Shown here piece by piece: positions 1 through 62,127 of a stretch of DNA of 62,127 bases. Below the pieces are notes generated by a model, which was given only the letters and a program-made list of their open reading frames with translations, was not told where the DNA came from and made no database searches. The position numbers were made by a program, and so were the translations under genes. Origin of the DNA: Deltaproteobacteria bacterium RIFCSPLOWO2_12_FULL_60_19 (GTDB lineage Bacteria; Desulfobacterota; Binatia; UBA9968); contig MGSS01000148.1 in NCBI GenBank assembly GCA_001798595.1, positions 1 to 62,127 on the forward strand, given 5' to 3'. How positions within the stretch are numbered: position 1 is the stretch's first letter; each line of letters begins with the position of its first letter.

Positions 1-150
1 AATCAAGTCATCAACAACCGTGACCTCTGTATCCCCGCTAACAGCCAAGCGCTGTGCGAAGAACTTTCTCAATTCTTGGCAGAGTCGTTCCCTTTTGCCG
101 GGCTTCATTACCGTAGGCTTGGGTGAACGCTTGTCGGTCAATGAACTCAT
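1..150 (-). CDS. Partial hypothetical protein running off the left edge
   Basis: An ORF on the minus strand starts with ATG at 150 and stays open to base 1, giving 50 N-terminal residues (MSSLTDKRSPKP...). The visible part is basic and hydrophilic at the N-terminus and then amphipathic (CQELRKFFAQRLAV). I do not recognise a family. There is no strong ribosome binding site (the upstream bases are AT-rich), so the start is uncertain. Because the frame is open to the edge and follows the polarity of its neighbours, it is more likely a truncated gene than chance, but 50 codons is weak evidence. Confidence 0.4.
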   Translation of the reverse strand, partial: MSSLTDKRSPKPTVMKPGKRERLCQELRKFFAQRLAVSGDTEVTVVDDLI

Positions 151-263
151 TGTTTAAGCATGTAACAAGAGCGCTTTTAGACCGTTTCTTCTTCCTCTGG
201 CCCTTCAAAGAAAAAACATCGGACTTTTCTGAAGAGGAGCCGTTATTACCATGTGAATCTGCG

Positions 264-422
264 TCACAATTTCCTGGTCGCCTTACCTATCATTGCAATT
301 CCCACAATCAGGCCTATTAAAGCGAGGAGAGCTAATCCCGGTGCCTGGCGAATGTAGTAGATACCAACGATGCCGAATATGATGAGAAGTACGCCGACGA
401 TCACATAAGTCGCAGAATTCAT
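264..422 (-). CDS. Small hydrophobic membrane protein, 52 aa
   Basis: This 52-residue protein (MNSATYVIVGVLLIIFGIVG...) is almost entirely two hydrophobic helices, roughly residues 5-22 and 28-46, separated by a short YYIRQAPG turn and ending in a basic tail KATRKL. It is therefore a predicted two-pass inner-membrane miniprotein with a positive C-terminus. A very good ribosome binding site (GGGAGGT, 7 bases before ATG) supports translation. It lies downstream of two tandem terminators (576-772) and a 21-codon ORF, so it may be the real target of that leader. No function is known to me; small DUF-type membrane proteins of this look are common in deltaproteobacterial genomes. Confidence 0.65.
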   Translation of the reverse strand: MNSATYVIVGVLLIIFGIVGIYYIRQAPGLALLALIGLIVGIAMIGKATRKL

Positions 423-490
423 GCCTAATACCTCCCGTATTAATCAGCGCCATTAACACAAACTCGACCCAATGATTGTCGGTTCAAGGA

Positions 491-556
491 TCAGAAACAG
501 AACGACCCCCTTAGACCGGCAGCAAAATGGCAAAAAATAGGCTCCCATTTTTCCAT
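491..556 (-). CDS. Possible 21-residue micro-ORF with a strong ribosome binding site
   Basis: An ATG at 556 is preceded by AAAGGAGGG at ideal distance and opens 21 codons (MEKWEPIFCHFAAG...) ending at TGA 491-493. It begins 20 bases after the U-tract of the terminator at 576-655. The peptide matches nothing I know. It could be a leader peptide, a small protein, or a decayed gene start whose Shine-Dalgarno sequence survives. Confidence 0.25.
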   Translation of the reverse strand: MEKWEPIFCHFAAGLRGSFCF

Positions 557-575
557 GGCGCCCTCCTTTTAAAAC

Positions 576-655
576 AAAAAGGCCAGCGTCAACCAAAACG
601 GCTGAGCTGGCCTGCCTGTGAGTTAGTCCCCCCCTGGAGGGGTTACTTTCTAACC
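576..655 (-). terminator. Nested stem plus rho-independent terminator (unit A)
   Basis: Read on the minus strand, a GUUAG/CUAAC stem (650-654 with 622-626) encloses a C-run/G-run hairpin. It is followed by a second hairpin whose arms GGCCAGC/GCTGGCC lie at 606-612 and 581-587, and then by a run of U (576-580). The second hairpin is a standard intrinsic terminator. It follows unit B directly, so two terminators sit in tandem before the micro-ORF at 491-556. Its upstream stem has the same nested layout as units B and C but not the same sequence. Confidence 0.65.
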
Positions 656-678
656 GGCCTACCGACTACTCTAACGAA

Positions 679-806
679 TAAAAAAGCCGACCTGATATTT
701 TTACCTGAAGGTCAGCTTATCCCCCAACTGGCTTCTCTTTAGCTCGAGCCCTTTGGGTCATCTGCAAACCAATCGCACGCTATAAAAACAGACCATCAAA
801 AGTGAA
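679..806 (-). promoter_or_regulatory. Promoter + structured leader + terminator (unit B), candidate attenuator
   Basis: On the minus strand: a possible -10 TATAGC (779-784) with a weak -35 TTCACT (801-806, spacer 16). A leader follows that shares about 50 bases of primary sequence with unit C, including ATTGGTTTGCAGAT, ACCCAA, a GGCT/AGCC hairpin, an AAAGAG segment and CAGTTGGG. It ends in a terminator with arms AGGTCAGC (709-716) and GCCGACCT (686-693) before a U-run at 679-685. CCCAA can pair with the later UUGGG or with the earlier UUGG, which would make two exclusive folds. I cannot match it to a known riboswitch class. Confidence 0.5.
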
Positions 807-861
807 TATCAGTGAAATTCCAAGTCCTTCACTTTACCTTCACCCCTGATCTGCCACTTCC

Positions 862-1401
862 TCAGTTCGAAATTTTCACAGCGATGCCAAGAGGTAATGC
901 GCTATCGCCGATACTCAAAGCCGTTCCTAATCTGGATACCTCCCAAGACGGGACAGGTTCTTTCGAGAGTCCTTTCTTCACGGCGCCATCCGCTGTGTCG
1001 GCTTTTTCCGATTTGATGAGGTATTTTACATTAGTCCCGTCGTGACGAGTCACAGATAGGATCACCTCTTTTCGTTCCGCTGCGGACACTGTCTGAAGCA
1101 CGGCAATTTGATTCAAGGCTGCCGTTTTATTCACCGTATCTAAATACATCCACCAGAAGGAGGCGACAAACGTGATAAGAACCAGCCAGGCATATTGACC
1201 TACCCTTTGCTGTCTCTTCAAAAATCGAGTTCTCTGTTTGTCGAAGAAGGTGCGGTAAGCCTGTCTCTCGGCCGCCAATCTCTTGGCAGGATCTTGCTCT
1301 GCCGAACTTTCAGGTTGATCAAATGAAAGTCCGATACTGTTCAATATCATGCCTACGATCACCAACACTAACGGGACGGCGATCAGCAAAAGAGGATTCA
1401 T
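862..1401 (-). CDS. Uncharacterised two-helix membrane protein, 179 aa
   Basis: The frame is open from 1482, but the ATG at 1401 has GGAG six bases upstream (AAAAAGGAGAGAATC), so translation most likely starts there (MNPLLLIAVPLVLVIVG...). Visible parts: a hydrophobic helix at residues 3-22; a charged stretch rich in R, K and E (about 35-70) that may form a coiled coil; a second membrane helix with WWMYLDTV at about 75-92; and a soluble C-terminal part with SVTRHDGTNVKYLIK. No family recognised. It follows unit C (1481-1614), whose terminator lies about 80 bases upstream, so its expression may depend on read-through of that leader. Confidence 0.65.
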   Translation of the reverse strand: MNPLLLIAVPLVLVIVGMILNSIGLSFDQPESSAEQDPAKRLAAERQAYRTFFDKQRTRFLKRQQRVGQYAWLVLITFVASFWWMYLDTVNKTAALNQIAVLQTVSAAERKEVILSVTRHDGTNVKYLIKSEKADTADGAVKKGLSKEPVPSWEVSRLGTALSIGDSALPLGIAVKISN

Positions 1402-1480
1402 GATTCTCTCCTTTTTCAAGCTCTTGATAGCCTTTAGTGCAGGACTCGCACCTCTAAGCAGTCGAACATGCTCGGCACAC

Positions 1481-1614
1481 AATAAAAAAGCCGACCGGGC
1501 GTTTCCACCTCTAAGTCGGCCTATGTCCCAACTGACTGCTCTTTGGCTGGAGAACAGCCCCTTGGGTTATCTGCAAACCAATGGCAACCTAGTAAAAGAG
1601 ACGGGTAAAGTCAA
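1481..1614 (-). promoter_or_regulatory. Promoter + structured leader + terminator (unit C), candidate attenuator
   Basis: On the minus strand: -35 TTGACT (1609-1614, overlapping the stop codon of the DUF2294 gene), a 17-base spacer and -10 TAGGTT (1586-1591). Five to six bases later the leader begins with ATTGGTTTGCAGATAACCCAA, the same block and spacing from the -10 as in unit B. A GGCUG/CAGCC hairpin, CAAAGAGCAG and CAGTTGGG follow, then a terminator with arms GCCGAC (1515-1520 and 1490-1495) and a run of six U (1484-1489). The gene at 862-1401 lies downstream. Two copies sharing promoter, leader and terminator suggest a regulatory RNA rather than a simple terminator. Confidence 0.5.
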
Positions 1615-1988
1615 GAGGTTTTCTTGCGTGGCAGGGTTTTCTCCAAGTCGCGGTCTAGGGTGAACACAATGATTCGTTCGCCGGAGACCGTGCTGATATC
1701 CGTATGGAGACCCACAACCTTCGCGCCAGTGATATCGCTAACAACCTGAGCAAGCACGGGCTTCGCATTTTCAATCAGACTCGCTCGAACCCTCTTGATC
1801 AATTCCACGCCATCCTTGCCCTTGGTTAGCTGTTGTTCCGCCGGGGTCAACACTCCTTTGAGCCGAACCAATATCATGTCTTCCATGACATAGGTGCGGG
1901 CCTCCTTCGGCCCGCGCCCCATATACTCGATCTCAAACCGAACTATGGCCTCACTGATTTCCGCCTCCATTTCGCCCTTCGTCTTCAT
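1611..1988 (-). CDS. DUF2294 domain protein
   Basis: A 125-residue soluble protein (MKTKGEMEAEISEAIVRFE...) that covers the whole length of the DUF2294 family. Family-like features are the opening MKTKGxxEAEISEAI, the central YMGRGPKEARTYV, MxLVRLKGVLTPAEQQL and the end HTDISTVSGERIIVFTLD. The molecular role of the family is not established as far as I know. The ribosome binding site is weak. Its stop codon overlaps the -35 of unit C, so it ends just before the next transcription unit. The family call rests on pattern memory and is fairly secure; function remains open. Confidence 0.75.
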   Translation of the reverse strand: MKTKGEMEAEISEAIVRFEIEYMGRGPKEARTYVMEDMILVRLKGVLTPAEQQLTKGKDGVELIKRVRASLIENAKPVLAQVVSDITGAKVVGLHTDISTVSGERIIVFTLDRDLEKTLPRKKTS

Positions 1989-2061
1989 CGCCCGCTGATT
2001 CTACCGCCCACGAGAGGATTAACATTCTATTTTAACGATGTCACGCGATAGGCTCTCGAGC

Positions 2062-2104
2062 AAAAAAAAGAAGTGGCCCCGCCTTAGGCGGATAGCCACC
2101 TCTT
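2062..2104 (-). terminator. Rho-independent terminator after the ABC permease gene
   Basis: Minus strand: GAGGTGGC (2097-2104 region) pairs with GCCACTTC, enclosing a CCGCC/GGCGG inner stem, and is followed by eight U (2062-2069). It sits 27 bases after the permease stop codon and closes that transcription unit. Confidence 0.8.
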
Positions 2105-2130
2105 AACGCTATGCGCAGATGTGAGGAACC

Positions 2131-2976
2131 CTAGGCAGCCGCCCCTACCTTAGGCCGCCACTTATCGAACCGGCTTTCAAGCTTGGTTAATAGCTCCATG
2201 CAGGTCATGCCGCTGAGGGCGAAGACCAAGATGCCGACAAACACTTTGTCTGTCTGAAAGGTCGCGCCGGCAACCGTGATCATAAAGCCGATCCCGGCGG
2301 TCGCTGCATAAAGCTCTCCCACCATGACCCCAATCAGGGCCCTGCCGACCCCGAGTCTCAAGCCCGTCAGGATAAAAGGAAGAGTAGAAGGCAGCACCAC
2401 GCTCTTAAAGATCTGCCACTCCGAAGCCCCGAAGCTCCTGGCAGCCAGGAGGAGATTGTAAGGGGTGGTTTTTACCCCGTCGCGCGTATTAATCAATATC
2501 GGGAAGACCGCCCCGAGAAAAATGATCCCGACCTTGGAGAGGATACCGATCCCTAACCAGATAATGACCAGGGGCAAAAGGGCGACGCGCGGGGTAGCGT
2601 TCATGGCGTTGATAAACGGATCAAAGACGTAGGACACCCTTTTGTACCAGCCACACGCAATGCCAAAGGGGACTGCGAACAGTACCGACAGCGCATATCC
2701 CCATGCAAACTCGACACTGCTCACGTAGAGGTCATTATAGATCTCCCCGGAAACGAACAGCCCGACTGCCGCCTTCCAAACGAAAGAAGGCGCGCTCATG
2801 AACATGGGGTTGATCAGTTGGAAGGTGCTTCCGACCAATTCCCAAATGGTGAGAAAGATGACTACCGCGGTGGTTCCCAAAATCTTCTTTTCCTGGGTGA
2901 GGTAGAACCTATAAAGCCAGGAAGCTTCGGCCACTCTAACGTCTAACAATAGCTCTTCAGCCGTCTGATCGGCCAT
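2131..2976 (-). CDS. ABC transporter permease, SsuC/TauC type
   Basis: Inner-membrane permease of the nitrate/sulfonate/taurine importer group. The start at 2976 (MADQTAEELLLDV...) has an excellent AAGGAGGG site, better than the upstream in-frame ATG at 3036, and gives 281 residues, the usual family length. Hydrophobic segments start near residues 35, 85, 110, 140, 170, 210 and 235. The EAA-loop region reads AARSFGASEWQIFKSVVLPSTLPFI, matching the contact loop for the ATPase. No ATP-binding or binding-protein gene lies next to it, so it is an orphan in this window; the substrate cannot be inferred. A terminator follows at 2062-2104. Confidence 0.88.
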   Translation of the reverse strand: MADQTAEELLLDVRVAEASWLYRFYLTQEKKILGTTAVVIFLTIWELVGSTFQLINPMFMSAPSFVWKAAVGLFVSGEIYNDLYVSSVEFAWGYALSVLFAVPFGIACGWYKRVSYVFDPFINAMNATPRVALLPLVIIWLGIGILSKVGIIFLGAVFPILINTRDGVKTTPYNLLLAARSFGASEWQIFKSVVLPSTLPFILTGLRLGVGRALIGVMVGELYAATAGIGFMITVAGATFQTDKVFVGILVFALSGMTCMELLTKLESRFDKWRPKVGAAA

Positions 2977-5831
<2,855 letters not shown>

Positions 5832-5839
5832 TCCGAAAA

Positions 5840-5880
5840 CCGTTCAAAACGCTTTGAACCATTTGAACAACTTTGAACGG
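5840..5880. repeat. TTGAAC-type repeat between gyrB and gyrA
   Basis: The spacer contains outer arms CCGTTCAAA (5840-5848) and TTTGAACGG (5872-5880), which are perfect inverted repeats, plus internal TTGAAC units at 10-base intervals. The same TTGAAC/GTTCAA tract occurs at 28801-28833 inside uvrA. It may form a hairpin in the gyrBA transcript. Confidence 0.6.
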
Positions 5881-5892
5881 CTTTAGCGTCTT

Positions 5893-8346
<2,454 letters not shown>

Positions 8347-8348
8347 TC

Positions 8349-8424
8349 CGTGCTCGTTGCTCGTGATCGTGCGCGTAAATAGGATTTCGGACCTGTCAGA
8401 ATAGAGACGATCCGGACGAGCACG
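8349..8424. repeat. CGTGCTCGT-type dispersed repeat before gpsA
   Basis: Arms CGTGCTCGT (8349-8357) and ACGAGCACG (8416-8424) are perfect inverted repeats flanking further CTCGTG units. Related tracts occur at 44781-44812 and 53780-53858. It lies between gyrA and gpsA and occupies nearly the whole spacer. Confidence 0.6.
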
Positions 8425-8447
8425 AACCACGAACACGAGAGCAGGTT

Positions 8448-9458
8448 ATGGGCGGCAGGGCAATCGGGGTGATCGGGGCCGGCGGCTGGGGAACGGCGCT
8501 GGCCAAGCTTCTTTGCGAGAAAGGCCATGACGTTACCCTCTGGTGCCACGGCGAGCGAACCTACCGGGAGATTCAAGAAACCAAAGAAAATCGGAGCTAT
8601 CTTCCCGGAATCCCGCTTCCCCCTGCCCTTAAGATCACTCGCTCGCTGAAAGAAGCCGCCGCGGATAAAAGTATTCTGTTCTGCGCCGTTCCATCCCACG
8701 CCGTCCGCGAAGTGATGCGGAGCGCCGCAGCCTACATCGCGGCCGATGCCGTTCTGGTCTGCGCCACCAAGGGCATGGACGAAGAGAAGCGCGTCCCCAT
8801 GGGTGAGGTGTTGGGCGAGATCTTCGGCCCCGGCAGCGGCCTCAGGCTGGCCTTCTTGTCCGGCCCGACGTTCGCGCTCGAAGTGGCGCGGGGCTTGCCG
8901 GCCGCGATGACGGTAGCGGCTGAGAACGAGGCAGTCGCGAAAGACGCGCAGGAGATATTGAGCACGCAAAACCTCAGGATCTACACGTCGAAAGACGTGA
9001 TCGGCGTGCAAATGGGCGGGGTGGTAAAAAACGTGATAGCCATCGCCGCGGGGATCAGCGACGGCCTGGGGTTGGGTTTCAACGCGCGCGCCGCCCTTGT
9101 CACCCGCGGCCTGGCGGAGATGACCCGGCTCGCGGTCAAAATGGGCGCGGATCCCCTGACGCTGTCGGGGCTCCCCGGTTTGGGAGATTTGATTTTGACC
9201 TGCACCGGCGAGCTGAGCCGCAATCGCGCGGTCGGCATGCAAATCGCGCAGGGCAAGGGACTCGACGACATTCTCGGCGGCATGCGCATGGTGGCAGAGG
9301 GCGTAAAAAACACCCGCTCGGTTTACCTCCTGGCCGGGCGTCTCGGCGTCGAGATGCCGATCGTGGAGCAGATGCACCTGGTCCTCTACGAAGGGAAACC
9401 CCCCGGGAACGCCGTCCGCGATCTGATGCAGCGCTCGCTCAAGGCGGAGCTCGCCTAG
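8448..9458 (+). CDS. gpsA: Glycerol-3-phosphate dehydrogenase [NAD(P)+]
   Basis: Cytosolic enzyme that reduces dihydroxyacetone phosphate to sn-glycerol 3-phosphate for phospholipid synthesis. The 336 residues fit the family. The dinucleotide fold opens with GVIGAGGWGTALAKLL (residues 7-22); FCAVPSHAVREV and CATKGMDE follow; the catalytic-domain signature is MGGVVKNVIAIAAGISDGLGLG (about 187-208) with the active-site lysine in VVKN. The end HLVLYEGKPPGNAV is typical. The ribosome binding site is poor (GAGCAGG). It stands between gyrA and rpmH, apparently read in the same direction as both. Confidence 0.97.
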   Translation: MGGRAIGVIGAGGWGTALAKLLCEKGHDVTLWCHGERTYREIQETKENRSYLPGIPLPPALKITRSLKEAAADKSILFCAVPSHAVREVMRSAAAYIAADAVLVCATKGMDEEKRVPMGEVLGEIFGPGSGLRLAFLSGPTFALEVARGLPAAMTVAAENEAVAKDAQEILSTQNLRIYTSKDVIGVQMGGVVKNVIAIAAGISDGLGLGFNARAALVTRGLAEMTRLAVKMGADPLTLSGLPGLGDLILTCTGELSRNRAVGMQIAQGKGLDDILGGMRMVAEGVKNTRSVYLLAGRLGVEMPIVEQMHLVLYEGKPPGNAVRDLMQRSLKAELA

Positions 9459-9538
9459 CCATCGCAAATTTGACAAACCGGGCCCCGTATGATTCAAGTT
9501 AAAAGTTGGCTGATGCGACGGACTAAAGGACACTGACA

Positions 9539-9700
9539 ATGAAGAGAACTTATCAACCGAGCAATATAAGACGGAAACGAACGCATGGATTCCTGACCCG
9601 GATGGCGACTCCGGGGGGACGCAACGTTTTGCGGCGGCGGCGGGCCAAAGGGCGCAAAAGACTCACCGTGACCGTGCCGGCCAAGCGCCCGCGGACCTGA
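9539..9700 (+). CDS. rpmH: 50S ribosomal protein L34
   Basis: A 53-residue, strongly basic protein starting [18 protein letters not shown]. It carries the L34 signature through [17 protein letters not shown] and has a short C-terminal extension PAKRPRT beyond the usual 44-46 residues. It is followed by rnpA, the nearly universal bacterial order rpmH-rnpA-yidD-yidC. The gene is too short for ordinary ORF cut-offs. Confidence 0.96.
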
Positions 9701-9784
9701 GGGGTCTGTTTCGGGCTCAGCGGCGGGTAGGAGTTCACGAGCAACGAAAAGGATGGAAGCGCGTCCGGCCTCTGCGGATCCGCT

Positions 9785-10159
9785 ATGGCTGTGGGCGGCG
9801 AGAGTTTTCCCAAAGGAGCGCGGCTTACCAGACGCTCCGAGTTTTTAGCTCTCTCGCGGCGGGGAAAAAAGCTTCACACCCCTCACTTCGTCGTGCTTAC
9901 CCAACCGAACGATCGAGGTGAAAGCAGGCTCGGCATCACCGTCACCACGCGGGTGGGCAACTCCGTCACGCGCAATCTCATCAAGCGGCGGGTGCGGGAA
10001 TTTTTTCGCCGCGCGCGCGGCGGCCTCCGTTCGGCTGAGGATTTCGTGATCATCGCCAAGCAAGGCGCCCAGACTCTCTCCCTCGCTCAAGTCGCCGCCG
10101 AACTTACGAGCGCTTTGAGCCGGGAGAGAAATCGGACAAGCAGTGGACAGATTAAGTAG
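9785..10159 (+). CDS. rnpA: Ribonuclease P protein component
   Basis: Protein subunit of RNase P, which helps the catalytic RNA trim the 5' leader of pre-tRNA. The 124 residues contain [13 protein letters not shown] near the start, [26 protein letters not shown] and the hallmark [14 protein letters not shown] (about residues 64-76). It lies 84 bases after rpmH and overlaps yidD by 17 bases, consistent with the conserved cluster. The start at 9785 gives a short extension (MAVGGES) before the conserved part; no better start is visible. Confidence 0.96.
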
Positions 10160-10364
10160 ACAAGTTTTGATTCTTTTGCTGAGAGGATACCGGATATTGA
10201 TATCTCCCCTGCTGCCGCGCTCGTGCCGCTTTTTTCCCAGCTGCTCCGCCTATGCCGCGGAGGCGATCGAGCGACTCGGAGTCGGACGCGGCGCCCGGTT
10301 GACCCTCGCGCGGCTCCTGCGCTGCCACCCAGGACATCCGGGAGGCTACGATCCGGTCCCCTAA
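10143..10364 (+). CDS. yidD: Membrane protein insertion efficiency factor YidD
   Basis: Small, 73-residue protein thought to assist YidC-dependent membrane insertion from the inner face of the membrane. It shows the family pattern: a hydrophobic amphipathic N-terminus ([17 protein letters not shown]), then [20 protein letters not shown] and [17 protein letters not shown]. Conserved cysteines are present at C28, C34 and in LLRC. Its start lies inside the end of rnpA (17-base overlap), and yidC follows after 17 bases. Confidence 0.95.
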
Positions 10365-10381
10365 GACCGTTCCTATGGCCT

Positions 10382-12004
10382 ATGGAAAAACGCGCGCTCA
10401 TCGCAGTGGTTCTTTCTCTGCTGATCCTGATCCTTTATCAGGAATGGATGACACGGCAGTACGGCACGTCGCCGCCTCCGGTCCAGGAAAGTCAGCAAGC
10501 AGAGAAGACCGCGGAGAAAGTCGCGCCGGCCGCGCCCAAACCCCAACCGAAAGTTGAGGTAGCTAAAGCGCCGATCCCTGCGAAGCCGCAATCTGTTAAA
10601 GAGGTTAGAGTCGAGACGGACCACTACGTCGCGATCTTCACCAGCCGGGGCGCGAGGCTCAAAAGCTTCAAGTTCAAACAGTACCGCACCGCCGCGGATC
10701 AAAAGAGCCCGCCGTTTGACCTGGTATCGTCGAATACCGCCATTCCGCTCCCACTGGGACTCCAACTGTCAGGCGCCAAGACGTTGACCGATGAAGGGTT
10801 GGTTTATGCCATCGAAGGAGCCGATCTGAGACTCTCCGGAGACGGGCAGGGGACGCTCCGGTTTCAAGCGCAGACTCCCCGCAGGACAGCGGTGAGAAAG
10901 GAATTTACGTTCACCGGCTCCAGTTATGCAATTCGCATGACGGTCTCAGCTCAAGGCGGCGACGCGACCGGTGCGCCGGAAGTGCTCCTCACCTCGCAGG
11001 TCCCGGCGAACGGTCCCCATCAAGACGCGCCCTTCGAGGGGTTTCTGGCGCAAGTGGGCGGCAAGACAGTGCGGGAGCATGGCGAGGCCCTGGCCAAAGG
11101 GGTAGAACTGAGCGGCGCGGTGTCGTGGGCGGGATTCGGCCATACTTATTTCCTGTTCGCCGTGCTGCCCGAAGGCGGCAAAGAGCAGAAAGTCGCCGTG
11201 ACGCAGACCGGACCGGCGGTCACGATGAAGATCGGCGCCCAGGCCCAAGGAAGCGGCGAAACCAGCGCCGTCCACACACTCTTCATCGGCCCCAAGCAAC
11301 TCGATACGCTAAAGAGCATCAACCGCGGCCTGGAGCATGCCATCGACTTCGGCTACTTCGGCTTTGTTTCCATACCCCTGCTGTATGCCCTGCATTTTTC
11401 CCACCAGTTCACGAGCAGCTACGGTATCGACATCATCCTGCTGACGATTTTGATAAAGCTCCTCACGGCGCCCCTCACGCACAAGAGCTTTGCGTCGATG
11501 AAGCAGATGCAGAAGCTCCAGCCCCAGATGGAGCGACTCAAGGAGAAGTTTAAAGACGAGAAGGAAAAGCTCAACAAGGAGATCATGGAGCTTTACCGCC
11601 GCAACAAGGTCAACCCTTTCGGCGGCTGCCTGCCGATGCTGCTCCAGTTTCCGGTCTTCATCGGCCTCTACAACGCCCTGCAGACGCCGATCGAGCTGCG
11701 CCACGCGCCGTTCCTCTGGATCGCCGACCTGTCGCGGCCCGATTGGGAAGCTCTGCCTTTCACACTCAGCGGTTGGAGCTTGGGCATCCCTATTCTCACA
11801 TTGCTCATGGGCGCGAGCATGTTCGTGCAACAGTGGATGACGCCCAGCGCGGGCGATCCCAACCAGCGGCGGATGATGCTCATGATGCCGCTCATCTTTA
11901 CGTTTATGTTCATCAACTTTCCGTCCGGCTTGACAATCTACTGGCTGGTCAACAACATTCTCACCATCGCGCAGCAATACCTGATCAGCCGGAAGGAGTC
12001 CTAG
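10382..12004 (+). CDS. yidC: Membrane protein insertase YidC
   Basis: Inner-membrane insertase, 540 residues from the ATG at 10382 (MEKRALIAVVLSLLILILYQ...). The open frame upstream belongs to yidD, so it is not coding for YidC. Layout: N-terminal membrane anchor (residues 4-21), a P/K-rich linker (about 30-75), the periplasmic beta-domain of Gram-negative YidC (about 75-330) and the 60KD_IMP core with five helices (about 345-535). The core contains KINPFGG-like NKVNPFGGCLPMLLQFPVF and the end FPSGLTIYWLVNNILTIAQQYL. The large periplasmic domain supports a Gram-negative host. It precedes jag, as usual. Confidence 0.97.
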   Translation: MEKRALIAVVLSLLILILYQEWMTRQYGTSPPPVQESQQAEKTAEKVAPAAPKPQPKVEVAKAPIPAKPQSVKEVRVETDHYVAIFTSRGARLKSFKFKQYRTAADQKSPPFDLVSSNTAIPLPLGLQLSGAKTLTDEGLVYAIEGADLRLSGDGQGTLRFQAQTPRRTAVRKEFTFTGSSYAIRMTVSAQGGDATGAPEVLLTSQVPANGPHQDAPFEGFLAQVGGKTVREHGEALAKGVELSGAVSWAGFGHTYFLFAVLPEGGKEQKVAVTQTGPAVTMKIGAQAQGSGETSAVHTLFIGPKQLDTLKSINRGLEHAIDFGYFGFVSIPLLYALHFSHQFTSSYGIDIILLTILIKLLTAPLTHKSFASMKQMQKLQPQMERLKEKFKDEKEKLNKEIMELYRRNKVNPFGGCLPMLLQFPVFIGLYNALQTPIELRHAPFLWIADLSRPDWEALPFTLSGWSLGIPILTLLMGASMFVQQWMTPSAGDPNQRRMMLMMPLIFTFMFINFPSGLTIYWLVNNILTIAQQYLISRKES

Positions 12005-12045
12005 CCGCCTCCAGCTTAAGGTATAGCGTTGAAAAACTCTGTTTC

Positions 12046-12172
12046 CAGGCCGGTCAAAAAGGTCCCAGATACAAGGCGTGCGAGGGGCGACGAGCGCAGG
12101 CGTACTCTTTGCAGTACGTCGAGCGAAGTCGCCCGAGCGCAACGAAGTAGATGGGCCTTTTTCAACGGCCTG
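12046..12172. repeat. Long palindromic dispersed element (family F1), complete copy
   Basis: Outer arms start CAGGCCGGTCAAAAAGGTCC (12046) and end GGGCCTTTTTCAACGGCCTG (12172). The interior continues as an imperfect inverted repeat down to CGTACT/AGTACG, so the whole 127 bases can fold into one stem. Right-half relics lie at 17352-17372 and 18713-18732, and another flanked copy at 53734-53910. It looks like a MITE- or REP-like element. It lies between yidC and jag, ending 13 bases before the jag start. Confidence 0.75.
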
Positions 12173-12185
12173 TGAGGTGTCTTCC

Positions 12186-12962
12186 ATGGAGCAGGTTGAA
12201 ACCGAGGGAAACACCATCGACGAAGCGATAGCGAAGGCGCTGAAGAAACTCGGCGTTGAGCGCGACCAGATCACCGTGGAGATCCTGGCGGAAGGAAAAA
12301 AGGGAATCTTCGGCTTGGGGGCGAAGAAGGCCCGGGTCCGCGCGTTGTTGCGAAAAAGCCTGGCCCCGGACGAGGGCGAAGCGCATGCGGAGGAGGCGCC
12401 CGGCCGCAAGAGAAAGATCACCGAGGGCGAGCTTGCCGCAGCCGCTCAGAGGGGCAAAGAGGTTCTGGAGGAGATCCTCAGGCAGATGGAGATCGCCGCC
12501 ACCGTCGAGATCAAGCCCGGCGGCGCTCCCGATGAGGCCCTGTTGGATATTCACTGCGACTGCGGCGGCCTGCTCATCGGCCGCCGGGGACAGACGCTCG
12601 AAGCCCTGCAATATCTCGTGACGCGGATCGTTAGCGACAGACAGGGGAGAGATGGCCCTCAACTCATCATCGACACCGAAAACTACCAGGAGCACCGGCG
12701 CAAGGGGCTGGAAGATCTGGCGCTACGGCTCGGAGAAAAGGCCAAGCGCCAAAGAAAAACCGTTACCGTCGATCCGTTGGACGCCGCCGACCGGCGCATC
12801 GTTCAAGCCGCTCTTCAAGACGACCCATGGCTGACGACCAAGAGTCTCGGCATGGGGGCCTACCGCCGCATGCTGATCATTCCCGAAGGCGACCGGAAGA
12901 GAAAAGAAGACGAGCCGCCGCAGACTCCTGCCGGTAAACCGGAACCTAAGGAGCAGAAGTAA
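12186..12962 (+). CDS. jag: Jag/KhpB family RNA-binding protein
   Basis: The start at 12186 (MEQVETEGNTIDEAI...) gives 258 residues; the longer open frame upstream runs through the F1 repeat and is unlikely to be coding. Domains: Jag_N (about residues 3-53, with EILAEGKKGIFGLGAKKARV), a KH domain (about 85-165, with GRRGQTLEALQYLV) and an R3H-like domain (about 170-235, ending GAYRRMLIIP). The family binds RNA and in Gram-positives influences cell elongation; its role here is unknown. The C-terminus is a charged tail (KRKEDEPPQTP...). It follows yidC, the usual order. Confidence 0.92.
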   Translation: MEQVETEGNTIDEAIAKALKKLGVERDQITVEILAEGKKGIFGLGAKKARVRALLRKSLAPDEGEAHAEEAPGRKRKITEGELAAAAQRGKEVLEEILRQMEIAATVEIKPGGAPDEALLDIHCDCGGLLIGRRGQTLEALQYLVTRIVSDRQGRDGPQLIIDTENYQEHRRKGLEDLALRLGEKAKRQRKTVTVDPLDAADRRIVQAALQDDPWLTTKSLGMGAYRRMLIIPEGDRKRKEDEPPQTPAGKPEPKEQK

Positions 12963-13016
12963 CCGCCCGTGGGTCGCTGGTGCAGTGTCCCTAACGCTTC
13001 GTTACAATTCGGTTCG

Positions 13017-13085
13017 TGCTGAGCGTGCCTGTCCTGAGCCCTTCGACTTCGCTCAGGATAGACTCCGCCGCAGGGTCGAAGCACG
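13017..13085. repeat. Dispersed repeat with CTTCGACTTCGCTCAGGA core (family F6)
   Basis: The stretch between jag and the toxin gene carries TGTCCTGAGCCCTTCGACTT, CGCTCAGGA and GGGTCGAAGCACG. CGTGCT and AGCACG form outer arms. A shorter relative (CCCTTCGACCAGGCTCAGGA) sits inside the repeat at 48453-48538. This type of repeat is widespread in bacterial genomes; no gene is present. Confidence 0.5.
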
Positions 13086-13106
13086 TCCCACTTTTTCAGT
13101 ATCCTG

Positions 13107-13349
13107 CTAAGGGTGCGGAGTGATATTCAGCAGGTAGTAGGTATCGCCTTCGATTTGAAAATAAAAGCGCCATCCTCCGTTGACTCTGGCCTGCCAGATA
13201 TCACGAGCCTCATCGTACTTCTTAGCTCGAAGCGAAGGGTGGCGAAGATTTTGAAGCAAAAGAACTATCTTGCGCTCAACGGCCCTTTGAACATGAAGTG
13301 GAGCATCGGCATAATTACGCAGAAAGAGCTGGGACCGGCGGAGTTGCAT
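13107..13349 (-). CDS. RelE/ParE-family toxin
   Basis: An 80-residue basic protein (MQLRRSQLFLRNYADAP...) with the size and pattern of the RelE/HigB-like fold: LRHPSLRAKKYDEARDIWQARVNGGWRFYFQIEGDTYYLLNI, where the conserved R in WRxYF and the strand DTYYLLNI are typical. The likely role is ribosome-dependent mRNA cleavage, but this is inferred from family only. Its ATG overlaps the antitoxin stop (TGATG), so the pair is translationally coupled, antitoxin first. Confidence 0.85.
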   Translation of the reverse strand: MQLRRSQLFLRNYADAPLHVQRAVERKIVLLLQNLRHPSLRAKKYDEARDIWQARVNGGWRFYFQIEGDTYYLLNITPHP

Positions 13350-13615
13350 CAGCTCGTTTTCTTGAGCTTCCTCGCGTCTCGGCGAAGCGCGCGAATGAAA
13401 GCATGGGCCGACGTAAAGGGGCGGGATACTTTACCGGCTTTGATTTCCTCCAGCGCCGTCTCAATGTCGGAGTCAACCACGCTCTTTGGAGTAAGAGTGA
13501 TTTTCCCTCCTTCCGCTTTCGCCTCAAGGACATCTCCCACTTCCAAGTGAGCCTTTTCCCGGAGTTCGGCCGGAAGGGTAACTTGATATTTCTCGTTTAC
13601 TCTAACACGCGCCAT
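13349..13615 (-). CDS. AbrB/MazE-type antitoxin
   Basis: An 88-residue protein. The N-terminal SpoVT-AbrB swapped-hairpin domain (VRVNEKYQVTLPAELREKAHLEVGDVLEAKAEGGKITLTPK, residues 4-44) binds DNA as a dimer. The C-terminal helix-rich half (FTSAHAFIRALRRDARKLKK) likely wraps the toxin. It overlaps the start of the RelE-like toxin by four bases. AbrB-type antitoxins paired with RelE/ParE-type toxins are less common than with MazF or PIN toxins. Confidence 0.85.
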   Translation of the reverse strand: MARVRVNEKYQVTLPAELREKAHLEVGDVLEAKAEGGKITLTPKSVVDSDIETALEEIKAGKVSRPFTSAHAFIRALRRDARKLKKTS

Positions 13616-13836
13616 GAATGTCGATCCTCCATCGGCTAGAAAATTTGAAACCCTTTGGCCCGCTTATTCTATGGTTTCGAGTCGTGTGCCAAATGATAAC
13701 ACCGATCCAAAAAAAACAAAACTATAGAGGATTTTCATGGATTTATCGTTTGGCGGCTTCAGGTGGTCAAAAAAGAGAAAAGTGGAGACACAAAACAAAA
13801 AATTTCCTTGACAGCCTGGCGATGACTGGCGCTATC

Positions 13837-14334
13837 ATGCGCCAAGTGGAGAACTGCGCCTACCTGGATATCGAAACCACCAGCCTCAGTCCGGCCGACG
13901 GAGAGTTGACGGTCGTCGGCGTGTATTTGCACAACGGGAGCGAGGGGAAGATGGTCCAGTTGGTCGGCGGCGAGATCTCCGACGTCAGGCTGGATGAAAT
14001 CACCGAGAACATCCAAACCCTCTATACCTATAACGGCGCGCGCTTCGATCTCCCCTACATCAAAGCCAAGCTCGGTCTCGATCTCACCCAGCGCCGCGTC
14101 CACCGCGACCTCATGTACGATTGTTGGCGGAACAACCTCTACGGCGGTTTGAAGGCTGTCGAAAGACAACTCGGCATCCGGCGACAGACCGCCGGCATCG
14201 ACGGCCGGATGGCAGTCCGGCTCTGGTGGGATTACCAGCGCTGTGGCGATGTAACGTTGCTGGAAATCCTGTTGAAGTACAACCGCGAGGACGTGCTGAG
14301 CCTGAAAATGCTGCGAAATAAACTGCGTGTCTGA
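13837..14334 (+). CDS. RNase H-fold exonuclease-like protein (YprB type)
   Basis: About 165 residues. The Exo I motif is AYLDIETTSLSP (D and E metal ligands), Exo II is TYNGARFDLPYI (N...D) and Exo III is YNREDVLSLKML (a YxxxD-type motif). This fits the ribonuclease-H-like (DEDDy-type) domain of the YprB family, which probably digests DNA or RNA from the 3' end; the substrate is unknown. The start is uncertain: ATGs at 13822 and 13837 and a GTG at 13846 are in frame, none with a good ribosome binding site, and a TTGACA/TATCAT pair at 13808-13838 suggests a promoter with an almost leaderless start at the GTG. Confidence 0.78.
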   Translation: MRQVENCAYLDIETTSLSPADGELTVVGVYLHNGSEGKMVQLVGGEISDVRLDEITENIQTLYTYNGARFDLPYIKAKLGLDLTQRRVHRDLMYDCWRNNLYGGLKAVERQLGIRRQTAGIDGRMAVRLWWDYQRCGDVTLLEILLKYNREDVLSLKMLRNKLRV

Positions 14335-14347
14335 CGGGGGCCTGAAC

Positions 14348-15079
14348 GTGTCTCGATATCTTGTCTTCATTTACGGCCTGGGTGCATACGTTATCTCCGT
14401 TGCAACGCTCCTCTGCTTAGTCGGCTTCGTCGGGAACCTCTTCGTCGCCAAGTCGATCGATTCCGGCTTCGAGGAGCCTTCCGGCGAGGCGCTGCTCACG
14501 AACCTTTTCTGGCTTGGCCTGTTCGCCGTTCAGCACAGCGTCATGGCGCGGTCGGGATTCAAGAAGTGGTGGACGCGCATCATTCCGGCTCCCGTCGAGC
14601 GTAGCACGTATGTGCTGATCGCAAGCCTCGTGTTACTGCTGCTCTTTCGAAATTGGGCGCCCATGCCCGGCGTCGTTTGGGAGATCGACAGCCCGGCCGG
14701 CCAGCGCATTGTCGAATTACTGTTCTGGACCGGCTGGCTGACCGTACTCTCTGCTACATTTTCGATCGATCACTCCGACCTCTTCGGCCTCCGGCAGCTC
14801 CGTCACTACTTCCGGGGCGAGCCGTACACGCCGGTCAAATTCAAGATGCCTCTACTCTACCGCTGCGTGCGCCACCCGACGATGCTGGGCTTTTTGATCG
14901 CCTTCTGGGCCACGCCGGTGATGACCGCCGGCCATCTGCTCTTCGCCGCCGCCGCCACGGCATACATTTTTCTCGGCATTTCGTTCGAGGAACGCGACCT
15001 CACAGCAAGGTTCGGCGAGGCCTATCGGGAATACCGCCGCCGCATCCCGATGATCTTTCCGCTGCCACGGAAGAAGTAG
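14348..15079 (+). CDS. mddA: NnrU/isoprenylcysteine methyltransferase-like membrane protein, MddA type
   Basis: A 243-residue integral membrane protein with about five to six helices. The C-terminal motif LYRCVRHPTMLGFLIAFWATPVMTAGHLLFA and the later FEERDLTARFGEAYREYRRRIPMIFP are the SAM-binding features of the isoprenylcysteine methyltransferase-like superfamily. The whole length resembles methanethiol S-methyltransferase MddA, which makes dimethyl sulfide. The symbol is assigned by resemblance and could be wrong for substrate. The GTG at 14348 has GGGGG eight bases before it; an alternative GTG at 14327 overlaps the previous gene. It begins 13 bases after the nuclease stop codon. Confidence 0.75.
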   Translation: MSRYLVFIYGLGAYVISVATLLCLVGFVGNLFVAKSIDSGFEEPSGEALLTNLFWLGLFAVQHSVMARSGFKKWWTRIIPAPVERSTYVLIASLVLLLLFRNWAPMPGVVWEIDSPAGQRIVELLFWTGWLTVLSATFSIDHSDLFGLRQLRHYFRGEPYTPVKFKMPLLYRCVRHPTMLGFLIAFWATPVMTAGHLLFAAAATAYIFLGISFEERDLTARFGEAYREYRRRIPMIFPLPRKK

Positions 15080-15407
15080 GCAGCCGGCAGCTCGCAGCAG
15101 GCAGGCCGGGATAGCTGGCTTACCACCGCCTACCTCCAGCCTTCTACCTCTATCCGTTGGTTGAGCAAATTTTACACGTCTTTTTCCTTTGCCAATTCCA
15201 AATTTCATTGTAGGATCGACCCAGTTCGCACCGTCCTCCGACCGGTCAACTATCGCATCTTTTGGTTTTGGAGAAACATACGTGGAAATCATTACGAGAT
15301 TGACAAGCAGCCGGGATGTGGCAACGTCGATCCTGCGGGTTTACCGATGAAAGGCGACACTTGGAGCGCATGCTCAGTGACGTCATTGAACTGATCCTCC
15401 GCGTTTT
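15080..15407. other. Intergenic region before the HNH gene
   Basis: About 330 bases with no convincing gene. A 22-codon frame with GTG at 15281 and a GGAG site is visible (VEIITRLTSSRDVATSILRVYR), overlapping a TTGACA box at 15300. It may be a relic or chance. No repeat family was recognised. Confidence 0.4.
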
Positions 15408-16184
15408 ATGGCAACGGTAGCGCAGACCTCCAGATACGGAGATCCATGGACGAGAGAAGAGTTGATTCTGACGTTTGATCTTTACTGTCGAATTCCGTTT
15501 CAGAAAACCAAAGCAAGCAATCCGGAAGTCCAAAGACTTGCAACTCTGCTTGGCAGAACCCCGGCATCCGTTGCAAGGAAACTCGGCAATTTTGGTGCCT
15601 TTGATCCGGTTCTCCGCGCCGCGCGGATCACGGGTTTAGTCCATACCGGCAAGCTTGATCGCAAGATATGGGAGGAGTTCCACGGGGATTGGAGCGCGTT
15701 AGTTTGGGAAGCCAGCAAGCTCAGGCGATCATTCGAAGAACGACGTGGCGAACCGCCGGTTCTCCGTCGGCCTTCCGGTCCATCGGAAACTTTTCGAATG
15801 AGTAAACAAAGAATTCACCAAACGTTCTTTCGTGAAGCAGTCATGAGCAGCTATGACGAAACGTGTTGCGTCACGGGTTTGCGAATCCGTGAGTGCTTGA
15901 TTGCAAGCCATATCGTCCCTTGGAGTATAGACGAAGAGCACCGAGCGGATCCCACCAATGGACTCTGCTTGAGTTCAACATTTGATCGTCTTTTCGATGC
16001 AGGATTGATAACGATCAGTGCGGATCTTCGTGTCCGTGTTGCGGAAGTTATCCTGAGACCAAAAACTCCAAAAACGAAAGAATTGGTCGGCAAATATAAC
16101 GGAAAGCCGATGATTGTGCCTAAACGTTTCATGCCTTCGGCAGAGAGGCTCCAATGGCATCGGTCAAATGTGTTTAAGGGATAA
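15408..16184 (+). CDS. HNH endonuclease, restriction-like
   Basis: A 258-residue protein. The N-terminal part (PWTREELILTFDLYCRIPF...NPEVQRLATLLGRTPASVARKLGNF, residues 12-62) looks like a DNA-binding module often found ahead of HNH nucleases. The C-terminal HNH core reads CCVTGLRIRECLIASHIVPW with NGLCLSSTFDRLFDAGLI (about residues 153-200), giving the H-N-H metal/catalytic residues. Such proteins act as standalone restriction-type nucleases or in phage defence. No methyltransferase is next to it. Base composition is lower in GC than in the housekeeping block, which suggests acquisition. Confidence 0.85.
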   Translation: MATVAQTSRYGDPWTREELILTFDLYCRIPFQKTKASNPEVQRLATLLGRTPASVARKLGNFGAFDPVLRAARITGLVHTGKLDRKIWEEFHGDWSALVWEASKLRRSFEERRGEPPVLRRPSGPSETFRMSKQRIHQTFFREAVMSSYDETCCVTGLRIRECLIASHIVPWSIDEEHRADPTNGLCLSSTFDRLFDAGLITISADLRVRVAEVILRPKTPKTKELVGKYNGKPMIVPKRFMPSAERLQWHRSNVFKG

Positions 16185-16213
16185 GAATCTAAGAACGAGA
16201 GGAGAGTAGCTCA

Positions 16214-16504
16214 ATGAATGAAGGTGAATACGTAGATTCACTTGTAAGCGAATACGCGAGTCTTCTACACGGAAGATTGTCCAACGATCCTCAGACCAAA
16301 CACGATGAAACAGGCATTGTTGAGGACTTAGCAAGCTCGGCAGATTGGAGTACGTCCGGTGCACATGAGCTGATGAAGCTTGCAGCTGATTGGCCAATTG
16401 AACAGTCGTCTATGGCTTTTGCGGAGGGACTCCTCCGGTCGCTTGGTTTTGATCAGCCATCCCTGGTATATTCGGTGCGTAGAACTGGGAATAAAAAAGC
16501 TTGA
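16214..16504 (+). CDS. Uncharacterised 96-residue acidic protein
   Basis: The ATG has a clear GAGAGGAGAG site upstream and begins 29 bases after the HNH gene, so the two are probably co-expressed. The sequence (MNEGEYVDSLVSEYASLLHG...) is acidic and helical, with a hydrophobic patch SMAFAEGLLRSLGFD. No family recognised. It might be an accessory or immunity protein of the nuclease, but only position supports that. Its stop codon overlaps the HEPN remnant. Confidence 0.6.
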   Translation: MNEGEYVDSLVSEYASLLHGRLSNDPQTKHDETGIVEDLASSADWSTSGAHELMKLAADWPIEQSSMAFAEGLLRSLGFDQPSLVYSVRRTGNKKA

Positions 16505-16581
16505 TTGACATTGACAAACAGATCGCCTACTGGCGGGATGGTGCCGAGGAGGTTTTCCAATGGTTGATCCAACTGTTGTAA
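16501..16581 (+). pseudogene. N-terminal remnant of a HEPN-domain toxin
   Basis: A TTG-started frame of 26 codons reads IDIDKQIAYWRDGAEEVFQW, matching the opening helix of HEPN proteins of the MNT/HEPN type (IDIEKQIxYWRxGAEED...). The frame stops at 16579-16581 inside the MNT gene. The rest of the toxin, including the Rx4-6H catalytic motif, is missing. This looks like an internal deletion that removed most of the HEPN gene and joined its start to the MNT gene. Confidence 0.6.
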
Positions 16582-16919
16582 CGGTGGTTCGAAATTATCT
16601 CCAAACTTTACATGATTATGGGCTTGAAGTGCGTTTTGGGGTTGTCTTTGGATCGTGGGGTCATGGCAAAGCCGACGAATGGAGCGATATTGATCTCCTG
16701 GTTGTTTCTCCCCGTTTTGATAACCAGCGCAACCGCCGGGACGTGGATTTGCTATGGCGTCTGGCCGCTAGGAGCGATAGCCGGATTGAGCCCATTCCCT
16801 GCGGTGAGCGACAATGGCTGGAGGACAACAGCAGCGCCATTGTGGAAATTGCGCGTCGTGAAGGAGAACCGATACACCTTCCGGGCCAAGATAACGTCGT
16901 GGATGCGCAAAACAAGTAG
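16560..16919 (+). CDS. MNT-type minimal nucleotidyltransferase (antitoxin of a HEPN/MNT pair)
   Basis: A 119-residue protein with the nucleotidyltransferase motif VVFGSWGHGKADEWSDIDLLVV (GS...G...DxD, about residues 29-50). MNT proteins neutralise HEPN RNases, in studied cases by adenylylating the toxin. Here the HEPN partner is reduced to a 26-codon stub directly upstream, so the MNT is an orphan. It stays intact, which may mean the loss is recent or that it has another role. Confidence 0.82.
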   Translation: MVDPTVVTVVRNYLQTLHDYGLEVRFGVVFGSWGHGKADEWSDIDLLVVSPRFDNQRNRRDVDLLWRLAARSDSRIEPIPCGERQWLEDNSSAIVEIARREGEPIHLPGQDNVVDAQNK

Positions 16920-17051
16920 ATAGCGGCGCTACAATTGACTGACCTCATTCCACCCCAACAATCGGGGGCAGGCCTGACAATTGACCTATTGTGGTGAACG
17001 CTCCAGTCAAATCCAGCAGAGTTCCGGGGCGGGAAAGAGCGCGTCCCGCAG

Positions 17052-17076
17052 ATTTGGCAGAAGCCTTCTGCCAAAT
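17052..17076. repeat. 25-base perfect palindrome
   Basis: Arms ATTTGGCAGAAG (17052-17063) and CTTCTGCCAAAT (17065-17076) around a single C. There is no U-run after it, so it is not an intrinsic terminator. It could be an operator for a dimeric regulator or a relic of a mobile element. Confidence 0.55.
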
Positions 17077-17245
17077 TACCGACCGCCGCGAAGCCGTTAC
17101 GGTCGCATCCTGACCTTTGTACTTCGATCAGGTGATCTCGGCGTCATAGGGTACGTTGTTGACTAGCTTGACTGGCTAGAGCAGGCGGACGCCTGCTCTC
17201 CTCTGCCCTCTCCGCCGCTCATTTCTTCGTCACTTTCGCCTCTGA

Positions 17246-17344
17246 CGGAAGAGCTACACCGCGGATATCAACGGCAACACGCTCACCGGAGCAGGACGGA
17301 GCTTTGCCTGGACGCCTGACAACCGTATCGATTCCGTCTCTTGA
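17246..17344 (+). pseudogene. Fragment of an RHS/YD-repeat protein
   Basis: About 30 codons read YTADINGNTLTGAGRSFAWT followed by PDNRIDSVS and a stop. This fits the RHS repeat pattern YDxNGNxLTxxGxxFxxDxxNRL. Nothing else of the large polymorphic-toxin gene is left, so it is a relic only. Confidence 0.5.
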
Positions 17345-17351
17345 CGAGCGA

Positions 17352-17372
17352 TGGCTCTTTTTCAGCGGCCTG
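17352..17372. repeat. Half copy of the F1 repeat before ispG
   Basis: TGGCTCTTTTTCAGCGGCCTG matches the right arm of the complete F1 element at 12046-12172. No left arm is visible. It ends 43 bases before the ispG start. Confidence 0.55.
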
Positions 17373-17415
17373 AGCCTCATTTGACTCCCTTTCTCAGTGT
17401 CCATATAGTGATCCC

Positions 17416-18516
17416 GTGATTACGCGGCGTAAAACCCGGCAAATCCGGCTCGGAAAGGTCAAAATCGGCGGCGATGCGCCGGTCACGGTCCAATCGATGA
17501 CCAAGACCGACACGCGCGACGCGCGCGCCACCGTGGACCAGATCTGGGCTTTGGAGGCGGCGGGCTGCGACATCGTGCGAGTGGCGGTGCCGGTGCGCGA
17601 GGCGGCGGAACAACTGGGCGAGATCAAAAGAAAAATCCGCATTCCGCTGGTCGCCGACATCCATTTTAACTACAAGCTCGCCCTGATCGCCCTGGAGCAA
17701 GGGGTGGACGGCTTGCGGCTCAATCCCGGAAATATCGGCGAGCGCTGGTGCGTCGAGGAGGTGATTAAATCCGCCTCCGAGCGCAGAATCCCGATCCGCA
17801 TCGGCGTCAACGCCGGCTCTCTTGAAAAAGACCTGCTGAAAAAATATGACGGGCCGACGGCCGAGGGCATGGTCGAGAGCGCGCTGCGTCACATCGGCAT
17901 TTTGGAAGATCTCGGATACGAGGAGATCAAAGTCTCGCTCAAGGCGTCCGATCCCCTGATGATGATCGAGGCCTATCGCATGCTGGCGGACAAAGTGGAC
18001 TATCCCCTTCACCTGGGCGTCACGGAGGCCGGAACTCCCGCCACCGGGACCATTAAATCCTCGGTCGGCATCGGGACGCTGTTGGCCGAGGGGATCGGCG
18101 ACACCATCCGCGTCTCGCTTTCCGCCGATCCGGTCGAAGAGGTGCGGGTCGGGATGGAGATTCTAAAGTCGCTGGGACTGCGCACGCATGGAATGACCTT
18201 TGTCGCCTGCCCTTCCTGCGGGCGCGCCGACATCGACTTGATCGGATTGGCGCGGGAGGTGGAACAGCGGATGATGCCGTTCGCCAACAAAGACATTCAC
18301 GTCGCGGTCATGGGATGCGAGGTGAACGGCCCCGGCGAGGCGCGCGCCGCCGACCTGGGAGTGGCCGGGGGAAAAGGCATCGGCCTGATTTTTAAAAAAG
18401 GCTGCGTCATCCGCAAAGTGCCGGAGGCGCAGATCGTCGACGCCTTGATGGAGGAAGTGGCGAGACTCGTCGCGGAGAAAGAAGCCGAAGCAGGAGCCGC
18501 CGTCGCGGACAACTAA
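17416..18516 (+). CDS. ispG: 4-hydroxy-3-methylbut-2-enyl-diphosphate synthase
   Basis: Iron-sulfur enzyme of the non-mevalonate isoprenoid pathway that converts MEcPP to HMBPP. The 366 residues are the bacterial length without the plant-type insert. N-terminal TIM barrel: RRKTRQIRLGKVKIGGDAPVTVQSMTKTDT, DIVRVAVP, VADIHFNYKLAL, GLRLNPGNIG. C-terminal [4Fe-4S] ligands: CPSCGRADIDL (two Cys) and MGCEVNGPGEA (third Cys) with the conserved EVNGPGEA. Translation starts at a GTG (17416), since no ATG precedes the conserved part. It stands alone, followed by a large inverted repeat. Confidence 0.97.
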   Translation: MITRRKTRQIRLGKVKIGGDAPVTVQSMTKTDTRDARATVDQIWALEAAGCDIVRVAVPVREAAEQLGEIKRKIRIPLVADIHFNYKLALIALEQGVDGLRLNPGNIGERWCVEEVIKSASERRIPIRIGVNAGSLEKDLLKKYDGPTAEGMVESALRHIGILEDLGYEEIKVSLKASDPLMMIEAYRMLADKVDYPLHLGVTEAGTPATGTIKSSVGIGTLLAEGIGDTIRVSLSADPVEEVRVGMEILKSLGLRTHGMTFVACPSCGRADIDLIGLAREVEQRMMPFANKDIHVAVMGCEVNGPGEARAADLGVAGGKGIGLIFKKGCVIRKVPEAQIVDALMEEVARLVAEKEAEAGAAVADN

Positions 18517-18563
18517 CCGCCCTTCTGCGGCAATCGTCAACACGCCGAGCGCAACTATAACTA

Positions 18564-18703
18564 CCGTCCGCCTGGGGGTCTCTCGGAAGGCCTACGCGTG
18601 GGACGAGGAGTATCAATCGTAGGTCCGGGCTACTCTCACCTCGCCGGCGCAGCGCAATAACGACGTATCGCGTAGGCCTGGAGAGAGATTCCCGGGCGGA
18701 CGG
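18564..18703. repeat. Large inverted repeat with 35-base arms between ispG and proS
   Basis: The left arm (18564-18598, starting CCGTCCGCCTGGGGGTCTC) and the right arm (18669-18703, ending GGGCGGACGG) are complementary at most positions. The 70-base middle adds a further CGAGGAGTA/TACTCTCACCTCG partial stem. The whole could form a very long hairpin in the transcript. It is followed by an F1 half element and then proS. Confidence 0.7.
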
Positions 18704-18712
18704 CTGGAACGC

Positions 18713-18732
18713 GAGCCTTTTTCACCGACCTG
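18713..18732. repeat. Half copy of the F1 repeat before proS
   Basis: GAGCCTTTTTCACCGACCTG corresponds to the right arm of the F1 element. It ends 13 bases before the proS start codon, the same distance as the complete copy has from jag. Confidence 0.55.
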
Positions 18733-18745
18733 CTAAAAAACAACC

Positions 18746-20473
18746 ATGCGCTGGACCACTACCCTTATTCCCACTCTCAAAGAGGACCCCGCCGACGCCG
18801 AGACCGTGAGCCACAAGCTGCTCGTGCGCGCCGGCATGATCCGCCAGGTGAGCCGCGGGATCTACGACTACCTGCCGCTGGCGTTGAAAGTCATCCGCAA
18901 GATCGAAACGATCGTCCGCGAGGAGATGGACCGCGCGGGGGCGCAGGAGCTTTTGCTGCCGATCGCCTCGCCGGCGGAGCTGTGGCAGGAAAGCGGCCGC
19001 TGGGAGGTTTACGGCAAGGAGCTGGTCCGCTTCAAAGATCGCCACGAGCGCGATTTTTGCCTCGGGCCAACCCACGAAGAGCTGATCACCGATCTCGTGC
19101 GCCGGGCCGTTCGCTCCTACCGCGAGCTGCCTTTTAATCTTTACCAGATCCAGACCAAGTTCCGCGATGAGGTGCGCCCGCGATTCGGTCTGATGCGCGG
19201 CCGCGAGTTCATCATGAAGGACGCCTACAGCTTTCACGCGACCGTCGAAGATTGCCGGCGCGAGTATCAGGTGATGTTCCAAGCGTACAATAGGATCTTC
19301 ACCCGTTGCGGGCTCAAGTTCCGGCCGGTGGAGGCGGACACGGGCGCCATCGGGGGAACGCTGTCGCACGAGTTCCAGGTGCTCGCCGACTCGGGCGAGG
19401 ATGCCATCGTCAGCTGCAACAGCTGCGAGTACGCGGCGAACGCGCTCAAAGCCGAAGTGAAGCCGCAGCGCCTCTCGGGCCGAAACCTCACGGAAAGCGC
19501 GCCTCCGGTCGAGAAAGTTTCCACGCCCGGCAAGAAGAGCGTGGCGGAGGTCGCCGAGTTTCTTGGCCTGGCGCCGGACCGATTCATCAAGACACTCGTC
19601 TACAAGGCGGGCGAAGGAGAGTTGGTGGCGGTGTTGGTCCGCGGCGATCACGAGATCAACGATCTGAAGCTCAAAACGGTTCTGGGTTGCGAGAACGTCA
19701 CGCTGGCGGACGAGCAGGAAATCGAGCGCAAGGCGGGCGTTCCGCCAGGATATATCGGCCCGATCGGCCTTCGCCTGCGAGCGGTCGCGGATCAAGCGAT
19801 CCAGGGCATGCGCGGCGCGGTCACGGGCGCGAACGAAGCCAACGCGCATCTCGTGGAGGTGGATCAGGAACGGGATTTCACTCCCTCCGCCTTCGCCGAT
19901 CTCAGACTCGCGACGGCGGGCGATCCCTGTCCGCGCTGCGACCACGGCGCGTTGGAAAGCCACCGCGGCATCGAAGTGGGCCAAATCTTTTATCTGGGGA
20001 AAAAATACAGCGAGGCCATGGGCGCAACCTATCTCGACGCCGAAGGCAGAGAGCGGCCGATCGAGATGGGCTGCTACGGTATCGGCATCAGCCGGTTGGC
20101 CGCCGCCGCCATCGAGCAGAACCACGACGGGAACGGCATCATCTGGCCCTTTTCCATCGCGCCGGTTCCCGTGCTGCTCCTGCCGATCAACTATAAAGAG
20201 GAAAAATCCCGCGACGTGATCGACCGGCTCTACGCCGAGCTCAGCAGCCGTGGGATCGCTGTCCTCCTCGACGACCGCGACGAGCGGCCGGGCGTCAAGT
20301 TCAAGGACGCCGACCTGATCGGCATCCCGCTGCGCGTCACCGTCGGCGCCAAGGGGTTGGAGAGAGGATGCGTCGAGGCGCGCTGGCGCAGAGACGGCCG
20401 GACGGAAGATATACCGGTCGCCGAGGCGGCGTCGAGAATCGAATCGCTGGTTCGCGAAGGGATGAAACTTTAG
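18746..20473 (+). CDS. proS: Prolyl-tRNA synthetase, bacterial type with editing domain
   Basis: Class II aminoacyl-tRNA synthetase charging tRNA-Pro, 575 residues. Class II motif 1 lies near LKVIRKIETIVREEMDRAGAQELLLPI, motif 2 is FRDEVRPRFGLMRGREFIMKDAYSFH (about 135-160) and motif 3 is EMGCYGIGISRLAAAAIEQNHD (about 432-453). The YbaK-like insertion domain that removes mischarged alanine occupies about residues 225-400. The anticodon-binding domain follows (PVPVLLLPINY... to the end). pyrF starts 3 bases after its stop, so both are co-transcribed. Confidence 0.97.
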   Translation: MRWTTTLIPTLKEDPADAETVSHKLLVRAGMIRQVSRGIYDYLPLALKVIRKIETIVREEMDRAGAQELLLPIASPAELWQESGRWEVYGKELVRFKDRHERDFCLGPTHEELITDLVRRAVRSYRELPFNLYQIQTKFRDEVRPRFGLMRGREFIMKDAYSFHATVEDCRREYQVMFQAYNRIFTRCGLKFRPVEADTGAIGGTLSHEFQVLADSGEDAIVSCNSCEYAANALKAEVKPQRLSGRNLTESAPPVEKVSTPGKKSVAEVAEFLGLAPDRFIKTLVYKAGEGELVAVLVRGDHEINDLKLKTVLGCENVTLADEQEIERKAGVPPGYIGPIGLRLRAVADQAIQGMRGAVTGANEANAHLVEVDQERDFTPSAFADLRLATAGDPCPRCDHGALESHRGIEVGQIFYLGKKYSEAMGATYLDAEGRERPIEMGCYGIGISRLAAAAIEQNHDGNGIIWPFSIAPVPVLLLPINYKEEKSRDVIDRLYAELSSRGIAVLLDDRDERPGVKFKDADLIGIPLRVTVGAKGLERGCVEARWRRDGRTEDIPVAEAASRIESLVREGMKL

Positions 20474-20476
20474 CCG

Positions 20477-21235
20477 ATGGCTTCGAACCTCCAGCTTGTG
20501 CGCTCGCCCGCTTCCGTCAAAGAGCGGCTGATCGTCGCTCTCGACCTCGACGACCTCGAGCGGGTGAAGGCACTGGTCAAGCTCCTGGCCGGCGAGCTGG
20601 GCATGTTCAAAGTCGGCAAGCAGCTCTTCACGCACGCCGGCCCGGCGGTGGTGAAAATGATCGAGGAGATGGAAGGCGAAGTTTTCCTGGATCTCAAATT
20701 TCACGACATCCCGACCACCGTCGCCAAGGCGGCGATCGAAGCGACCCGCCTGGGCGTCAAGATGTTCAACGTTCATGCCTCGGGCAGTCTCGAAATGATG
20801 CGCCAGACGGCGAAAGAGGTGCGCCGCGTCTGCCGCCAGGAGACCCTGCGCCGGCCGATCATGCTGGCCGTCACCGTGCTCACCAGCCTGGAAAAAAGAG
20901 ATTTGGAAAGAGTCGGCGTTGACCGGGAGGTGCTGGATCAGGTGGTGCGTCTGGCGTCGCTCAGCCAGGAGGCGGGGATGGACGGGGTCGTCGCCTCGCC
21001 GCAAGAGGTAGCCGCGATCCGCGCCGCCTGCGGCAGGCGTTTCGTGATCGTCACGCCGGGAATACGCCCCCGCGGCGGGAAACAGGACGACCAGCGACGC
21101 GTGATGACGCCGGCGGAAGCGATTCGGGCCGGAGTGGATTACATCGTCGTCGGCCGGCCCATTACCGAAGCCCAAGACCCTTTGAGCGCCGCGCGGGAGA
21201 TCGTCGCGGAGATGGCGCACGGCATGGAAGAATAG
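20477..21235 (+). CDS. pyrF: Orotidine 5'-phosphate decarboxylase
   Basis: Last step of UMP synthesis. A 252-residue TIM barrel with ALDLDD near the start, then FKVGKQLFTHAGP, the catalytic DxKxxD array in FLDLKFHDIPTTV (about residues 72-84), VTVLTS, GVVASPQE and the phosphate-binding end VTPGIRPRGGKQDDQRRV...VVGRPIT. It begins 3 bases after proS and has no clear ribosome binding site, so translation is probably coupled. pyrD lies far away at 52.6 kb. Confidence 0.97.
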   Translation: MASNLQLVRSPASVKERLIVALDLDDLERVKALVKLLAGELGMFKVGKQLFTHAGPAVVKMIEEMEGEVFLDLKFHDIPTTVAKAAIEATRLGVKMFNVHASGSLEMMRQTAKEVRRVCRQETLRRPIMLAVTVLTSLEKRDLERVGVDREVLDQVVRLASLSQEAGMDGVVASPQEVAAIRAACGRRFVIVTPGIRPRGGKQDDQRRVMTPAEAIRAGVDYIVVGRPITEAQDPLSAAREIVAEMAHGMEE

Positions 21236-21251
21236 GAGCGGTCAACTTATA

Positions 21252-21352
21252 TCGAACACGGGGCGTGAATCCCCGTGTTCGACCAAAGGCGAGAGCTGCC
21301 GCTTCTCCCCTTTGGAAACCCCATCGGTTTTGTGCCCGCCTCAAGAGGCGGG
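21252..21352. promoter_or_regulatory. Three consecutive hairpins in the leader of the 21372 gene
   Basis: Stem 1: TCGAACACGGGG (21252-21263) with CCCCGTGTTCGA (21271-21282), 12 perfect pairs. Stem 2: CCAAAGGCGAGA.. with ..TTCTCCCCTTTGG (21283-21315). Stem 3: CCCGCCTC with GAGGCGGG (21335-21352). No clear U-run follows any of them. They fill the spacer between pyrF and the next gene and may act as a terminator region, a leader or repeat debris. Confidence 0.45.
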
Positions 21353-21371
21353 GTTTACATGGAGATCAGTC

Positions 21372-22334
21372 ATGGCGGATCCGACTCTTCACATCGGTTT
21401 CAATCCGGCGCCCAACACGCAGGCGCTGCTGGATCGCGCCGTAGTGCCCAAGGGGATCGACTTGAAAATTCAAAATCGCTTCGGCGAGGGGTTCGACAAC
21501 GTCGGCGCGCGCCATCGCGCGATCATCGCCGGCGAGCTTGACGGCGGCGAGCTGTCGCTCTCTTCTTTTATTCTGGCCCGCCTGAGAGGCGTGGCGCTGC
21601 GCGCCCTGCCGGTGTTTCTCTCGCGGCGCTTTCGCCTACGCTGCATGTATTGCCGGGCGGCCTCTCCGCTCAAGCATCCCTCCGAGCTGGCCGGAAAGAA
21701 AGCGACGGTGCACCGCTACAACGCCACGACTCCGGTCTGGCTGAAAGGCATTCTGCAGAACGAATACGGGGTGAAGCCCCAGGACATCGAGTGGCTCGTG
21801 GCCGAGCCCGACATCGCTGAGGAGGCGTTTCACCCGCCTCCGTCGGAAGTCCGGGTGCGTTTTATCCCCGACCCGCGCACCCGCGAGCACGCCGTCGAGC
21901 TGGTGGAGCGGGGCGAGATCGACGCCGCTCTCGAGCCCTATCCCGATCTCTCGGCCAACCCGAAGTTCCGCTGTCTCCTCCAGGACTCCCGCAAGGCGGA
22001 AGAGGATTATTTCCGGCGCACGGGCGCCTACACGCTCAATCACGTCTTGGTCTTGCGCGAAGCGATCGTGAACCGCCACCCGCAGATCGTCGAAAGCATG
22101 CTCGCCGCATTTCGCGAGGCGGACGCGACGGCGGATCGATATCGCAGCGAAAAGCAGAAGGAAGAGGCGGCCTGGGAGAGAAAAGTGATGGGCGGCGATT
22201 TCGCCTACAGCCTAAAGAAAGGGCCGGCCCGCCGATCGGTCGAGACTCTTTTGCAATACCAGATCCAGCAGGGAATCTTGGACCGGACACCGGATATCGA
22301 GGGAATGTTTTTCCCGCAGGCGCTGGATCTTTAG
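21372..22334 (+). CDS. 4,5-dihydroxyphthalate decarboxylase-like / periplasmic-binding-fold protein
   Basis: The ATG at 21372 has GGAG seven bases upstream and gives 320 residues. There is no signal peptide, so the protein is probably cytoplasmic despite its binding-protein-like fold. Features shared with the Pht5-like group: GELSLSSFILARLRG, ALPVFLSRRFRLR, ELAGKKATVHRYNATTPVWLKGILQNEYGV (about 110-140). The group includes 4,5-dihydroxyphthalate decarboxylase and NMT1/THI5-like proteins; the true substrate is unknown. It stands alone between pyrF and a convergent nucleotidyltransferase gene, and no aromatic degradation genes are near. Confidence 0.68.
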   Translation: MADPTLHIGFNPAPNTQALLDRAVVPKGIDLKIQNRFGEGFDNVGARHRAIIAGELDGGELSLSSFILARLRGVALRALPVFLSRRFRLRCMYCRAASPLKHPSELAGKKATVHRYNATTPVWLKGILQNEYGVKPQDIEWLVAEPDIAEEAFHPPPSEVRVRFIPDPRTREHAVELVERGEIDAALEPYPDLSANPKFRCLLQDSRKAEEDYFRRTGAYTLNHVLVLREAIVNRHPQIVESMLAAFREADATADRYRSEKQKEEAAWERKVMGGDFAYSLKKGPARRSVETLLQYQIQQGILDRTPDIEGMFFPQALDL

Positions 22335-22365
22335 CATTTCCACCCCCGTCGCTCGCCCGCCATTT

Positions 22366-22881
22366 TTAAAGGCGCGCGCAAAAGATCTCGACGGTCTTCC
22401 GAAAAAGAAAAATCACCGTGTCCTTCGGCGAGGCGGAGACTGCGGTCTCCGCCGCGTCCTGGACTGCTTGGGGAGTTACGCTAAAACGCCGCGCAACGTA
22501 AAGGGCATCCTCGATATCGATCTCGGTTCCGCGCCGGAGCTTCGCTATAATAAAGTCCACAGGCTGGAGCAGGCGAAGACGCAGGCCGGAGTCTTCAAGC
22601 AACACCGAGGCGCGCTCGCGATAACCCGGCGGCATCGCCACCACCGACCATCCGGAAATGTTCTCTCCCAGGTCCGCCGGCACCTGGCGTCCGCGGAGAA
22701 ATTGCGCCAGGGAGTCCAGGTCTCCCGCCACTTCAGCGTCCACATCTTGGGTGCTACGGTCGGCGTAACCGTAGGCTTGGAGAGCCAGGCCGCCTACCAA
22801 TAGGAGATCCACGCTCCTGCCGGTATCCTGCACGTATTCCTTGAGGAGGGTAATGAGTTGGCTATGTGTGATCGGCGACAA
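22366..22881 (-). CDS. Nucleotidyltransferase-fold protein (DUF6036/AbiEii-like)
   Basis: About 171 residues from a TTG at 22881 that has GAGG eight bases upstream; the longer open frame lies inside the preceding gene and is probably not used. The sequence shows LLLVGGLALQAYGY and STQDVDAEV, the GG...DxD pattern of nucleotidyltransferases used in AbiEii-type toxins and defence systems. Then LQPVDFIIAKLRRGTEIDIEDALYVARRF, typical of the helical C-terminal part. It overlaps the upstream 114-residue gene by 20 bases, so the two form a coupled pair of likely toxin-antitoxin type. The start is the least secure part. Confidence 0.72.
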   Translation of the reverse strand: MSPITHSQLITLLKEYVQDTGRSVDLLLVGGLALQAYGYADRSTQDVDAEVAGDLDSLAQFLRGRQVPADLGENISGWSVVAMPPGYRERASVLLEDSGLRLRLLQPVDFIIAKLRRGTEIDIEDALYVARRFSVTPQAVQDAAETAVSASPKDTVIFLFRKTVEIFCARL

Positions 22882-23206
22882 ACTGAAGGACCTCGGCAAA
22901 GACTCGGTAGTCTCGGGAGTCGACCGGACCGGCCTCATAAGGCAGAGGTGAACGGGCGAGCACGGAATCGATAAGGCTGCGGTAGGTGTGGTACCAGCGG
23001 CACGCTTTGGCATAAGCTTCCCTGACGTCCTCCCGGTCCAGCCACGGAGCAAGGTCGAGTTGGTCATTAACCAGGATTTCCAGCCACAGCAGCCGAATGG
23101 CCCTGGGATCTTTTAGCGCATCCTCGAAGGACGCCGCTCCGGTGTATGCTGAGAGGATCTTCAGAGGCCGGCTGTGAACCGAGATGGATTGTGAATCCAT
23201 AGGCAT
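22862..23206 (-). CDS. Uncharacterised 114-residue partner of the nucleotidyltransferase
   Basis: The sequence (MPMDSQSISVHSRPLKILSAYTG...) is mostly helical with RAIRLLWLEILVNDQLDLAPWL and EAYAKACRWYHTYRSLIDSVL. I recognise no family. Its end overlaps the nucleotidyltransferase by 20 bases, giving a compact two-gene unit. By analogy with two-gene AbiE-like or MNT/HEPN units, this could be the cognate partner, but it is not an obvious AbiEi (no winged helix seen) and lacks a visible HEPN RxxxxH motif. Confidence 0.6.
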   Translation of the reverse strand: MPMDSQSISVHSRPLKILSAYTGAASFEDALKDPRAIRLLWLEILVNDQLDLAPWLDREDVREAYAKACRWYHTYRSLIDSVLARSPLPYEAGPVDSRDYRVFAEVLQFVADHT

Positions 23207-23254
23207 GAAGTGTAGAGCATCGACCGCATCCTGGCAAGCGCCTCGCCACCCACC

Positions 23255-24052
23255 TTAAGTTTTCCAAAACCGATAGAAGTGATGGACCGGGCTGTGGCCG
23301 GCGCCGACGGCGAAGCCTTTGCGAATGGCTTGCGTGATGTAGCTCTTGGCGTGGGCCACGGCGCTTTCTAACTTCTCCCCTTTCGCCAGGTTCGCGGCAA
23401 TGGCGGCTGAAAAAGTGCAGCCGGTGCCGTGCGTGTTGGCTGTGCGGATCCGAGGCGCGCTCAACTCGCGGAATTTTTTCCCGTCGTAGAACAGATCCAC
23501 GGCCGGCCCTTTTCGATGTCCGCCCTTGATGACAACGCTCCTCGCGCCCATCGCGACAATCCGCCTCGCGGCCTCTTTAACCGCTTGAGGCCGTGTCAGT
23601 CGAATTCCCGTCAACTGCTCGGCCTCCGGCAGGTTCGGCGTGACGATTGTGGCCAGCGGGATTAGGCGCGATTTGAGCGCGGCGATAGCTTCCGGGCGCA
23701 GCAGCAGATCGCCTGACTTGGCGACCATCACGGGATCGACGACGAGATTTTTGAGCCGGTGTTCGCGAATCTTTCCCGCGACGATCTCGATAATCTTGGA
23801 GTTCGCCAGCATGCCGGTCTTGAGCGCATCGGCGCCGATGTCCGAAACGACCGCGTCGATCTGCGCCGCGATCAGCTCCGGACTCAACTCGAGGATTTGC
23901 GTGACGCCCTTGGTATTTTGCGCCGTGATCGCCGTGATGGCCGACGTGCCAAAGACGCCGAGCGCGGCGAACGTCTTCAGGTCAGCCTGAATCCCCGCTC
24001 CCGCCCCTGAGTCGGAACCGGCGATGGTAAGAGCTTTGAAGACTTTTTTCAT
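23255..24052 (-). CDS. thiD: Hydroxymethylpyrimidine/phosphomethylpyrimidine kinase
   Basis: Thiamine biosynthesis kinase that phosphorylates HMP and HMP-P. The 265 residues contain the family opening ALTIAGSDSGAGAGIQADLKTFAALGVFGTSAITAITAQNT, DPVMVAKSGDLLL (about 107-120), TPNLPEAEQLTG and the anion-hole/catalytic segment TANTHGTGCTFSAAIAANLAKG (about 207-228) with the catalytic Asp position taken by the usual GTGC motif. It stands alone on the minus strand, diverging from the PEP-mutase-family gene. No TPP riboswitch is seen upstream. Confidence 0.96.
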   Translation of the reverse strand: MKKVFKALTIAGSDSGAGAGIQADLKTFAALGVFGTSAITAITAQNTKGVTQILELSPELIAAQIDAVVSDIGADALKTGMLANSKIIEIVAGKIREHRLKNLVVDPVMVAKSGDLLLRPEAIAALKSRLIPLATIVTPNLPEAEQLTGIRLTRPQAVKEAARRIVAMGARSVVIKGGHRKGPAVDLFYDGKKFRELSAPRIRTANTHGTGCTFSAAIAANLAKGEKLESAVAHAKSYITQAIRKGFAVGAGHSPVHHFYRFWKT

Positions 24053-24172
24053 TTCGACTCATCCTATCAAAGCTTCCAGCCCGATTCATCCTGATTCGAG
24101 ACGGCCCTTGCCTCCGTCTCCTCGCGAACGTAAGATGCATCCTCGATTGGATCGAAGTACCCGGAGGCGTTG

Positions 24173-25042
24173 ATGGAAGCGATTTCACCTGAGACGATAG
24201 CCGCGGCCAACGCCAAGAGTCAGAGGCTCAGGGAATTGGTCCGCGCGCCGGAGATTCTGGTGATGCCGGGGGCGTACGATGTCCTGAGCGCCCTCCTGTT
24301 TGAACAGATGGGCTTCAAAGCGATCCAGGGCACCAGCGGCGGCATCGCGGCGGCGCTGGGCTATCCCGACGGCGAGGTGATGAGCCGCGATTTAACCGTC
24401 GAGGTCACGGGGCAAATCGCGGCGGCGGTCTCCCCGCCGGTGAATGCCGACGCCGAAAGAGGCTACGGCGACGAGCATAGGATCGGCGAGACCGTGCGCG
24501 CGCTCGTCGCCGCCGGTGTCGCGGGGATGAACCTGGAGGACGGCGCGGGGAGCAAACCGGGCGGTGGCCGTGGTTTGGTGAGCATCGACGAGCAATTGCG
24601 GAAGATCAACGCAGTCATGGAAACGAAGCGCGCGCTCGGAAGCGACTTTTTTCTCAACGCTCGAGTAGACGCGCTGATGGTGATGACGGAGGATCCCAAG
24701 AAGGCGCTCGACGAGGCGATCCGCCGGGGCAACGCCTACGCCGAGGCCGGCGGGGACTGCATCTTTTTCATGCACGCCGCTTCACGCGACGTCATCGTCC
24801 GGCTCGTCAAAGAGGTCAAGGCGCCGGTCAGCGTGCTCGCCGGTCCGCAGCATCCGAGCGTGAGCGAGCTGCAGGATTTGGGCGTGGCCCGGGTGAGCTA
24901 CGGCTCGGCGTTTCTGAAAGCGGCCATCGGCGCAACGCGCCGATTGGCCAGGGAGATTCAAACCCAGGGAACCGTTACAACACTTAAGGACGCGATGCAG
25001 ACGCCCGAGATCGCGGCCCTGGTCGCAAGAAAGAAAAAATGA
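24173..25042 (+). CDS. Isocitrate lyase/PEP mutase superfamily protein
   Basis: A 289-residue TIM barrel. GGAGG precedes the ATG at 24173 by five bases. Visible: PGAYDVLSALLFEQMGFKAIQGTSGGIAAALGYPDG (substrate loop), VNADAERGYGD (metal-binding acidic residues), GMNLEDGAG and FFLNARVDAL. The KKCGH loop of true isocitrate lyases is absent, so it is closer to PEP mutase, oxaloacetate hydrolase or methylisocitrate-lyase-like members. The substrate is not determined. The MOSC gene overlaps its stop by four bases (ATGA), indicating an operon. Confidence 0.88.
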   Translation: MEAISPETIAAANAKSQRLRELVRAPEILVMPGAYDVLSALLFEQMGFKAIQGTSGGIAAALGYPDGEVMSRDLTVEVTGQIAAAVSPPVNADAERGYGDEHRIGETVRALVAAGVAGMNLEDGAGSKPGGGRGLVSIDEQLRKINAVMETKRALGSDFFLNARVDALMVMTEDPKKALDEAIRRGNAYAEAGGDCIFFMHAASRDVIVRLVKEVKAPVSVLAGPQHPSVSELQDLGVARVSYGSAFLKAAIGATRRLAREIQTQGTVTTLKDAMQTPEIAALVARKKK

Positions 25043-25506
25043 TGAAAAACGGAACTGTCGTCTCTATCCACATCGCGGGCGGCGCGGCGGCGCCGATGAA
25101 AGAAGTCGCCGAAGTCCGCACAGTGGCCGGTCAAGGCATCGAAGGAGACCGCTACTTCAGCCAGGCGGGAACATATTCCCACCAGGGAGGCTCAAGCCGC
25201 CATGTCACTCTCATCGAGATCGAAGCGGTTGAAGCCGTGAAGCGCGACTACGGCATCGAGCTTGCCGCCGGAGAGACCCGGCGCAATATCGTTACACGCG
25301 GAGTAGCGCTTAATCACCTTGTGGGCAAAGAGCTCACGATCGGAGAAGTCAGGTTCCGCGCCACCGAGCTCTGCGAGCCCTGCGCGCATGTAGAGCGGCT
25401 GAGCCGGAAGGGTGTCCGGCAAGCCCTGATCCACCGGGGAGGTCTGAACACGGAGATCCTGACCAGCGGCGTGATCCATGTCGGAGACGCCGTAAACGTT
25501 AGCTAG
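25039..25506 (+). CDS. MOSC domain protein
   Basis: A 155-residue stand-alone MOSC domain, the beta-barrel module found at the C-terminus of molybdenum cofactor sulfurases. Visible: AGQGIEGDRYF, HVTLIEIEAVEAV, ETRRNIVTRGVALNHLVGKEL, and the conserved cysteine in ATELCEPCAHVERL. The role is likely sulfur or molybdenum-cofactor related, by family. It overlaps the upstream lyase gene (ATGA), so the two share an operon, though no functional link is obvious. yqeC at 51.7 kb is the only other Mo-enzyme-related gene that looks intact. Confidence 0.9.
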   Translation: MMKNGTVVSIHIAGGAAAPMKEVAEVRTVAGQGIEGDRYFSQAGTYSHQGGSSRHVTLIEIEAVEAVKRDYGIELAAGETRRNIVTRGVALNHLVGKELTIGEVRFRATELCEPCAHVERLSRKGVRQALIHRGGLNTEILTSGVIHVGDAVNVS

Positions 25507-25528
25507 TGATTTTTTCAAGGAGGCCTTC

Positions 25529-25582
25529 ATGAAGCTCGACTGCCATTGGAAAAAAGCGCTGCCGCCCCGAATGCCGGGCTGA
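25529..25582 (+). CDS. Possible 17-residue micro-ORF before the TfoX-like gene
   Basis: AAGGAGG lies five to six bases before an ATG that opens 17 codons (MKLDCHWKKALPPRMPG). The strong site may serve a leader peptide, or it may mark the former start of a longer gene that is now interrupted. The TfoX-like gene begins 20 bases later. Confidence 0.25.
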   Translation: MKLDCHWKKALPPRMPG

Positions 25583-25602
25583 TCTCTCCGAGAGTTACCG
25601 CC

Positions 25603-25917
25603 ATGAAGGTTGAGTCCTTCAAGGATTTTGTTCTGGATCAACTGGGGGAGTTGCCGGAGTTGGGGTGCCGCTCTATGTTCGGCGGGCACGGACTATACCA
25701 GGACGAGATTTTCTTCGGCATTATTTTCAAAGGCAGGCTCTATTTCAAGACCGACGCGAAGTCCGCCGCTCGTTATCTCAAACTGAGGATGAAGCCCTTC
25801 CGGCCCAATCGCAAACAGACTCTCAAGAGTTATTACGAAGTGCCGGTGGACATCATCGAAGATCGCGACCGGTTGGCGGCCTGGGCGAAGGAGGCCGTGC
25901 GGGTAGCAAAGGGGTAA
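25603..25917 (+). CDS. TfoX N-terminal domain protein
   Basis: A 104-residue protein consisting of the TfoX/Sxy N-terminal domain alone: LGCRSMFGGHGLYQDEIFFGIIFKGRLYFKTDAKSAARYL then YYEVPVDIIEDRDRLAAWAKEAV. In enterics the full-length protein influences competence gene expression; stand-alone N-domains are common and uncharacterised. The longer frame starting at 25546 includes a non-conserved stretch, so the ATG at 25603 is preferred. It is convergent with uvrA, with the repeat at 25934-25967 between them. Confidence 0.87.
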   Translation: MKVESFKDFVLDQLGELPELGCRSMFGGHGLYQDEIFFGIIFKGRLYFKTDAKSAARYLKLRMKPFRPNRKQTLKSYYEVPVDIIEDRDRLAAWAKEAVRVAKG

Positions 25918-25933
25918 ATCGATCGCAGCAAAT

Positions 25934-25967
25934 TTGTAGGGGCGACCCCCCGTGGTCGCCCCTACAA
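25934..25967. repeat. GTAGGGGCGACC hairpin repeat (family F2)
   Basis: Arms TTGTAGGGGCGACC (25934-25947) and GGTCGCCCCTACAA (25954-25967) are perfectly complementary, with a six-base loop. Relatives at 31947-32005 and 48453-48538. Placed between the convergent tfoX-like and uvrA genes, it could serve as a bidirectional terminator-like hairpin, though no U-run follows. Confidence 0.65.
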
Positions 25968-25983
25968 TTACGCACCATTCAAA

Positions 25984-28900
25984 TCAAACGGATGGTGCCG
26001 CGGAATTCCCGTTCAAATACTCCCGCAGATAGCGCGCGGTATAGGAGCGCTTGCCGTCGTCGATGAGGTCGAGCGGCGCGCCGCAGGCGACGATCCGGCC
26101 GCCCTCCTCTCCCCCTTCGGGACCGAGGTCGATCAGGTAGTCCGCCTCTTTGATGATCTCCAGGTTGTGCTCGATGGTGACAACCGTGTTGCCCATGTCC
26201 ACGAGACGGTGGAGGATGTGGATGAGTTTTTCCACGTCGGCGAAGTGAAGCCCCGTCGTGGGCTCGTCGAGAATATAGAGCGTCTTGCCGCGCGACTCTT
26301 TGCCGAGTTCGTAGGCCAGTTTGATTCTTTGCGCCTCGCCGCCCGACAGCGTGTTGCTCGCCTGGCCGAGCGTGATATAGCCCATGCCGATTTCGTCGAG
26401 AATTTTTAGCGGCCGGCTGATTTTGGTGAAGACGTGAAAGAACGGCACCGCCTCTTCCACGGTCATTTGCAGCACGTCGGCGATGTTCTTGTCGTTGTAG
26501 CGGATATTCCGCGTCTCTTCGTTGAAACGGCCGCCGCCGCAGGCGTCGCATTCCATGAAAACGTCCGGCAGGAAGCTCATCTCCTTGCGAATCTTCCCCT
26601 GGCCCGCGCAGGCTTCGCACCTGCCGCCCTTAACGTTGAACGAAAAACGGTTCGCGGCATAGCCGCGCAGCCGGGCCTCCGGCGTGAGCGCGAACAGGCG
26701 GCGGATCTCGTCGAGAAATCCGACGTATGAGGCGGGAATGGAGCGCGGCGTCTTGCCGATCGGGCTCTGGTCCACCTCGACGACTCGCTCCAACGCTTTC
26801 CAGCCGCCGATCTCCTTGTGCGCCCCGGGGCGGCCGGCAAACTGGCCGAGCTTGAGCTTGAGTCCTTTGTAAAGCACTTCTTTGACCAGCGTGCTCTTGC
26901 CCGAGCCGGAAATTCCGGTGACGCAGCTCCATGCCCCCAGCGGAAATTTGGCTTCGATGTTTTTAAGATTGTGCGCCTTGGCACCGCGCACGGTGAGCCA
27001 GGCCCCGCCCGCGAAGAGCCGCGCCGGCCAGTTTCTTTGTTTCCGCGAGTTGAGAAACGCGCCGGTGGGCGAGGCGGGATTTTGCCGAATCTCCGCCGGC
27101 GTGCCGATCGCCACCACGTTGCCGCCGTGGACTCCCGCGCCGGGCCCGAGGTCGATGATCAAATCCGCGGACTCGATCGTCGCCTCGTCGTGCTCCACCA
27201 CCAGCACGGTGTTGCCGGCCTTTTCCAATTTTCTAAGCGTCCCGAGCAGCATGGCGTTGTCGCGCGGGTGGAGACCGATCGTCGGCTCGTCGAGAATGTA
27301 GCAGACGCCGCGGAGGTTCGACCCGAGCTGAGCCGCGAGGCGGATGCGCTGCGCCTCGCCGCCCGACAGCGTGTCGGCGCGCCGGTCGAGCGTGAGATAA
27401 GGCAGGCCGACTTCCGAGAGAAAGTTGAGCCGCTGCTCGATCTCGCGGAGAATTTTCTCCGTGACCGCCCGGTCGCGCTCGCTGTCGGCGCTGGGACCCC
27501 GGTCGAGGTGAAGCGCATGGAAGTGCGCCTGTCCCTCTTTGACCGACATTGCCGTGACCTCCCAGATCGCCTGACCGTCGATCTTGACGGACTGCGCGCG
27601 CCGGTTGAGCCGCTTGCCACGACAGGCGGCGCATGAGGACTCGGACATGAATTGCGAAAGCCATTCGACGGCGCCGTTCTCCGCCCCCTCCCAGCGACCT
27701 TGCAGGTAGGGAATCAACCCGCCGAAGCCGTCTTCGGCGCCGTTGACCGCCGTCTCGCGCGTCTTCTTCGCCAGGCGCGCGAACGGTTTGTCGGGATCGA
27801 CGCCCTCTTCTTTAAGCTCTCGCAGCAGACGTTGCGTCACCCGCTTAAGCTCGCGGGCGCTGCTTGTCGAGCCGGCAAATAAAGTGGCGAGAATTTCGCT
27901 CAGCGGCCGCTCCGGATTACCGACGATGAGATCGGGATCGAACTCCAGCTTGAAGCCCATGCCGCTGCACTCGGCGCAGGCGCCGTGGCGGCTGTTGAAC
28001 GAGAAGAGCCGAGGATCGAGCGCCTCGTAACCGATCCCGCATTTGAGACAAAAAAGGCGCTGGTTGTAGATCTGCTCCCCGGCTTCTGTCACAAGATGCA
28101 CCACGCCGTTTCCCAGCCTGAGTCCCTGGTCCGCCATCGCCTCGACCTCGCGCCCTCCGGCCTTGGCGCGCCCGATGACGATGTCGATGTCGTGCTCGCG
28201 GTATCGCTCCAGCCCCTCGATGAGTTTCGTGGATCTGAGATCTATCATCTCGCCGTCGATCCGCGCCCGCCGGTAGCCGAGTTTCAAGGCGCCGGTAATC
28301 ACCTCTTTGTGGAATCCCTTCCGTCCCCTCACGATCGGCGCGAGCACGGCAACCTCTTTTCCCCGGTGGACGCGCGAGATGCGGTCCATGATCTGGCTTT
28401 TGGTGAGCGCCTTGATTTGCCGGCCGCACTCGACGCAGTGCTGCTTGCCGACTTTGGAGTAGAGCAATCTCAGATAGTGATAGATTTCCGTGACCGTCGC
28501 CACGGTCGAGTTCCGCCCGCCCTGGCTCAGCCGCTGCTCGATGGCGACTGTCGGCGGGATCCCCGCCAGAAAATCAACGTCGGGCCGGTCCATGATGTTG
28601 AGAAACTGGCGCGCGTAGGTGGAAAGGCTGTCGAGGTAGCGCCGCTGCCCCTCGGCGTAGATGATGTCGAAGGCGAGCGAAGATTTTCCCGAGCCGCTCA
28701 ACCCCGTGATGACGACGAAACGGTCGCGCGGAATGTCGAGATTGATATTTTTGAGATTGTGCTCCTTCGCGCCGACGATCCTGATGCAGTTGTCCTCATC
28801 CTTTGAACTTTTGAACCGTTGAACGTTTGAACTCTTGTCGAGGAGGGGAGTAAATGGGGAGACGGACGTGTTCTGCAGGTAGAGCCTCAGATAACGGCCC

Positions 28901-31629
28901 GTGTGCGACTCTTCGGCCGCGGCCACCTGCTCGGGAGTCCCCGTAACGACGATCTTTCCCCCCGCATCGCCGCCCTCTGGGCCCAGGTCGATGATGTGGT
29001 CGGCGCACTTGACCACCTCCATGTTGTGCTCGATCACGACGACGGAGTGACCCTGATCGATCAGCTCGTTGAACGCCCAGAGCAGACGCTCGATGTCGTG
29101 GAAATGAAGTCCCGTCGTCGGCTCGTCGAAGATAAACAGCGTGCCCGACTTGCGCGCCCGCGCCATGTGCGCGGCGAGCTTGACCCGCTGGGACTCGCCT
29201 CCCGAGAGCGTCGTGAGCGGCTGGCCGAGGCGGACGTAGTCCAGACCGACGGCGCGCAGCGGGCGCAGGCCGTAGACGATCTCGGCGGAGCCTTTAAAAA
29301 ATTCCATCGCCTCGGCCACGGTGAGATCGAGCACCTGGCGGATGTTGCGCGATCGGTAAACGACTTCGAGGATCTCCTGGCGGAAGCGGCTGCCGTCGCA
29401 CTCGGGGCACGAGGTGTAAACGTCGGAGAGAAATTGCATCTCGATTTTTTCAAACCCCTCGCCGCGGCAGGTCTCGCATCTTCCCCCTTCGACGTTGAAG
29501 GAAAAAGTCGAGGGGGTGTAGCCTCTCAAGCGGGAGAGATCGGTGGCGGCGAAAAGCTTGCGGATCGCGTCGAAGACCTTCATGTAGGTGGCGGGATTGG
29601 AGCGCGGCGTCGTGCCGACCGGCGACTGATCAACCATGATGACGTCGGAGATTTTGTCCGCGCCCTCGATCCGCGCGCAGTGCGCCACCGTCGCCCCCGG
29701 CGAGTCCTTGAGCCTTCGCAGGTTGCGATGGAGCACGTCGTCCACCAGACTCGACTTGCCCGATCCCGAAACGCCGGTGATGCAGACAAACAGCCCCAGC
29801 GGAATTTCCACGTCGATTTTTTTGAGATTGTTCGCTTCAGCGCCGGAGATCCGGATCGTCCGCTGGGGTATTGCGTTACGCCGCCGCGAGGGGAACGCAA
29901 TAGTTTTCCTCTGTGAGAGATAGGCGGCGGTGAGCGACTGCTGATCCTTGAGCAGGGCTTCATAGGTGCCGGTGAAGACCAACTGTCCGCCCTGCTCGCC
30001 GGCCTTCGGGCCGAGGTCGATAATGTAGTCGCTCTCCTTGATGATTTCCGGATCGTGCTCCACCACCACGACGGTGTTGTGGTTGGCGCGCAGGCGGTGG
30101 AGAATCTCGACCAGGCGGCGGCTGTCGCGCGGATGGAGGCCGATGGACGGCTCGTCCAGAACATAAAGTGTGTTGACCAGCGAGGAACCGATCGCGGTCG
30201 TGAGATCGACCCGCTCCAACTCGCCGCCGGAAAGCGTGCGCGACTGGCGATCCAAAGTGAGATATTCCAGGCCGACCCCCATGAGATAGCCGAGCCGGCG
30301 GCGGATCTCGTCGAGAATCAGGCCCGCGACGGGATCGCCCTGGGCGCTCAAATGGAAACTCTCGAAGAAGCGATGGGCCTCGCTTACGCTCATCGCGCTC
30401 ACCTCGGCGATGTTCTTTCCGTCGATCCGAAAACAGAGCGCGTCGGGCTTAAGCCGCGACCCCGCACACTGCGGGCAGAGGAGATAGGCGCGGTAGCGCG
30501 AGAGAAAGACCCGCACGTGCATGCGGTAGCTCCTTCGCTCCATACGGCGGAACCAGCCGCGAATGCCGCGGTACTTGCCGTCGCCGTCGATGATGAGTTG
30601 CTTTTGCTTCGCGGTCAGCTCGCCGAACGGCTTCTTCGGGGAGATGCGCTTGCGCTCGCAGAATTCCATCAGCCGCTGCATGCGCCGCGCCTTGGTCACC
30701 CAGGGCTTGATGGCGCCGTCGCTCAGCGACTTCGAAGGGTCGGGAATGATGAGATCGAGATCGATGTCGATGATCCGGCCGAAGCCGCGGCAGGTTTCGC
30801 AGGCGCCCAGCGGGCTGTTGAAGGAAAAAAGATTCGGCATCGGATCGCGATAGGCGAGGTCGCAGTGCGGGCAGTGGAGCAGGCTGCTGAAAGGCTCGCG
30901 GCGCCAGCCGTCCTCGGAAAAATGGAGATTGAGCCGCCCCTTGCCGTAATGAAACGCCTGCTCCAACGAGCCGGTGATTCGCTTCTTCGCTCCCGGGCGG
31001 TTGACAAACCGGTCCACCACGACTTCCAGGCTCTCGCCGGCCGAAGAGGGAGCGCCGCTCGCTTCGAGATCGCAAATCGTCTGACCCTGCAACAGGCGGT
31101 GGAAACCCGCCTGCATGAGACCCGCCTTGACCTCGCTCCAGGGAAGCGATGTGGAGAGAGAGAGCGGAAAGGTCAGCACCACGGGGGCGCCTTCAGGCGC
31201 GTCGCTGAGCTTTTTGAAGACCGACTGCGCCGTGTCCCGCTCCACCACTCTGTCACAACCCTTGCAATAGAGCGTCGAGACTTTGGCGAACAGGAGCTTG
31301 AAATGGTCGTGCAGTTCGGTCATCGTCCCGACCGTCGAGCGCGAGGTCTTGACCGGCCGGCGCTGATCGATCGCGATCGTCGGCGGAATGCCTTCGATGC
31401 TCTCGACGTCCGGCTTGTCCATGCGGTCGAGAAACTGGCGCGCGTAGGCGGAGAAGCTCTCCACGTAGCGCCGCTGTCCCTCGGCATAGAGAATGTCGAA
31501 GGCGAGAGTCGATTTTCCCGAGCCGCTGACGCCCGTGACGACGGTGAGAGCGTTGAGTGGAATGTCTAGGTCGAAGTTTTTGAGATTGTTTTGCCTGGCC
31601 CCGTGGATGCGAATCCAACCTTCACTCAT
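25984..31629 (-). CDS. uvrA: Double-length excinuclease ABC subunit A
   Basis: DNA damage sensor of nucleotide excision repair. At 1881 residues it is about twice the normal 940: two complete UvrA units are fused in frame. Each unit has two ATPase cassettes, so there are four Walker A sites (GVSGSGKST at 33, a second [18 protein letters not shown] at about 965, GISGSGKST) and paired CxxC zinc modules (CPHC...CETC; CLKC...CAEC). The first signature of unit 1 is [11 protein letters not shown] instead of LSGGEAQR; the other three are normal. The join (about residues 931-943) is encoded by a GTTCAA repeat also found between gyrB and gyrA. Fused UvrAs are known in some bacteria, for example Chlamydia. 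The 80-residue gene lies just upstream. Confidence 0.95.
28801..28833 (-). repeat. GTTCAA tract encoding the UvrA inter-unit linker
   Basis: On the coding strand four GTTCAA units follow each other at 8-10 base intervals, giving the linker residues [10 protein letters not shown]. The tract resembles the intergenic one at 5840-5880. It marks the exact seam between the two UvrA units. Confidence 0.65.
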
Positions 31630-31637
31630 GGCGTAGC

Positions 31638-31880
31638 CTATTGCAAGTTGTATCGTTCGATCAGGATGCGGCGGAAGCGCGAGCCGTAGATCAAATCAAA
31701 CGTCTCGCCTTTGTCGGGGAACAGCTCCAAGGCCCGCGCCTTGGCGTCGGCGACGAGCTTCTGAGCTTGATCCAAAGTCAGATCGGTCTGCCAGAGCAGC
31801 GCGGCGGTGAGATCCACGATGCGTCTGAGCCGCCTGACCTTCAATTCCTCGGCTAACAGTGCTTCTTTGTCCGGCGTCAT
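31638..31880 (-). CDS. Conserved 80-residue hypothetical protein upstream of uvrA
   Basis: A small helical soluble protein ([20 protein letters not shown]...) with [53 protein letters not shown] recall similar short proteins in other deltaproteobacteria and acidobacteria, but know no function. It ends 8 bases before the uvrA start, so it is probably the first gene of the uvrA operon. Confidence 0.72.
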
Positions 31881-31946
31881 GGCCTAACTTTTTATTTCTA
31901 CCACAGGCCGGCGGTCAGTCAAGGTGAGATATCAGCGGGCACTCAG

Positions 31947-32005
31947 GTAGGGGCAACCCCCTGTGGTTGCCCTTCCCCAGGGCAGGCACGGGGGCCTGCC
32001 CCTAC
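31947..32005. repeat. F2 repeat copy with two hairpins
   Basis: GTAGGGGCAACC and GGTTGCCC form one stem, GGGCAGGC and GCCTGCCC a second, and GTAGGGGC/GCCCCTAC are the outer ends. It lies between the divergent 31638 gene and queE and may overlap their promoters. Confidence 0.6.
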
Positions 32006-32061
32006 CGAAGAGGCGCAGGGGAATGTTCGATTCTTCGGAGCCCCTTTGTTAAGCTAATCCC

Positions 32062-32748
32062 ATGCGCATCGCCGAGATCTTTTACTCCATTCAAGGCGAA
32101 GGAAGACTGCTCGGAGTCCCGTCGGTCTTCATCCGCACGTCAGGCTGCAATTTGCGCTGCGTCTGGTGCGACACGCCCTATACTTCGTGGAAACCGGAGG
32201 GTGAGGAACGGAGCTTTAAAGAGATCATGGCCGCGGCGGCAAAATATCCCGCCAGGCATGTCGTCGTCACCGGCGGCGAGCCGCTGCTCGCTCCCGAGAT
32301 CGAGGAGCTTACGAAGAGACTTAAACAGCGCGCTTATCACATCACGATCGAGAGCGCGGCGACGATCTTCAAGCCCGTCGCCTGCGATTTAATGTCCATG
32401 AGCCCAAAGCTCGCGAACTCGACGCCCTGGAAGCGGGAGAATGGGAAGTTCGCCAAGATGCACGAGGAGCGGCGGCTGAACCTCACCGTAATGCAGAAGT
32501 TCATCGACCGCTACGACTACCAGCTCAAGTTTGTCGTGGATCAAAGACGGGACTTTGACGAAATCCAGCGAGTCTTAGCAAACGTCAAGCATGTTGACGC
32601 CGCTCGCGTCCTCATCATGGCCCAGGGAAGAACGAAGAAGGAGTTGCGCGAGCGCGCTCCGTGGATCGTCGCGCTGTGCAAAAAACACGGCTTCTCCTAC
32701 ACCCCGCGCCTGCAGATCGAACTCTGGGGCAACCGCAGGGGAACATAA
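32062..32748 (+). CDS. queE: 7-carboxy-7-deazaguanine synthase
   Basis: Radical SAM enzyme that makes the 7-deazaguanine ring for queuosine and archaeosine-type modifications. The 228 residues start MRIAEIFYSIQGEGRLLGVPSVFIRTSGCNLRCVWCDTPY, where CNLRCVWC is the cluster-binding CxxxCxxC. VVVTGGEPLL (residues about 69-78) is the SAM-binding GGE. The C-terminal QIELWGNRRG is family-typical. The other pathway genes are not here; the PTPS-like gene at 51.1 kb lacks the QueD cysteine. Confidence 0.95.
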   Translation: MRIAEIFYSIQGEGRLLGVPSVFIRTSGCNLRCVWCDTPYTSWKPEGEERSFKEIMAAAAKYPARHVVVTGGEPLLAPEIEELTKRLKQRAYHITIESAATIFKPVACDLMSMSPKLANSTPWKRENGKFAKMHEERRLNLTVMQKFIDRYDYQLKFVVDQRRDFDEIQRVLANVKHVDAARVLIMAQGRTKKELRERAPWIVALCKKHGFSYTPRLQIELWGNRRGT

Positions 32749-32777
32749 ATCTCAGAGAGGGCCGCGGAACACGGCTC

Positions 32778-32972
32778 TCAAGCTTTTCTGCTCAGCTTGA
32801 GGCCTTCATATCCAAGGGACGCGGCGACGAGCAGAGCGACCACGCTGACCCATGTCGGCACAGCCCAGCCGCCGATGACCGCCTCCCAGCCGAGAATCAG
32901 CCGCGCCAGATGAAGCAGCGCGATCACTAAGAAAATGAGCCCGGTTGTGAGGGCATAAGTTTCTGGCTTCAT
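32778..32972 (-). CDS. Small two-helix membrane protein, 64 aa
   Basis: The sequence MKPETYALTTGLIFLVIALLHLARL... has two hydrophobic segments (about residues 8-28 and 38-55) with GWEAVIGGWAVPTWV between them. AAGGAG lies six to seven bases before the ATG. Similar short membrane proteins with the HxxR and GWxxxIGxxxVPxWVS pattern are widespread and uncharacterised. It is convergent with queE and separated by 29 bases. Confidence 0.75.
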   Translation of the reverse strand: MKPETYALTTGLIFLVIALLHLARLILGWEAVIGGWAVPTWVSVVALLVAASLGYEGLKLSRKA

Positions 32973-33083
32973 AGGTCGCTCCTTTCGATCGAGCTATAGC
33001 GCTCCCTCTGCGGACCCGTTAAATCACAATCATCGAGTTTAAGAAAGCGCGACCGGAGATTTCTCGAAGCCATTTCCAACGGC

Positions 33084-33113
33084 TTGACACGGCCTCGGAA
33101 ACTAGCCTAAAGA
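33084..33113 (+). promoter_or_regulatory. Candidate promoter for the histidine kinase gene
   Basis: TTGACA (33084-33089), an 18-base spacer and TAAAGA (33108-33113). The kinase starts 155 bases downstream, leaving a long untranslated leader in which I see no clear structure. Confidence 0.45.
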
Positions 33114-33268
33114 AATGGCCAGATTATGCCGATAACGGCCTGTGGAGAAGACCTCCGGGGCCGAACACTTGACAGCCTCGCCACCGGCTGTTTGCACAGG
33201 GCCTACGAACGCAGCAGGTGGCATGAGAACTGCCAGTGGCTCAACCGTTCGATCCTGGAGGGCGGCCA

Positions 33269-34534
33269 ATGACGACATCCATCGCGACATCCAAAACCAT
33301 TCACCTTTTTCCTTTCACTTCCTCGCAGCTGGCGGCGCGCTTCGGCATGCCGCTCAAACCCAGCGTGATCCTGCTGCGCTGGCCGGTGGTGATCGTGTGC
33401 GCCTATCTCCTCCTCTACCCGGCCGTGGAGTATCTGCCGGCGGCGCTCTCCCACCTTTTTATCATCCTGTACGTCGCCTCCAACGTCGCCCTCTATTTCA
33501 TCGCAGAAGAAAAATTCGCCACCTGGTCCTTTTACTATCCTTTTGTCGTTACGGACACTATCGTCCTCACGCTGTCGCTGACGATGAACGGCTACGCGGA
33601 AACGAACTTTTACATCACCTGCTTTCTCCTCGTTATCGCCAGCTGTATCGTCGACGATGCGAAGCTGCGCGCGGTGGCGTCCGTCCTGGCGTCGCTGATC
33701 TATACGGCGCTGCTACTGCAATCCGTAGGAACCCCTCACCCGAGCGTCTTTCTGCGCATACCCTTTCTGTTTGTCGTGTCCCTCTATTACGGTTATTTCA
33801 CTCAATTCGTGCGCACCGAAAAAACGCTGAGACAAGAAGCGGAGCTGCGGAGCCGGGGGCAGAAAGAGATTCTCGACGTGCTGTCGCACGAACTCCGCAC
33901 GCCGCTCAGCGTGATCGGCGGCTATGCGCAGGCGTTGCAGCACGGCACCATGGGTCCGGTCAGTCCGGAACAACGCAAGGCGCTCGCGGGGATCGTTCGG
34001 CACTCCGACAACCTCTTGACTCTCGTCAACAGCCTCATCGACTTGACCCGGATCCAGTCGAGCGAGTTCTCGATCAGCCAGGAAGACGTCGCGCTAGGCG
34101 ACTATCTCGAAGAGCTGCGACTCAATTATGAATACGATCTCGGAAAGCCGGTGACGATGCGCTGGTCCGTTCCGCCGGATCTGCCGGTGATCAAATCCGA
34201 CAGGGTAAAGCTCAACATCGTGCTTAAGAACCTGATCAACAACGCCATCAAATTCACCTCTGAAGGAGAAATCCACATCTCCGTCGCCTGCTCCCCCGAT
34301 AAAAAGACATTGGAGTTCCATGTAGCCGATACCGGCATTGGCATACCCGAGAGCGAACTTTCGCAAATCTTTGAGAAATTTCATCAGGTAGACCGCACTT
34401 CCACCAGGCATTATGAAGGTCTAGGCCTGGGACTCTATATCGTCAAAGCCTTCACGGACGTGGTCGGAGGACAGATCAAGGTGGAAAGCGAAGTCAACCG
34501 GGGCTCGACCTTCACGCTCTCCCTGCCGATCTGA
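33269..34534 (+). CDS. Membrane sensor histidine kinase, orphan
   Basis: A 421-residue kinase starting at the ATG at 33269 (GGAGGG upstream). The N-terminal sensor is five to six membrane helices between residues 33 and 178, with no sizeable periplasmic loop. The HisKA domain carries the phospho-acceptor H207 in LSHELRTPLSVIGGYA. The HATPase domain has NLINNAIKFT (N box), DTGIGIP (G1), FEKFHQVD (F box) and GLGLGLYIVKAF (G2). No response regulator gene is adjacent, so the partner is elsewhere. The signal is unknown; a helix-only sensor suggests detection at or in the membrane. Confidence 0.92.
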   Translation: MTTSIATSKTIHLFPFTSSQLAARFGMPLKPSVILLRWPVVIVCAYLLLYPAVEYLPAALSHLFIILYVASNVALYFIAEEKFATWSFYYPFVVTDTIVLTLSLTMNGYAETNFYITCFLLVIASCIVDDAKLRAVASVLASLIYTALLLQSVGTPHPSVFLRIPFLFVVSLYYGYFTQFVRTEKTLRQEAELRSRGQKEILDVLSHELRTPLSVIGGYAQALQHGTMGPVSPEQRKALAGIVRHSDNLLTLVNSLIDLTRIQSSEFSISQEDVALGDYLEELRLNYEYDLGKPVTMRWSVPPDLPVIKSDRVKLNIVLKNLINNAIKFTSEGEIHISVACSPDKKTLEFHVADTGIGIPESELSQIFEKFHQVDRTSTRHYEGLGLGLYIVKAFTDVVGGQIKVESEVNRGSTFTLSLPI

Positions 34535-34568
34535 AACGATCGCACTTCGACGGCAGCCTCACGCGGGA

Positions 34569-34808
34569 TTAATTGAGTTCCGCGGGAATGTTGCCCTTCA
34601 AGATGCGCTCGGCAAGCCGCCGTGAAACGCCGGAGGTCAGGTTGATGGTGACGCCCTGGTTTTTTCCTTCGAAAGCTTTCTTGAGTTCTCGCATAGGACC
34701 GGCGAGCGAATCCGCGTGAAAGACTTCGATGCTCGCTGCCGTTGCATGAGCGAAGGAAACAACGCCGAGCGCCAACCCACCCATAAGGCGTAGCCATCGA
34801 GGTTTCAT
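34569..34808 (-). pseudogene. N-terminal fragment of a molybdate/tungstate-binding protein
   Basis: Seventy-nine residues: a signal peptide (MKPRWLRLMGGLALGVVSFAHATAA), then IEVFHADSLAGPMRELKKAFEGK and LTSGVSRRLAERILKGNIPAELN, ending at a stop. This matches the first strands of ModA/WtpA-type oxyanion-binding proteins, where GxIPADVFASAD normally follows. The remaining 170 or so residues are absent in every frame. The promoter-like TTGACA, the GGAGG site and the signal peptide are still intact, so a short exported peptide may still be made. Confidence 0.65.
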
Positions 34809-35010
34809 GATTCACCTCCGTTTTTGGGCCGGAGCGTATCCGATAACGCCCGGAGCTGTCAACTTTGGGTAGAAGTGTAAAGCATACTCTGCTTATTAGC
34901 CGGCCAGGACGGTCTGGAAGCAGACGCAAGACAATTGGAAATCGGACCCCCGTCGAAATGTGCGAGACAATTAGACCGTGGTTCGCTGCCGTATCGGATC
35001 AAACTGCGAA

Positions 35011-35181
35011 CTAAGGACAGAACCTAATGACGCCATGAGAGCCCTCATCTTCGTGGCGACATCCTTGGATAACTCCGTGTGTCGCCGTTCCGCCCTTCAG
35101 CGCAAAGCAGCTTTCCGCCGCCACGTGCGGTATCGCTCGAAGCATCAATTCCGCCTGCTTGAAATACGAGCTGTCTTTCAA
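35011..35181 (-). pseudogene. N-terminal remnant of an AbiEii toxin
   Basis: A frame overlapping the end of the AbiEi-like gene reads LKDSSYFKQAELMLRAIPHV then AAESCFALKGGTA. This is the start of AbiEii nucleotidyltransferases (QAExLLRxLPxVAxExCFALKGGTA). After the GGTA motif the similarity ends and a stop follows. The toxin is therefore truncated before its second catalytic motif. Confidence 0.62.
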
Positions 35182-35974
35182 GTCCGCCCTCCAGGCCTGC
35201 TCCCCCCGGTTTCCGTATTCGGGACAGTGATGTTGTATTTGGAATCAAGCCGGCCTCCCCTGACCAGCATGCGCCTTCCCTTTCCAAACTTCACTTTTGA
35301 CACGTCGAGTTTTCTGACCCAGGCATGCTGGCAGCTTTCCGCGAGGACCATGAACAGCCGTTTAACCTTTACGGAGGCGCAGTTTCCAAGTAATTCCCGA
35401 ACTACCCGCGGGCGCAATGTCGTCAGCCCCTCCATCAGCAGTGTTGCTTCCTCGTAGGATTCTTGTTGCGGCACCGCATAGAGGACTTCCATCAAGGCCC
35501 GCTCGGGTGCGGACACGTTGACCCGGTAAGACCCTATGTCTTTCTCGGTCAGACCTTGATCCCCTTCGCCGGCAAAAAGATTTGTCGCCGTATAGTGGAT
35601 CTTGACACCCCAGCGGCATTGCTTAAACCAGGTAGGCAACTTTACTCCTGGAGGCCGAACAGCGATACCGTCGCGCCTTTCCCCATAGGCAGAAAATGGG
35701 CATACCCTTGCATTTGAAGCGCGGTTTTTCCACCCGCATGTATGCGAAGGCCCAGTTGCTCCTGGATGGCATAGAGACCGCCGGCCCACTCGACTTTATC
35801 GCCCGCCTTGGCATAGGCGCCCCGGCCGACCCGGCGCACCCACGAGGTTTTTTCATACGCATGAACCAGTTGCTGGTAGATTCCCTGTTTCTTGAGCCAA
35901 GGCAACACCGCCACGACCCCGGACGGCCACGCTTTAAGGAGCCGGTTTATTTTGCTGCTTTTGGAACTAGCCAT
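35178..35974 (-). pseudogene. AbiEi-family antitoxin with a frameshift
   Basis: Type IV AbiE antitoxin (winged-helix N-domain plus AbiEi C-domain). Residues 1-107 lie in one frame (INRLLKAWPSGVVAVLPWLKKQGI...ALQMQGYAHFLPMGKGATVSLFG). The rest continues in another (PPGVKLPTWFKQCRWGVKIHYTATNLF...RALMEVLYAVPQQESYEEA). The break is near 35650; restoring one C in the GGCCTCC run would give the expected FGPPG. A single-base loss, or a sequencing error, explains it. The partner AbiEii is truncated just downstream, which supports real decay. Confidence 0.75.
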
Positions 35975-36187
35975 CCTTGTTAAACTAGCTGATTATTAAA
36001 CCAACCGCAAATCGAAAGTTTATTAATCCTCCAAATTCACAACGATCCCTGGTTATCCCGGAGCCAAAACAAACGCAAGAACGAATCAGAGAAGGCTTTC
36101 CTAAAACGAGCCGATTACCGGCTGAAACAAACAGAGGGGAGCGGGGAAGGAAACAGGTCTAATATCTTGAGCGGTCAGTAGTCGCAA

Positions 36188-37036
36188 TCAATTCACGTGG
36201 CTCCAGGCGTGGTAAGAGCTGCGCACCAGAGGACCGGATTCGACGTGGCGGAAGCCAAGCTGCTGGGCGTCGGCTTTGAGCTGTTGAAATTCGTCGGGCG
36301 TGACGTAGCGCTCGACCGGAAGCTGGTCGGTGGATGGCTGGAGATATTGGCCGATCGTTACGATATCGCATTTCATCTCGCGCAGATCGCGCAGCGTCGC
36401 CATCACCTCGTCCATAGCCTCGCCGACGCCGAGCATCAAGCCGGATTTGGTCAGAACCTCGGCTCGGATCGACTTCGCGGCTTTCAGTACATCTAGGGAG
36501 CGCTGATAGACCGAGCCGGGCCTGACTTTCTTATAAAGTCGCGGCACGGTTTCCACGTTGTGATTGAGCACGTCGATTCCGGATCGGACGACGGTCTCCA
36601 CGGCACTCTCGTCGCCTTTGAAGTCGGGAATCAGCACTTCGACCCGGATTCCGGGGTTGAGCGATTTGATCCAGAACACCGTTTTCGCAAAATGGGCCGA
36701 GCCGCCGTCGGGCAGATCGTCGCGATCGACTGAGGTCACGACGATGTGCTGCAATCCGAGATCCTTTACGGACAGCGCCACGTTGCGCGGCTCTTCGGGA
36801 TCCAGGAGCACCGGCTTGCCTTTGCCGATCGCGCAGAAGCGGCAGCCGCGGGTGCAGATATCCCCCAAGATCAAAAACGTGGCGGTGTTGTGCGCCCAGC
36901 ACTCGCCGATATTCGGGCAGCGCGCCTCCTCGCAAACGGTGTGGAGACTACGGTCTCTTAGAATCCGTTTGAGCTGGAGATAATTTGCGCTGCCAGGCGC
37001 TCTGACTTTAACCCAGTCGGGATGTCTTCGAGGCAT
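36188..37036 (-). CDS. lipA: Lipoyl synthase
   Basis: Radical SAM enzyme that inserts two sulfurs into protein-bound octanoyl groups. The 282 residues contain the auxiliary cluster motif CEEARCPNIGEC (C-x4-C-x5-C, about residues 36-47), the radical SAM motif CTRGCRFC (about 62-69) and the C-terminal RSSYHAWSH with the conserved serine that ligates the auxiliary cluster. Its first 79 bases lie inside the end of lipB in another frame; the conserved start RRHPDWVKVRAP requires this overlap. It is last in the aceE-aceF-lpdA-lipB-lipA run, and so probably serves the E2 protein encoded upstream. Confidence 0.97.
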   Translation of the reverse strand: MPRRHPDWVKVRAPGSANYLQLKRILRDRSLHTVCEEARCPNIGECWAHNTATFLILGDICTRGCRFCAIGKGKPVLLDPEEPRNVALSVKDLGLQHIVVTSVDRDDLPDGGSAHFAKTVFWIKSLNPGIRVEVLIPDFKGDESAVETVVRSGIDVLNHNVETVPRLYKKVRPGSVYQRSLDVLKAAKSIRAEVLTKSGLMLGVGEAMDEVMATLRDLREMKCDIVTIGQYLQPSTDQLPVERYVTPDEFQQLKADAQQLGFRHVESGPLVRSSYHAWSHVN

Positions 37037-37671
37037 AGTTCCTTCAGTTCTTCAAAACCGAATCGCGCGACGAAATTGCGCACAAATTCTCGTTTCACAT
37101 GCTCCGGTGAAATCTCCCGTCCCAACTCTTTTCGGATCGACGTGACTTCGGCCCAGCTCAGTCCACATGGGACAATGCGATTGAAGTAGCTCAGATCGGG
37201 GTTCACGTTGAGCGCCACACCGTGATAGGTAATGCGCTTCCTTACCGCCACCCCGATAGAGGCGATCTTCCTGTTCTCGATCCACACGCCGGTCCACGGC
37301 GGTTTGCTGTCGGCAACGAGGCCGAACGACGCGAGAGCGTCAATGGTCGCCAGCTCCAGATTTCTTAAGTATCTATGAACGTCTTTTCTCAGCGTGGAGT
37401 TCAAATCCAGGATCGGATAGGCGACCAACTGCCCCGGTCCATGATAGGTCACGTCGCCGCCGCGGCTGGTGCGCAAAACCGGAATCTCTCCCGGAGAAAG
37501 AACGTTCGATTCTTTGCCGCTCCGGCCCAGGGTAAAGACGTGCGGATGCTCGACCAGGAGCAGGATGTCCGCGAAGCTTTGCTGCTGCTTCAACTCCAAC
37601 AGCCGCTCCTGGAGGGAGAGAGCCGCGAGGTAATCCATCCGGCCAAGGTCTGTGAGAAGCAGAGTTCGCAT
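36958..37671 (-). CDS. lipB: Octanoyl-[ACP]:protein N-octanoyltransferase
   Basis: Transfers octanoate from acyl carrier protein to lipoyl domains, the step before LipA. The 237 residues (start ATG 37671) show EHPHVFTLGRSGKESN, RGGDVTYHGPGQLVAYPILDL, the catalytic lysine in WIENRKIASIGVAVRK and the catalytic cysteine in IVPCGLSWAEVTSI. It starts 6 bases after lpdA and overlaps lipA by 79 bases. A much longer open frame upstream in the same phase is only antisense or shadow of lpdA. Confidence 0.96.
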   Translation of the reverse strand: MRTLLLTDLGRMDYLAALSLQERLLELKQQQSFADILLLVEHPHVFTLGRSGKESNVLSPGEIPVLRTSRGGDVTYHGPGQLVAYPILDLNSTLRKDVHRYLRNLELATIDALASFGLVADSKPPWTGVWIENRKIASIGVAVRKRITYHGVALNVNPDLSYFNRIVPCGLSWAEVTSIRKELGREISPEHVKREFVRNFVARFGFEELKELCLEDIPTGLKSERLAAQIISSSNGF

Positions 37672-37676
37672 TGCCC

Positions 37677-39092
37677 TTAAGATTTCTTTCGCGGCGCGGT
37701 ATGCGGAGAAGTGCCGTAAAAAGCTTCCGCGCATTCCATCAGCGTCTCGGACAGCGTCGGGTGAGGATGAACGGACTCGGCGATATCCCTCGCGGTCGCA
37801 CCCATCTGGACGGCAAGGACACCTTCGCCGATCAGCTCCCCCGCACCGTGTCCCACGATGCCGACACCGAGCAGCCGCTCGGTTTCCGGCTCGATAATGA
37901 GCTTGGTGAGACCGTCGGTCCGGTCGAGCGTCAACGCCCTGCCCGAAGCCGCCCAGGGGAATCTTGCGACTTCGACTTTGATCCCCTTCTCTTTGGCCTC
38001 CACTTCCGTCAGGCCGCACCAGGCCACTTCCGGATCGGTAAAGACGACCGCGGGAATAACGACGCCGTCGAAGCTGCTGGCCTCGCCGGCGATCGCCTCG
38101 ACCGCGATCTTCGCCTCTTTCGACGCCTTGTGCGCCAGCAGCGCGCCGCCGGCCACGTCGCCGATGGCGTAGATGTTCGGGTCCGCCGTCTGCCGTTGCG
38201 CGTTCACCTGCACAAAACCTTTGTCGTCGAGCGTGACCTTGGTGTTTTCCAGGCCGAGATCTTTGCAATTGGGCGCGCGCCCCACGGAGACCAGCACCCG
38301 GTCGTAACTCTCTTCTATCTGTTTGCCGTCGACGGCCAGCGTGACCTTGATCTGTTTGCCGCTGGTGGCCATCTTGACCACTTTCGTATTCAGGCGAATT
38401 TCTTTGAACGCCTTTTCCGCAAAGCGCATCACCGGACGAACGAGATCCGAATCTATTCCCACGAGCGTGGAACTCAACGCCTCGACCATCGCCACGCTGC
38501 TGCCGAGCGTCGCATAGACCGTCCCCAACTCCATCCCGATGTAGCCGCCGCCGACGACCAGCAGATTTCTGGGGATCTCCTCCAGCTCCAGCGCTTCGGT
38601 CGAGGTCATGACGCGCGGGTTCCCCAGGTCGAAGGCCGCCGGCATCGCAGGGCGGCTGCCCACGGCGATGATCGCCTTTTCGAAATGGACGAACTTCTGC
38701 CCCTCGCTGGTCTCGACTCTCAAGTTTTGCGAATCTTCGAAATGCCCTCTTCCCTGGAGCACCTGCACGCCGCGCTTCTGGCTGAGACCGCTGAGCCCCT
38801 GCCCCAGTTTGTCGAGCACGGAATCTTTCCAGGCGCGAAGCTTGTCGAGCTGGATTTTCGGCGCGCCGAAGCTGATGCCTCGGGCCTGAGACGCCTCGGC
38901 CTCGCGAATCATCCCGGTGGCGTGGAGCAGCGCCTTGGAAGGAATGCAACCGGCGTTGAGACAGACGCCGCCCAGACGCTTGTCCCGATCGACCAGAACG
39001 ACTTTTTTCCCCTTGTCCGCGGCGTAAAAGGCTGCGACATACCCTCCGGGCCCCGCGCCGACGACCACAATCTCCGCCTTGATCGCCTCCAT
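37677..39092 (-). CDS. lpdA: Dihydrolipoyl dehydrogenase (E3)
   Basis: FAD enzyme that reoxidises dihydrolipoamide of the pyruvate dehydrogenase complex. The ATG at 39092 overlaps the E2 stop codon (TGATG), giving 471 residues; a GTG at 39104 is possible. FAD site VVVGAGPGGYVAAFYAA, redox disulfide GGVCLNAGCIPSKALL, NAD site VVGGGYIGMELG, second FAD motif YAIGDVAGGALLAHKA and the His-Glu dyad in VHPHPTLSETLMECAEAF are all present. Translational coupling with aceF fits equal production of E2 and E3. Confidence 0.97.
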   Translation of the reverse strand: MEAIKAEIVVVGAGPGGYVAAFYAADKGKKVVLVDRDKRLGGVCLNAGCIPSKALLHATGMIREAEASQARGISFGAPKIQLDKLRAWKDSVLDKLGQGLSGLSQKRGVQVLQGRGHFEDSQNLRVETSEGQKFVHFEKAIIAVGSRPAMPAAFDLGNPRVMTSTEALELEEIPRNLLVVGGGYIGMELGTVYATLGSSVAMVEALSSTLVGIDSDLVRPVMRFAEKAFKEIRLNTKVVKMATSGKQIKVTLAVDGKQIEESYDRVLVSVGRAPNCKDLGLENTKVTLDDKGFVQVNAQRQTADPNIYAIGDVAGGALLAHKASKEAKIAVEAIAGEASSFDGVVIPAVVFTDPEVAWCGLTEVEAKEKGIKVEVARFPWAASGRALTLDRTDGLTKLIIEPETERLLGVGIVGHGAGELIGEGVLAVQMGATARDIAESVHPHPTLSETLMECAEAFYGTSPHTAPRKKS

Positions 39093-40390
39093 CACCCACG
39101 CCACTCCTTGAGTTCGTTTTCGGAAAAGTTTTCCAGCGCCTGAATCAGCTCGCGCACAAAGCGGACCGCGTTCGCGCCGTCGATCACGCGATGATCGTAC
39201 GAGAGCGCGAGCGGCAGCATCATCCGCGTCTCGGTTTTTTTATCTTTCACCAGCGGCTTGAGCGCGGCGCGGCCCAATCCGAGCACCGCCACCTCCGGCT
39301 TGTTTACGATCGGCGTAAAGTGGCCGCCGCCGATCCCGCCCTGATTCGAGATGGAAAACGTCCCCCCTTGAAGCTCCTCCAGCGAAACTTTTCGCTGCCG
39401 CGTTCTCTCAACCAGGGTATTTAACTCCAACGACAAGCTGAAAATAGTTTTTTGATCGACATCCCGCACGACCGGCACGATCAACCCGGCGTCCGTGTCG
39501 ACGGCCACGCCCAGATGGTAGTACCGCTTATAAATAATCTCCCCTGTCGCTTCGTCGAAGCTCGAATTGAAGATCGGATATTTTTTCAGCGCCGCGGCCG
39601 CGGCCTTCATCGCCAACGGCGTAAAGGTCAGGTGCGTCCCCTTTTTCTCGAAGCGGGGGCCGTATTTCTTCATCAGCGCGAGGAGATTGGTGATGTCGGC
39701 CTCGTCCATCTGCGTGATGTGGGGGATCGTGGTCCAGGACTCGACCATGCGCTGCGCCACGGTCCGCCTGAGAGCGGACATGCGCTTTTTCTCGACCGGA
39801 CCCCACTTGGAAAAATCGACGCCCTTGGCGGCCGGCGGCGGCGTCTCGCGCGACGGCGCAGGCGCGGCGGCGGCCTCTTGCAGCGCCGCGATGTAGGCCT
39901 TTAAATCTTGCAGCGCGATTCTCCCGCCCCGCTCACTCCCTTTCACGCGGGTAAGATCGATGCCCAGCTCCTGGGCGATCTTTCTCACCGAGGGCGCGGC
40001 CGGAGGAGGAAATCCGCTGCGCGATTCGTAGCGATGGGCGTCCGCTCCTGGAGCTGCGGCATTCTCTCGGACAGGCGCGGCCGCTTGCGCGGCCGCAATT
40101 GCGGAACTCTTGACGGAAGCCCTGGCAGGCTCTTCTTTCTTCGCCTGGTCGGCGGCCCCTTCCACGGTGACGGAGATGAGCACCTGGCCCACCTGAACCT
40201 GGTCGCCCGATTTAACGTGAATCTTTGCGACCTTGCCGGCGCCGGGCGATGGAATCGGCCCGACGGCCTTCTCCGTCTCCAGCTCGAGGACCACCTGGTC
40301 GCGCTCGATCGTGGCCCCTTCGGCGACCAGAATATTCGCCACCGTCGCGGACTCGACGCCTTCCGCTAGTCGAGGAACTCTAATGTCCAT
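39092..40390 (-). CDS. aceF: Pyruvate dehydrogenase E2, dihydrolipoamide acetyltransferase
   Basis: Core of the PDH complex, 432 residues. One lipoyl domain (residues 1-76) carries the lipoate lysine in ELETEKAVGP. An Ala/Pro-rich linker (about 80-125) leads to the peripheral-subunit-binding domain (SVRKIAQELGIDLTRVKGSERGGRIALQDL, about 130-165). After a second linker comes the catalytic domain (about 200-432), ending YDHRVIDGANAVRFV with the active-site HxxxDG. One lipoyl domain instead of the three of E. coli is common. It lies 45 bases after aceE and overlaps lpdA. Confidence 0.97.
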   Translation of the reverse strand: MDIRVPRLAEGVESATVANILVAEGATIERDQVVLELETEKAVGPIPSPGAGKVAKIHVKSGDQVQVGQVLISVTVEGAADQAKKEEPARASVKSSAIAAAQAAAPVRENAAAPGADAHRYESRSGFPPPAAPSVRKIAQELGIDLTRVKGSERGGRIALQDLKAYIAALQEAAAAPAPSRETPPPAAKGVDFSKWGPVEKKRMSALRRTVAQRMVESWTTIPHITQMDEADITNLLALMKKYGPRFEKKGTHLTFTPLAMKAAAAALKKYPIFNSSFDEATGEIIYKRYYHLGVAVDTDAGLIVPVVRDVDQKTIFSLSLELNTLVERTRQRKVSLEELQGGTFSISNQGGIGGGHFTPIVNKPEVAVLGLGRAALKPLVKDKKTETRMMLPLALSYDHRVIDGANAVRFVRELIQALENFSENELKEWRG

Positions 40391-40435
40391 GGAATTTTCT
40401 TCTTGGGAATTTCGCCTTGAAGCGTTCGCTCTGGG

Positions 40436-43168
<2,733 letters not shown>

Positions 43169-43299
43169 CTATTACCCTCGCAAATGGAAGAACAATGACT
43201 CTTCTTGGACTCTTCTTGGGCTTGGGTTAATTTACAGAATCCACACCGGGGAATCAATCCGATTTTCGCCGTCCACGCTCCGTTGGGCTTAGGCGTTCA

Positions 43300-44019
43300 A
43301 TGAGATTTTTAGACCTAACTCTTTCTACGCCCGAGCGCAACCTGGCGTGCGACGAAGCGCTGCTCCATTGGTGTGAGGAGAGCGAGGGCGACGAGATCCT
43401 CAGAGTCTGGGAAGCGAGCCATCCATTCGCGGTGGTCGGCTACGGCGGAAAAGTCGCCGCAGAGGTGAATCTCCCCGCGTGCAGGAAGCTGGGAATCGCC
43501 GTTCTCAGGAGATGTAGCGGAGGAGGAGCGGTCGTGCAAGGGCCGGGATGTCTTAACTACGCGCTCGTGCTGAGGACCGGCGGCGACAATTCGCTGCATC
43601 GAGTGCCTGAGACGAACCGCTTCGTCCTGGAACGAGTCAAGCAGGCCCTCGAACCGATCGTCGGACCGGGCATCGAGATCCAAGGCAGCAGCGACCTCGC
43701 GTTACAAAACAAGAAATTTTCCGGCAACGCCCAATACCGCAAGCGCCGCTATTTTTTGTTTCACGGCACCGCTTTGCTCCATTTCGACATCTCTCTTATC
43801 GAAAAACTCCTGCCCATGCCCGCCAAGCAACCCGCCTACCGCAAAAACCGCCCCCACGAGAATTTTCTGACCAACCTGATGCTTCCGGCCGACAAGGTCA
43901 AGAAGGCGCTGAGACAATCATGGAGCGCCGGGGAAGAATTCAAAAATATCCCCTTGGAAACAATTGAGAGATTGGCACGGGAGCGATATTCCCGCGACGA
44001 CTGGAATTTAAAGTTTTAA
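43300..44019 (+). CDS. Lipoate-protein ligase A family protein
   Basis: A 239-residue BPL/LplA-fold protein: RNLACDEALLHWC at the start, RRCSGGGAVVQGPGCLNYALVL (RRxSGGGAV substrate loop, about residues 69-90), DLALQNKKFSGNAQYRKRRYFLFHGTALLHFD (catalytic lysine region, about 128-158). It lacks the extra C-terminal domain of E. coli LplA. It may attach salvaged lipoate, or transfer octanoyl/lipoyl groups between proteins. It is transcribed away from aceE, which together with lipB and lipA gives both synthesis and salvage routes in one place. Confidence 0.88.
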   Translation: MRFLDLTLSTPERNLACDEALLHWCEESEGDEILRVWEASHPFAVVGYGGKVAAEVNLPACRKLGIAVLRRCSGGGAVVQGPGCLNYALVLRTGGDNSLHRVPETNRFVLERVKQALEPIVGPGIEIQGSSDLALQNKKFSGNAQYRKRRYFLFHGTALLHFDISLIEKLLPMPAKQPAYRKNRPHENFLTNLMLPADKVKKALRQSWSAGEEFKNIPLETIERLARERYSRDDWNLKF

Positions 44020-44104
44020 CAGGCCGCGCATTCAGAAGAGCCGTCCAGCTGTTGCTTTCACTTTGAAAGCAACCTAAATTAACCAAATCTGAAGCCGTCT
44101 CTGC

Positions 44105-44395
44105 ATGCTTAAAAAAACCTCCAAGACAGGATACCTTGCTCGCCTCGCTAAAGACCGGGCCAAGGCGGAGCTTCTCAACTACGCCGCTGGAGAATATCTG
44201 GAAGGAAAGGCATCGTTAAGCGAGCTTGCGAAGAAGACCGGCCTGGATGTGCCCGCGATCATGGATGAGGTTGCCGGAGTCAAAGGGGGCGAGAAGCGGG
44301 CCGTTGAGGCTTTTTTGTCCGCCGTGGAAACGCTCTCGAAGTTAAACAAAGATCCAGAGTTCTATCAGCTGGCGGTCAAAGCCGTGAGGGAATAA
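44105..44395 (+). CDS. Small HTH-like protein, possible antitoxin
   Basis: A 96-residue protein. The central part AELLNYAAGEYLEGKASLSELAKKTGLDVPAIMDEVA looks like a helix-turn-helix of the kind found in UPF0175-like antitoxins. A basic N-terminus (MLKKTSKTGYLARLAKDRAK) precedes it. No toxin gene is adjacent on the same strand. The ribosome binding site is weak. The AATT-centred palindromes begin 63 bases after its stop, and they could be binding sites for this or a related regulator (inference). Confidence 0.55.
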   Translation: MLKKTSKTGYLARLAKDRAKAELLNYAAGEYLEGKASLSELAKKTGLDVPAIMDEVAGVKGGEKRAVEAFLSAVETLSKLNKDPEFYQLAVKAVRE

Positions 44396-44457
44396 ACGCG
44401 GGCATTGTCGGCAACGGCGTCCAGAGCGGTTAAAACGCCTGGCCCCGCGATCATTGT

Positions 44458-44483
44458 CACGTTTTCGCAATTGCGAAAACGTG
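44458..44483. repeat. AATT-centred palindrome P1
   Basis: Arms CACGTTTTCGC and GCGAAAACGTG flank AATT; 26 bases, perfect. Followed on the plus strand by AAAG, so the end reads GTGAAAG. The inner 20 bases are identical to P4 at 59854-59875. Confidence 0.75.
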
Positions 44484-44509
44484 AAAGATTCAGCGCTCCG
44501 CCCATTTCG

Positions 44510-44533
44510 ACCTTTTGAGAATTCTCAAAAGGT
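44510..44533. repeat. AATT-centred palindrome P2
   Basis: Arms ACCTTTTGAG and CTCAAAAGGT flank AATT; 24 bases, perfect. The arm sequence differs from P1 at several positions, each matched by a compensating change on the other arm. Again followed by GAAAG. Confidence 0.75.
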
Positions 44534-44599
44534 GAAAGTATCGGCATAAGCGCGCTACGGGAATTTCTCGATTCGGCCTCGCCGTCCCGATAACAGTTG

Positions 44600-44625
44600 C
44601 ACGTTTGTGCAATTGCGCAAACGTG
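44600..44625. repeat. AATT-centred palindrome P3
   Basis: Arms CACGTTTGTGC and GCGCAAACGTG flank AATT; 26 bases, with one T-G pair that is a wobble in RNA. Followed by ACAAG. Confidence 0.7.
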
Positions 44626-44780
44626 ACAAGCCAGTTTCCTTTGCATATGCGTGGAAGTTTGCAAGCGTGGTTCTAAGTCAACCGACATGTAGATTCCAAA
44701 TCCTGCCCCGCAGCGGCACTGTCCGAGCAAGAAGGGGGTCGGCGGCGCTCTGTCAAGATTGTCTTGTCGGAGGGAAAAGC

Positions 44781-44812
44781 CGTGACTCGTGCTCGTGGCT
44801 CGTGATCGTGAG
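44781..44812. repeat. CGTGCTCGTG-type repeat (family F3)
   Basis: A run of imperfect CTCGTG units (CGTGACTCGTGCTCGTGGCT and onward). Same family as 8349-8424 and 53780-53858. Confidence 0.5.
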
Positions 44813-44865
44813 TGGGGAAAGAGACGCGTTCGTGATTCCTGGCTCGGCTAAACTTAGCGGGTTCC

Positions 44866-45300
44866 TCACCGCTGGTACAATACTTTCAGAGAAAAGGCTT
44901 TATAACGCTGGATCAGTTGGAAGTCTTCCCGATTAAAGGTGAAGAGGTCCGCTCCGATGCGGCGGGCGCACAGCGCAAGGAGGATATCGTTCAGCATCTG
45001 CTGGACTTTGGATTTCCGGCTGGTCTCTTTTTGCGTCGCTCGGGCAACGAGTTTCCCCGCTTCTTTCCAGTCCGAGAACGTAGGGGCGATCACGCGGCCG
45101 GCTCGTTCAAGTACTCCAACGTACCGTTCAACCAAACCGATAGCTTGGGCATCGAGAGCGCCCGCGTAAAGCTCCTCGACGACAATGCTGGAAAGATGGG
45201 TCTGAAACACCAGGGGCAAGAATTGCCGCTCGAAAAACGCCGCGCCCTTCTCGGACCTCATGGCAAAGAGGTAGACATTCGTGTCCAGAAGGATGGGCAA
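44866..45300 (-). CDS. VapC-like PIN-domain toxin
   Basis: A 144-residue PIN-domain RNase. The acidic residues of the active site are D6 in LLDTNVYLF, E43 in IVVEELYAGA, D105 in MLNDILLALCARRIGADLFTFNREDF and the following D/E. Family members cut tRNA or other RNAs. It follows the RHH antitoxin gene after 5 bases, so the two form one operon. Confidence 0.9.
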   Translation of the reverse strand: MPILLDTNVYLFAMRSEKGAAFFERQFLPLVFQTHLSSIVVEELYAGALDAQAIGLVERYVGVLERAGRVIAPTFSDWKEAGKLVARATQKETSRKSKVQQMLNDILLALCARRIGADLFTFNREDFQLIQRYKAFSLKVLYQR

Positions 45301-45305
45301 CGGGC

Positions 45306-45503
45306 TTACCTGTAGACGTCCGCGAACCGACCTCTGCCTTTGCGGATCAGCTCTTTGAGAGCGATTTCGATCTCTCTGTTGGTGAGGGTCTCACGAAGCG
45401 CTCTGGTGATAGCCTCAGTGTTAGAGGCGGCTTTCAAGTGTTTCCGAGCTTTTCTCAGCAGCTCTTCATTCAACAAAACGCTGGTGCGTCTCTTGGTTGC
45501 CAT
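45306..45503 (-). CDS. VapB-like ribbon-helix-helix antitoxin
   Basis: Sixty-five residues: the N-terminal half RRTSVLLNEELLRKARKHLKAASNTEAITRALRETL is a ribbon-helix-helix of the DUF2191 type, the basic C-terminal tail IRKGRGRFADVYR likely binds the toxin. First gene of the pair, 5 bases before the PIN-domain gene. Its promoter probably lies in 45504-45560 with autorepression expected for the family. Confidence 0.88.
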   Translation of the reverse strand: MATKRRTSVLLNEELLRKARKHLKAASNTEAITRALRETLTNREIEIALKELIRKGRGRFADVYR

Positions 45504-45628
45504 GCGTATCTCCTGTGTATGCCCAGAATATCAAAGTCGTAATATCACTTCAAATCCCCTTGCACGGCTCGCGAGGCATATCGGGGAAGGCGCCAAAATG
45601 GCGCCTTAAAGTTTTATGCACAGCCTCC

Positions 45629-46564
45629 CTACATCAGAACCTGAATCAGCGCTTTGGCGGCTTCGGGAGAAACTCCGAGCGGACGATGGGCAAGCGGACC
45701 GCCTTCGGCGAGAACGGGTTCCAGCTCGTCCAGGCTGGGAAGGTCGGTGCGTTTCCAGAAAAGGCCGATGGGAATGGCGTCGCCCCAGAGGTAGGCCTTG
45801 TCGATGGCGGCGTGGAAGTTCGTCGGGTCATGGCCCATCTCTTCGAGTTTTTTGACGCGGGCTTTAAAAAACTCATGGCTGTTGTCGTTGTTGTAGGTGA
45901 CGCAAGGGCTGAACACGTCAATGAGCGAAAAGCCTCTGTGCCGGATGCCGCCTTTGATAAGCTCCACCAGCTGTTTTACCTGTCCGGTAAATCCGCGCGC
46001 TACGTAGGTCGCGCCAGCGGCGATGGCGAGGGGGATCGGATTGATCGGGTTCTCCACGCTGCCGAACGGCGTGCTCTTGGTCTTCATCCCTTTGATGCTG
46101 GTGGGCGAAATTTGTCCGGTGGTCAGTCCATAGATCTGATTGTCCATGACGAGATAGGTGAGATCGACGTTGCGGCGCATGGTGTGGAGAAAGTGGTTCC
46201 CGCCGATGCCGTAGCCGTCGCCGTCGCCGCCGGTCACGATGACCTTCAGTTTGTGATTCGCCAGCTGAGCGCCCGTAGCCACCGCCACGGCGCGGCCGTG
46301 CAGCGTGTGCATGCCGTAGGCGTTGACATAGCCCGGCAGGTTGGAAGAGCAGCCGATGCCGCTCACGGTCAGCACCTCGTGCGGTTGGAGTTCCAGCTCG
46401 ACGAGCGCCTGCTTGAGCGCGGCGAGCAGACCGAAATCGCCGCAGCCCGGACACCAATCCGGGTCCACTCTCCCCTTGAAGTCCTTGACGGTCAGCTTGG
46501 GACCTTCCCGTTTGGCTTCAACGCTTCTGCTTTTGGACTCTTCTTTCATCATCGGTAGGCTCAT
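45629..46564 (-). CDS. korB: 2-oxoacid:ferredoxin oxidoreductase subunit beta
   Basis: ThDP-binding subunit, 311 residues, working with the fused gamma-alpha subunit upstream to oxidise 2-oxoglutarate (or a related 2-oxoacid) with ferredoxin. DPDWCPGCGDFGLL carries two cluster cysteines, TVSGIGCSSNLPGYV a third; the ThDP-Mg site is VTGGDGDGYGIGGNHFLH and MDNQIYGLTTGQISPTS follows. A conserved cysteine is seen in IDVFSPCVTYNN. It starts 11 bases after korA. Confidence 0.94.
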   Translation of the reverse strand: MSLPMMKEESKSRSVEAKREGPKLTVKDFKGRVDPDWCPGCGDFGLLAALKQALVELELQPHEVLTVSGIGCSSNLPGYVNAYGMHTLHGRAVAVATGAQLANHKLKVIVTGGDGDGYGIGGNHFLHTMRRNVDLTYLVMDNQIYGLTTGQISPTSIKGMKTKSTPFGSVENPINPIPLAIAAGATYVARGFTGQVKQLVELIKGGIRHRGFSLIDVFSPCVTYNNDNSHEFFKARVKKLEEMGHDPTNFHAAIDKAYLWGDAIPIGLFWKRTDLPSLDELEPVLAEGGPLAHRPLGVSPEAAKALIQVLM

Positions 46565-46575
46565 AACTCTTCTCC

Positions 46576-48360
46576 TTAGACCATGACTTCGTGGACCGGC
46601 ACATATTTTTGGCTCGCGCCCGCCAATATCGCCTTCACGCCGTCGACGATATGGTGCGGCATGAACGGCTCGCCGTCGTATTTTCGCACGTGGCCGGCGG
46701 CCACGATGCCGGTCTCCGACCGCAGGTAGCGCGCAAACTGCCCGCTGTAGTTGTTTTCCACGATGATGAGCTTTTTACTTTGCGAGATAATGGACTGGAT
46801 CGCCTCCGAGTGGAGCGGCACGAGCCACTTGATCTGCAGATGGTTGGCGACAATTCCCGCTTCCGCAAGCTTCTCCAGCGCCTCGCGGATCACCCCCTGC
46901 GTCGAGCCCCAACCGAGAAGCGTGACCTGGGCGTTGCCCGGCCCGAAAATCTTGGGCGGCTCCAGCAGGGAAAGAATCCCTTCCATCTTGCGCATGCGTT
47001 TTTCGTGCATCGCCTGGCGCTTGTGCGGGTTGGTGAACTCGTCGCTGATCAGCACGCCGTCTTCGTCGTGCTCATCGGTCGCCACCACGTGGATGTAGCC
47101 CGGCGTGCCGGGGAGCGCGCGCGGCGAGATCCCGCTCTCGCTGAGTTTGTAGCGCTGATACGCGTTCGCGGGCGGGCCATCCCCGTTGAGGCCGATAATT
47201 TCTCCTCTGTCAATGGGAACATTGAAGTCCAGCTCCGACGGATCGACGCTCGACCTGCCCTCCGACAGCAGCAGGTCGGAAAGAATAATGCCCGGGCACT
47301 GGAATTTGTCGACCAGGTTGAAGAGCTCCGGCACGGTCTTGAAACAATCGGTGATCGTGGTCGGCGCGACGATAATACGCGGGTAGTCGCCCTGCCCCGC
47401 TCCCATCACCTGCCAGAGATCTCCTTGCTCGGTTTTGGTTGGGACTCCGGTGGCCGGACCGGCGCGCTGGACGTCGATGCAGACGACGGGGATTTCCATC
47501 ATCGCCGCCGATCCCAGCGCTTCGCTCATGAGCGCGAAGCCGCCGCCGGAAGTCGCGCACATCGCGCGGCAGCCGGCGTGCGCGGCGCCGATCGCCATGT
47601 TAATCACGCCGATTTCGTCTTCGACCTGACGCACCATGATGCCCAGCTCGCGGCCGTGCCGGGCCATCCAATGGAGCACTCCGGTCGCTGGACTCATCGG
47701 ATAGGCGCAGTAAAAGCGCACTCCCGCCGCCGCCCCACCCATCGCCAGCGCCTGGTTGCCCTCGAAAAAGGCAAATTTCTTGCCGGTGTCGGGGAGCGAG
47801 AAAGGAAACGGCTTGAAATGAGCCGTGGCGTAGTCATAGCCGGCGCGAGCGACGCCGAGGTTCTCGGCGATCACGGCCGCGCCTTTTCGTTTGAACTGAA
47901 TCGTCAAAATCTCTTCGAGGGGTTTGAACTCGACGCCGATCAATCGCAGCAGGGCGCCGAGGGCGATCGTATTTTGCACCAGATCGCCCTTGATGTTGGG
48001 CGCAAGCTCTTTGACGGAAAAGGAACAGAGCTGGACGCCGTCGGCGGCTGTTCCAGGCTTGATCTTGTCGCCGTTATAGAGGACGGCGGCGCCGGCGCTC
48101 ATGAGCTTGAGATGCCGGTCCATGCTGTCCTGGTTGAGCGGGAGCAGCACGTCCAGCTTGTCGCCCATGCTGAGCACGGGTTGCTCGCTGGTCCGCAGCG
48201 TCAGGAAAATATGACCGCCCCGTATGATGGACTGGTAGGCGTTGTAGGCGTTGAGATGAAGGCCGCGCCGCACGAATATCCGCGCCAGAATATCTCCCGG
48301 AGTGGCAATCCCTTGACCGGCAGCGCCGCCGATCCCGATGGCTAGATCAAATTTGGCCAT
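46576..48360 (-). CDS. korA: 2-oxoacid:ferredoxin oxidoreductase, fused gamma-alpha subunit
   Basis: A 594-residue fusion: the gamma domain (about residues 1-190, GIGGAAGQGIATPGDILARIF...SIIRGGHIFLTLR) and the alpha domain (about 205-594, AYPMSPATGVLHWM in place of the usual YPITPST, EDEIGVINMAIGAAHAGCRAMCATSGGGFALMSEALG). Together with KorB it gives the aerobe-tolerant two-subunit enzyme without its own ferredoxin-like subunit. 2-oxoglutarate is the most likely substrate by resemblance, but pyruvate or branched 2-oxoacids are not excluded. A PDH complex is encoded nearby, so pyruvate oxidation does not need this enzyme. Confidence 0.92.
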   Translation of the reverse strand: MAKFDLAIGIGGAAGQGIATPGDILARIFVRRGLHLNAYNAYQSIIRGGHIFLTLRTSEQPVLSMGDKLDVLLPLNQDSMDRHLKLMSAGAAVLYNGDKIKPGTAADGVQLCSFSVKELAPNIKGDLVQNTIALGALLRLIGVEFKPLEEILTIQFKRKGAAVIAENLGVARAGYDYATAHFKPFPFSLPDTGKKFAFFEGNQALAMGGAAAGVRFYCAYPMSPATGVLHWMARHGRELGIMVRQVEDEIGVINMAIGAAHAGCRAMCATSGGGFALMSEALGSAAMMEIPVVCIDVQRAGPATGVPTKTEQGDLWQVMGAGQGDYPRIIVAPTTITDCFKTVPELFNLVDKFQCPGIILSDLLLSEGRSSVDPSELDFNVPIDRGEIIGLNGDGPPANAYQRYKLSESGISPRALPGTPGYIHVVATDEHDEDGVLISDEFTNPHKRQAMHEKRMRKMEGILSLLEPPKIFGPGNAQVTLLGWGSTQGVIREALEKLAEAGIVANHLQIKWLVPLHSEAIQSIISQSKKLIIVENNYSGQFARYLRSETGIVAAGHVRKYDGEPFMPHHIVDGVKAILAGASQKYVPVHEVMV

Positions 48361-48452
48361 GACTGACCTCCTTGGAAACCGCCTCCCCTGCTCCGCAACC
48401 GCATTCGGCCTTTTTGTCCCTATTAGTACCCTTCCTCAGAAGTTGCAAGCCG

Positions 48453-48538
48453 TTGTAGGGGCAGGCCCTTCGACCAGGCTCAGGACAGGCCTGCGTGCCT
48501 GCCCGGTTTTGGGCGACCACACCGGGTCGCCCCTACAA
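48453..48538. repeat. F2 repeat with an F6 core nested inside
   Basis: Outer arms TTGTAGGGGCAGG.. and ..GGGTCGCCCCTACAA; inside lies CCCTTCGACCAGGCTCAGGA, a relative of the repeat at 13017-13085, then GCCTGC/GGCAGG stems. It sits in the divergent region between korA and the permease gene. Confidence 0.6.
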
Positions 48539-48639
48539 ATTTTCGCAAAACCGAACCGCCGTCCAAGAAAGGTGACATTGACAGCGGCAAGTTGGGACAG
48601 GTAAAGTGCACTCCGTTTAGGCCGGAGGAGATTCGCCCT

Positions 48640-50166
48640 ATGGCTGCATCGTCGCATCCCTGGTTCGTGCGCAAGGATCTGGATGGCTTTTTCGGCCTGA
48701 TGATCGACAACCTGATCCAGCTTATCTTGATCGTCAGCCTCTGCCGCGAGTTGATCCATCTGCCCGACGCGTACATCTTCGGCCGCATTCTTCCCGGCGC
48801 GGCGATCTCGATTCTCGTCGGCAATTTCTTTTACGCCTGGCAGGCGCGCCGGTTGGCGCGAGAGACGGGGCGGGAAGATGTGACGGCGCTGCCGTACGGC
48901 ATCAATACCGTGAGCCTCTTTGCCTACGTCTTTTTCATCATGCTTCCGATCTATCAGGAAACGCAAGATCCCGTGTGGGCCTGGAAGGTCGGTCTGGTGG
49001 CCTGTTTTTTAAACGGCGTGATCGAGATCATCGGCGCGTTCATCGCGGAATGGGTGCGCCGGATGACGCCGCGCGCGGCGCTGCTGTCGGCGCTCGCCGG
49101 CATCGCCGTGACTTTTATTTCTATGGATTTTTTATTTCGCATCTTCGCCGAGCCGCTGATCGCCGTCGTACCGATGGCGCTGATTCTACTTTCCTACTTC
49201 GCGCACCAGAGATTTCCTCTCGCCCTTCCCGGAGGCCTCGTGGCGATTCTCGTGGGCACGGCCCTCGGCTGGGGGCTGGGAGCGATGTCGGGAAAGCCGT
49301 GGCATGCCGGATTCGGCCTGGCATTGCCCGTCTTTACCGGCGACTCGCTTTGGGAGGCGCTCTCACACCCCGCGTTCTTGAATTATTTCTCCGTCATATT
49401 TCCGATGGGAATCTTCAACGTGGTCGGCTCGCTCCAGAATATCGAGAGCGCTGAAGCTGCGGGCGACCGTTACAAGACCTTTCCTTCGCTGATGGCGAAC
49501 GGCATCGGGTCAGTCACGGCTTCGCTCTTCGGCAGCGCCTTCCCCACGACGATTTACATCGGCCATCCGGGATGGAAGCGGCTCGGCGCGCGCGCCGGCT
49601 ACTCCGCGCTGAACGGAATCTTCATCACCCTTATCTGCCTTACCGGCACCATCCAGACGGTTCTCAACTTCATTCCGCTCGAGGCCGGGATCGGCATCCT
49701 GCTCTATATCGGCATTATTATCGTCGCCCAGTCGTTCCAGGAGACACCGAAGGAACACGCGCCGGCAGTCGCGCTCGGACTCTTTCCCGCCCTCGCAGCC
49801 TGGGGACTTCTCATGGTGGAGGCCGGACTCAGGGCCGGAGGAAAATCTCTCTACGAGGTCGGGGCGGCGCCGTTCGCCCAGAGTCCGGCGATTCACGGCA
49901 TGATCTCACTTGAGCGCGGCTTTATTTTCACGTCGATGATCCTGGCCGCGATCGGCGTCTTTCTGATCGAGCGGAAATTTTTTCGCGCCGCCTGGTGGTC
50001 GCTGGCCGCCGCTGTTTTCTCCGCCGTCGGCCTGATCCACGCCTACGAGCTGACCCCCGGCGGCGTAGCCACCCGCTTCGGCCTTTTTGAAGCGCCCGAG
50101 TTTGCCGTGAGTTACCTGCTTTTGTTTGTGTTGTTCCTAGCCGTGGGCTGGTGGGGAAAAAAATGA
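48640..50166 (+). CDS. NCS2-type (xanthine/uracil/guanine permease-like) transporter
   Basis: The ATG at 48640 follows GGAGGAG and gives 508 residues with about 12-14 membrane helices. Family-like features: ALPYGINTVSLFAYVFFIMLP near residue 85-105, FPMGIFNVVGSLQNIESAEAAGDRY near 263-287 and FGSAFPTTIYIGHPGWKRLGARAGYSALNGI near 307-335, similar to AzgA-type proteins. Purine or pyrimidine bases are the expected cargo of the superfamily, but this branch is poorly studied. A longer upstream frame (from 48592) lacks conservation. Confidence 0.85.
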   Translation: MAASSHPWFVRKDLDGFFGLMIDNLIQLILIVSLCRELIHLPDAYIFGRILPGAAISILVGNFFYAWQARRLARETGREDVTALPYGINTVSLFAYVFFIMLPIYQETQDPVWAWKVGLVACFLNGVIEIIGAFIAEWVRRMTPRAALLSALAGIAVTFISMDFLFRIFAEPLIAVVPMALILLSYFAHQRFPLALPGGLVAILVGTALGWGLGAMSGKPWHAGFGLALPVFTGDSLWEALSHPAFLNYFSVIFPMGIFNVVGSLQNIESAEAAGDRYKTFPSLMANGIGSVTASLFGSAFPTTIYIGHPGWKRLGARAGYSALNGIFITLICLTGTIQTVLNFIPLEAGIGILLYIGIIIVAQSFQETPKEHAPAVALGLFPALAAWGLLMVEAGLRAGGKSLYEVGAAPFAQSPAIHGMISLERGFIFTSMILAAIGVFLIERKFFRAAWWSLAAAVFSAVGLIHAYELTPGGVATRFGLFEAPEFAVSYLLLFVLFLAVGWWGKK

Positions 50167-50202
50167 CTGTATTTTCGGACTCGAATCGACCGAGACGCCG
50201 CG

Positions 50203-51093
50203 CTAGCTGAAGATCTCCACCGCCGCCAGACAAGTATTGACGTGGATAGCCACCGTGTCATCGGTGTTCGTAGCGTAGCCGCCGCCTAGGACGGCGGCGA
50301 TGGGGACGCCGCGTTTCTTGCACTCGCGAAAAACCAGTTCGTCCCGCTTTTTAAGTCCTTCGATCGTGAGCTTCAAATCCCCTAGCTGATCGCCCTCGTA
50401 GGGATCGGCGCCGGCCTGGTAGAGGATAAAATCCGGCTTGAACCGCTCCATGATCGCCGGCACTGCTTTTTCCAGATGGCCGAGGTACTCCTCGTCGCCG
50501 ACGCCGTTGCGCAGGTGAATATCCCAGTTGCTGTCTTTCTTGCGGGGATAAAGATCGCGCTGGTGGATGGAAAAGGTGTAAACGTTCTCGTCCTCTTCAA
50601 AGATCGCCGCCGTGCCGTTGCCCTGGTGGAGATCGCAGTCGATCACCGCAACTTTGATGCCGGACTTTTGCTGCTGGAGCTGGCGGATCCCCACCGCCAT
50701 GTCGTTGACGTAACAGAACCCCTCGGCGTGATCCGGGAAGGCGTGGTGAAAACCGCCGCAGAGATTGATCGCGCAGCCTGTTTTCAAAGCCTCCTCGCAA
50801 GCGCGGATCGTACCTCCGGTCGCAAGAAGCAGTGCGCGGATAATTTTTTCAGAGATCGGCAGCTCGGAGGATTCGGTGCGGGGCGTCGAGCGAGCCTGCA
50901 GCAGATCCTCGACGTAATCGGCCGTGTGAACGAGGAGCAGATCCTTCCTGGAGGCCGGCTCAGGCTCTATGAAATTTTGGGCGATGCTGCGCGCACGAAG
51001 CGCCTGGTAAACAAGACGGTACTTTTGGGTCGGAAAGACATGGGCGCCGATGTCCGCATAATAGCTCTCGGCGTACACAAACCGGGGCAACAT
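50203..51093 (-). CDS. Histone deacetylase-family (AcuC-like) deacetylase
   Basis: A 296-residue zinc amidohydrolase. The active site is visible as GGFHHAFPDHAEGFCYVNDMA (catalytic HH pair), VAVIDCDLHQGNGTAAIF (zinc ligands D, H) and YQAGADPYEGDQLG (third zinc ligand D), then AVLGGGYATN. Bacterial members deacetylate polyamines, acetoin-pathway enzymes or other amides; the substrate is unknown. The ATG shares one base with the stop of the PTPS-like gene (TAATG), so the two form an operon. Confidence 0.92.
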   Translation of the reverse strand: MLPRFVYAESYYADIGAHVFPTQKYRLVYQALRARSIAQNFIEPEPASRKDLLLVHTADYVEDLLQARSTPRTESSELPISEKIIRALLLATGGTIRACEEALKTGCAINLCGGFHHAFPDHAEGFCYVNDMAVGIRQLQQQKSGIKVAVIDCDLHQGNGTAAIFEEDENVYTFSIHQRDLYPRKKDSNWDIHLRNGVGDEEYLGHLEKAVPAIMERFKPDFILYQAGADPYEGDQLGDLKLTIEGLKKRDELVFRECKKRGVPIAAVLGGGYATNTDDTVAIHVNTCLAAVEIFS

Positions 51094-51584
51094 TAAAACG
51101 CTCCTTTATAAAATCCTCTCTGCCCGCGGGTCTCTTCGACCCCCACTTCGATCACCTTCAGTTTCGCTCCGGGAAATTTCTGTCTGACTCTGCGCCGTAG
51201 CTGTCCCGCGATGTATTCCGCTAACAGCTCGGTGCTGGTGTTCGCGATGGGAAGGAGCAGGGCGTCCCGTCGCGGGAGGACGATTCGCTGACCTTTGTAA
51301 AGCACCTCGACATGTTTGCCCTCACCCTGAATCTTGAGATTTGGGCAATTTTGCTGGATGAGCGTGCGATGATCCAGCTCGTCGCAGACCTGTTTTACGA
51401 GCGGCTTGAACGTGATGAAATCGAGCACCATCCCGGCCCGGTCCAGCTCGCCCTCGACCGCGACCGAGACCTGATAGTTGTGCCCGTGCAGCGGTTCCCT
51501 CTTGCCGTCGGCGAAGACCAGAAAGTGGGCCGAGGCAAAGTTGAAATAGTCTTTGTCGACCTCGATTCTGAACGTCCGCCCCAT
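51093..51584 (-). CDS. 6-pyruvoyltetrahydropterin synthase homologue, PTPS-III type
   Basis: A 163-residue T-fold enzyme. Zinc ligands are H20 in FASAHF and the two histidines of LHGHNYQV. The catalytic cysteine of QueD/PTPS-II (CxxxHGH) is missing; instead the sequence is EPLHGH, the ExxHGH motif described for PTPS-III, which replaces dihydroneopterin aldolase (FolB) in folate synthesis. DELDHRTL and EVGVEETRGQRGF supply the remaining conserved Asp-His and Glu. So despite queE at 32 kb, this is more likely a folate enzyme than QueD. It is first in an operon with the HDAC-like gene and divergent from yqeC. Confidence 0.85.
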   Translation of the reverse strand: MGRTFRIEVDKDYFNFASAHFLVFADGKREPLHGHNYQVSVAVEGELDRAGMVLDFITFKPLVKQVCDELDHRTLIQQNCPNLKIQGEGKHVEVLYKGQRIVLPRRDALLLPIANTSTELLAEYIAGQLRRRVRQKFPGAKLKVIEVGVEETRGQRGFYKGAF

Positions 51585-51662
51585 GGCGGGAAGTTATCGG
51601 AGAAGCAGACGATAGGCAAGCGACGGGTTGCAAGGTCGAATCGAACAGTCTAAGTGGAAGCC

Positions 51663-52427
51663 ATGACGCTCAAAGATGCCCTTGGTCTGCGTGACGAGGA
51701 GATGCTTGCGCTGATTGGCGCAGGGGGCAAGACGACGACGCTCTTCCGCCTCGCTCACGAACTGTTCGAAGAGGGCAAGAAAGTTCTTGTCACGACCACG
51801 ACGAAGATCTTCAAACCGGCCAAGCCGCACGTGCAAAAACTCTACGTCGCCCGAGACCTCGATGTTCTGCTTGGCGAGCTGAGCAAAATCAAAGAACCGA
51901 TGGTGGTCGGAGTCGGTCATGGGTTGGATGAAGCCGGCAAACTCGTCGGCCTTCCGCCCGAGTGGTTCGCCCCGCTGGTGCGAAGTGCAACCGTCGATTG
52001 GATTTTGATCGAAGCGGACGGCGCAGCGATGAAACCATTCAAGGTGCCGCTGGAACACGAGCCTGTCGTGCCGGAGGGCTGCCCGCTGACTGTTTGGGTG
52101 ATGGGAATCAAAGCGTTGGGACAGCCGCTCGACGAACAGCATATTCATCGGGCTAAGCGGGCCGCGGAACTCCTCGGCGTCGAACTCGGAACTCCGCTTA
52201 CCGAAGCTCACATTCTCCGCCTGGCGCAGCATCCTGACGGCAGCCTCAAAGGGATTCCACGCGACAGTCGAAAGATCGCGCTGCTCAATCAAGCAGACTG
52301 CGCGGAAGAGGTCGAAAAGGCTCGCTCCCTCGGCCAAGGGTTACTTAAGCTTGGACTAGAGAGAGTCGTGATTACGAGCTACGTCACAGACGATGCGGTC
52401 AAGGGAGTTTTAAGTTCTCAGTTTTAG
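51663..52427 (+). CDS. yqeC: YqeC-family protein (selenium-dependent hydroxylase accessory type)
   Basis: About 254 residues from the ATG at 51663 (a GTG at 51654 is also in frame). P-loop: LIGAGGKTTTLFRLAHEL (about residues 17-32). VLVTTTTKIF, WILIEADGAAMKPFKVPLEHEPVVP and VTVWVMG-like VWVMGIKALGQPLDEQHIHR are family features. YqeC proteins are linked by context to selenium-containing molybdenum hydroxylases. None is present here; only the MOSC gene at 25 kb is related, so the assignment by function is tentative. Divergent from the PTPS-III gene. Confidence 0.83.
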   Translation: MTLKDALGLRDEEMLALIGAGGKTTTLFRLAHELFEEGKKVLVTTTTKIFKPAKPHVQKLYVARDLDVLLGELSKIKEPMVVGVGHGLDEAGKLVGLPPEWFAPLVRSATVDWILIEADGAAMKPFKVPLEHEPVVPEGCPLTVWVMGIKALGQPLDEQHIHRAKRAAELLGVELGTPLTEAHILRLAQHPDGSLKGIPRDSRKIALLNQADCAEEVEKARSLGQGLLKLGLERVVITSYVTDDAVKGVLSSQF

Positions 52428-52450
52428 GTTCAGTTGATTGAACCTGAACA

Positions 52451-52473
52451 CCCCTCGCCTGGAAGGCGAGGGG
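52451..52473 (+). terminator. Hairpin after yqeC
   Basis: CCCCTCGCCT and AGGCGAGGGG form a 10-pair stem with a three-base loop, 23 bases after the yqeC stop. Only two T follow, so it is a likely but not classical terminator, perhaps shared with the convergent pyrD. Confidence 0.5.
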
Positions 52474-52542
52474 TTCCGACCGTCGTCAGCTCGAAGCCGA
52501 CTTCACGAAAGGCTTTGCACACGAGCTTGCGCCTTTCACGTC

Positions 52543-52562
52543 ATTCCCGTGAAAACGGGAAT
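52543..52562. repeat. ATTCCCG/CGGGAAT dispersed hairpin
   Basis: ATTCCCGT and ACGGGAAT around GAAA, followed by CCAG. This CATTCCCGxxxxxxCGGGAATCCAG type repeat is widespread in bacterial genomes. Located just before the end of pyrD. Confidence 0.5.
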
Positions 52563-52574
52563 CCAGAGTCTTTC

Positions 52575-53669
52575 TCAGGCCTGGCTCCCGACAACGTCGC
52601 GGATGTTTTTGGCTCCGTCACGATCCATGAGTTCGACTAGTCCCTGATTGATCCGCTTGACCGCTGCCGGACCTTCGTAGACAAATCCGGTGAGAATCTG
52701 CACCGCGCTCGCGCCGGCCTTGATCTTGTCGTAGGCGTCTTCAGCGGTAAAGACGCCGCCCACGCCGATGATCGGCAGGCGCCCTTTGGTAGCGATGTAA
52801 ATGTGCCGGACAAACGCGGTGGAGAGCGCTTTGATAGGCTCGCCGCTCAAGCCCCCCGGCTCGTCGATCTTTGTGAGCAGTTTCTCTCTCAGAAACGCCG
52901 TGGCGTTGGTGGCGACGATGCCGGCTGCCTGTCGCGACTCGGCGACCTCGATAATCTCGTCCAACTGCGCAAAGTCCATGTCAGGCGCGACCTTGACAAA
53001 GACCGGCTTCTCTTTGCCCCCCCGTCGCGCCGCCAGCTCGCGGTTTTTTGTCTGGACGACGGCCAGCAGAGTGTCGAGATGGTCTCGTTGCTGCAGATCG
53101 CGCAGCTCCGGCGTATTCGGCGAGCTTACGTTGAGCGTGAAATAGTCGCCGTAGGGGAAGAGTTTTTCGAAAGTGAACAGATAGTCCGCCGCGGCGTCCT
53201 TAGTCGCGACGACTTTCGTCCGCCCGATATTAATGCCTAACGGGATCTTGAGCGGCCCGCCGTTGGCGCGCAGTGCTTCAAGCTTGGCGGCGATGGCCTC
53301 GGCTCCTTCGTTGTTGAATCCCAACCGGTTGATCAGCGCCTGATCCCCGGGCAGGCGGAAGAGACGCGGCTTGGGCTGACCGGGCTGCGGTTGCGCCGTG
53401 ACCGCGCCGATCTCCATGAAGCCGAAGCCGAAGCCGGGCCAGACGGCGATCGCCTTGCCGTTTTTGTCAAAACCCGCGGCGAGGCCCACCGGATTTGCGA
53501 AACTCAACGGACCAAGGCTGACTTCAAGGCGGCTGTCTTCGACGCGAAACAAGGCCTCCAGTGCGGCCTCGAAAAATCCCAGCCAAGAGAGCAGCGACAG
53601 CGTTTGCTCGTGCGTCTCCTCGGCATCTTTCAGAAAAAGCAGCGGACGCACGAACTTCTTGTAAATCAT
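52575..53669 (-). CDS. pyrD: Dihydroorotate dehydrogenase (quinone), class 2
   Basis: Membrane-associated flavoenzyme of pyrimidine synthesis that passes electrons to quinone. At 364 residues with an N-terminal helix pair (MIYKKFVRPLLFLKDAEETHEQTLSLLSWLG) it is the class 2 enzyme. FMN/substrate features: GLAAGFDKNGKA, FGFMEIGAVTAQPQPGNPKPR-like QPQPGQPKPRLFRLP, the catalytic serine region NVSSPNTPELRDLQ and IGVGGVFTAEDAYDKIKAGASAVQILTGFVYEGP. Its presence implies a respiratory quinone pool. It stands alone. Confidence 0.96.
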   Translation of the reverse strand: MIYKKFVRPLLFLKDAEETHEQTLSLLSWLGFFEAALEALFRVEDSRLEVSLGPLSFANPVGLAAGFDKNGKAIAVWPGFGFGFMEIGAVTAQPQPGQPKPRLFRLPGDQALINRLGFNNEGAEAIAAKLEALRANGGPLKIPLGINIGRTKVVATKDAAADYLFTFEKLFPYGDYFTLNVSSPNTPELRDLQQRDHLDTLLAVVQTKNRELAARRGGKEKPVFVKVAPDMDFAQLDEIIEVAESRQAAGIVATNATAFLREKLLTKIDEPGGLSGEPIKALSTAFVRHIYIATKGRLPIIGVGGVFTAEDAYDKIKAGASAVQILTGFVYEGPAAVKRINQGLVELMDRDGAKNIRDVVGSQA

Positions 53670-53733
53670 GCTGAAACGTATAGCAGAAGAAAAAGCGGGT
53701 CGCTAATCTAGGACTCTTCAAGAACTTTGCTTT

Positions 53734-53910
53734 CAGGCCGGTCAGAAAGGTCCAGCTTGAGATAGCCACAAGGCGCGCGGTGTTCGTGCCTCGTGTTCGT
53801 GGCACTCTGAAGCTGCCCTACGAGGTCACGTGTTCGTCCCCCCCACGAGCACGAACACGGATTTTTTCCGAGCACGGGCACGATTTAGGTAAGCCCTTTT
53901 CACCGGCCTG
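53734..53910. repeat. F1 element with an F3 repeat nested inside
   Basis: The left arm CAGGCCGGTCAGAAAGGTCC (53734) and the right arm CCCTTTTCACCGGCCTG (to 53910) are F1 ends. Between them GTGTTCGTGCCTCGTG (53780-53795) pairs with CACGAGCACGAACAC (53844-53858), an F3 hairpin. The element ends at the NIPSNAP stop codon. One repeat seems to have inserted in, or evolved inside, the other. Confidence 0.6.
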
Positions 53911-54525
53911 CTATCGCAGCGGAGAGAACGGCGCCGGAACCATCAGCGCATTCTCCTGCTTGACCATCAGTTCTCGGGTCACCGGCGGCCACCCGGGAAT
54001 TTTCGCGGACTCGGCGCGGAGTCGCTCGCGCTCGCCGGAATCTTTGTAGGCCCAGACGTGAATGTACTGGTTGAGCGAGCCGATCGCGCTGTGCCAGGCG
54101 CCGGCCAGCGGCGAGAGCTTGACGCGCTCGGGAATTATCTTGCCGAAACGCTCCAGCACGGTAGGCATCGCGCCCGGCTGATAGGTGTAGGTGCGAAACT
54201 CGTAAATGTTTCCCAGCTTTCTGTCTTCGAGCGGCGGAGAGAACGGCGCGTGCTGAAGGATTTTGCTGTCCTGAAAAATGATGAACTCCTGCGTCTTGGG
54301 CGGCCACTTGCCGGTCTTGCGCGCCGCCTGGCCGATGCGCTCGCGATCTTCGAAGCTCTCGTACGGCCAAACGTGAACCACCTGGTTCAACGTTCCGACT
54401 TCCGAGTGCCAGATCCCTCCCAGCTTGGAAAATTGCAGGCGCGCGGGCAGCCCCTCGGCGAAACGCTCCATGAAGGCCGGCACGGTTCCCGGCTTCAGTA
54501 AATAAGTTCGCATCTCGATAATCAT
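53911..54525 (-). CDS. NIPSNAP family protein with two domains
   Basis: A 204-residue protein made of two ferredoxin-like NIPSNAP domains. Domain 1 (residues 1-100) starts IIEMRTYLLKPGTVPAFMERF and has GGIWHSEVGTLNQVVHVWPYESFEDRERI. Domain 2 (about 107-204) starts IYEFRTYTYQPGAMPTVLERF and has AGAWHSAIGSLNQYIHVWAYKDSGERERL. The pair arose by internal duplication, a common layout. Function in bacteria is unknown. The gene starts 19 bases after the end of the upstream cyclase gene and is probably in its operon. Confidence 0.9.
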   Translation of the reverse strand: MIIEMRTYLLKPGTVPAFMERFAEGLPARLQFSKLGGIWHSEVGTLNQVVHVWPYESFEDRERIGQAARKTGKWPPKTQEFIIFQDSKILQHAPFSPPLEDRKLGNIYEFRTYTYQPGAMPTVLERFGKIIPERVKLSPLAGAWHSAIGSLNQYIHVWAYKDSGERERLRAESAKIPGWPPVTRELMVKQENALMVPAPFSPLR

Positions 54526-54544
54526 GTTTTCCTCCTCCTGTTCG

Positions 54545-56152
54545 TCAAACTGTGCGCTCTATTTTTGAATAAACCCCCGGCGGCACCAGATGAAAAACCC
54601 GCACGGGCTGAGAGACGTTTTTCAACTGGTGCTCGCCCGCGTCTTGCAGGACGTAATGTTCTTTAATCCGCTCCGCGGTCTCCGGCCCTACCATGACCTC
54701 GCCGCCTTTGGTCAGCCCCGCGATTCGCGCCGCGAGGTTCGTCGTCGGTCCTGAAGCCGTGAAGGTCCAGCGGCCGCCTCCGACTGCGTCGAGCTTCGTC
54801 GCGCCGACCAGCGCCGGGCCGCTGTTGATCCCGACGTGGATCGCCACCGCCGGATAGATTCCGGTGAACTCGCGATTGAGGCTCGCAACTCTTGCCAACA
54901 ACTGAAAGGCTGTGGCGGCGGCGTTCATCGCGTGGCGCGCGGGGCCGGCCTCGCTCTGGAAAATCACCATCAAGCCGTCGCCGGCGGTCTCATTAACGTC
55001 GCCGTGATGCGCGCGGATGATTTCGAGAAAGCTCGAGAAATAGTCCTGGATCATCCGGTTGAGCCGCTGCGGCGGCAGCTGCTCGGAGAGCCGCGTGTAT
55101 CCCTCCACGTCGAGAAACAAAACCGAAACATCCGCCTCGCGCTTCTCCAGCTCGTGAGCGTTGGGATTCTTCTCGAGCAGTTTGGTCACCGCTTCGGGGA
55201 CGAACTTGATCAGCTCGCCTTTGACCTGTTCGAGCAGCTCCACCTTCTGCATCGACTCTTTGAGACTCTGCAGCGCCCCGGCCAGCTCGGCATGGCGCGC
55301 CGCCAGGTCGTCGTGCACGCTCTTCAGCCGGTCTGCCATCTCATTGATGCCTCTACCCAGGTCGCCGATCTCGTCGCGGTTACCCATCGCCACCTGCGTC
55401 TCAAAGTCTCCGCCGCCGATTCGGCGCGCGGCAGCGGCTATCAAGGCAATCGGCTTAAGCACCACGCGTCCCAAAAAGGCCATTAAGGCGAGAGCGACGC
55501 CGGCGATCGTAAGCGTGGCCACAAGGAGCTGGCGGTTGCGAGCCGCGGCCAGGTCCGCATCCAGCCGGTCGAGACCGAGGCTCACCCTGACGACGCCCTG
55601 GACCTTGTGGTCCTCGCCATGGCACTCCTGGCACTCCTCTCGGTTCTCCAGGGGGCGGAAGAGCGTTAGTACCCGCCCGCCATCGACCCTTTCGTAGCTC
55701 TCCTGGGGCGCTAGTGTCTCCACCGCGCGCGTAAACAACGGGTCGGTGATTCTCTTGCCGGGCTCCCGGTGCATCTTGGAGATGCGCTCGACCAACTCCT
55801 TGTTCAACCCGAAACCGGTGTTGACGTCATTGACGGTTTCGAGATCGCTGAATGCCTCAACGCCATTGCGCCGGTAGACTTCGAGAAAGCGGACCTCCTT
55901 GAGATCCCTCTTAAGCTCCTGCACCAGCCGGCGGATGATGTCGGGGCGCACTTCGAGCATTCCGTTCTCGATGCTCCTCTGGATCGCTGCCCCCAGTAAC
56001 CGAGCCGTCTCCCGGTTTCCGGCCACCATCATCTCGGCCTCGCGCTGGATGTTGAAGATCACCAAGACGCCAAAGCCCAGGATAAGGATGGCCAGGATCA
56101 AAGCGATCACCTTGAACTGAAGCTGCTGGTGGAACTTCGCCATAAACGTCAT
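54545..56152 (-). CDS. Membrane class III nucleotide cyclase with a heme-c-binding DUF3365 sensor
   Basis: About 535 residues from the ATG at 56152; the longer frame reaches 56287 without conservation. Layout: membrane helix 14-33; periplasmic domain about 35-205 resembling DUF3365/Tll0287, with CQECH (174-178) as a c-type heme motif; membrane helix about 209-228; HAMP 229-280; short coiled coil; class III cyclase domain from about 340. Metal-binding aspartates are D348 (LFLDVEGYT) and D392 (AGDGLMVIF); ASGPTTNLAAR supplies the transition-state Asn and Arg. It probably makes cAMP or cGMP in response to redox or a gas at the heme. NIPSNAP follows. Confidence 0.88.
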   Translation of the reverse strand: MTFMAKFHQQLQFKVIALILAILILGFGVLVIFNIQREAEMMVAGNRETARLLGAAIQRSIENGMLEVRPDIIRRLVQELKRDLKEVRFLEVYRRNGVEAFSDLETVNDVNTGFGLNKELVERISKMHREPGKRITDPLFTRAVETLAPQESYERVDGGRVLTLFRPLENREECQECHGEDHKVQGVVRVSLGLDRLDADLAAARNRQLLVATLTIAGVALALMAFLGRVVLKPIALIAAAARRIGGGDFETQVAMGNRDEIGDLGRGINEMADRLKSVHDDLAARHAELAGALQSLKESMQKVELLEQVKGELIKFVPEAVTKLLEKNPNAHELEKREADVSVLFLDVEGYTRLSEQLPPQRLNRMIQDYFSSFLEIIRAHHGDVNETAGDGLMVIFQSEAGPARHAMNAAATAFQLLARVASLNREFTGIYPAVAIHVGINSGPALVGATKLDAVGGGRWTFTASGPTTNLAARIAGLTKGGEVMVGPETAERIKEHYVLQDAGEHQLKNVSQPVRVFHLVPPGVYSKIERTV

Positions 56153-56252
56153 GATAAGCCGTTCTCGCCGGAACTCCCCTTTCCTTTCCCATAAATGCGG
56201 CGATAATTGCAACAGCGGTCGCGATCGTCTATCTTCGAATCGAGGCTGCGAC

Positions 56253-57056
56253 ATGGATTTCAAGGAACTCGGCTCGACCGGAGTCAAGCTGCCGGAGATC
56301 GGTCTCGGAACGTGGAATTACAGAGGCGGCGTCGAGCCGCTCAGAAAAGCGATCGAACTCGGCGCCAATCTGATCGACACGGCGGAGCTGTACGGAACCG
56401 AGGATGTGGTTGGAGAGGCGGTCAAAGGCCGGCGGGATAAAGTGTTTGTCGCGACCAAGGTGTCGGCGAACCACCTCCGGCACGCTGAAGTGCTGCGCGC
56501 GGCGGAGCAGAGCCTCAAGAAGTTGGGAATGGATTATATCGATCTCTATCAGGTGCACTGGCCGGACCTGGCGGTGCCCATTGCGGAGACGATGGGCGCG
56601 ATGGAGCAGCTGGTCGACGCGGGCAAGGTGCGGTTCATCGGCGTGAGCAATTTTTATTTGAAAAATCTCCGCGAGGCCGAGGCGGCTATGAAAAAACACC
56701 GGATCGTCTCCAATCAGGTCAAATACAGCCTGGCTTGCCGCGGCATTGAAGAAGATATGCTTTCTTACTGTCAAAGTAACGGGATAACCGTGATCGCTTA
56801 CAGCCCGCTGGACAAAGGGGCACTGGTTGCTAAATCGCTTTTCAAACAGCGCGCAGCGCGGGCCGTGCTGGAGCGCATCGCCGTGGAGACCGGGAAAACA
56901 GCGGCGCAGGTGGCGCTTAACTGGTGCATCTCGAAGCCGAGTGTGATTGCGATTCCGAAAACCGACAAAGTGGAGCGCGTCGTCGAGGCCTGTCAGGCCT
57001 CCGGCTGGCGGTTGTCCCGCGAGCAGGCGGCGGCGCTGGACCGGGCGTTCCAATGA
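56253..57056 (+). CDS. Aldo/keto reductase
   Basis: A 267-residue NADPH-dependent TIM-barrel oxidoreductase. The catalytic tetrad is D43 (NLIDTAELYG), Y48 in the same segment, K69 (VFVATKVS) and H100 (YQVHWPD). IGVSNFYLKNLREAE and QVKYSL bind substrate and cofactor; PSVIAIPKTDKVERVVE holds the phosphate. The ATG at 56253 begins exactly at the conserved MDFKELGSTGVKLPEIGLGTW. It is divergent from the cyclase and is followed after 20 bases by the DUF4197 gene. The physiological substrate is unknown. Confidence 0.92.
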   Translation: MDFKELGSTGVKLPEIGLGTWNYRGGVEPLRKAIELGANLIDTAELYGTEDVVGEAVKGRRDKVFVATKVSANHLRHAEVLRAAEQSLKKLGMDYIDLYQVHWPDLAVPIAETMGAMEQLVDAGKVRFIGVSNFYLKNLREAEAAMKKHRIVSNQVKYSLACRGIEEDMLSYCQSNGITVIAYSPLDKGALVAKSLFKQRAARAVLERIAVETGKTAAQVALNWCISKPSVIAIPKTDKVERVVEACQASGWRLSREQAAALDRAFQ

Positions 57057-57076
57057 TAAGCGGAAAAGACTGCTAG

Positions 57077-57787
57077 ATGCGACGTTTAGTCATCATAGTA
57101 ATCACGATGTTTTTGTTGGGCCCTGTTCCCGCTTGCGCCCAGCTCGAAAATCTTTTTAAAGGCTCCGCACTCGGCCAACCAACCGCGAGCGACGCCAAGG
57201 CCGCTTCGGGCCTGAAAGAAGCTCTGCGCATCGGGACCGAGAATGCGGTGAACCTCACCGGCAAAACCGACGGCTACTTCGGTAATCCGGCGATCAAAAT
57301 CCCCATGCCGGACAAGTTGCGTCCTGTGGAGCGGGCGATGCGGGGGATCGGCATGGGCTCGCGCGTGGATGAATTTGTCCTGAGCCTCAACCGCGCCGCC
57401 GAACGCGCGGCGCCGGCGGCCAAGCAAATTTTTTGGGACGCCGTCACGGAGATCACTTTCGACGATGCGCGCAAGATCGTCGCGGGCAGCGACACCGCCG
57501 CGACCGAGTACTTCAAGGCCAAGACGAGCGACAAGCTCGCCGCGGCATTCCGTCCGGTCGTTGAAACCGCTATGAACGAAGCCGGCGCAACTAAAAAATA
57601 CAAAGAGATGGTCGGCCGCTATCAATCCATTCCGTTCGTCAAGCACGTGACAGTGGATATTGACGAGTATGTCGTGGGCAAGGCGCTCGATGGACTCTTT
57701 CACGTGCTCGGCGAAGAGGAGAAAAAAATCCGCACCAACCCCGCGGCGAGAGTGACCGATCTACTCAAGGAAGTTTTTGGGAAGTAA
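57077..57787 (+). CDS. DUF4197 domain protein, exported
   Basis: A 236-residue protein with a signal peptide ([21 protein letters not shown], possibly a lipoprotein signal with the cysteine at position 20), then the DUF4197 domain: [39 protein letters not shown] (about 42-80), [33 protein letters not shown] and [26 protein letters not shown]. The fold and role are not known to me beyond periplasmic location. It starts 20 bases after the aldo/keto reductase gene. Confidence 0.9.
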
Positions 57788-57945
57788 CTCGCATTATTCA
57801 TGCACGAGGAAAGAGCCGGACCCCGCGTTGTCCGAAGGGGCGAGCCGTGACGGGCGACGGCACTGACCGTGCCGGTTCGAAAAAAGCAGAGCCCTATTGC
57901 CGTCGACCGGAAGGGCTTGCCCCGGAGGACACTGAATAAACCGGG

Positions 57946-58764
57946 CTAGCTCTTTTCGAGCACCCAGCGCGCAATTTCATCGTGCCGCGCAAACCACACG
58001 CCCGGGAAACCCTTCATGTAGCGCAGAATTTCCGCCAGCATGGCCGACATCATCGGACGGCCGCCGAAGTGCGCGTGGACGGTGAGATTGATCATGCTCG
58101 CCGGCTCGGTCTCGTAGAGAAAATCAAACGTGTCTCTGTATACCTGATAGAAATCCCTCGGGCTTCCCCGCAGCACCCGGTTGTCGGTGAAGTCGCTGTG
58201 CGGGATCGCCACCAGAGTGCCCTTGGCGGTCTTTAACGGATAGGGCAGGTCCGTGTCGTTGTAGTCGCCGTGCCACAGGAAGCCCTCTTCGGCAAGAAAC
58301 CCCGCCGTGTGCTTTGTCGGCGCCGCCACCGGGCTGAACCAGCCGGCGGGCTTCTTGCCCGTTACTCCTTCGATAATCCGCGCGCACTTGCGGATCGCCT
58401 CTCTTTCCTCTGCCGCTTCGAGGTAAGGAAGGACCAGGTCCTGCGTGTAAGAGTGGCCTGCCAGTTCGTGTCCCTTTTGGTGAAGCTCTTTGGCGGCATC
58501 GGAATATCGCTCCACGGCGTTGCCGCTTACACAAACGGTCGCATGGATGGCGAACTCATCCAGCAGCCGCATGAACCGCCAAATGCCGGTCTTGCCGCCG
58601 TACTCGGACCACGAGATGCCGAGCAGATCGGTCGTGCCCGGCTTGAGCGCCGTAGTCATCGGCGAATAGGGCGGCGCCTTCCCCTCGGACCAGCTCTCGA
58701 ACATGACCGTCACCAGGACGGCTATCCGCGCGTTGTTCGGCCATTGTAAACGAGGCGGTTTCAT
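57946..58764 (-). CDS. Polysaccharide deacetylase family protein (PuuE-like)
   Basis: A 272-residue NodB-fold hydrolase. HELAGHSYTQD provides the metal-binding histidines, WFSPVAAPTKHT the substrate loop, and LTVHAHFGGRP the C-terminal His motif; the N-terminus (ARIAVLVTVMFESWSEGKAP) is like the uricase-independent allantoinase PuuE group. The first catalytic Asp motif (usually TFDDG) is replaced by MFESW, as in this subgroup. Substrates may be amides such as allantoin rather than polysaccharide. It overlaps the aldo/keto reductase gene by four bases, so the two are an operon. Confidence 0.88.
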   Translation of the reverse strand: MKPPRLQWPNNARIAVLVTVMFESWSEGKAPPYSPMTTALKPGTTDLLGISWSEYGGKTGIWRFMRLLDEFAIHATVCVSGNAVERYSDAAKELHQKGHELAGHSYTQDLVLPYLEAAEEREAIRKCARIIEGVTGKKPAGWFSPVAAPTKHTAGFLAEEGFLWHGDYNDTDLPYPLKTAKGTLVAIPHSDFTDNRVLRGSPRDFYQVYRDTFDFLYETEPASMINLTVHAHFGGRPMMSAMLAEILRYMKGFPGVWFARHDEIARWVLEKS

Positions 58765-59699
58765 TTAAACCCGCTCCGCCATAACTGCGCGATTTTTGCC
58801 AGCTCTTCTTCGGAAAGATGAGTTTCGCCCGCAGCGGCATTCTCGCGCAGTTGCTTCGCGTCGCGCGCGCCCGGAATAACGACGCCGACGGCGGGGTCGG
58901 CGACGCAAAAGGCGAGTGCCGCCTGCGCCAGCGACCTCCCCGGCTTCTCTAAGAAGCGCAGCGCTTCGACCTTCTTAAGCTCCTTGGCGAAAACGTCCCC
59001 GGCGAAATTCCGCGCCCGCACGTCTTCGCCCTGGAATCGCTGCTGATCGGCCAGAGTCAGTTTCCCCGCCAGCAGGCTGCGCCTGAGCGGCGCGCGGGCG
59101 ATGATGCCGACGTTGGCCTCTTTGGCCAAGGGAAAAACCGTGTCGGCCGGACCCTGGACGAGCAGGTTATACTCGATTTGCACCGAATCGCAGCGCCCGC
59201 TCTCGATCGCCGCGGCGGCCTCCTCCATCTTATTGATCGAGACGCCGTAGTGGCGAACCTTCCCTTCTTTCTTGCGCCGCTCCAGCAGCTCCCAGACATC
59301 CCCGTTGCGAATGACATCCACACTCGGATTGTGAAGCTGGTAGAGATCGATATAGTCGGTTTGCAGCCGCTTGAGGCTCTCCTCCATGACGCGCCCGATG
59401 TAGTCCGCGGAGAAGTCGGTCTTGCCCCGATTCGGCCCGACCATGATGTTGCCGCCTTTGGTGGCGAGGATCGCCTTGTCGCGCTTTCCCTTGAGCGCCT
59501 TGCCGAGCAGCGTCTCCGAGTAGCCGGCGCCGTACGCGTCCGAGGTGTCGATAAAATTTACGCCCGCCTCCAGCGCCGCCTCGATCGCGCTCAGCGACTC
59601 TTCGTCCTTCATCGGCCCGAAATGGCCCGCGTGCACCATGGTTCCCAGCCCGATCACGCTCACGCGCAGCCCCGTTCTTCCCAGCGTCCGATATTCCAT
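58761..59699 (-). CDS. Aldo/keto reductase (YajO-like group)
   Basis: A 312-residue aldo/keto reductase (MEYRTLGRTGLRVSVIGLGTM...). Tetrad: D51 (NFIDTSDAYGAGYSE) with Y56, K82 (AILATKGGN) and H123 (DLYQLHNPS). Later QIEYNLLVQGP, GIIARAPLRRSLLAGK and VGVVIPGARDAKQLRENAAAGE are typical. First of a two-gene operon; the deacetylase overlaps its end by four bases (ATGA). The second aldo/keto reductase at 56.2 kb is of another subgroup (267 residues). Confidence 0.92.
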   Translation of the reverse strand: MEYRTLGRTGLRVSVIGLGTMVHAGHFGPMKDEESLSAIEAALEAGVNFIDTSDAYGAGYSETLLGKALKGKRDKAILATKGGNIMVGPNRGKTDFSADYIGRVMEESLKRLQTDYIDLYQLHNPSVDVIRNGDVWELLERRKKEGKVRHYGVSINKMEEAAAAIESGRCDSVQIEYNLLVQGPADTVFPLAKEANVGIIARAPLRRSLLAGKLTLADQQRFQGEDVRARNFAGDVFAKELKKVEALRFLEKPGRSLAQAALAFCVADPAVGVVIPGARDAKQLRENAAAGETHLSEEELAKIAQLWRSGFK

Positions 59700-59853
59700 C
59701 TCTCCTCCTTCTCAAAGCGTCACCATAGGACAAATCCGCGACCGAGCGCAAGATCCCTAATCACGGTGAGCGCGGAGCTCACCTCACATCGACGCCAGCC
59801 CACGGCCAAAGGCATCATGAACAGCGAGAGATTTAGCCAAAGGCTGCCTTTCA

Positions 59854-59875
59854 TGTTTTCGCAATTGCGAAAACA
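59854..59875. repeat. AATT-centred palindrome P4
   Basis: Arms TGTTTTCGC and GCGAAAACA flank AATT; 22 bases, perfect, and identical to the inner part of P1 at 44458-44483. On the minus strand it is followed by TGAAAG, like P1 and P2 on the plus strand. It lies 76 bases beyond the end of the zeta-toxin pair. Confidence 0.72.
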
Positions 59876-59950
59876 CAAAACTATTACCGCGAGAGTGAGG
59901 CCGAACCGGTGAATTCCCGTAACGCGCTAAGAAGCTTGTGTCTCTCTCTG

Positions 59951-60109
59951 CTACGGCTTTTCGGCGACAATTTTACCGTTCTTCCAAACGTAGATGGGAG
60001 TACCGTGCATGCGGGCGGTTTTACGGGCGGCTTTAGCGGCGCGGCGGAGCGCGCGTCCGACCGCTGCGGTCAGCTGCTTGGTTTCTTTACTCACCTTGTA
60101 CTGTTTCAT
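59951..60109 (-). CDS. Small basic partner of the zeta-type toxin, 52 aa
   Basis: Fifty-two residues (MKQYKVSKETKQLTAAVGRA...). LRRAAKAARKTARMHGTPIYVWKNGKIVAEKP is a basic helix followed by the strand-like end YVWKNGKIV; I have seen the RxxGTPIYVWxxGKVV ending in small proteins next to zeta-like kinases. The ATG overlaps the stop of the zeta gene (ATGA). It is a likely antitoxin by position, but is not related to the epsilon antitoxin, and sits after instead of before the toxin. Confidence 0.75.
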   Translation of the reverse strand: MKQYKVSKETKQLTAAVGRALRRAAKAARKTARMHGTPIYVWKNGKIVAEKP

Positions 60110-60636
60110 GGCCCTTGCTCCAAGACTCGTGGCTTATCGTGAGAGTTATCATACACCGTCCATCCGTCGGCTAAAAGACGGTAGGCGTTTTGAAAATTTC
60201 TCCAACTTCGGTCAAAACGCCGAATTACATCCGCTCGTGGAACGTTATGGCCTCCTTGTTTGACGCGAGCGGCGATGCGGCGTAGCGCAAGTCGTGGGGA
60301 CGACAGGCGAAGATAAACGATCTCGATCCGGTAACCGGCCGCTTTCCACCGTCTCAAACGATTTAGATACACGAGCCCGCTCAGCGTGCTCTCAAATGCG
60401 AAGTCCAGCCGCGTCTTGGCGAGCCGGTCGAGTTCCTTTAAGACGAGGCGGCCGGCGGCCAGCGCCCCCAGCTCGGGCCGCAAGGGTGAAAGACCGCCGG
60501 CGATCAGGTCGGCGTTGACAAAATGGATTACCCCGGCGTCTTTGGGCAAAAACTCTCGCGCAAAGGTGGTCTTGCCTGCGCCGTTCGGGCCGGCGATGAC
60601 GATGCAAACCGGAGATTTGCGTGATGCCAGGCTCAT
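60106..60636 (-). CDS. Zeta-toxin family kinase
   Basis: About 176 residues from the ATG at 60636 (MSLASRKSPVCIVIAGPNGAGKTTFAREFLP...). The Walker A motif is AGPNGAGKTT; VNADLIAGGLSP supplies the substrate-site Asp, and FAFESTLSG and YLRLSSPRLALRRIAARVKQGGHNVPRADVIRRF are typical of zeta-like toxins, which phosphorylate UDP-GlcNAc or related sugars. The sequence is shorter than plasmid zeta. It is the first gene of a two-gene unit with the 52-residue protein. Confidence 0.88.
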   Translation of the reverse strand: MSLASRKSPVCIVIAGPNGAGKTTFAREFLPKDAGVIHFVNADLIAGGLSPLRPELGALAAGRLVLKELDRLAKTRLDFAFESTLSGLVYLNRLRRWKAAGYRIEIVYLRLSSPRLALRRIAARVKQGGHNVPRADVIRRFDRSWRNFQNAYRLLADGWTVYDNSHDKPRVLEQGP

Positions 60637-60704
60637 GATCGTAGCGATCTTAGTTAGGATAGGCCCGCGAAGCAAGGCGATGTGATGTCCTCGCTACTGA
60701 CTCC

Positions 60705-61871
60705 TCACATTCCCGCCAGCAGGCGGTGCCACAGGCGCGTGCCCGCTGCAACCAGCAGAAAAAATAAGCCCGACGCCCAGAACGCAAATTCAAAGCCGTG
60801 CGCGTCGACCAGCCAGCCGACGGCCATCGGCGTGATGACAGGCGAGAGGTTCCAGCCTAGTCCCATGCTCGCCATCGTGACCGACCGGTCGCTCGCCTTG
60901 CTCTGCTCGGCCGCCTCCATCAGGTAGAGGAGATCCATGATCCCTCCCGCCGCGCCGAGGCCCGCGATGCACAGCGTGAGAAAAATCGGATCGCCCGTAG
61001 CGCCGCTTCCCAGGAGGAAGAGTCCGAGACAGCCCATGCCCAGAGCATAGATTCCTTTCTGGCGGGCTGGAATGATGACCGCGCCCAGCAGCAGGCCGGT
61101 AAGAACCGGTCCCACGGAGCGGCTCGAAAGCATCAGCCCGATCCATTGATCGCCGTAGTCGAGTTGGGCCAGGTAAAGAGCATAAATCGACTGCGTGAGG
61201 CTCGCGGGCAGCGCCGCGGCGTAGGAGATGGTGATGACAAGCCAGATCCGCCGATAGCCCAACAGGCGCGCGATGCCCGTGCCGATCCGCCAAACGCTCC
61301 GTCCCAGCGGCTTGGGCTCGACGTGGGGCAGCAGCAGGCCCAGCAGCGCGCAGAGAAATGCGAGCAGCGTGAGCAGTAAAAAAGAGCTGCGAAATCCCAA
61401 CAGCGCCGCCATCAGCCCGCCTAAGCTCAAACCCACCATGCCGCCGCCGTAGTTGCAGGCCGCGATGCGTCCCAATTTTTTTCCGGTGCTGGCGCCGGGG
61501 AGCTGGCTGGCAAGCGATTGGATGGAGGTCCAGAAGGTGCTGCGGGAAAAGTAGGCGATCCCCTGCGCGACCATCAGCTCGACGTAGCTCTCCGCTGAAA
61601 CGAGCGCGAGCCCGGCGAAAGCCATCAGCAGATAGCAGACCTGCAGCATGCGGCGTTCGCCGAAGCGGTCCGAAAGCGCGCCGCCGAGAAAGCGCACTCC
61701 GATTTCCGCGAGCGCGGGAAACGCGACGACGCTGCTCACCTTCAGCACCGAAAAACCGAGCGACAGCGCGTAGAGCGGGACCAGCACCTGCACCATCCCC
61801 ATGCAAACGTTCCAGAGCACGGCGGTGCCGTAAGCGGCAAATAAGCGGAAGCTGGAGTTAGGCGGATTCAT
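60705..61871 (-). CDS. Major facilitator superfamily transporter
   Basis: About 388 residues with twelve predicted membrane helices. Visible MFS features: GGALSDRFGERRMLQVCYLL between helices 2 and 3 (GxxxDRxGRR loop), FSRSTFWTSIQSLASQL, and a charged central loop (PHVEPKPLGRSVWRIG). No close family assigned, so substrate unknown; drug or metabolite export is common for such singletons. The ATG at 61871 is preferred over 61892, though neither has a strong ribosome binding site. Confidence 0.87.
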   Translation of the reverse strand: MNPPNSSFRLFAAYGTAVLWNVCMGMVQVLVPLYALSLGFSVLKVSSVVAFPALAEIGVRFLGGALSDRFGERRMLQVCYLLMAFAGLALVSAESYVELMVAQGIAYFSRSTFWTSIQSLASQLPGASTGKKLGRIAACNYGGGMVGLSLGGLMAALLGFRSSFLLLTLLAFLCALLGLLLPHVEPKPLGRSVWRIGTGIARLLGYRRIWLVITISYAAALPASLTQSIYALYLAQLDYGDQWIGLMLSSRSVGPVLTGLLLGAVIIPARQKGIYALGMGCLGLFLLGSGATGDPIFLTLCIAGLGAAGGIMDLLYLMEAAEQSKASDRSVTMASMGLGWNLSPVITPMAVGWLVDAHGFEFAFWASGLFFLLVAAGTRLWHRLLAGM

Positions 61872-61892
61872 GCTGCGGTGACGTGGAGACAA

Positions 61893-62127
61893 AAATTAGC
61901 AGTGGGTGATCTGAACGGAGACTATCCGAGAGACGGCTCGGACGTCAAACAGCGAAGGACACCGAGCCTGCATGATTCATGCTCCGAGGAAGTGTCGTCA
62001 CAGACAGTAGGCCGTGGGGCGGACAAACTTGAAACCTTCTTTGCGCTCTTGGCGTCTTGGCGCGATCAATCCGATCCGAACGATCTCGCGCAAAGCCGCA
62101 AAGGCCGCCAAGGGTGATGTTCAACGG
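61893..62127. other. Terminal intergenic stretch with a GCAAAG-type repeat
   Basis: The right end shows no convincing gene. At 62039-62113 CTTTGCGCTCTTGGCGTC and CGCAAAGCCGCAAAGGCC followed by GCCAAGG are inverted relatives of a repeat type common in bacterial genomes. Confidence 0.5.

Follow-up and report, generated by a model that had tools for sequence, protein, structure and literature searches.

The window, that is, the whole stretch of 62,127 nucleotides analysed here, corresponds to an entire contig from a draft genome of 4.19 Mb. Near its start lies a minus-strand locus in which genes for an orphan transporter permease and for MpsC are followed by two copies of a structured RNA (units C and B, the RNA being termed element 1), a second structured RNA (element 2), and small membrane-protein genes. 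Read along the minus strand, the features are as follows.

2131–2979, minus strand: orphan ABC-transporter permease (TauC-like, PF00528)
1611–1988, minus strand: mpsC (PF10057, DUF2294-type; Pfam E 2.2e-38), directly upstream of element 1
1586–1614, minus strand: promoter of unit C, with −35 TTGACT at 1614–1609, a 17-nt spacer, and −10 TAGGTT at 1591–1586
1482–1582, minus strand: element 1, unit C (covariance-model match, E 1.2e-25; fold; covariation), with the 5′ strand GGUUUGC at 1579–1573, the 5′ side of P0/P1 at 1570–1562, P2 formed by GGCUG at 1559–1555 with CAGUC at 1538–1534, the P1 3′ side UUGGG at 1531–1527, and terminator arms GCCGACU at 1520–1514 and GGUCGGC at 1496–1490, followed by a U-run
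862–1401, minus strand: 179-aa protein with one transmembrane segment, downstream of unit C
779–806, minus strand: weak promoter of unit B, with TTCACT at 806–801, 16 nt, and TATAGC at 784–779
678–773, minus strand: element 1 with its terminator, unit B (covariance-model match, E 1.6e-23; fold)
575–666, minus strand: element 2 (match to covariance model R2, E 7.8e-19; covariation), comprising CGGUAG, an AG/AG loop, a GCC/GGC helix, an apical hairpin, and the terminator GGCCAGC...GCUGGCC, followed by a U-run
450–556, minus strand: decayed remnant of a small membrane-protein ORF (MEKW...), with a stop after 21 codons
264–422, minus strand: small protein with two transmembrane segments, relatives of which directly follow element 1 in three other loci (L064, L065, and L066)

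A preliminary description of this DNA had reported two duplicated promoter–leader–terminator units, B and C, on the minus strand, and direct reading of the sequence located both where they had been placed. All of the listed blocks—ATTGGTTTGCAGAT, ACCCAA, a GGCU hairpin, AAAGAG, CAGTTGGG, and GGTCGGC with a T-run—were found in both units in identical order and with identical spacing, and a repeat finder detected two direct repeats between B and C, 72 and 47 nt long, that are in register and 76–83% identical. The duplication is confirmed as real, and the two units are copies of one undescribed structured RNA. The RNA proper spans approximately 773–678 in unit B and 1582–1482 in unit C (minus strand), with the remainder of the originally delimited range being promoter, and both copies fold more stably than dinucleotide shuffles (z of −2.4 and −3.3, respectively). 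A simple terminator scan, which accepts only stems without interruptions and loops of 3–8 nt, lists none of the terminators described here.

Of the promoters assigned to the two units, that of unit C is a good sigma-70-type promoter (TTGACT-17-TAGGTT) whose −35 box overlaps the mpsC stop codon, whereas that of unit B is weak (TTCACT-16-TATAGC), with 44 of 200 shuffled upstream regions scoring as well. Nearly all homologues of element 1 have an equivalent promoter upstream, and in most of them the −10 box ends 3–6 nt ahead of the conserved RNA; the conserved 5′ strand is therefore predicted to lie at or near the 5′ end of the transcript. Similarly, the placement of a small membrane-protein gene after each unit was borne out for unit C (ORF 1401–862), but not directly for unit B, which is followed by element 2 (666–575), the decayed ORF from 556, and only then the intact membrane-protein ORF at 422–264.

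A 20-base pattern search first yielded five homologues of element 1. The covariance-model search of related genomes that had been suggested was then carried out with model R1, built from seven sequences, which detected 21 copies of element 1 in 15 of the 25 genomes of the family, with E-values from 1e-25 to 5e-6 that are rough given the short calibration. Outside the family, R1 with stricter filters returned none among the 148 genomes of the class. A strict two-part pattern scanned over 84,980 species genomes matched 12 contigs, all titled as Deltaproteobacteria or Candidatus Binatia MAGs; since this pattern misses part of the family itself, distant homologues could be overlooked. No copy of element 1 was found away from this type of locus. 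Nearly all of the genomes are drafts whose contigs frequently break within these repeats, so that copy numbers are minimal; in four loci (L054, L139, L141, and L056), the contig starts or ends within one of the two elements or at its promoter, suggesting more copies than were assembled. With respect to known RNA families, Rfam 15 gave 0 matches in the whole window at the gathering threshold and chance-level matches only, in the window and relatives, in E-value mode. The statement that the units match no riboswitch class thus agrees with Rfam, and of the two outcomes named in advance as fatal to it, a confident Rfam hit and a lack of covarying homologues, the first was not observed and the second is contradicted by the homologues themselves.

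An unguided MAFFT alignment of the 21 element 1 RNAs (A3) showed a hairpin consisting of P0 (AU..), P1 (CCCRA/UYGGG), an RG/AG 2×2 loop, and P2 (GGYUG/CARCC), followed by a terminator stem, GCCGACY/RGUCGGC. Across P0, P1, P2, and the terminator, 92.3% of the cells were paired, with 21 two-sided changes; none of 500 shuffles was as good, and slid controls reached at most 44% paired. For example, one pair in P1 is A-U in 11 copies and G-C in 8, and a pair in P2 alternates between U-A and C-G. The diverged copy in genome G009 has most of its paired bases replaced while keeping the architecture: P1 is CCUUGA/UCAAGG, P2 is GAUUGUUC/GAACAAUC, and the closing helix considered below is UUGGC/GCCGG. 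In this copy, the U-run has been lost, with the promoter, fold, and element 2 retained. Conserved unpaired bases are few in the elements, being confined to two 2×2 loops, so any aptamer would be simple.

Element 2, which the preliminary description had missed, is another structured RNA and likewise ends in a conserved terminator of its own. Model R2, built from 14 copies, detected 19 clear copies in the family and chance-level matches only (E > 0.002) outside it. The element 2 hairpin also covaries, with none of 500 shuffles as good and, for instance, GCC/GGC swapped for GUC/GAC. Elements 1 and 2 both form structured domains that are conserved, covary, and precede a gene. In most relatives, element 2 comes after element 1, and 14 loci show the order element 1, terminator, element 2, terminator, and then usually a Shine–Dalgarno sequence and ATG, which usually lie within 20–40 nt of the T-run of element 2. 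The copies of element 2 include those of G003 and G009, two genomes in which element 1 is either missing or diverged. In G003 (L137, ~3901–4401, minus strand), the interval from the mpsC promoter to element 2, where element 1 would be expected, is filled by an unrelated long GC-rich hairpin. Behind unit C, the covariance model finds no remnant of element 2; in the interval between unit C and the gene (1401–1481, minus strand), the short sequence CGACT-GCTTAGAGG matches the 3′ half of element 2, with 4 of 500 shuffles as good, a weak hint that one may possibly persist. A weaker element-2-like leader with a terminator (E 7e-7) lies in L140 (G012:C207, 3517–3661, minus strand), directly preceding a different gene, for a secreted-type protein; element 2 may thus occur outside the mpsC locus as well.

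The most constant neighbour of these RNAs is mpsC, which lies upstream of element 1 in most loci (second copies follow another gene) and is more constant than the downstream gene. Of the 148 class genomes, 18 contain mpsC: 15 of these have element 1, two have element 2 with a diverged or replaced element 1, and in the last, G014, the contig ends at the element 1 promoter. No credible RNA copy was found in the seven family members that do not have mpsC. The RNAs therefore track mpsC, occurring in 17 of the 18 mpsC genomes, with the contig of the 18th ending at the promoter. Downstream of the RNAs, the genes comprise the TauC-like permease, small membrane proteins, the 179–192-aa one-TM protein, and a second, diverged mpsC, followed further downstream in some loci by HtpX-like protease, TerC, and PurC-like genes. 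In the window and in L052, the permease gene precedes mpsC, but in many relatives it is found downstream of the RNAs; next to the copy at 2131–2979, no ATPase or binding-protein gene was seen. The 179-aa protein at 862–1401 has no Pfam match and has homologues in L055 and L056, and the MEKW... ORF is intact in relatives, directly after element 2. In L052 (1333–1683), as in other relatives, a second mpsC-like gene, 25% identical to the first, lies downstream. An ORF similar to this second mpsC runs off the start of the window (1–150, minus strand).

Because the name of PF10057 refers to Na+ translocation, a Na+ riboswitch (the DUF1646 motif; PMC9337991) was considered; it was rejected, as Rfam gave no match to it in the window or the relatives. 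A bicarbonate link through DabA/MpsB was likewise rejected, since DabA/MpsB occurs in four of the 25 family genomes, one of them without mpsC, and its distribution does not follow mpsC or the RNAs. In Staphylococcus aureus, mpsC is dispensable for MpsAB function, and its deletion has no growth phenotype (PMC6689103). Given this dispensability and the unlinked, mostly absent DabA/MpsB, a role of MpsC in transporting Na+ or bicarbonate finds no support, and the family name is no evidence for sodium or bicarbonate. The fold of MpsC is predicted with a pLDDT of 89; comparison with solved structures gave no convincing match (none with E ≤ 0.001), and its sequence matched no structure chain.

With regard to a possible switch, the preliminary description had proposed two exclusive folds in which CCCAA pairs either with UUGG upstream or with UUGGG downstream. 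This part was not upheld: the UUGG:CCAA pairing is paired in 67.9% of cells, with 92 of 500 shuffles as good, and several relatives carry TCAG, ACAG, or CGGG as the 5′ bases opposite CCGA or CCAA. Another candidate, GUYGG:CCGAC, in which the 3′ strand of P1 would pair with a terminator arm as an antiterminator, was also set aside; it is paired in 98% of cells but shows no covariation, and in all of the truncated RNAs its energy is less favourable than that of the P1 fold, so it is not preferred. The most likely switch, as judged from modelled folds, is one in which the 5′ strand (GGUUUGC or GUCUG) would pair with the 5′ arm of the terminator, close the hairpin, and block termination. When the RNAs were cut just past this arm, mimicking the RNA during transcription, the 5′ strand was predicted to pair with the arm in 21 of 21 copies of element 1 (for example, GGUUUGC:GCCGACC). 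In its consensus register, the closing helix is paired in 84% of cells, compared with no more than 53% in slid versions. In both elements, the stems with the highest conservation are the terminator arms (1.8–1.9 bits), and this counts for the closing helix, since a passive terminator would not need such conservation. The G009 copy, despite its lost U-run, has a different yet complementary closing pair (UUGGC:GCCGG). Covariation in the closing helix does not exceed chance (217 of 500 shuffles as good), and the energy gained by adding the 5′ strand is not unusual in single sequences relative to shuffles. The full-length minimum-energy folds form the terminator, with the conserved 5′ end of element 1 single-stranded. 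In element 2, the 5′ strand CGGU can pair with its own terminator arm across the invariant AG/AG loop, and in cut RNAs, the 5′ strand is predicted to pair with the 5′ arm in most copies; the predicted closing-helix design appears to be the same as that of element 1.

Taken together, units B and C are probably leader RNAs that control read-through in cis by means of a closing helix that counteracts the terminator, with two gates arranged in series; the most likely role of the elements is that of on/off switches at the beginning of membrane-protein messages. Transcription would start at the element's own promoter, adjoining the mpsC stop codon in the case of unit C, and the RNA would fold as a long hairpin, the conserved 5′ end of which is able to base-pair with the terminator's 5′ arm. 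Were a ligand or a protein to hold the closing helix, formation of the terminator would be prevented and RNA polymerase would continue; otherwise, transcription would stop. In most loci, a second element with its own terminator comes directly next, so that polymerase would have to clear two successive gates on its way to the ribosome-binding site of a gene for a transporter or a small membrane protein. The promoter sequence, the covarying hairpins, the two conserved terminators, their placement, and the co-occurrence with mpsC were observed directly, and on these sequence features the transcription itself, read-through control, its direction, and a ligand are all putative. The position of element 2 just ahead of the Shine–Dalgarno sequence and ATG counts for action in cis, and retention of the promoter, fold, and element 2 in G009, where the U-run is lost, is expected if the whole is one leader transcript. 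Against this reading, the downstream genes form no single clean pathway.

Viewed against known systems, these RNAs have the look of an orphan riboswitch candidate, that is, a structured, covarying RNA with a terminator ahead of membrane-protein genes. The suggestion of an unidentified riboswitch is thus sustained as regards structure, covariation, an own terminator, and absence from Rfam, but not as regards the exclusive folds that it named. Other orphan candidates (PMC7266159, PMC8632094, PMC11109978) are likewise intergenic, structured, and covarying, with a terminator and consistent neighbours; the present RNAs differ in their one-family range, strict mpsC linkage, and tandem partner element. 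Tandem TPP, SAM-II, and c-di-AMP riboswitches with separate terminators have been called pseudo-cooperative (PMC9481103). As in those, two complete folded units with their own intrinsic terminators are placed serially before one gene, a likeness of architecture only; unlike those, the two units here are not alike in sequence, and no ligand is known for either. A tandem of one class is putative: the full R2 model matches element 1 in register, with E-values down to 4e-8 in a 19-kb search. A terminator-free model, R3, gave no such match, but its pairs are shifted by one column through a register error, and its result is given no weight in either direction. The HMP-PP (thiS) riboswitch is a terminator-embedded aptamer (PMC6478431), and in the HMP-PP and PRPP riboswitches there is competition or overlap between aptamer and terminator, with the bound state being ON, as is proposed here; in contrast to both, the hairpin here lies upstream, only the closing helix overlaps the terminator arm, and there is no Rfam match. 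That the elements constitute one new Binatota riboswitch class, or two related ones, arranged as a two-gate tandem in which each element senses a ligand tied to the mpsC/transporter locus and turns the genes on as its closing helix captures the 5′ arm of the terminator, is a possibility to which we give somewhat less than an even chance.

The constancy of the upstream mpsC relative to the variable downstream gene would also fit a 3′-UTR-type small RNA. Element 1 could then be an independent trans-acting RNA, transcribed from its own promoter at the mpsC end, that pairs with target mRNAs by its conserved 5′ end, with element 2 being a separate attenuator, and the good promoter and strong conserved terminator, predicted to lie ~100 nt apart, as well as the 5′ end left single-stranded in the full-length fold, would suit such an RNA. 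We nevertheless consider it unlikely, because copies behind other genes (unit B, G013b, G001b, and G007b) retain the tandem with element 2, the G009 copy has kept its fold and element 2 without the U-run, and complementarity between the 5′ strand and the terminator arm of the same RNA is kept in a conserved register.

Similarly improbable, to about the same degree, is that the elements are not ligand aptamers but binding sites for an antiterminator or repressor protein, possibly MpsC itself. Simple rod-like hairpins with two purine 2×2 loops look less like complex aptamers than like protein sites, and the RNAs co-occur one-to-one with mpsC across the 148 genomes; however, plain linkage would also yield this co-occurrence, the S. 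aureus deletion phenotype speaks against the idea even though the locus there differs (PMC6689103), and with the structural comparisons above, MpsC as an RNA-binding protein by fold was rejected. This alternative overlaps with cis-acting read-through control, which does not fix what holds the closing helix. Finally, it is very unlikely that the pieces insulate genes with no regulation, whether as passive double terminators or as a small repeat family spread within one locus: several copies are indeed clustered in one locus and assemblies break at them in a repeat-like manner, but an insulator needs neither compensatory changes in a hairpin upstream of the terminator, nor a fixed place at the predicted transcript start, nor a conserved 5′ strand, and the copies of element 1 found are confined to this locus type.

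Elements 1 and 2 add two undescribed structured RNAs from an uncultured phylum to the orphan riboswitch-like leaders. Natural variants, such as the lost terminator and swapped helix sequences of G009, render the proposed read-through switch directly testable in vitro. Furthermore, the strict genetic link to MpsC/DUF2294, a protein family of unknown function, gives a handle on both the RNAs and the protein; should the RNA sense a ligand, the nature of that ligand would hint at the roles of MpsC and of the neighbouring orphan permease.
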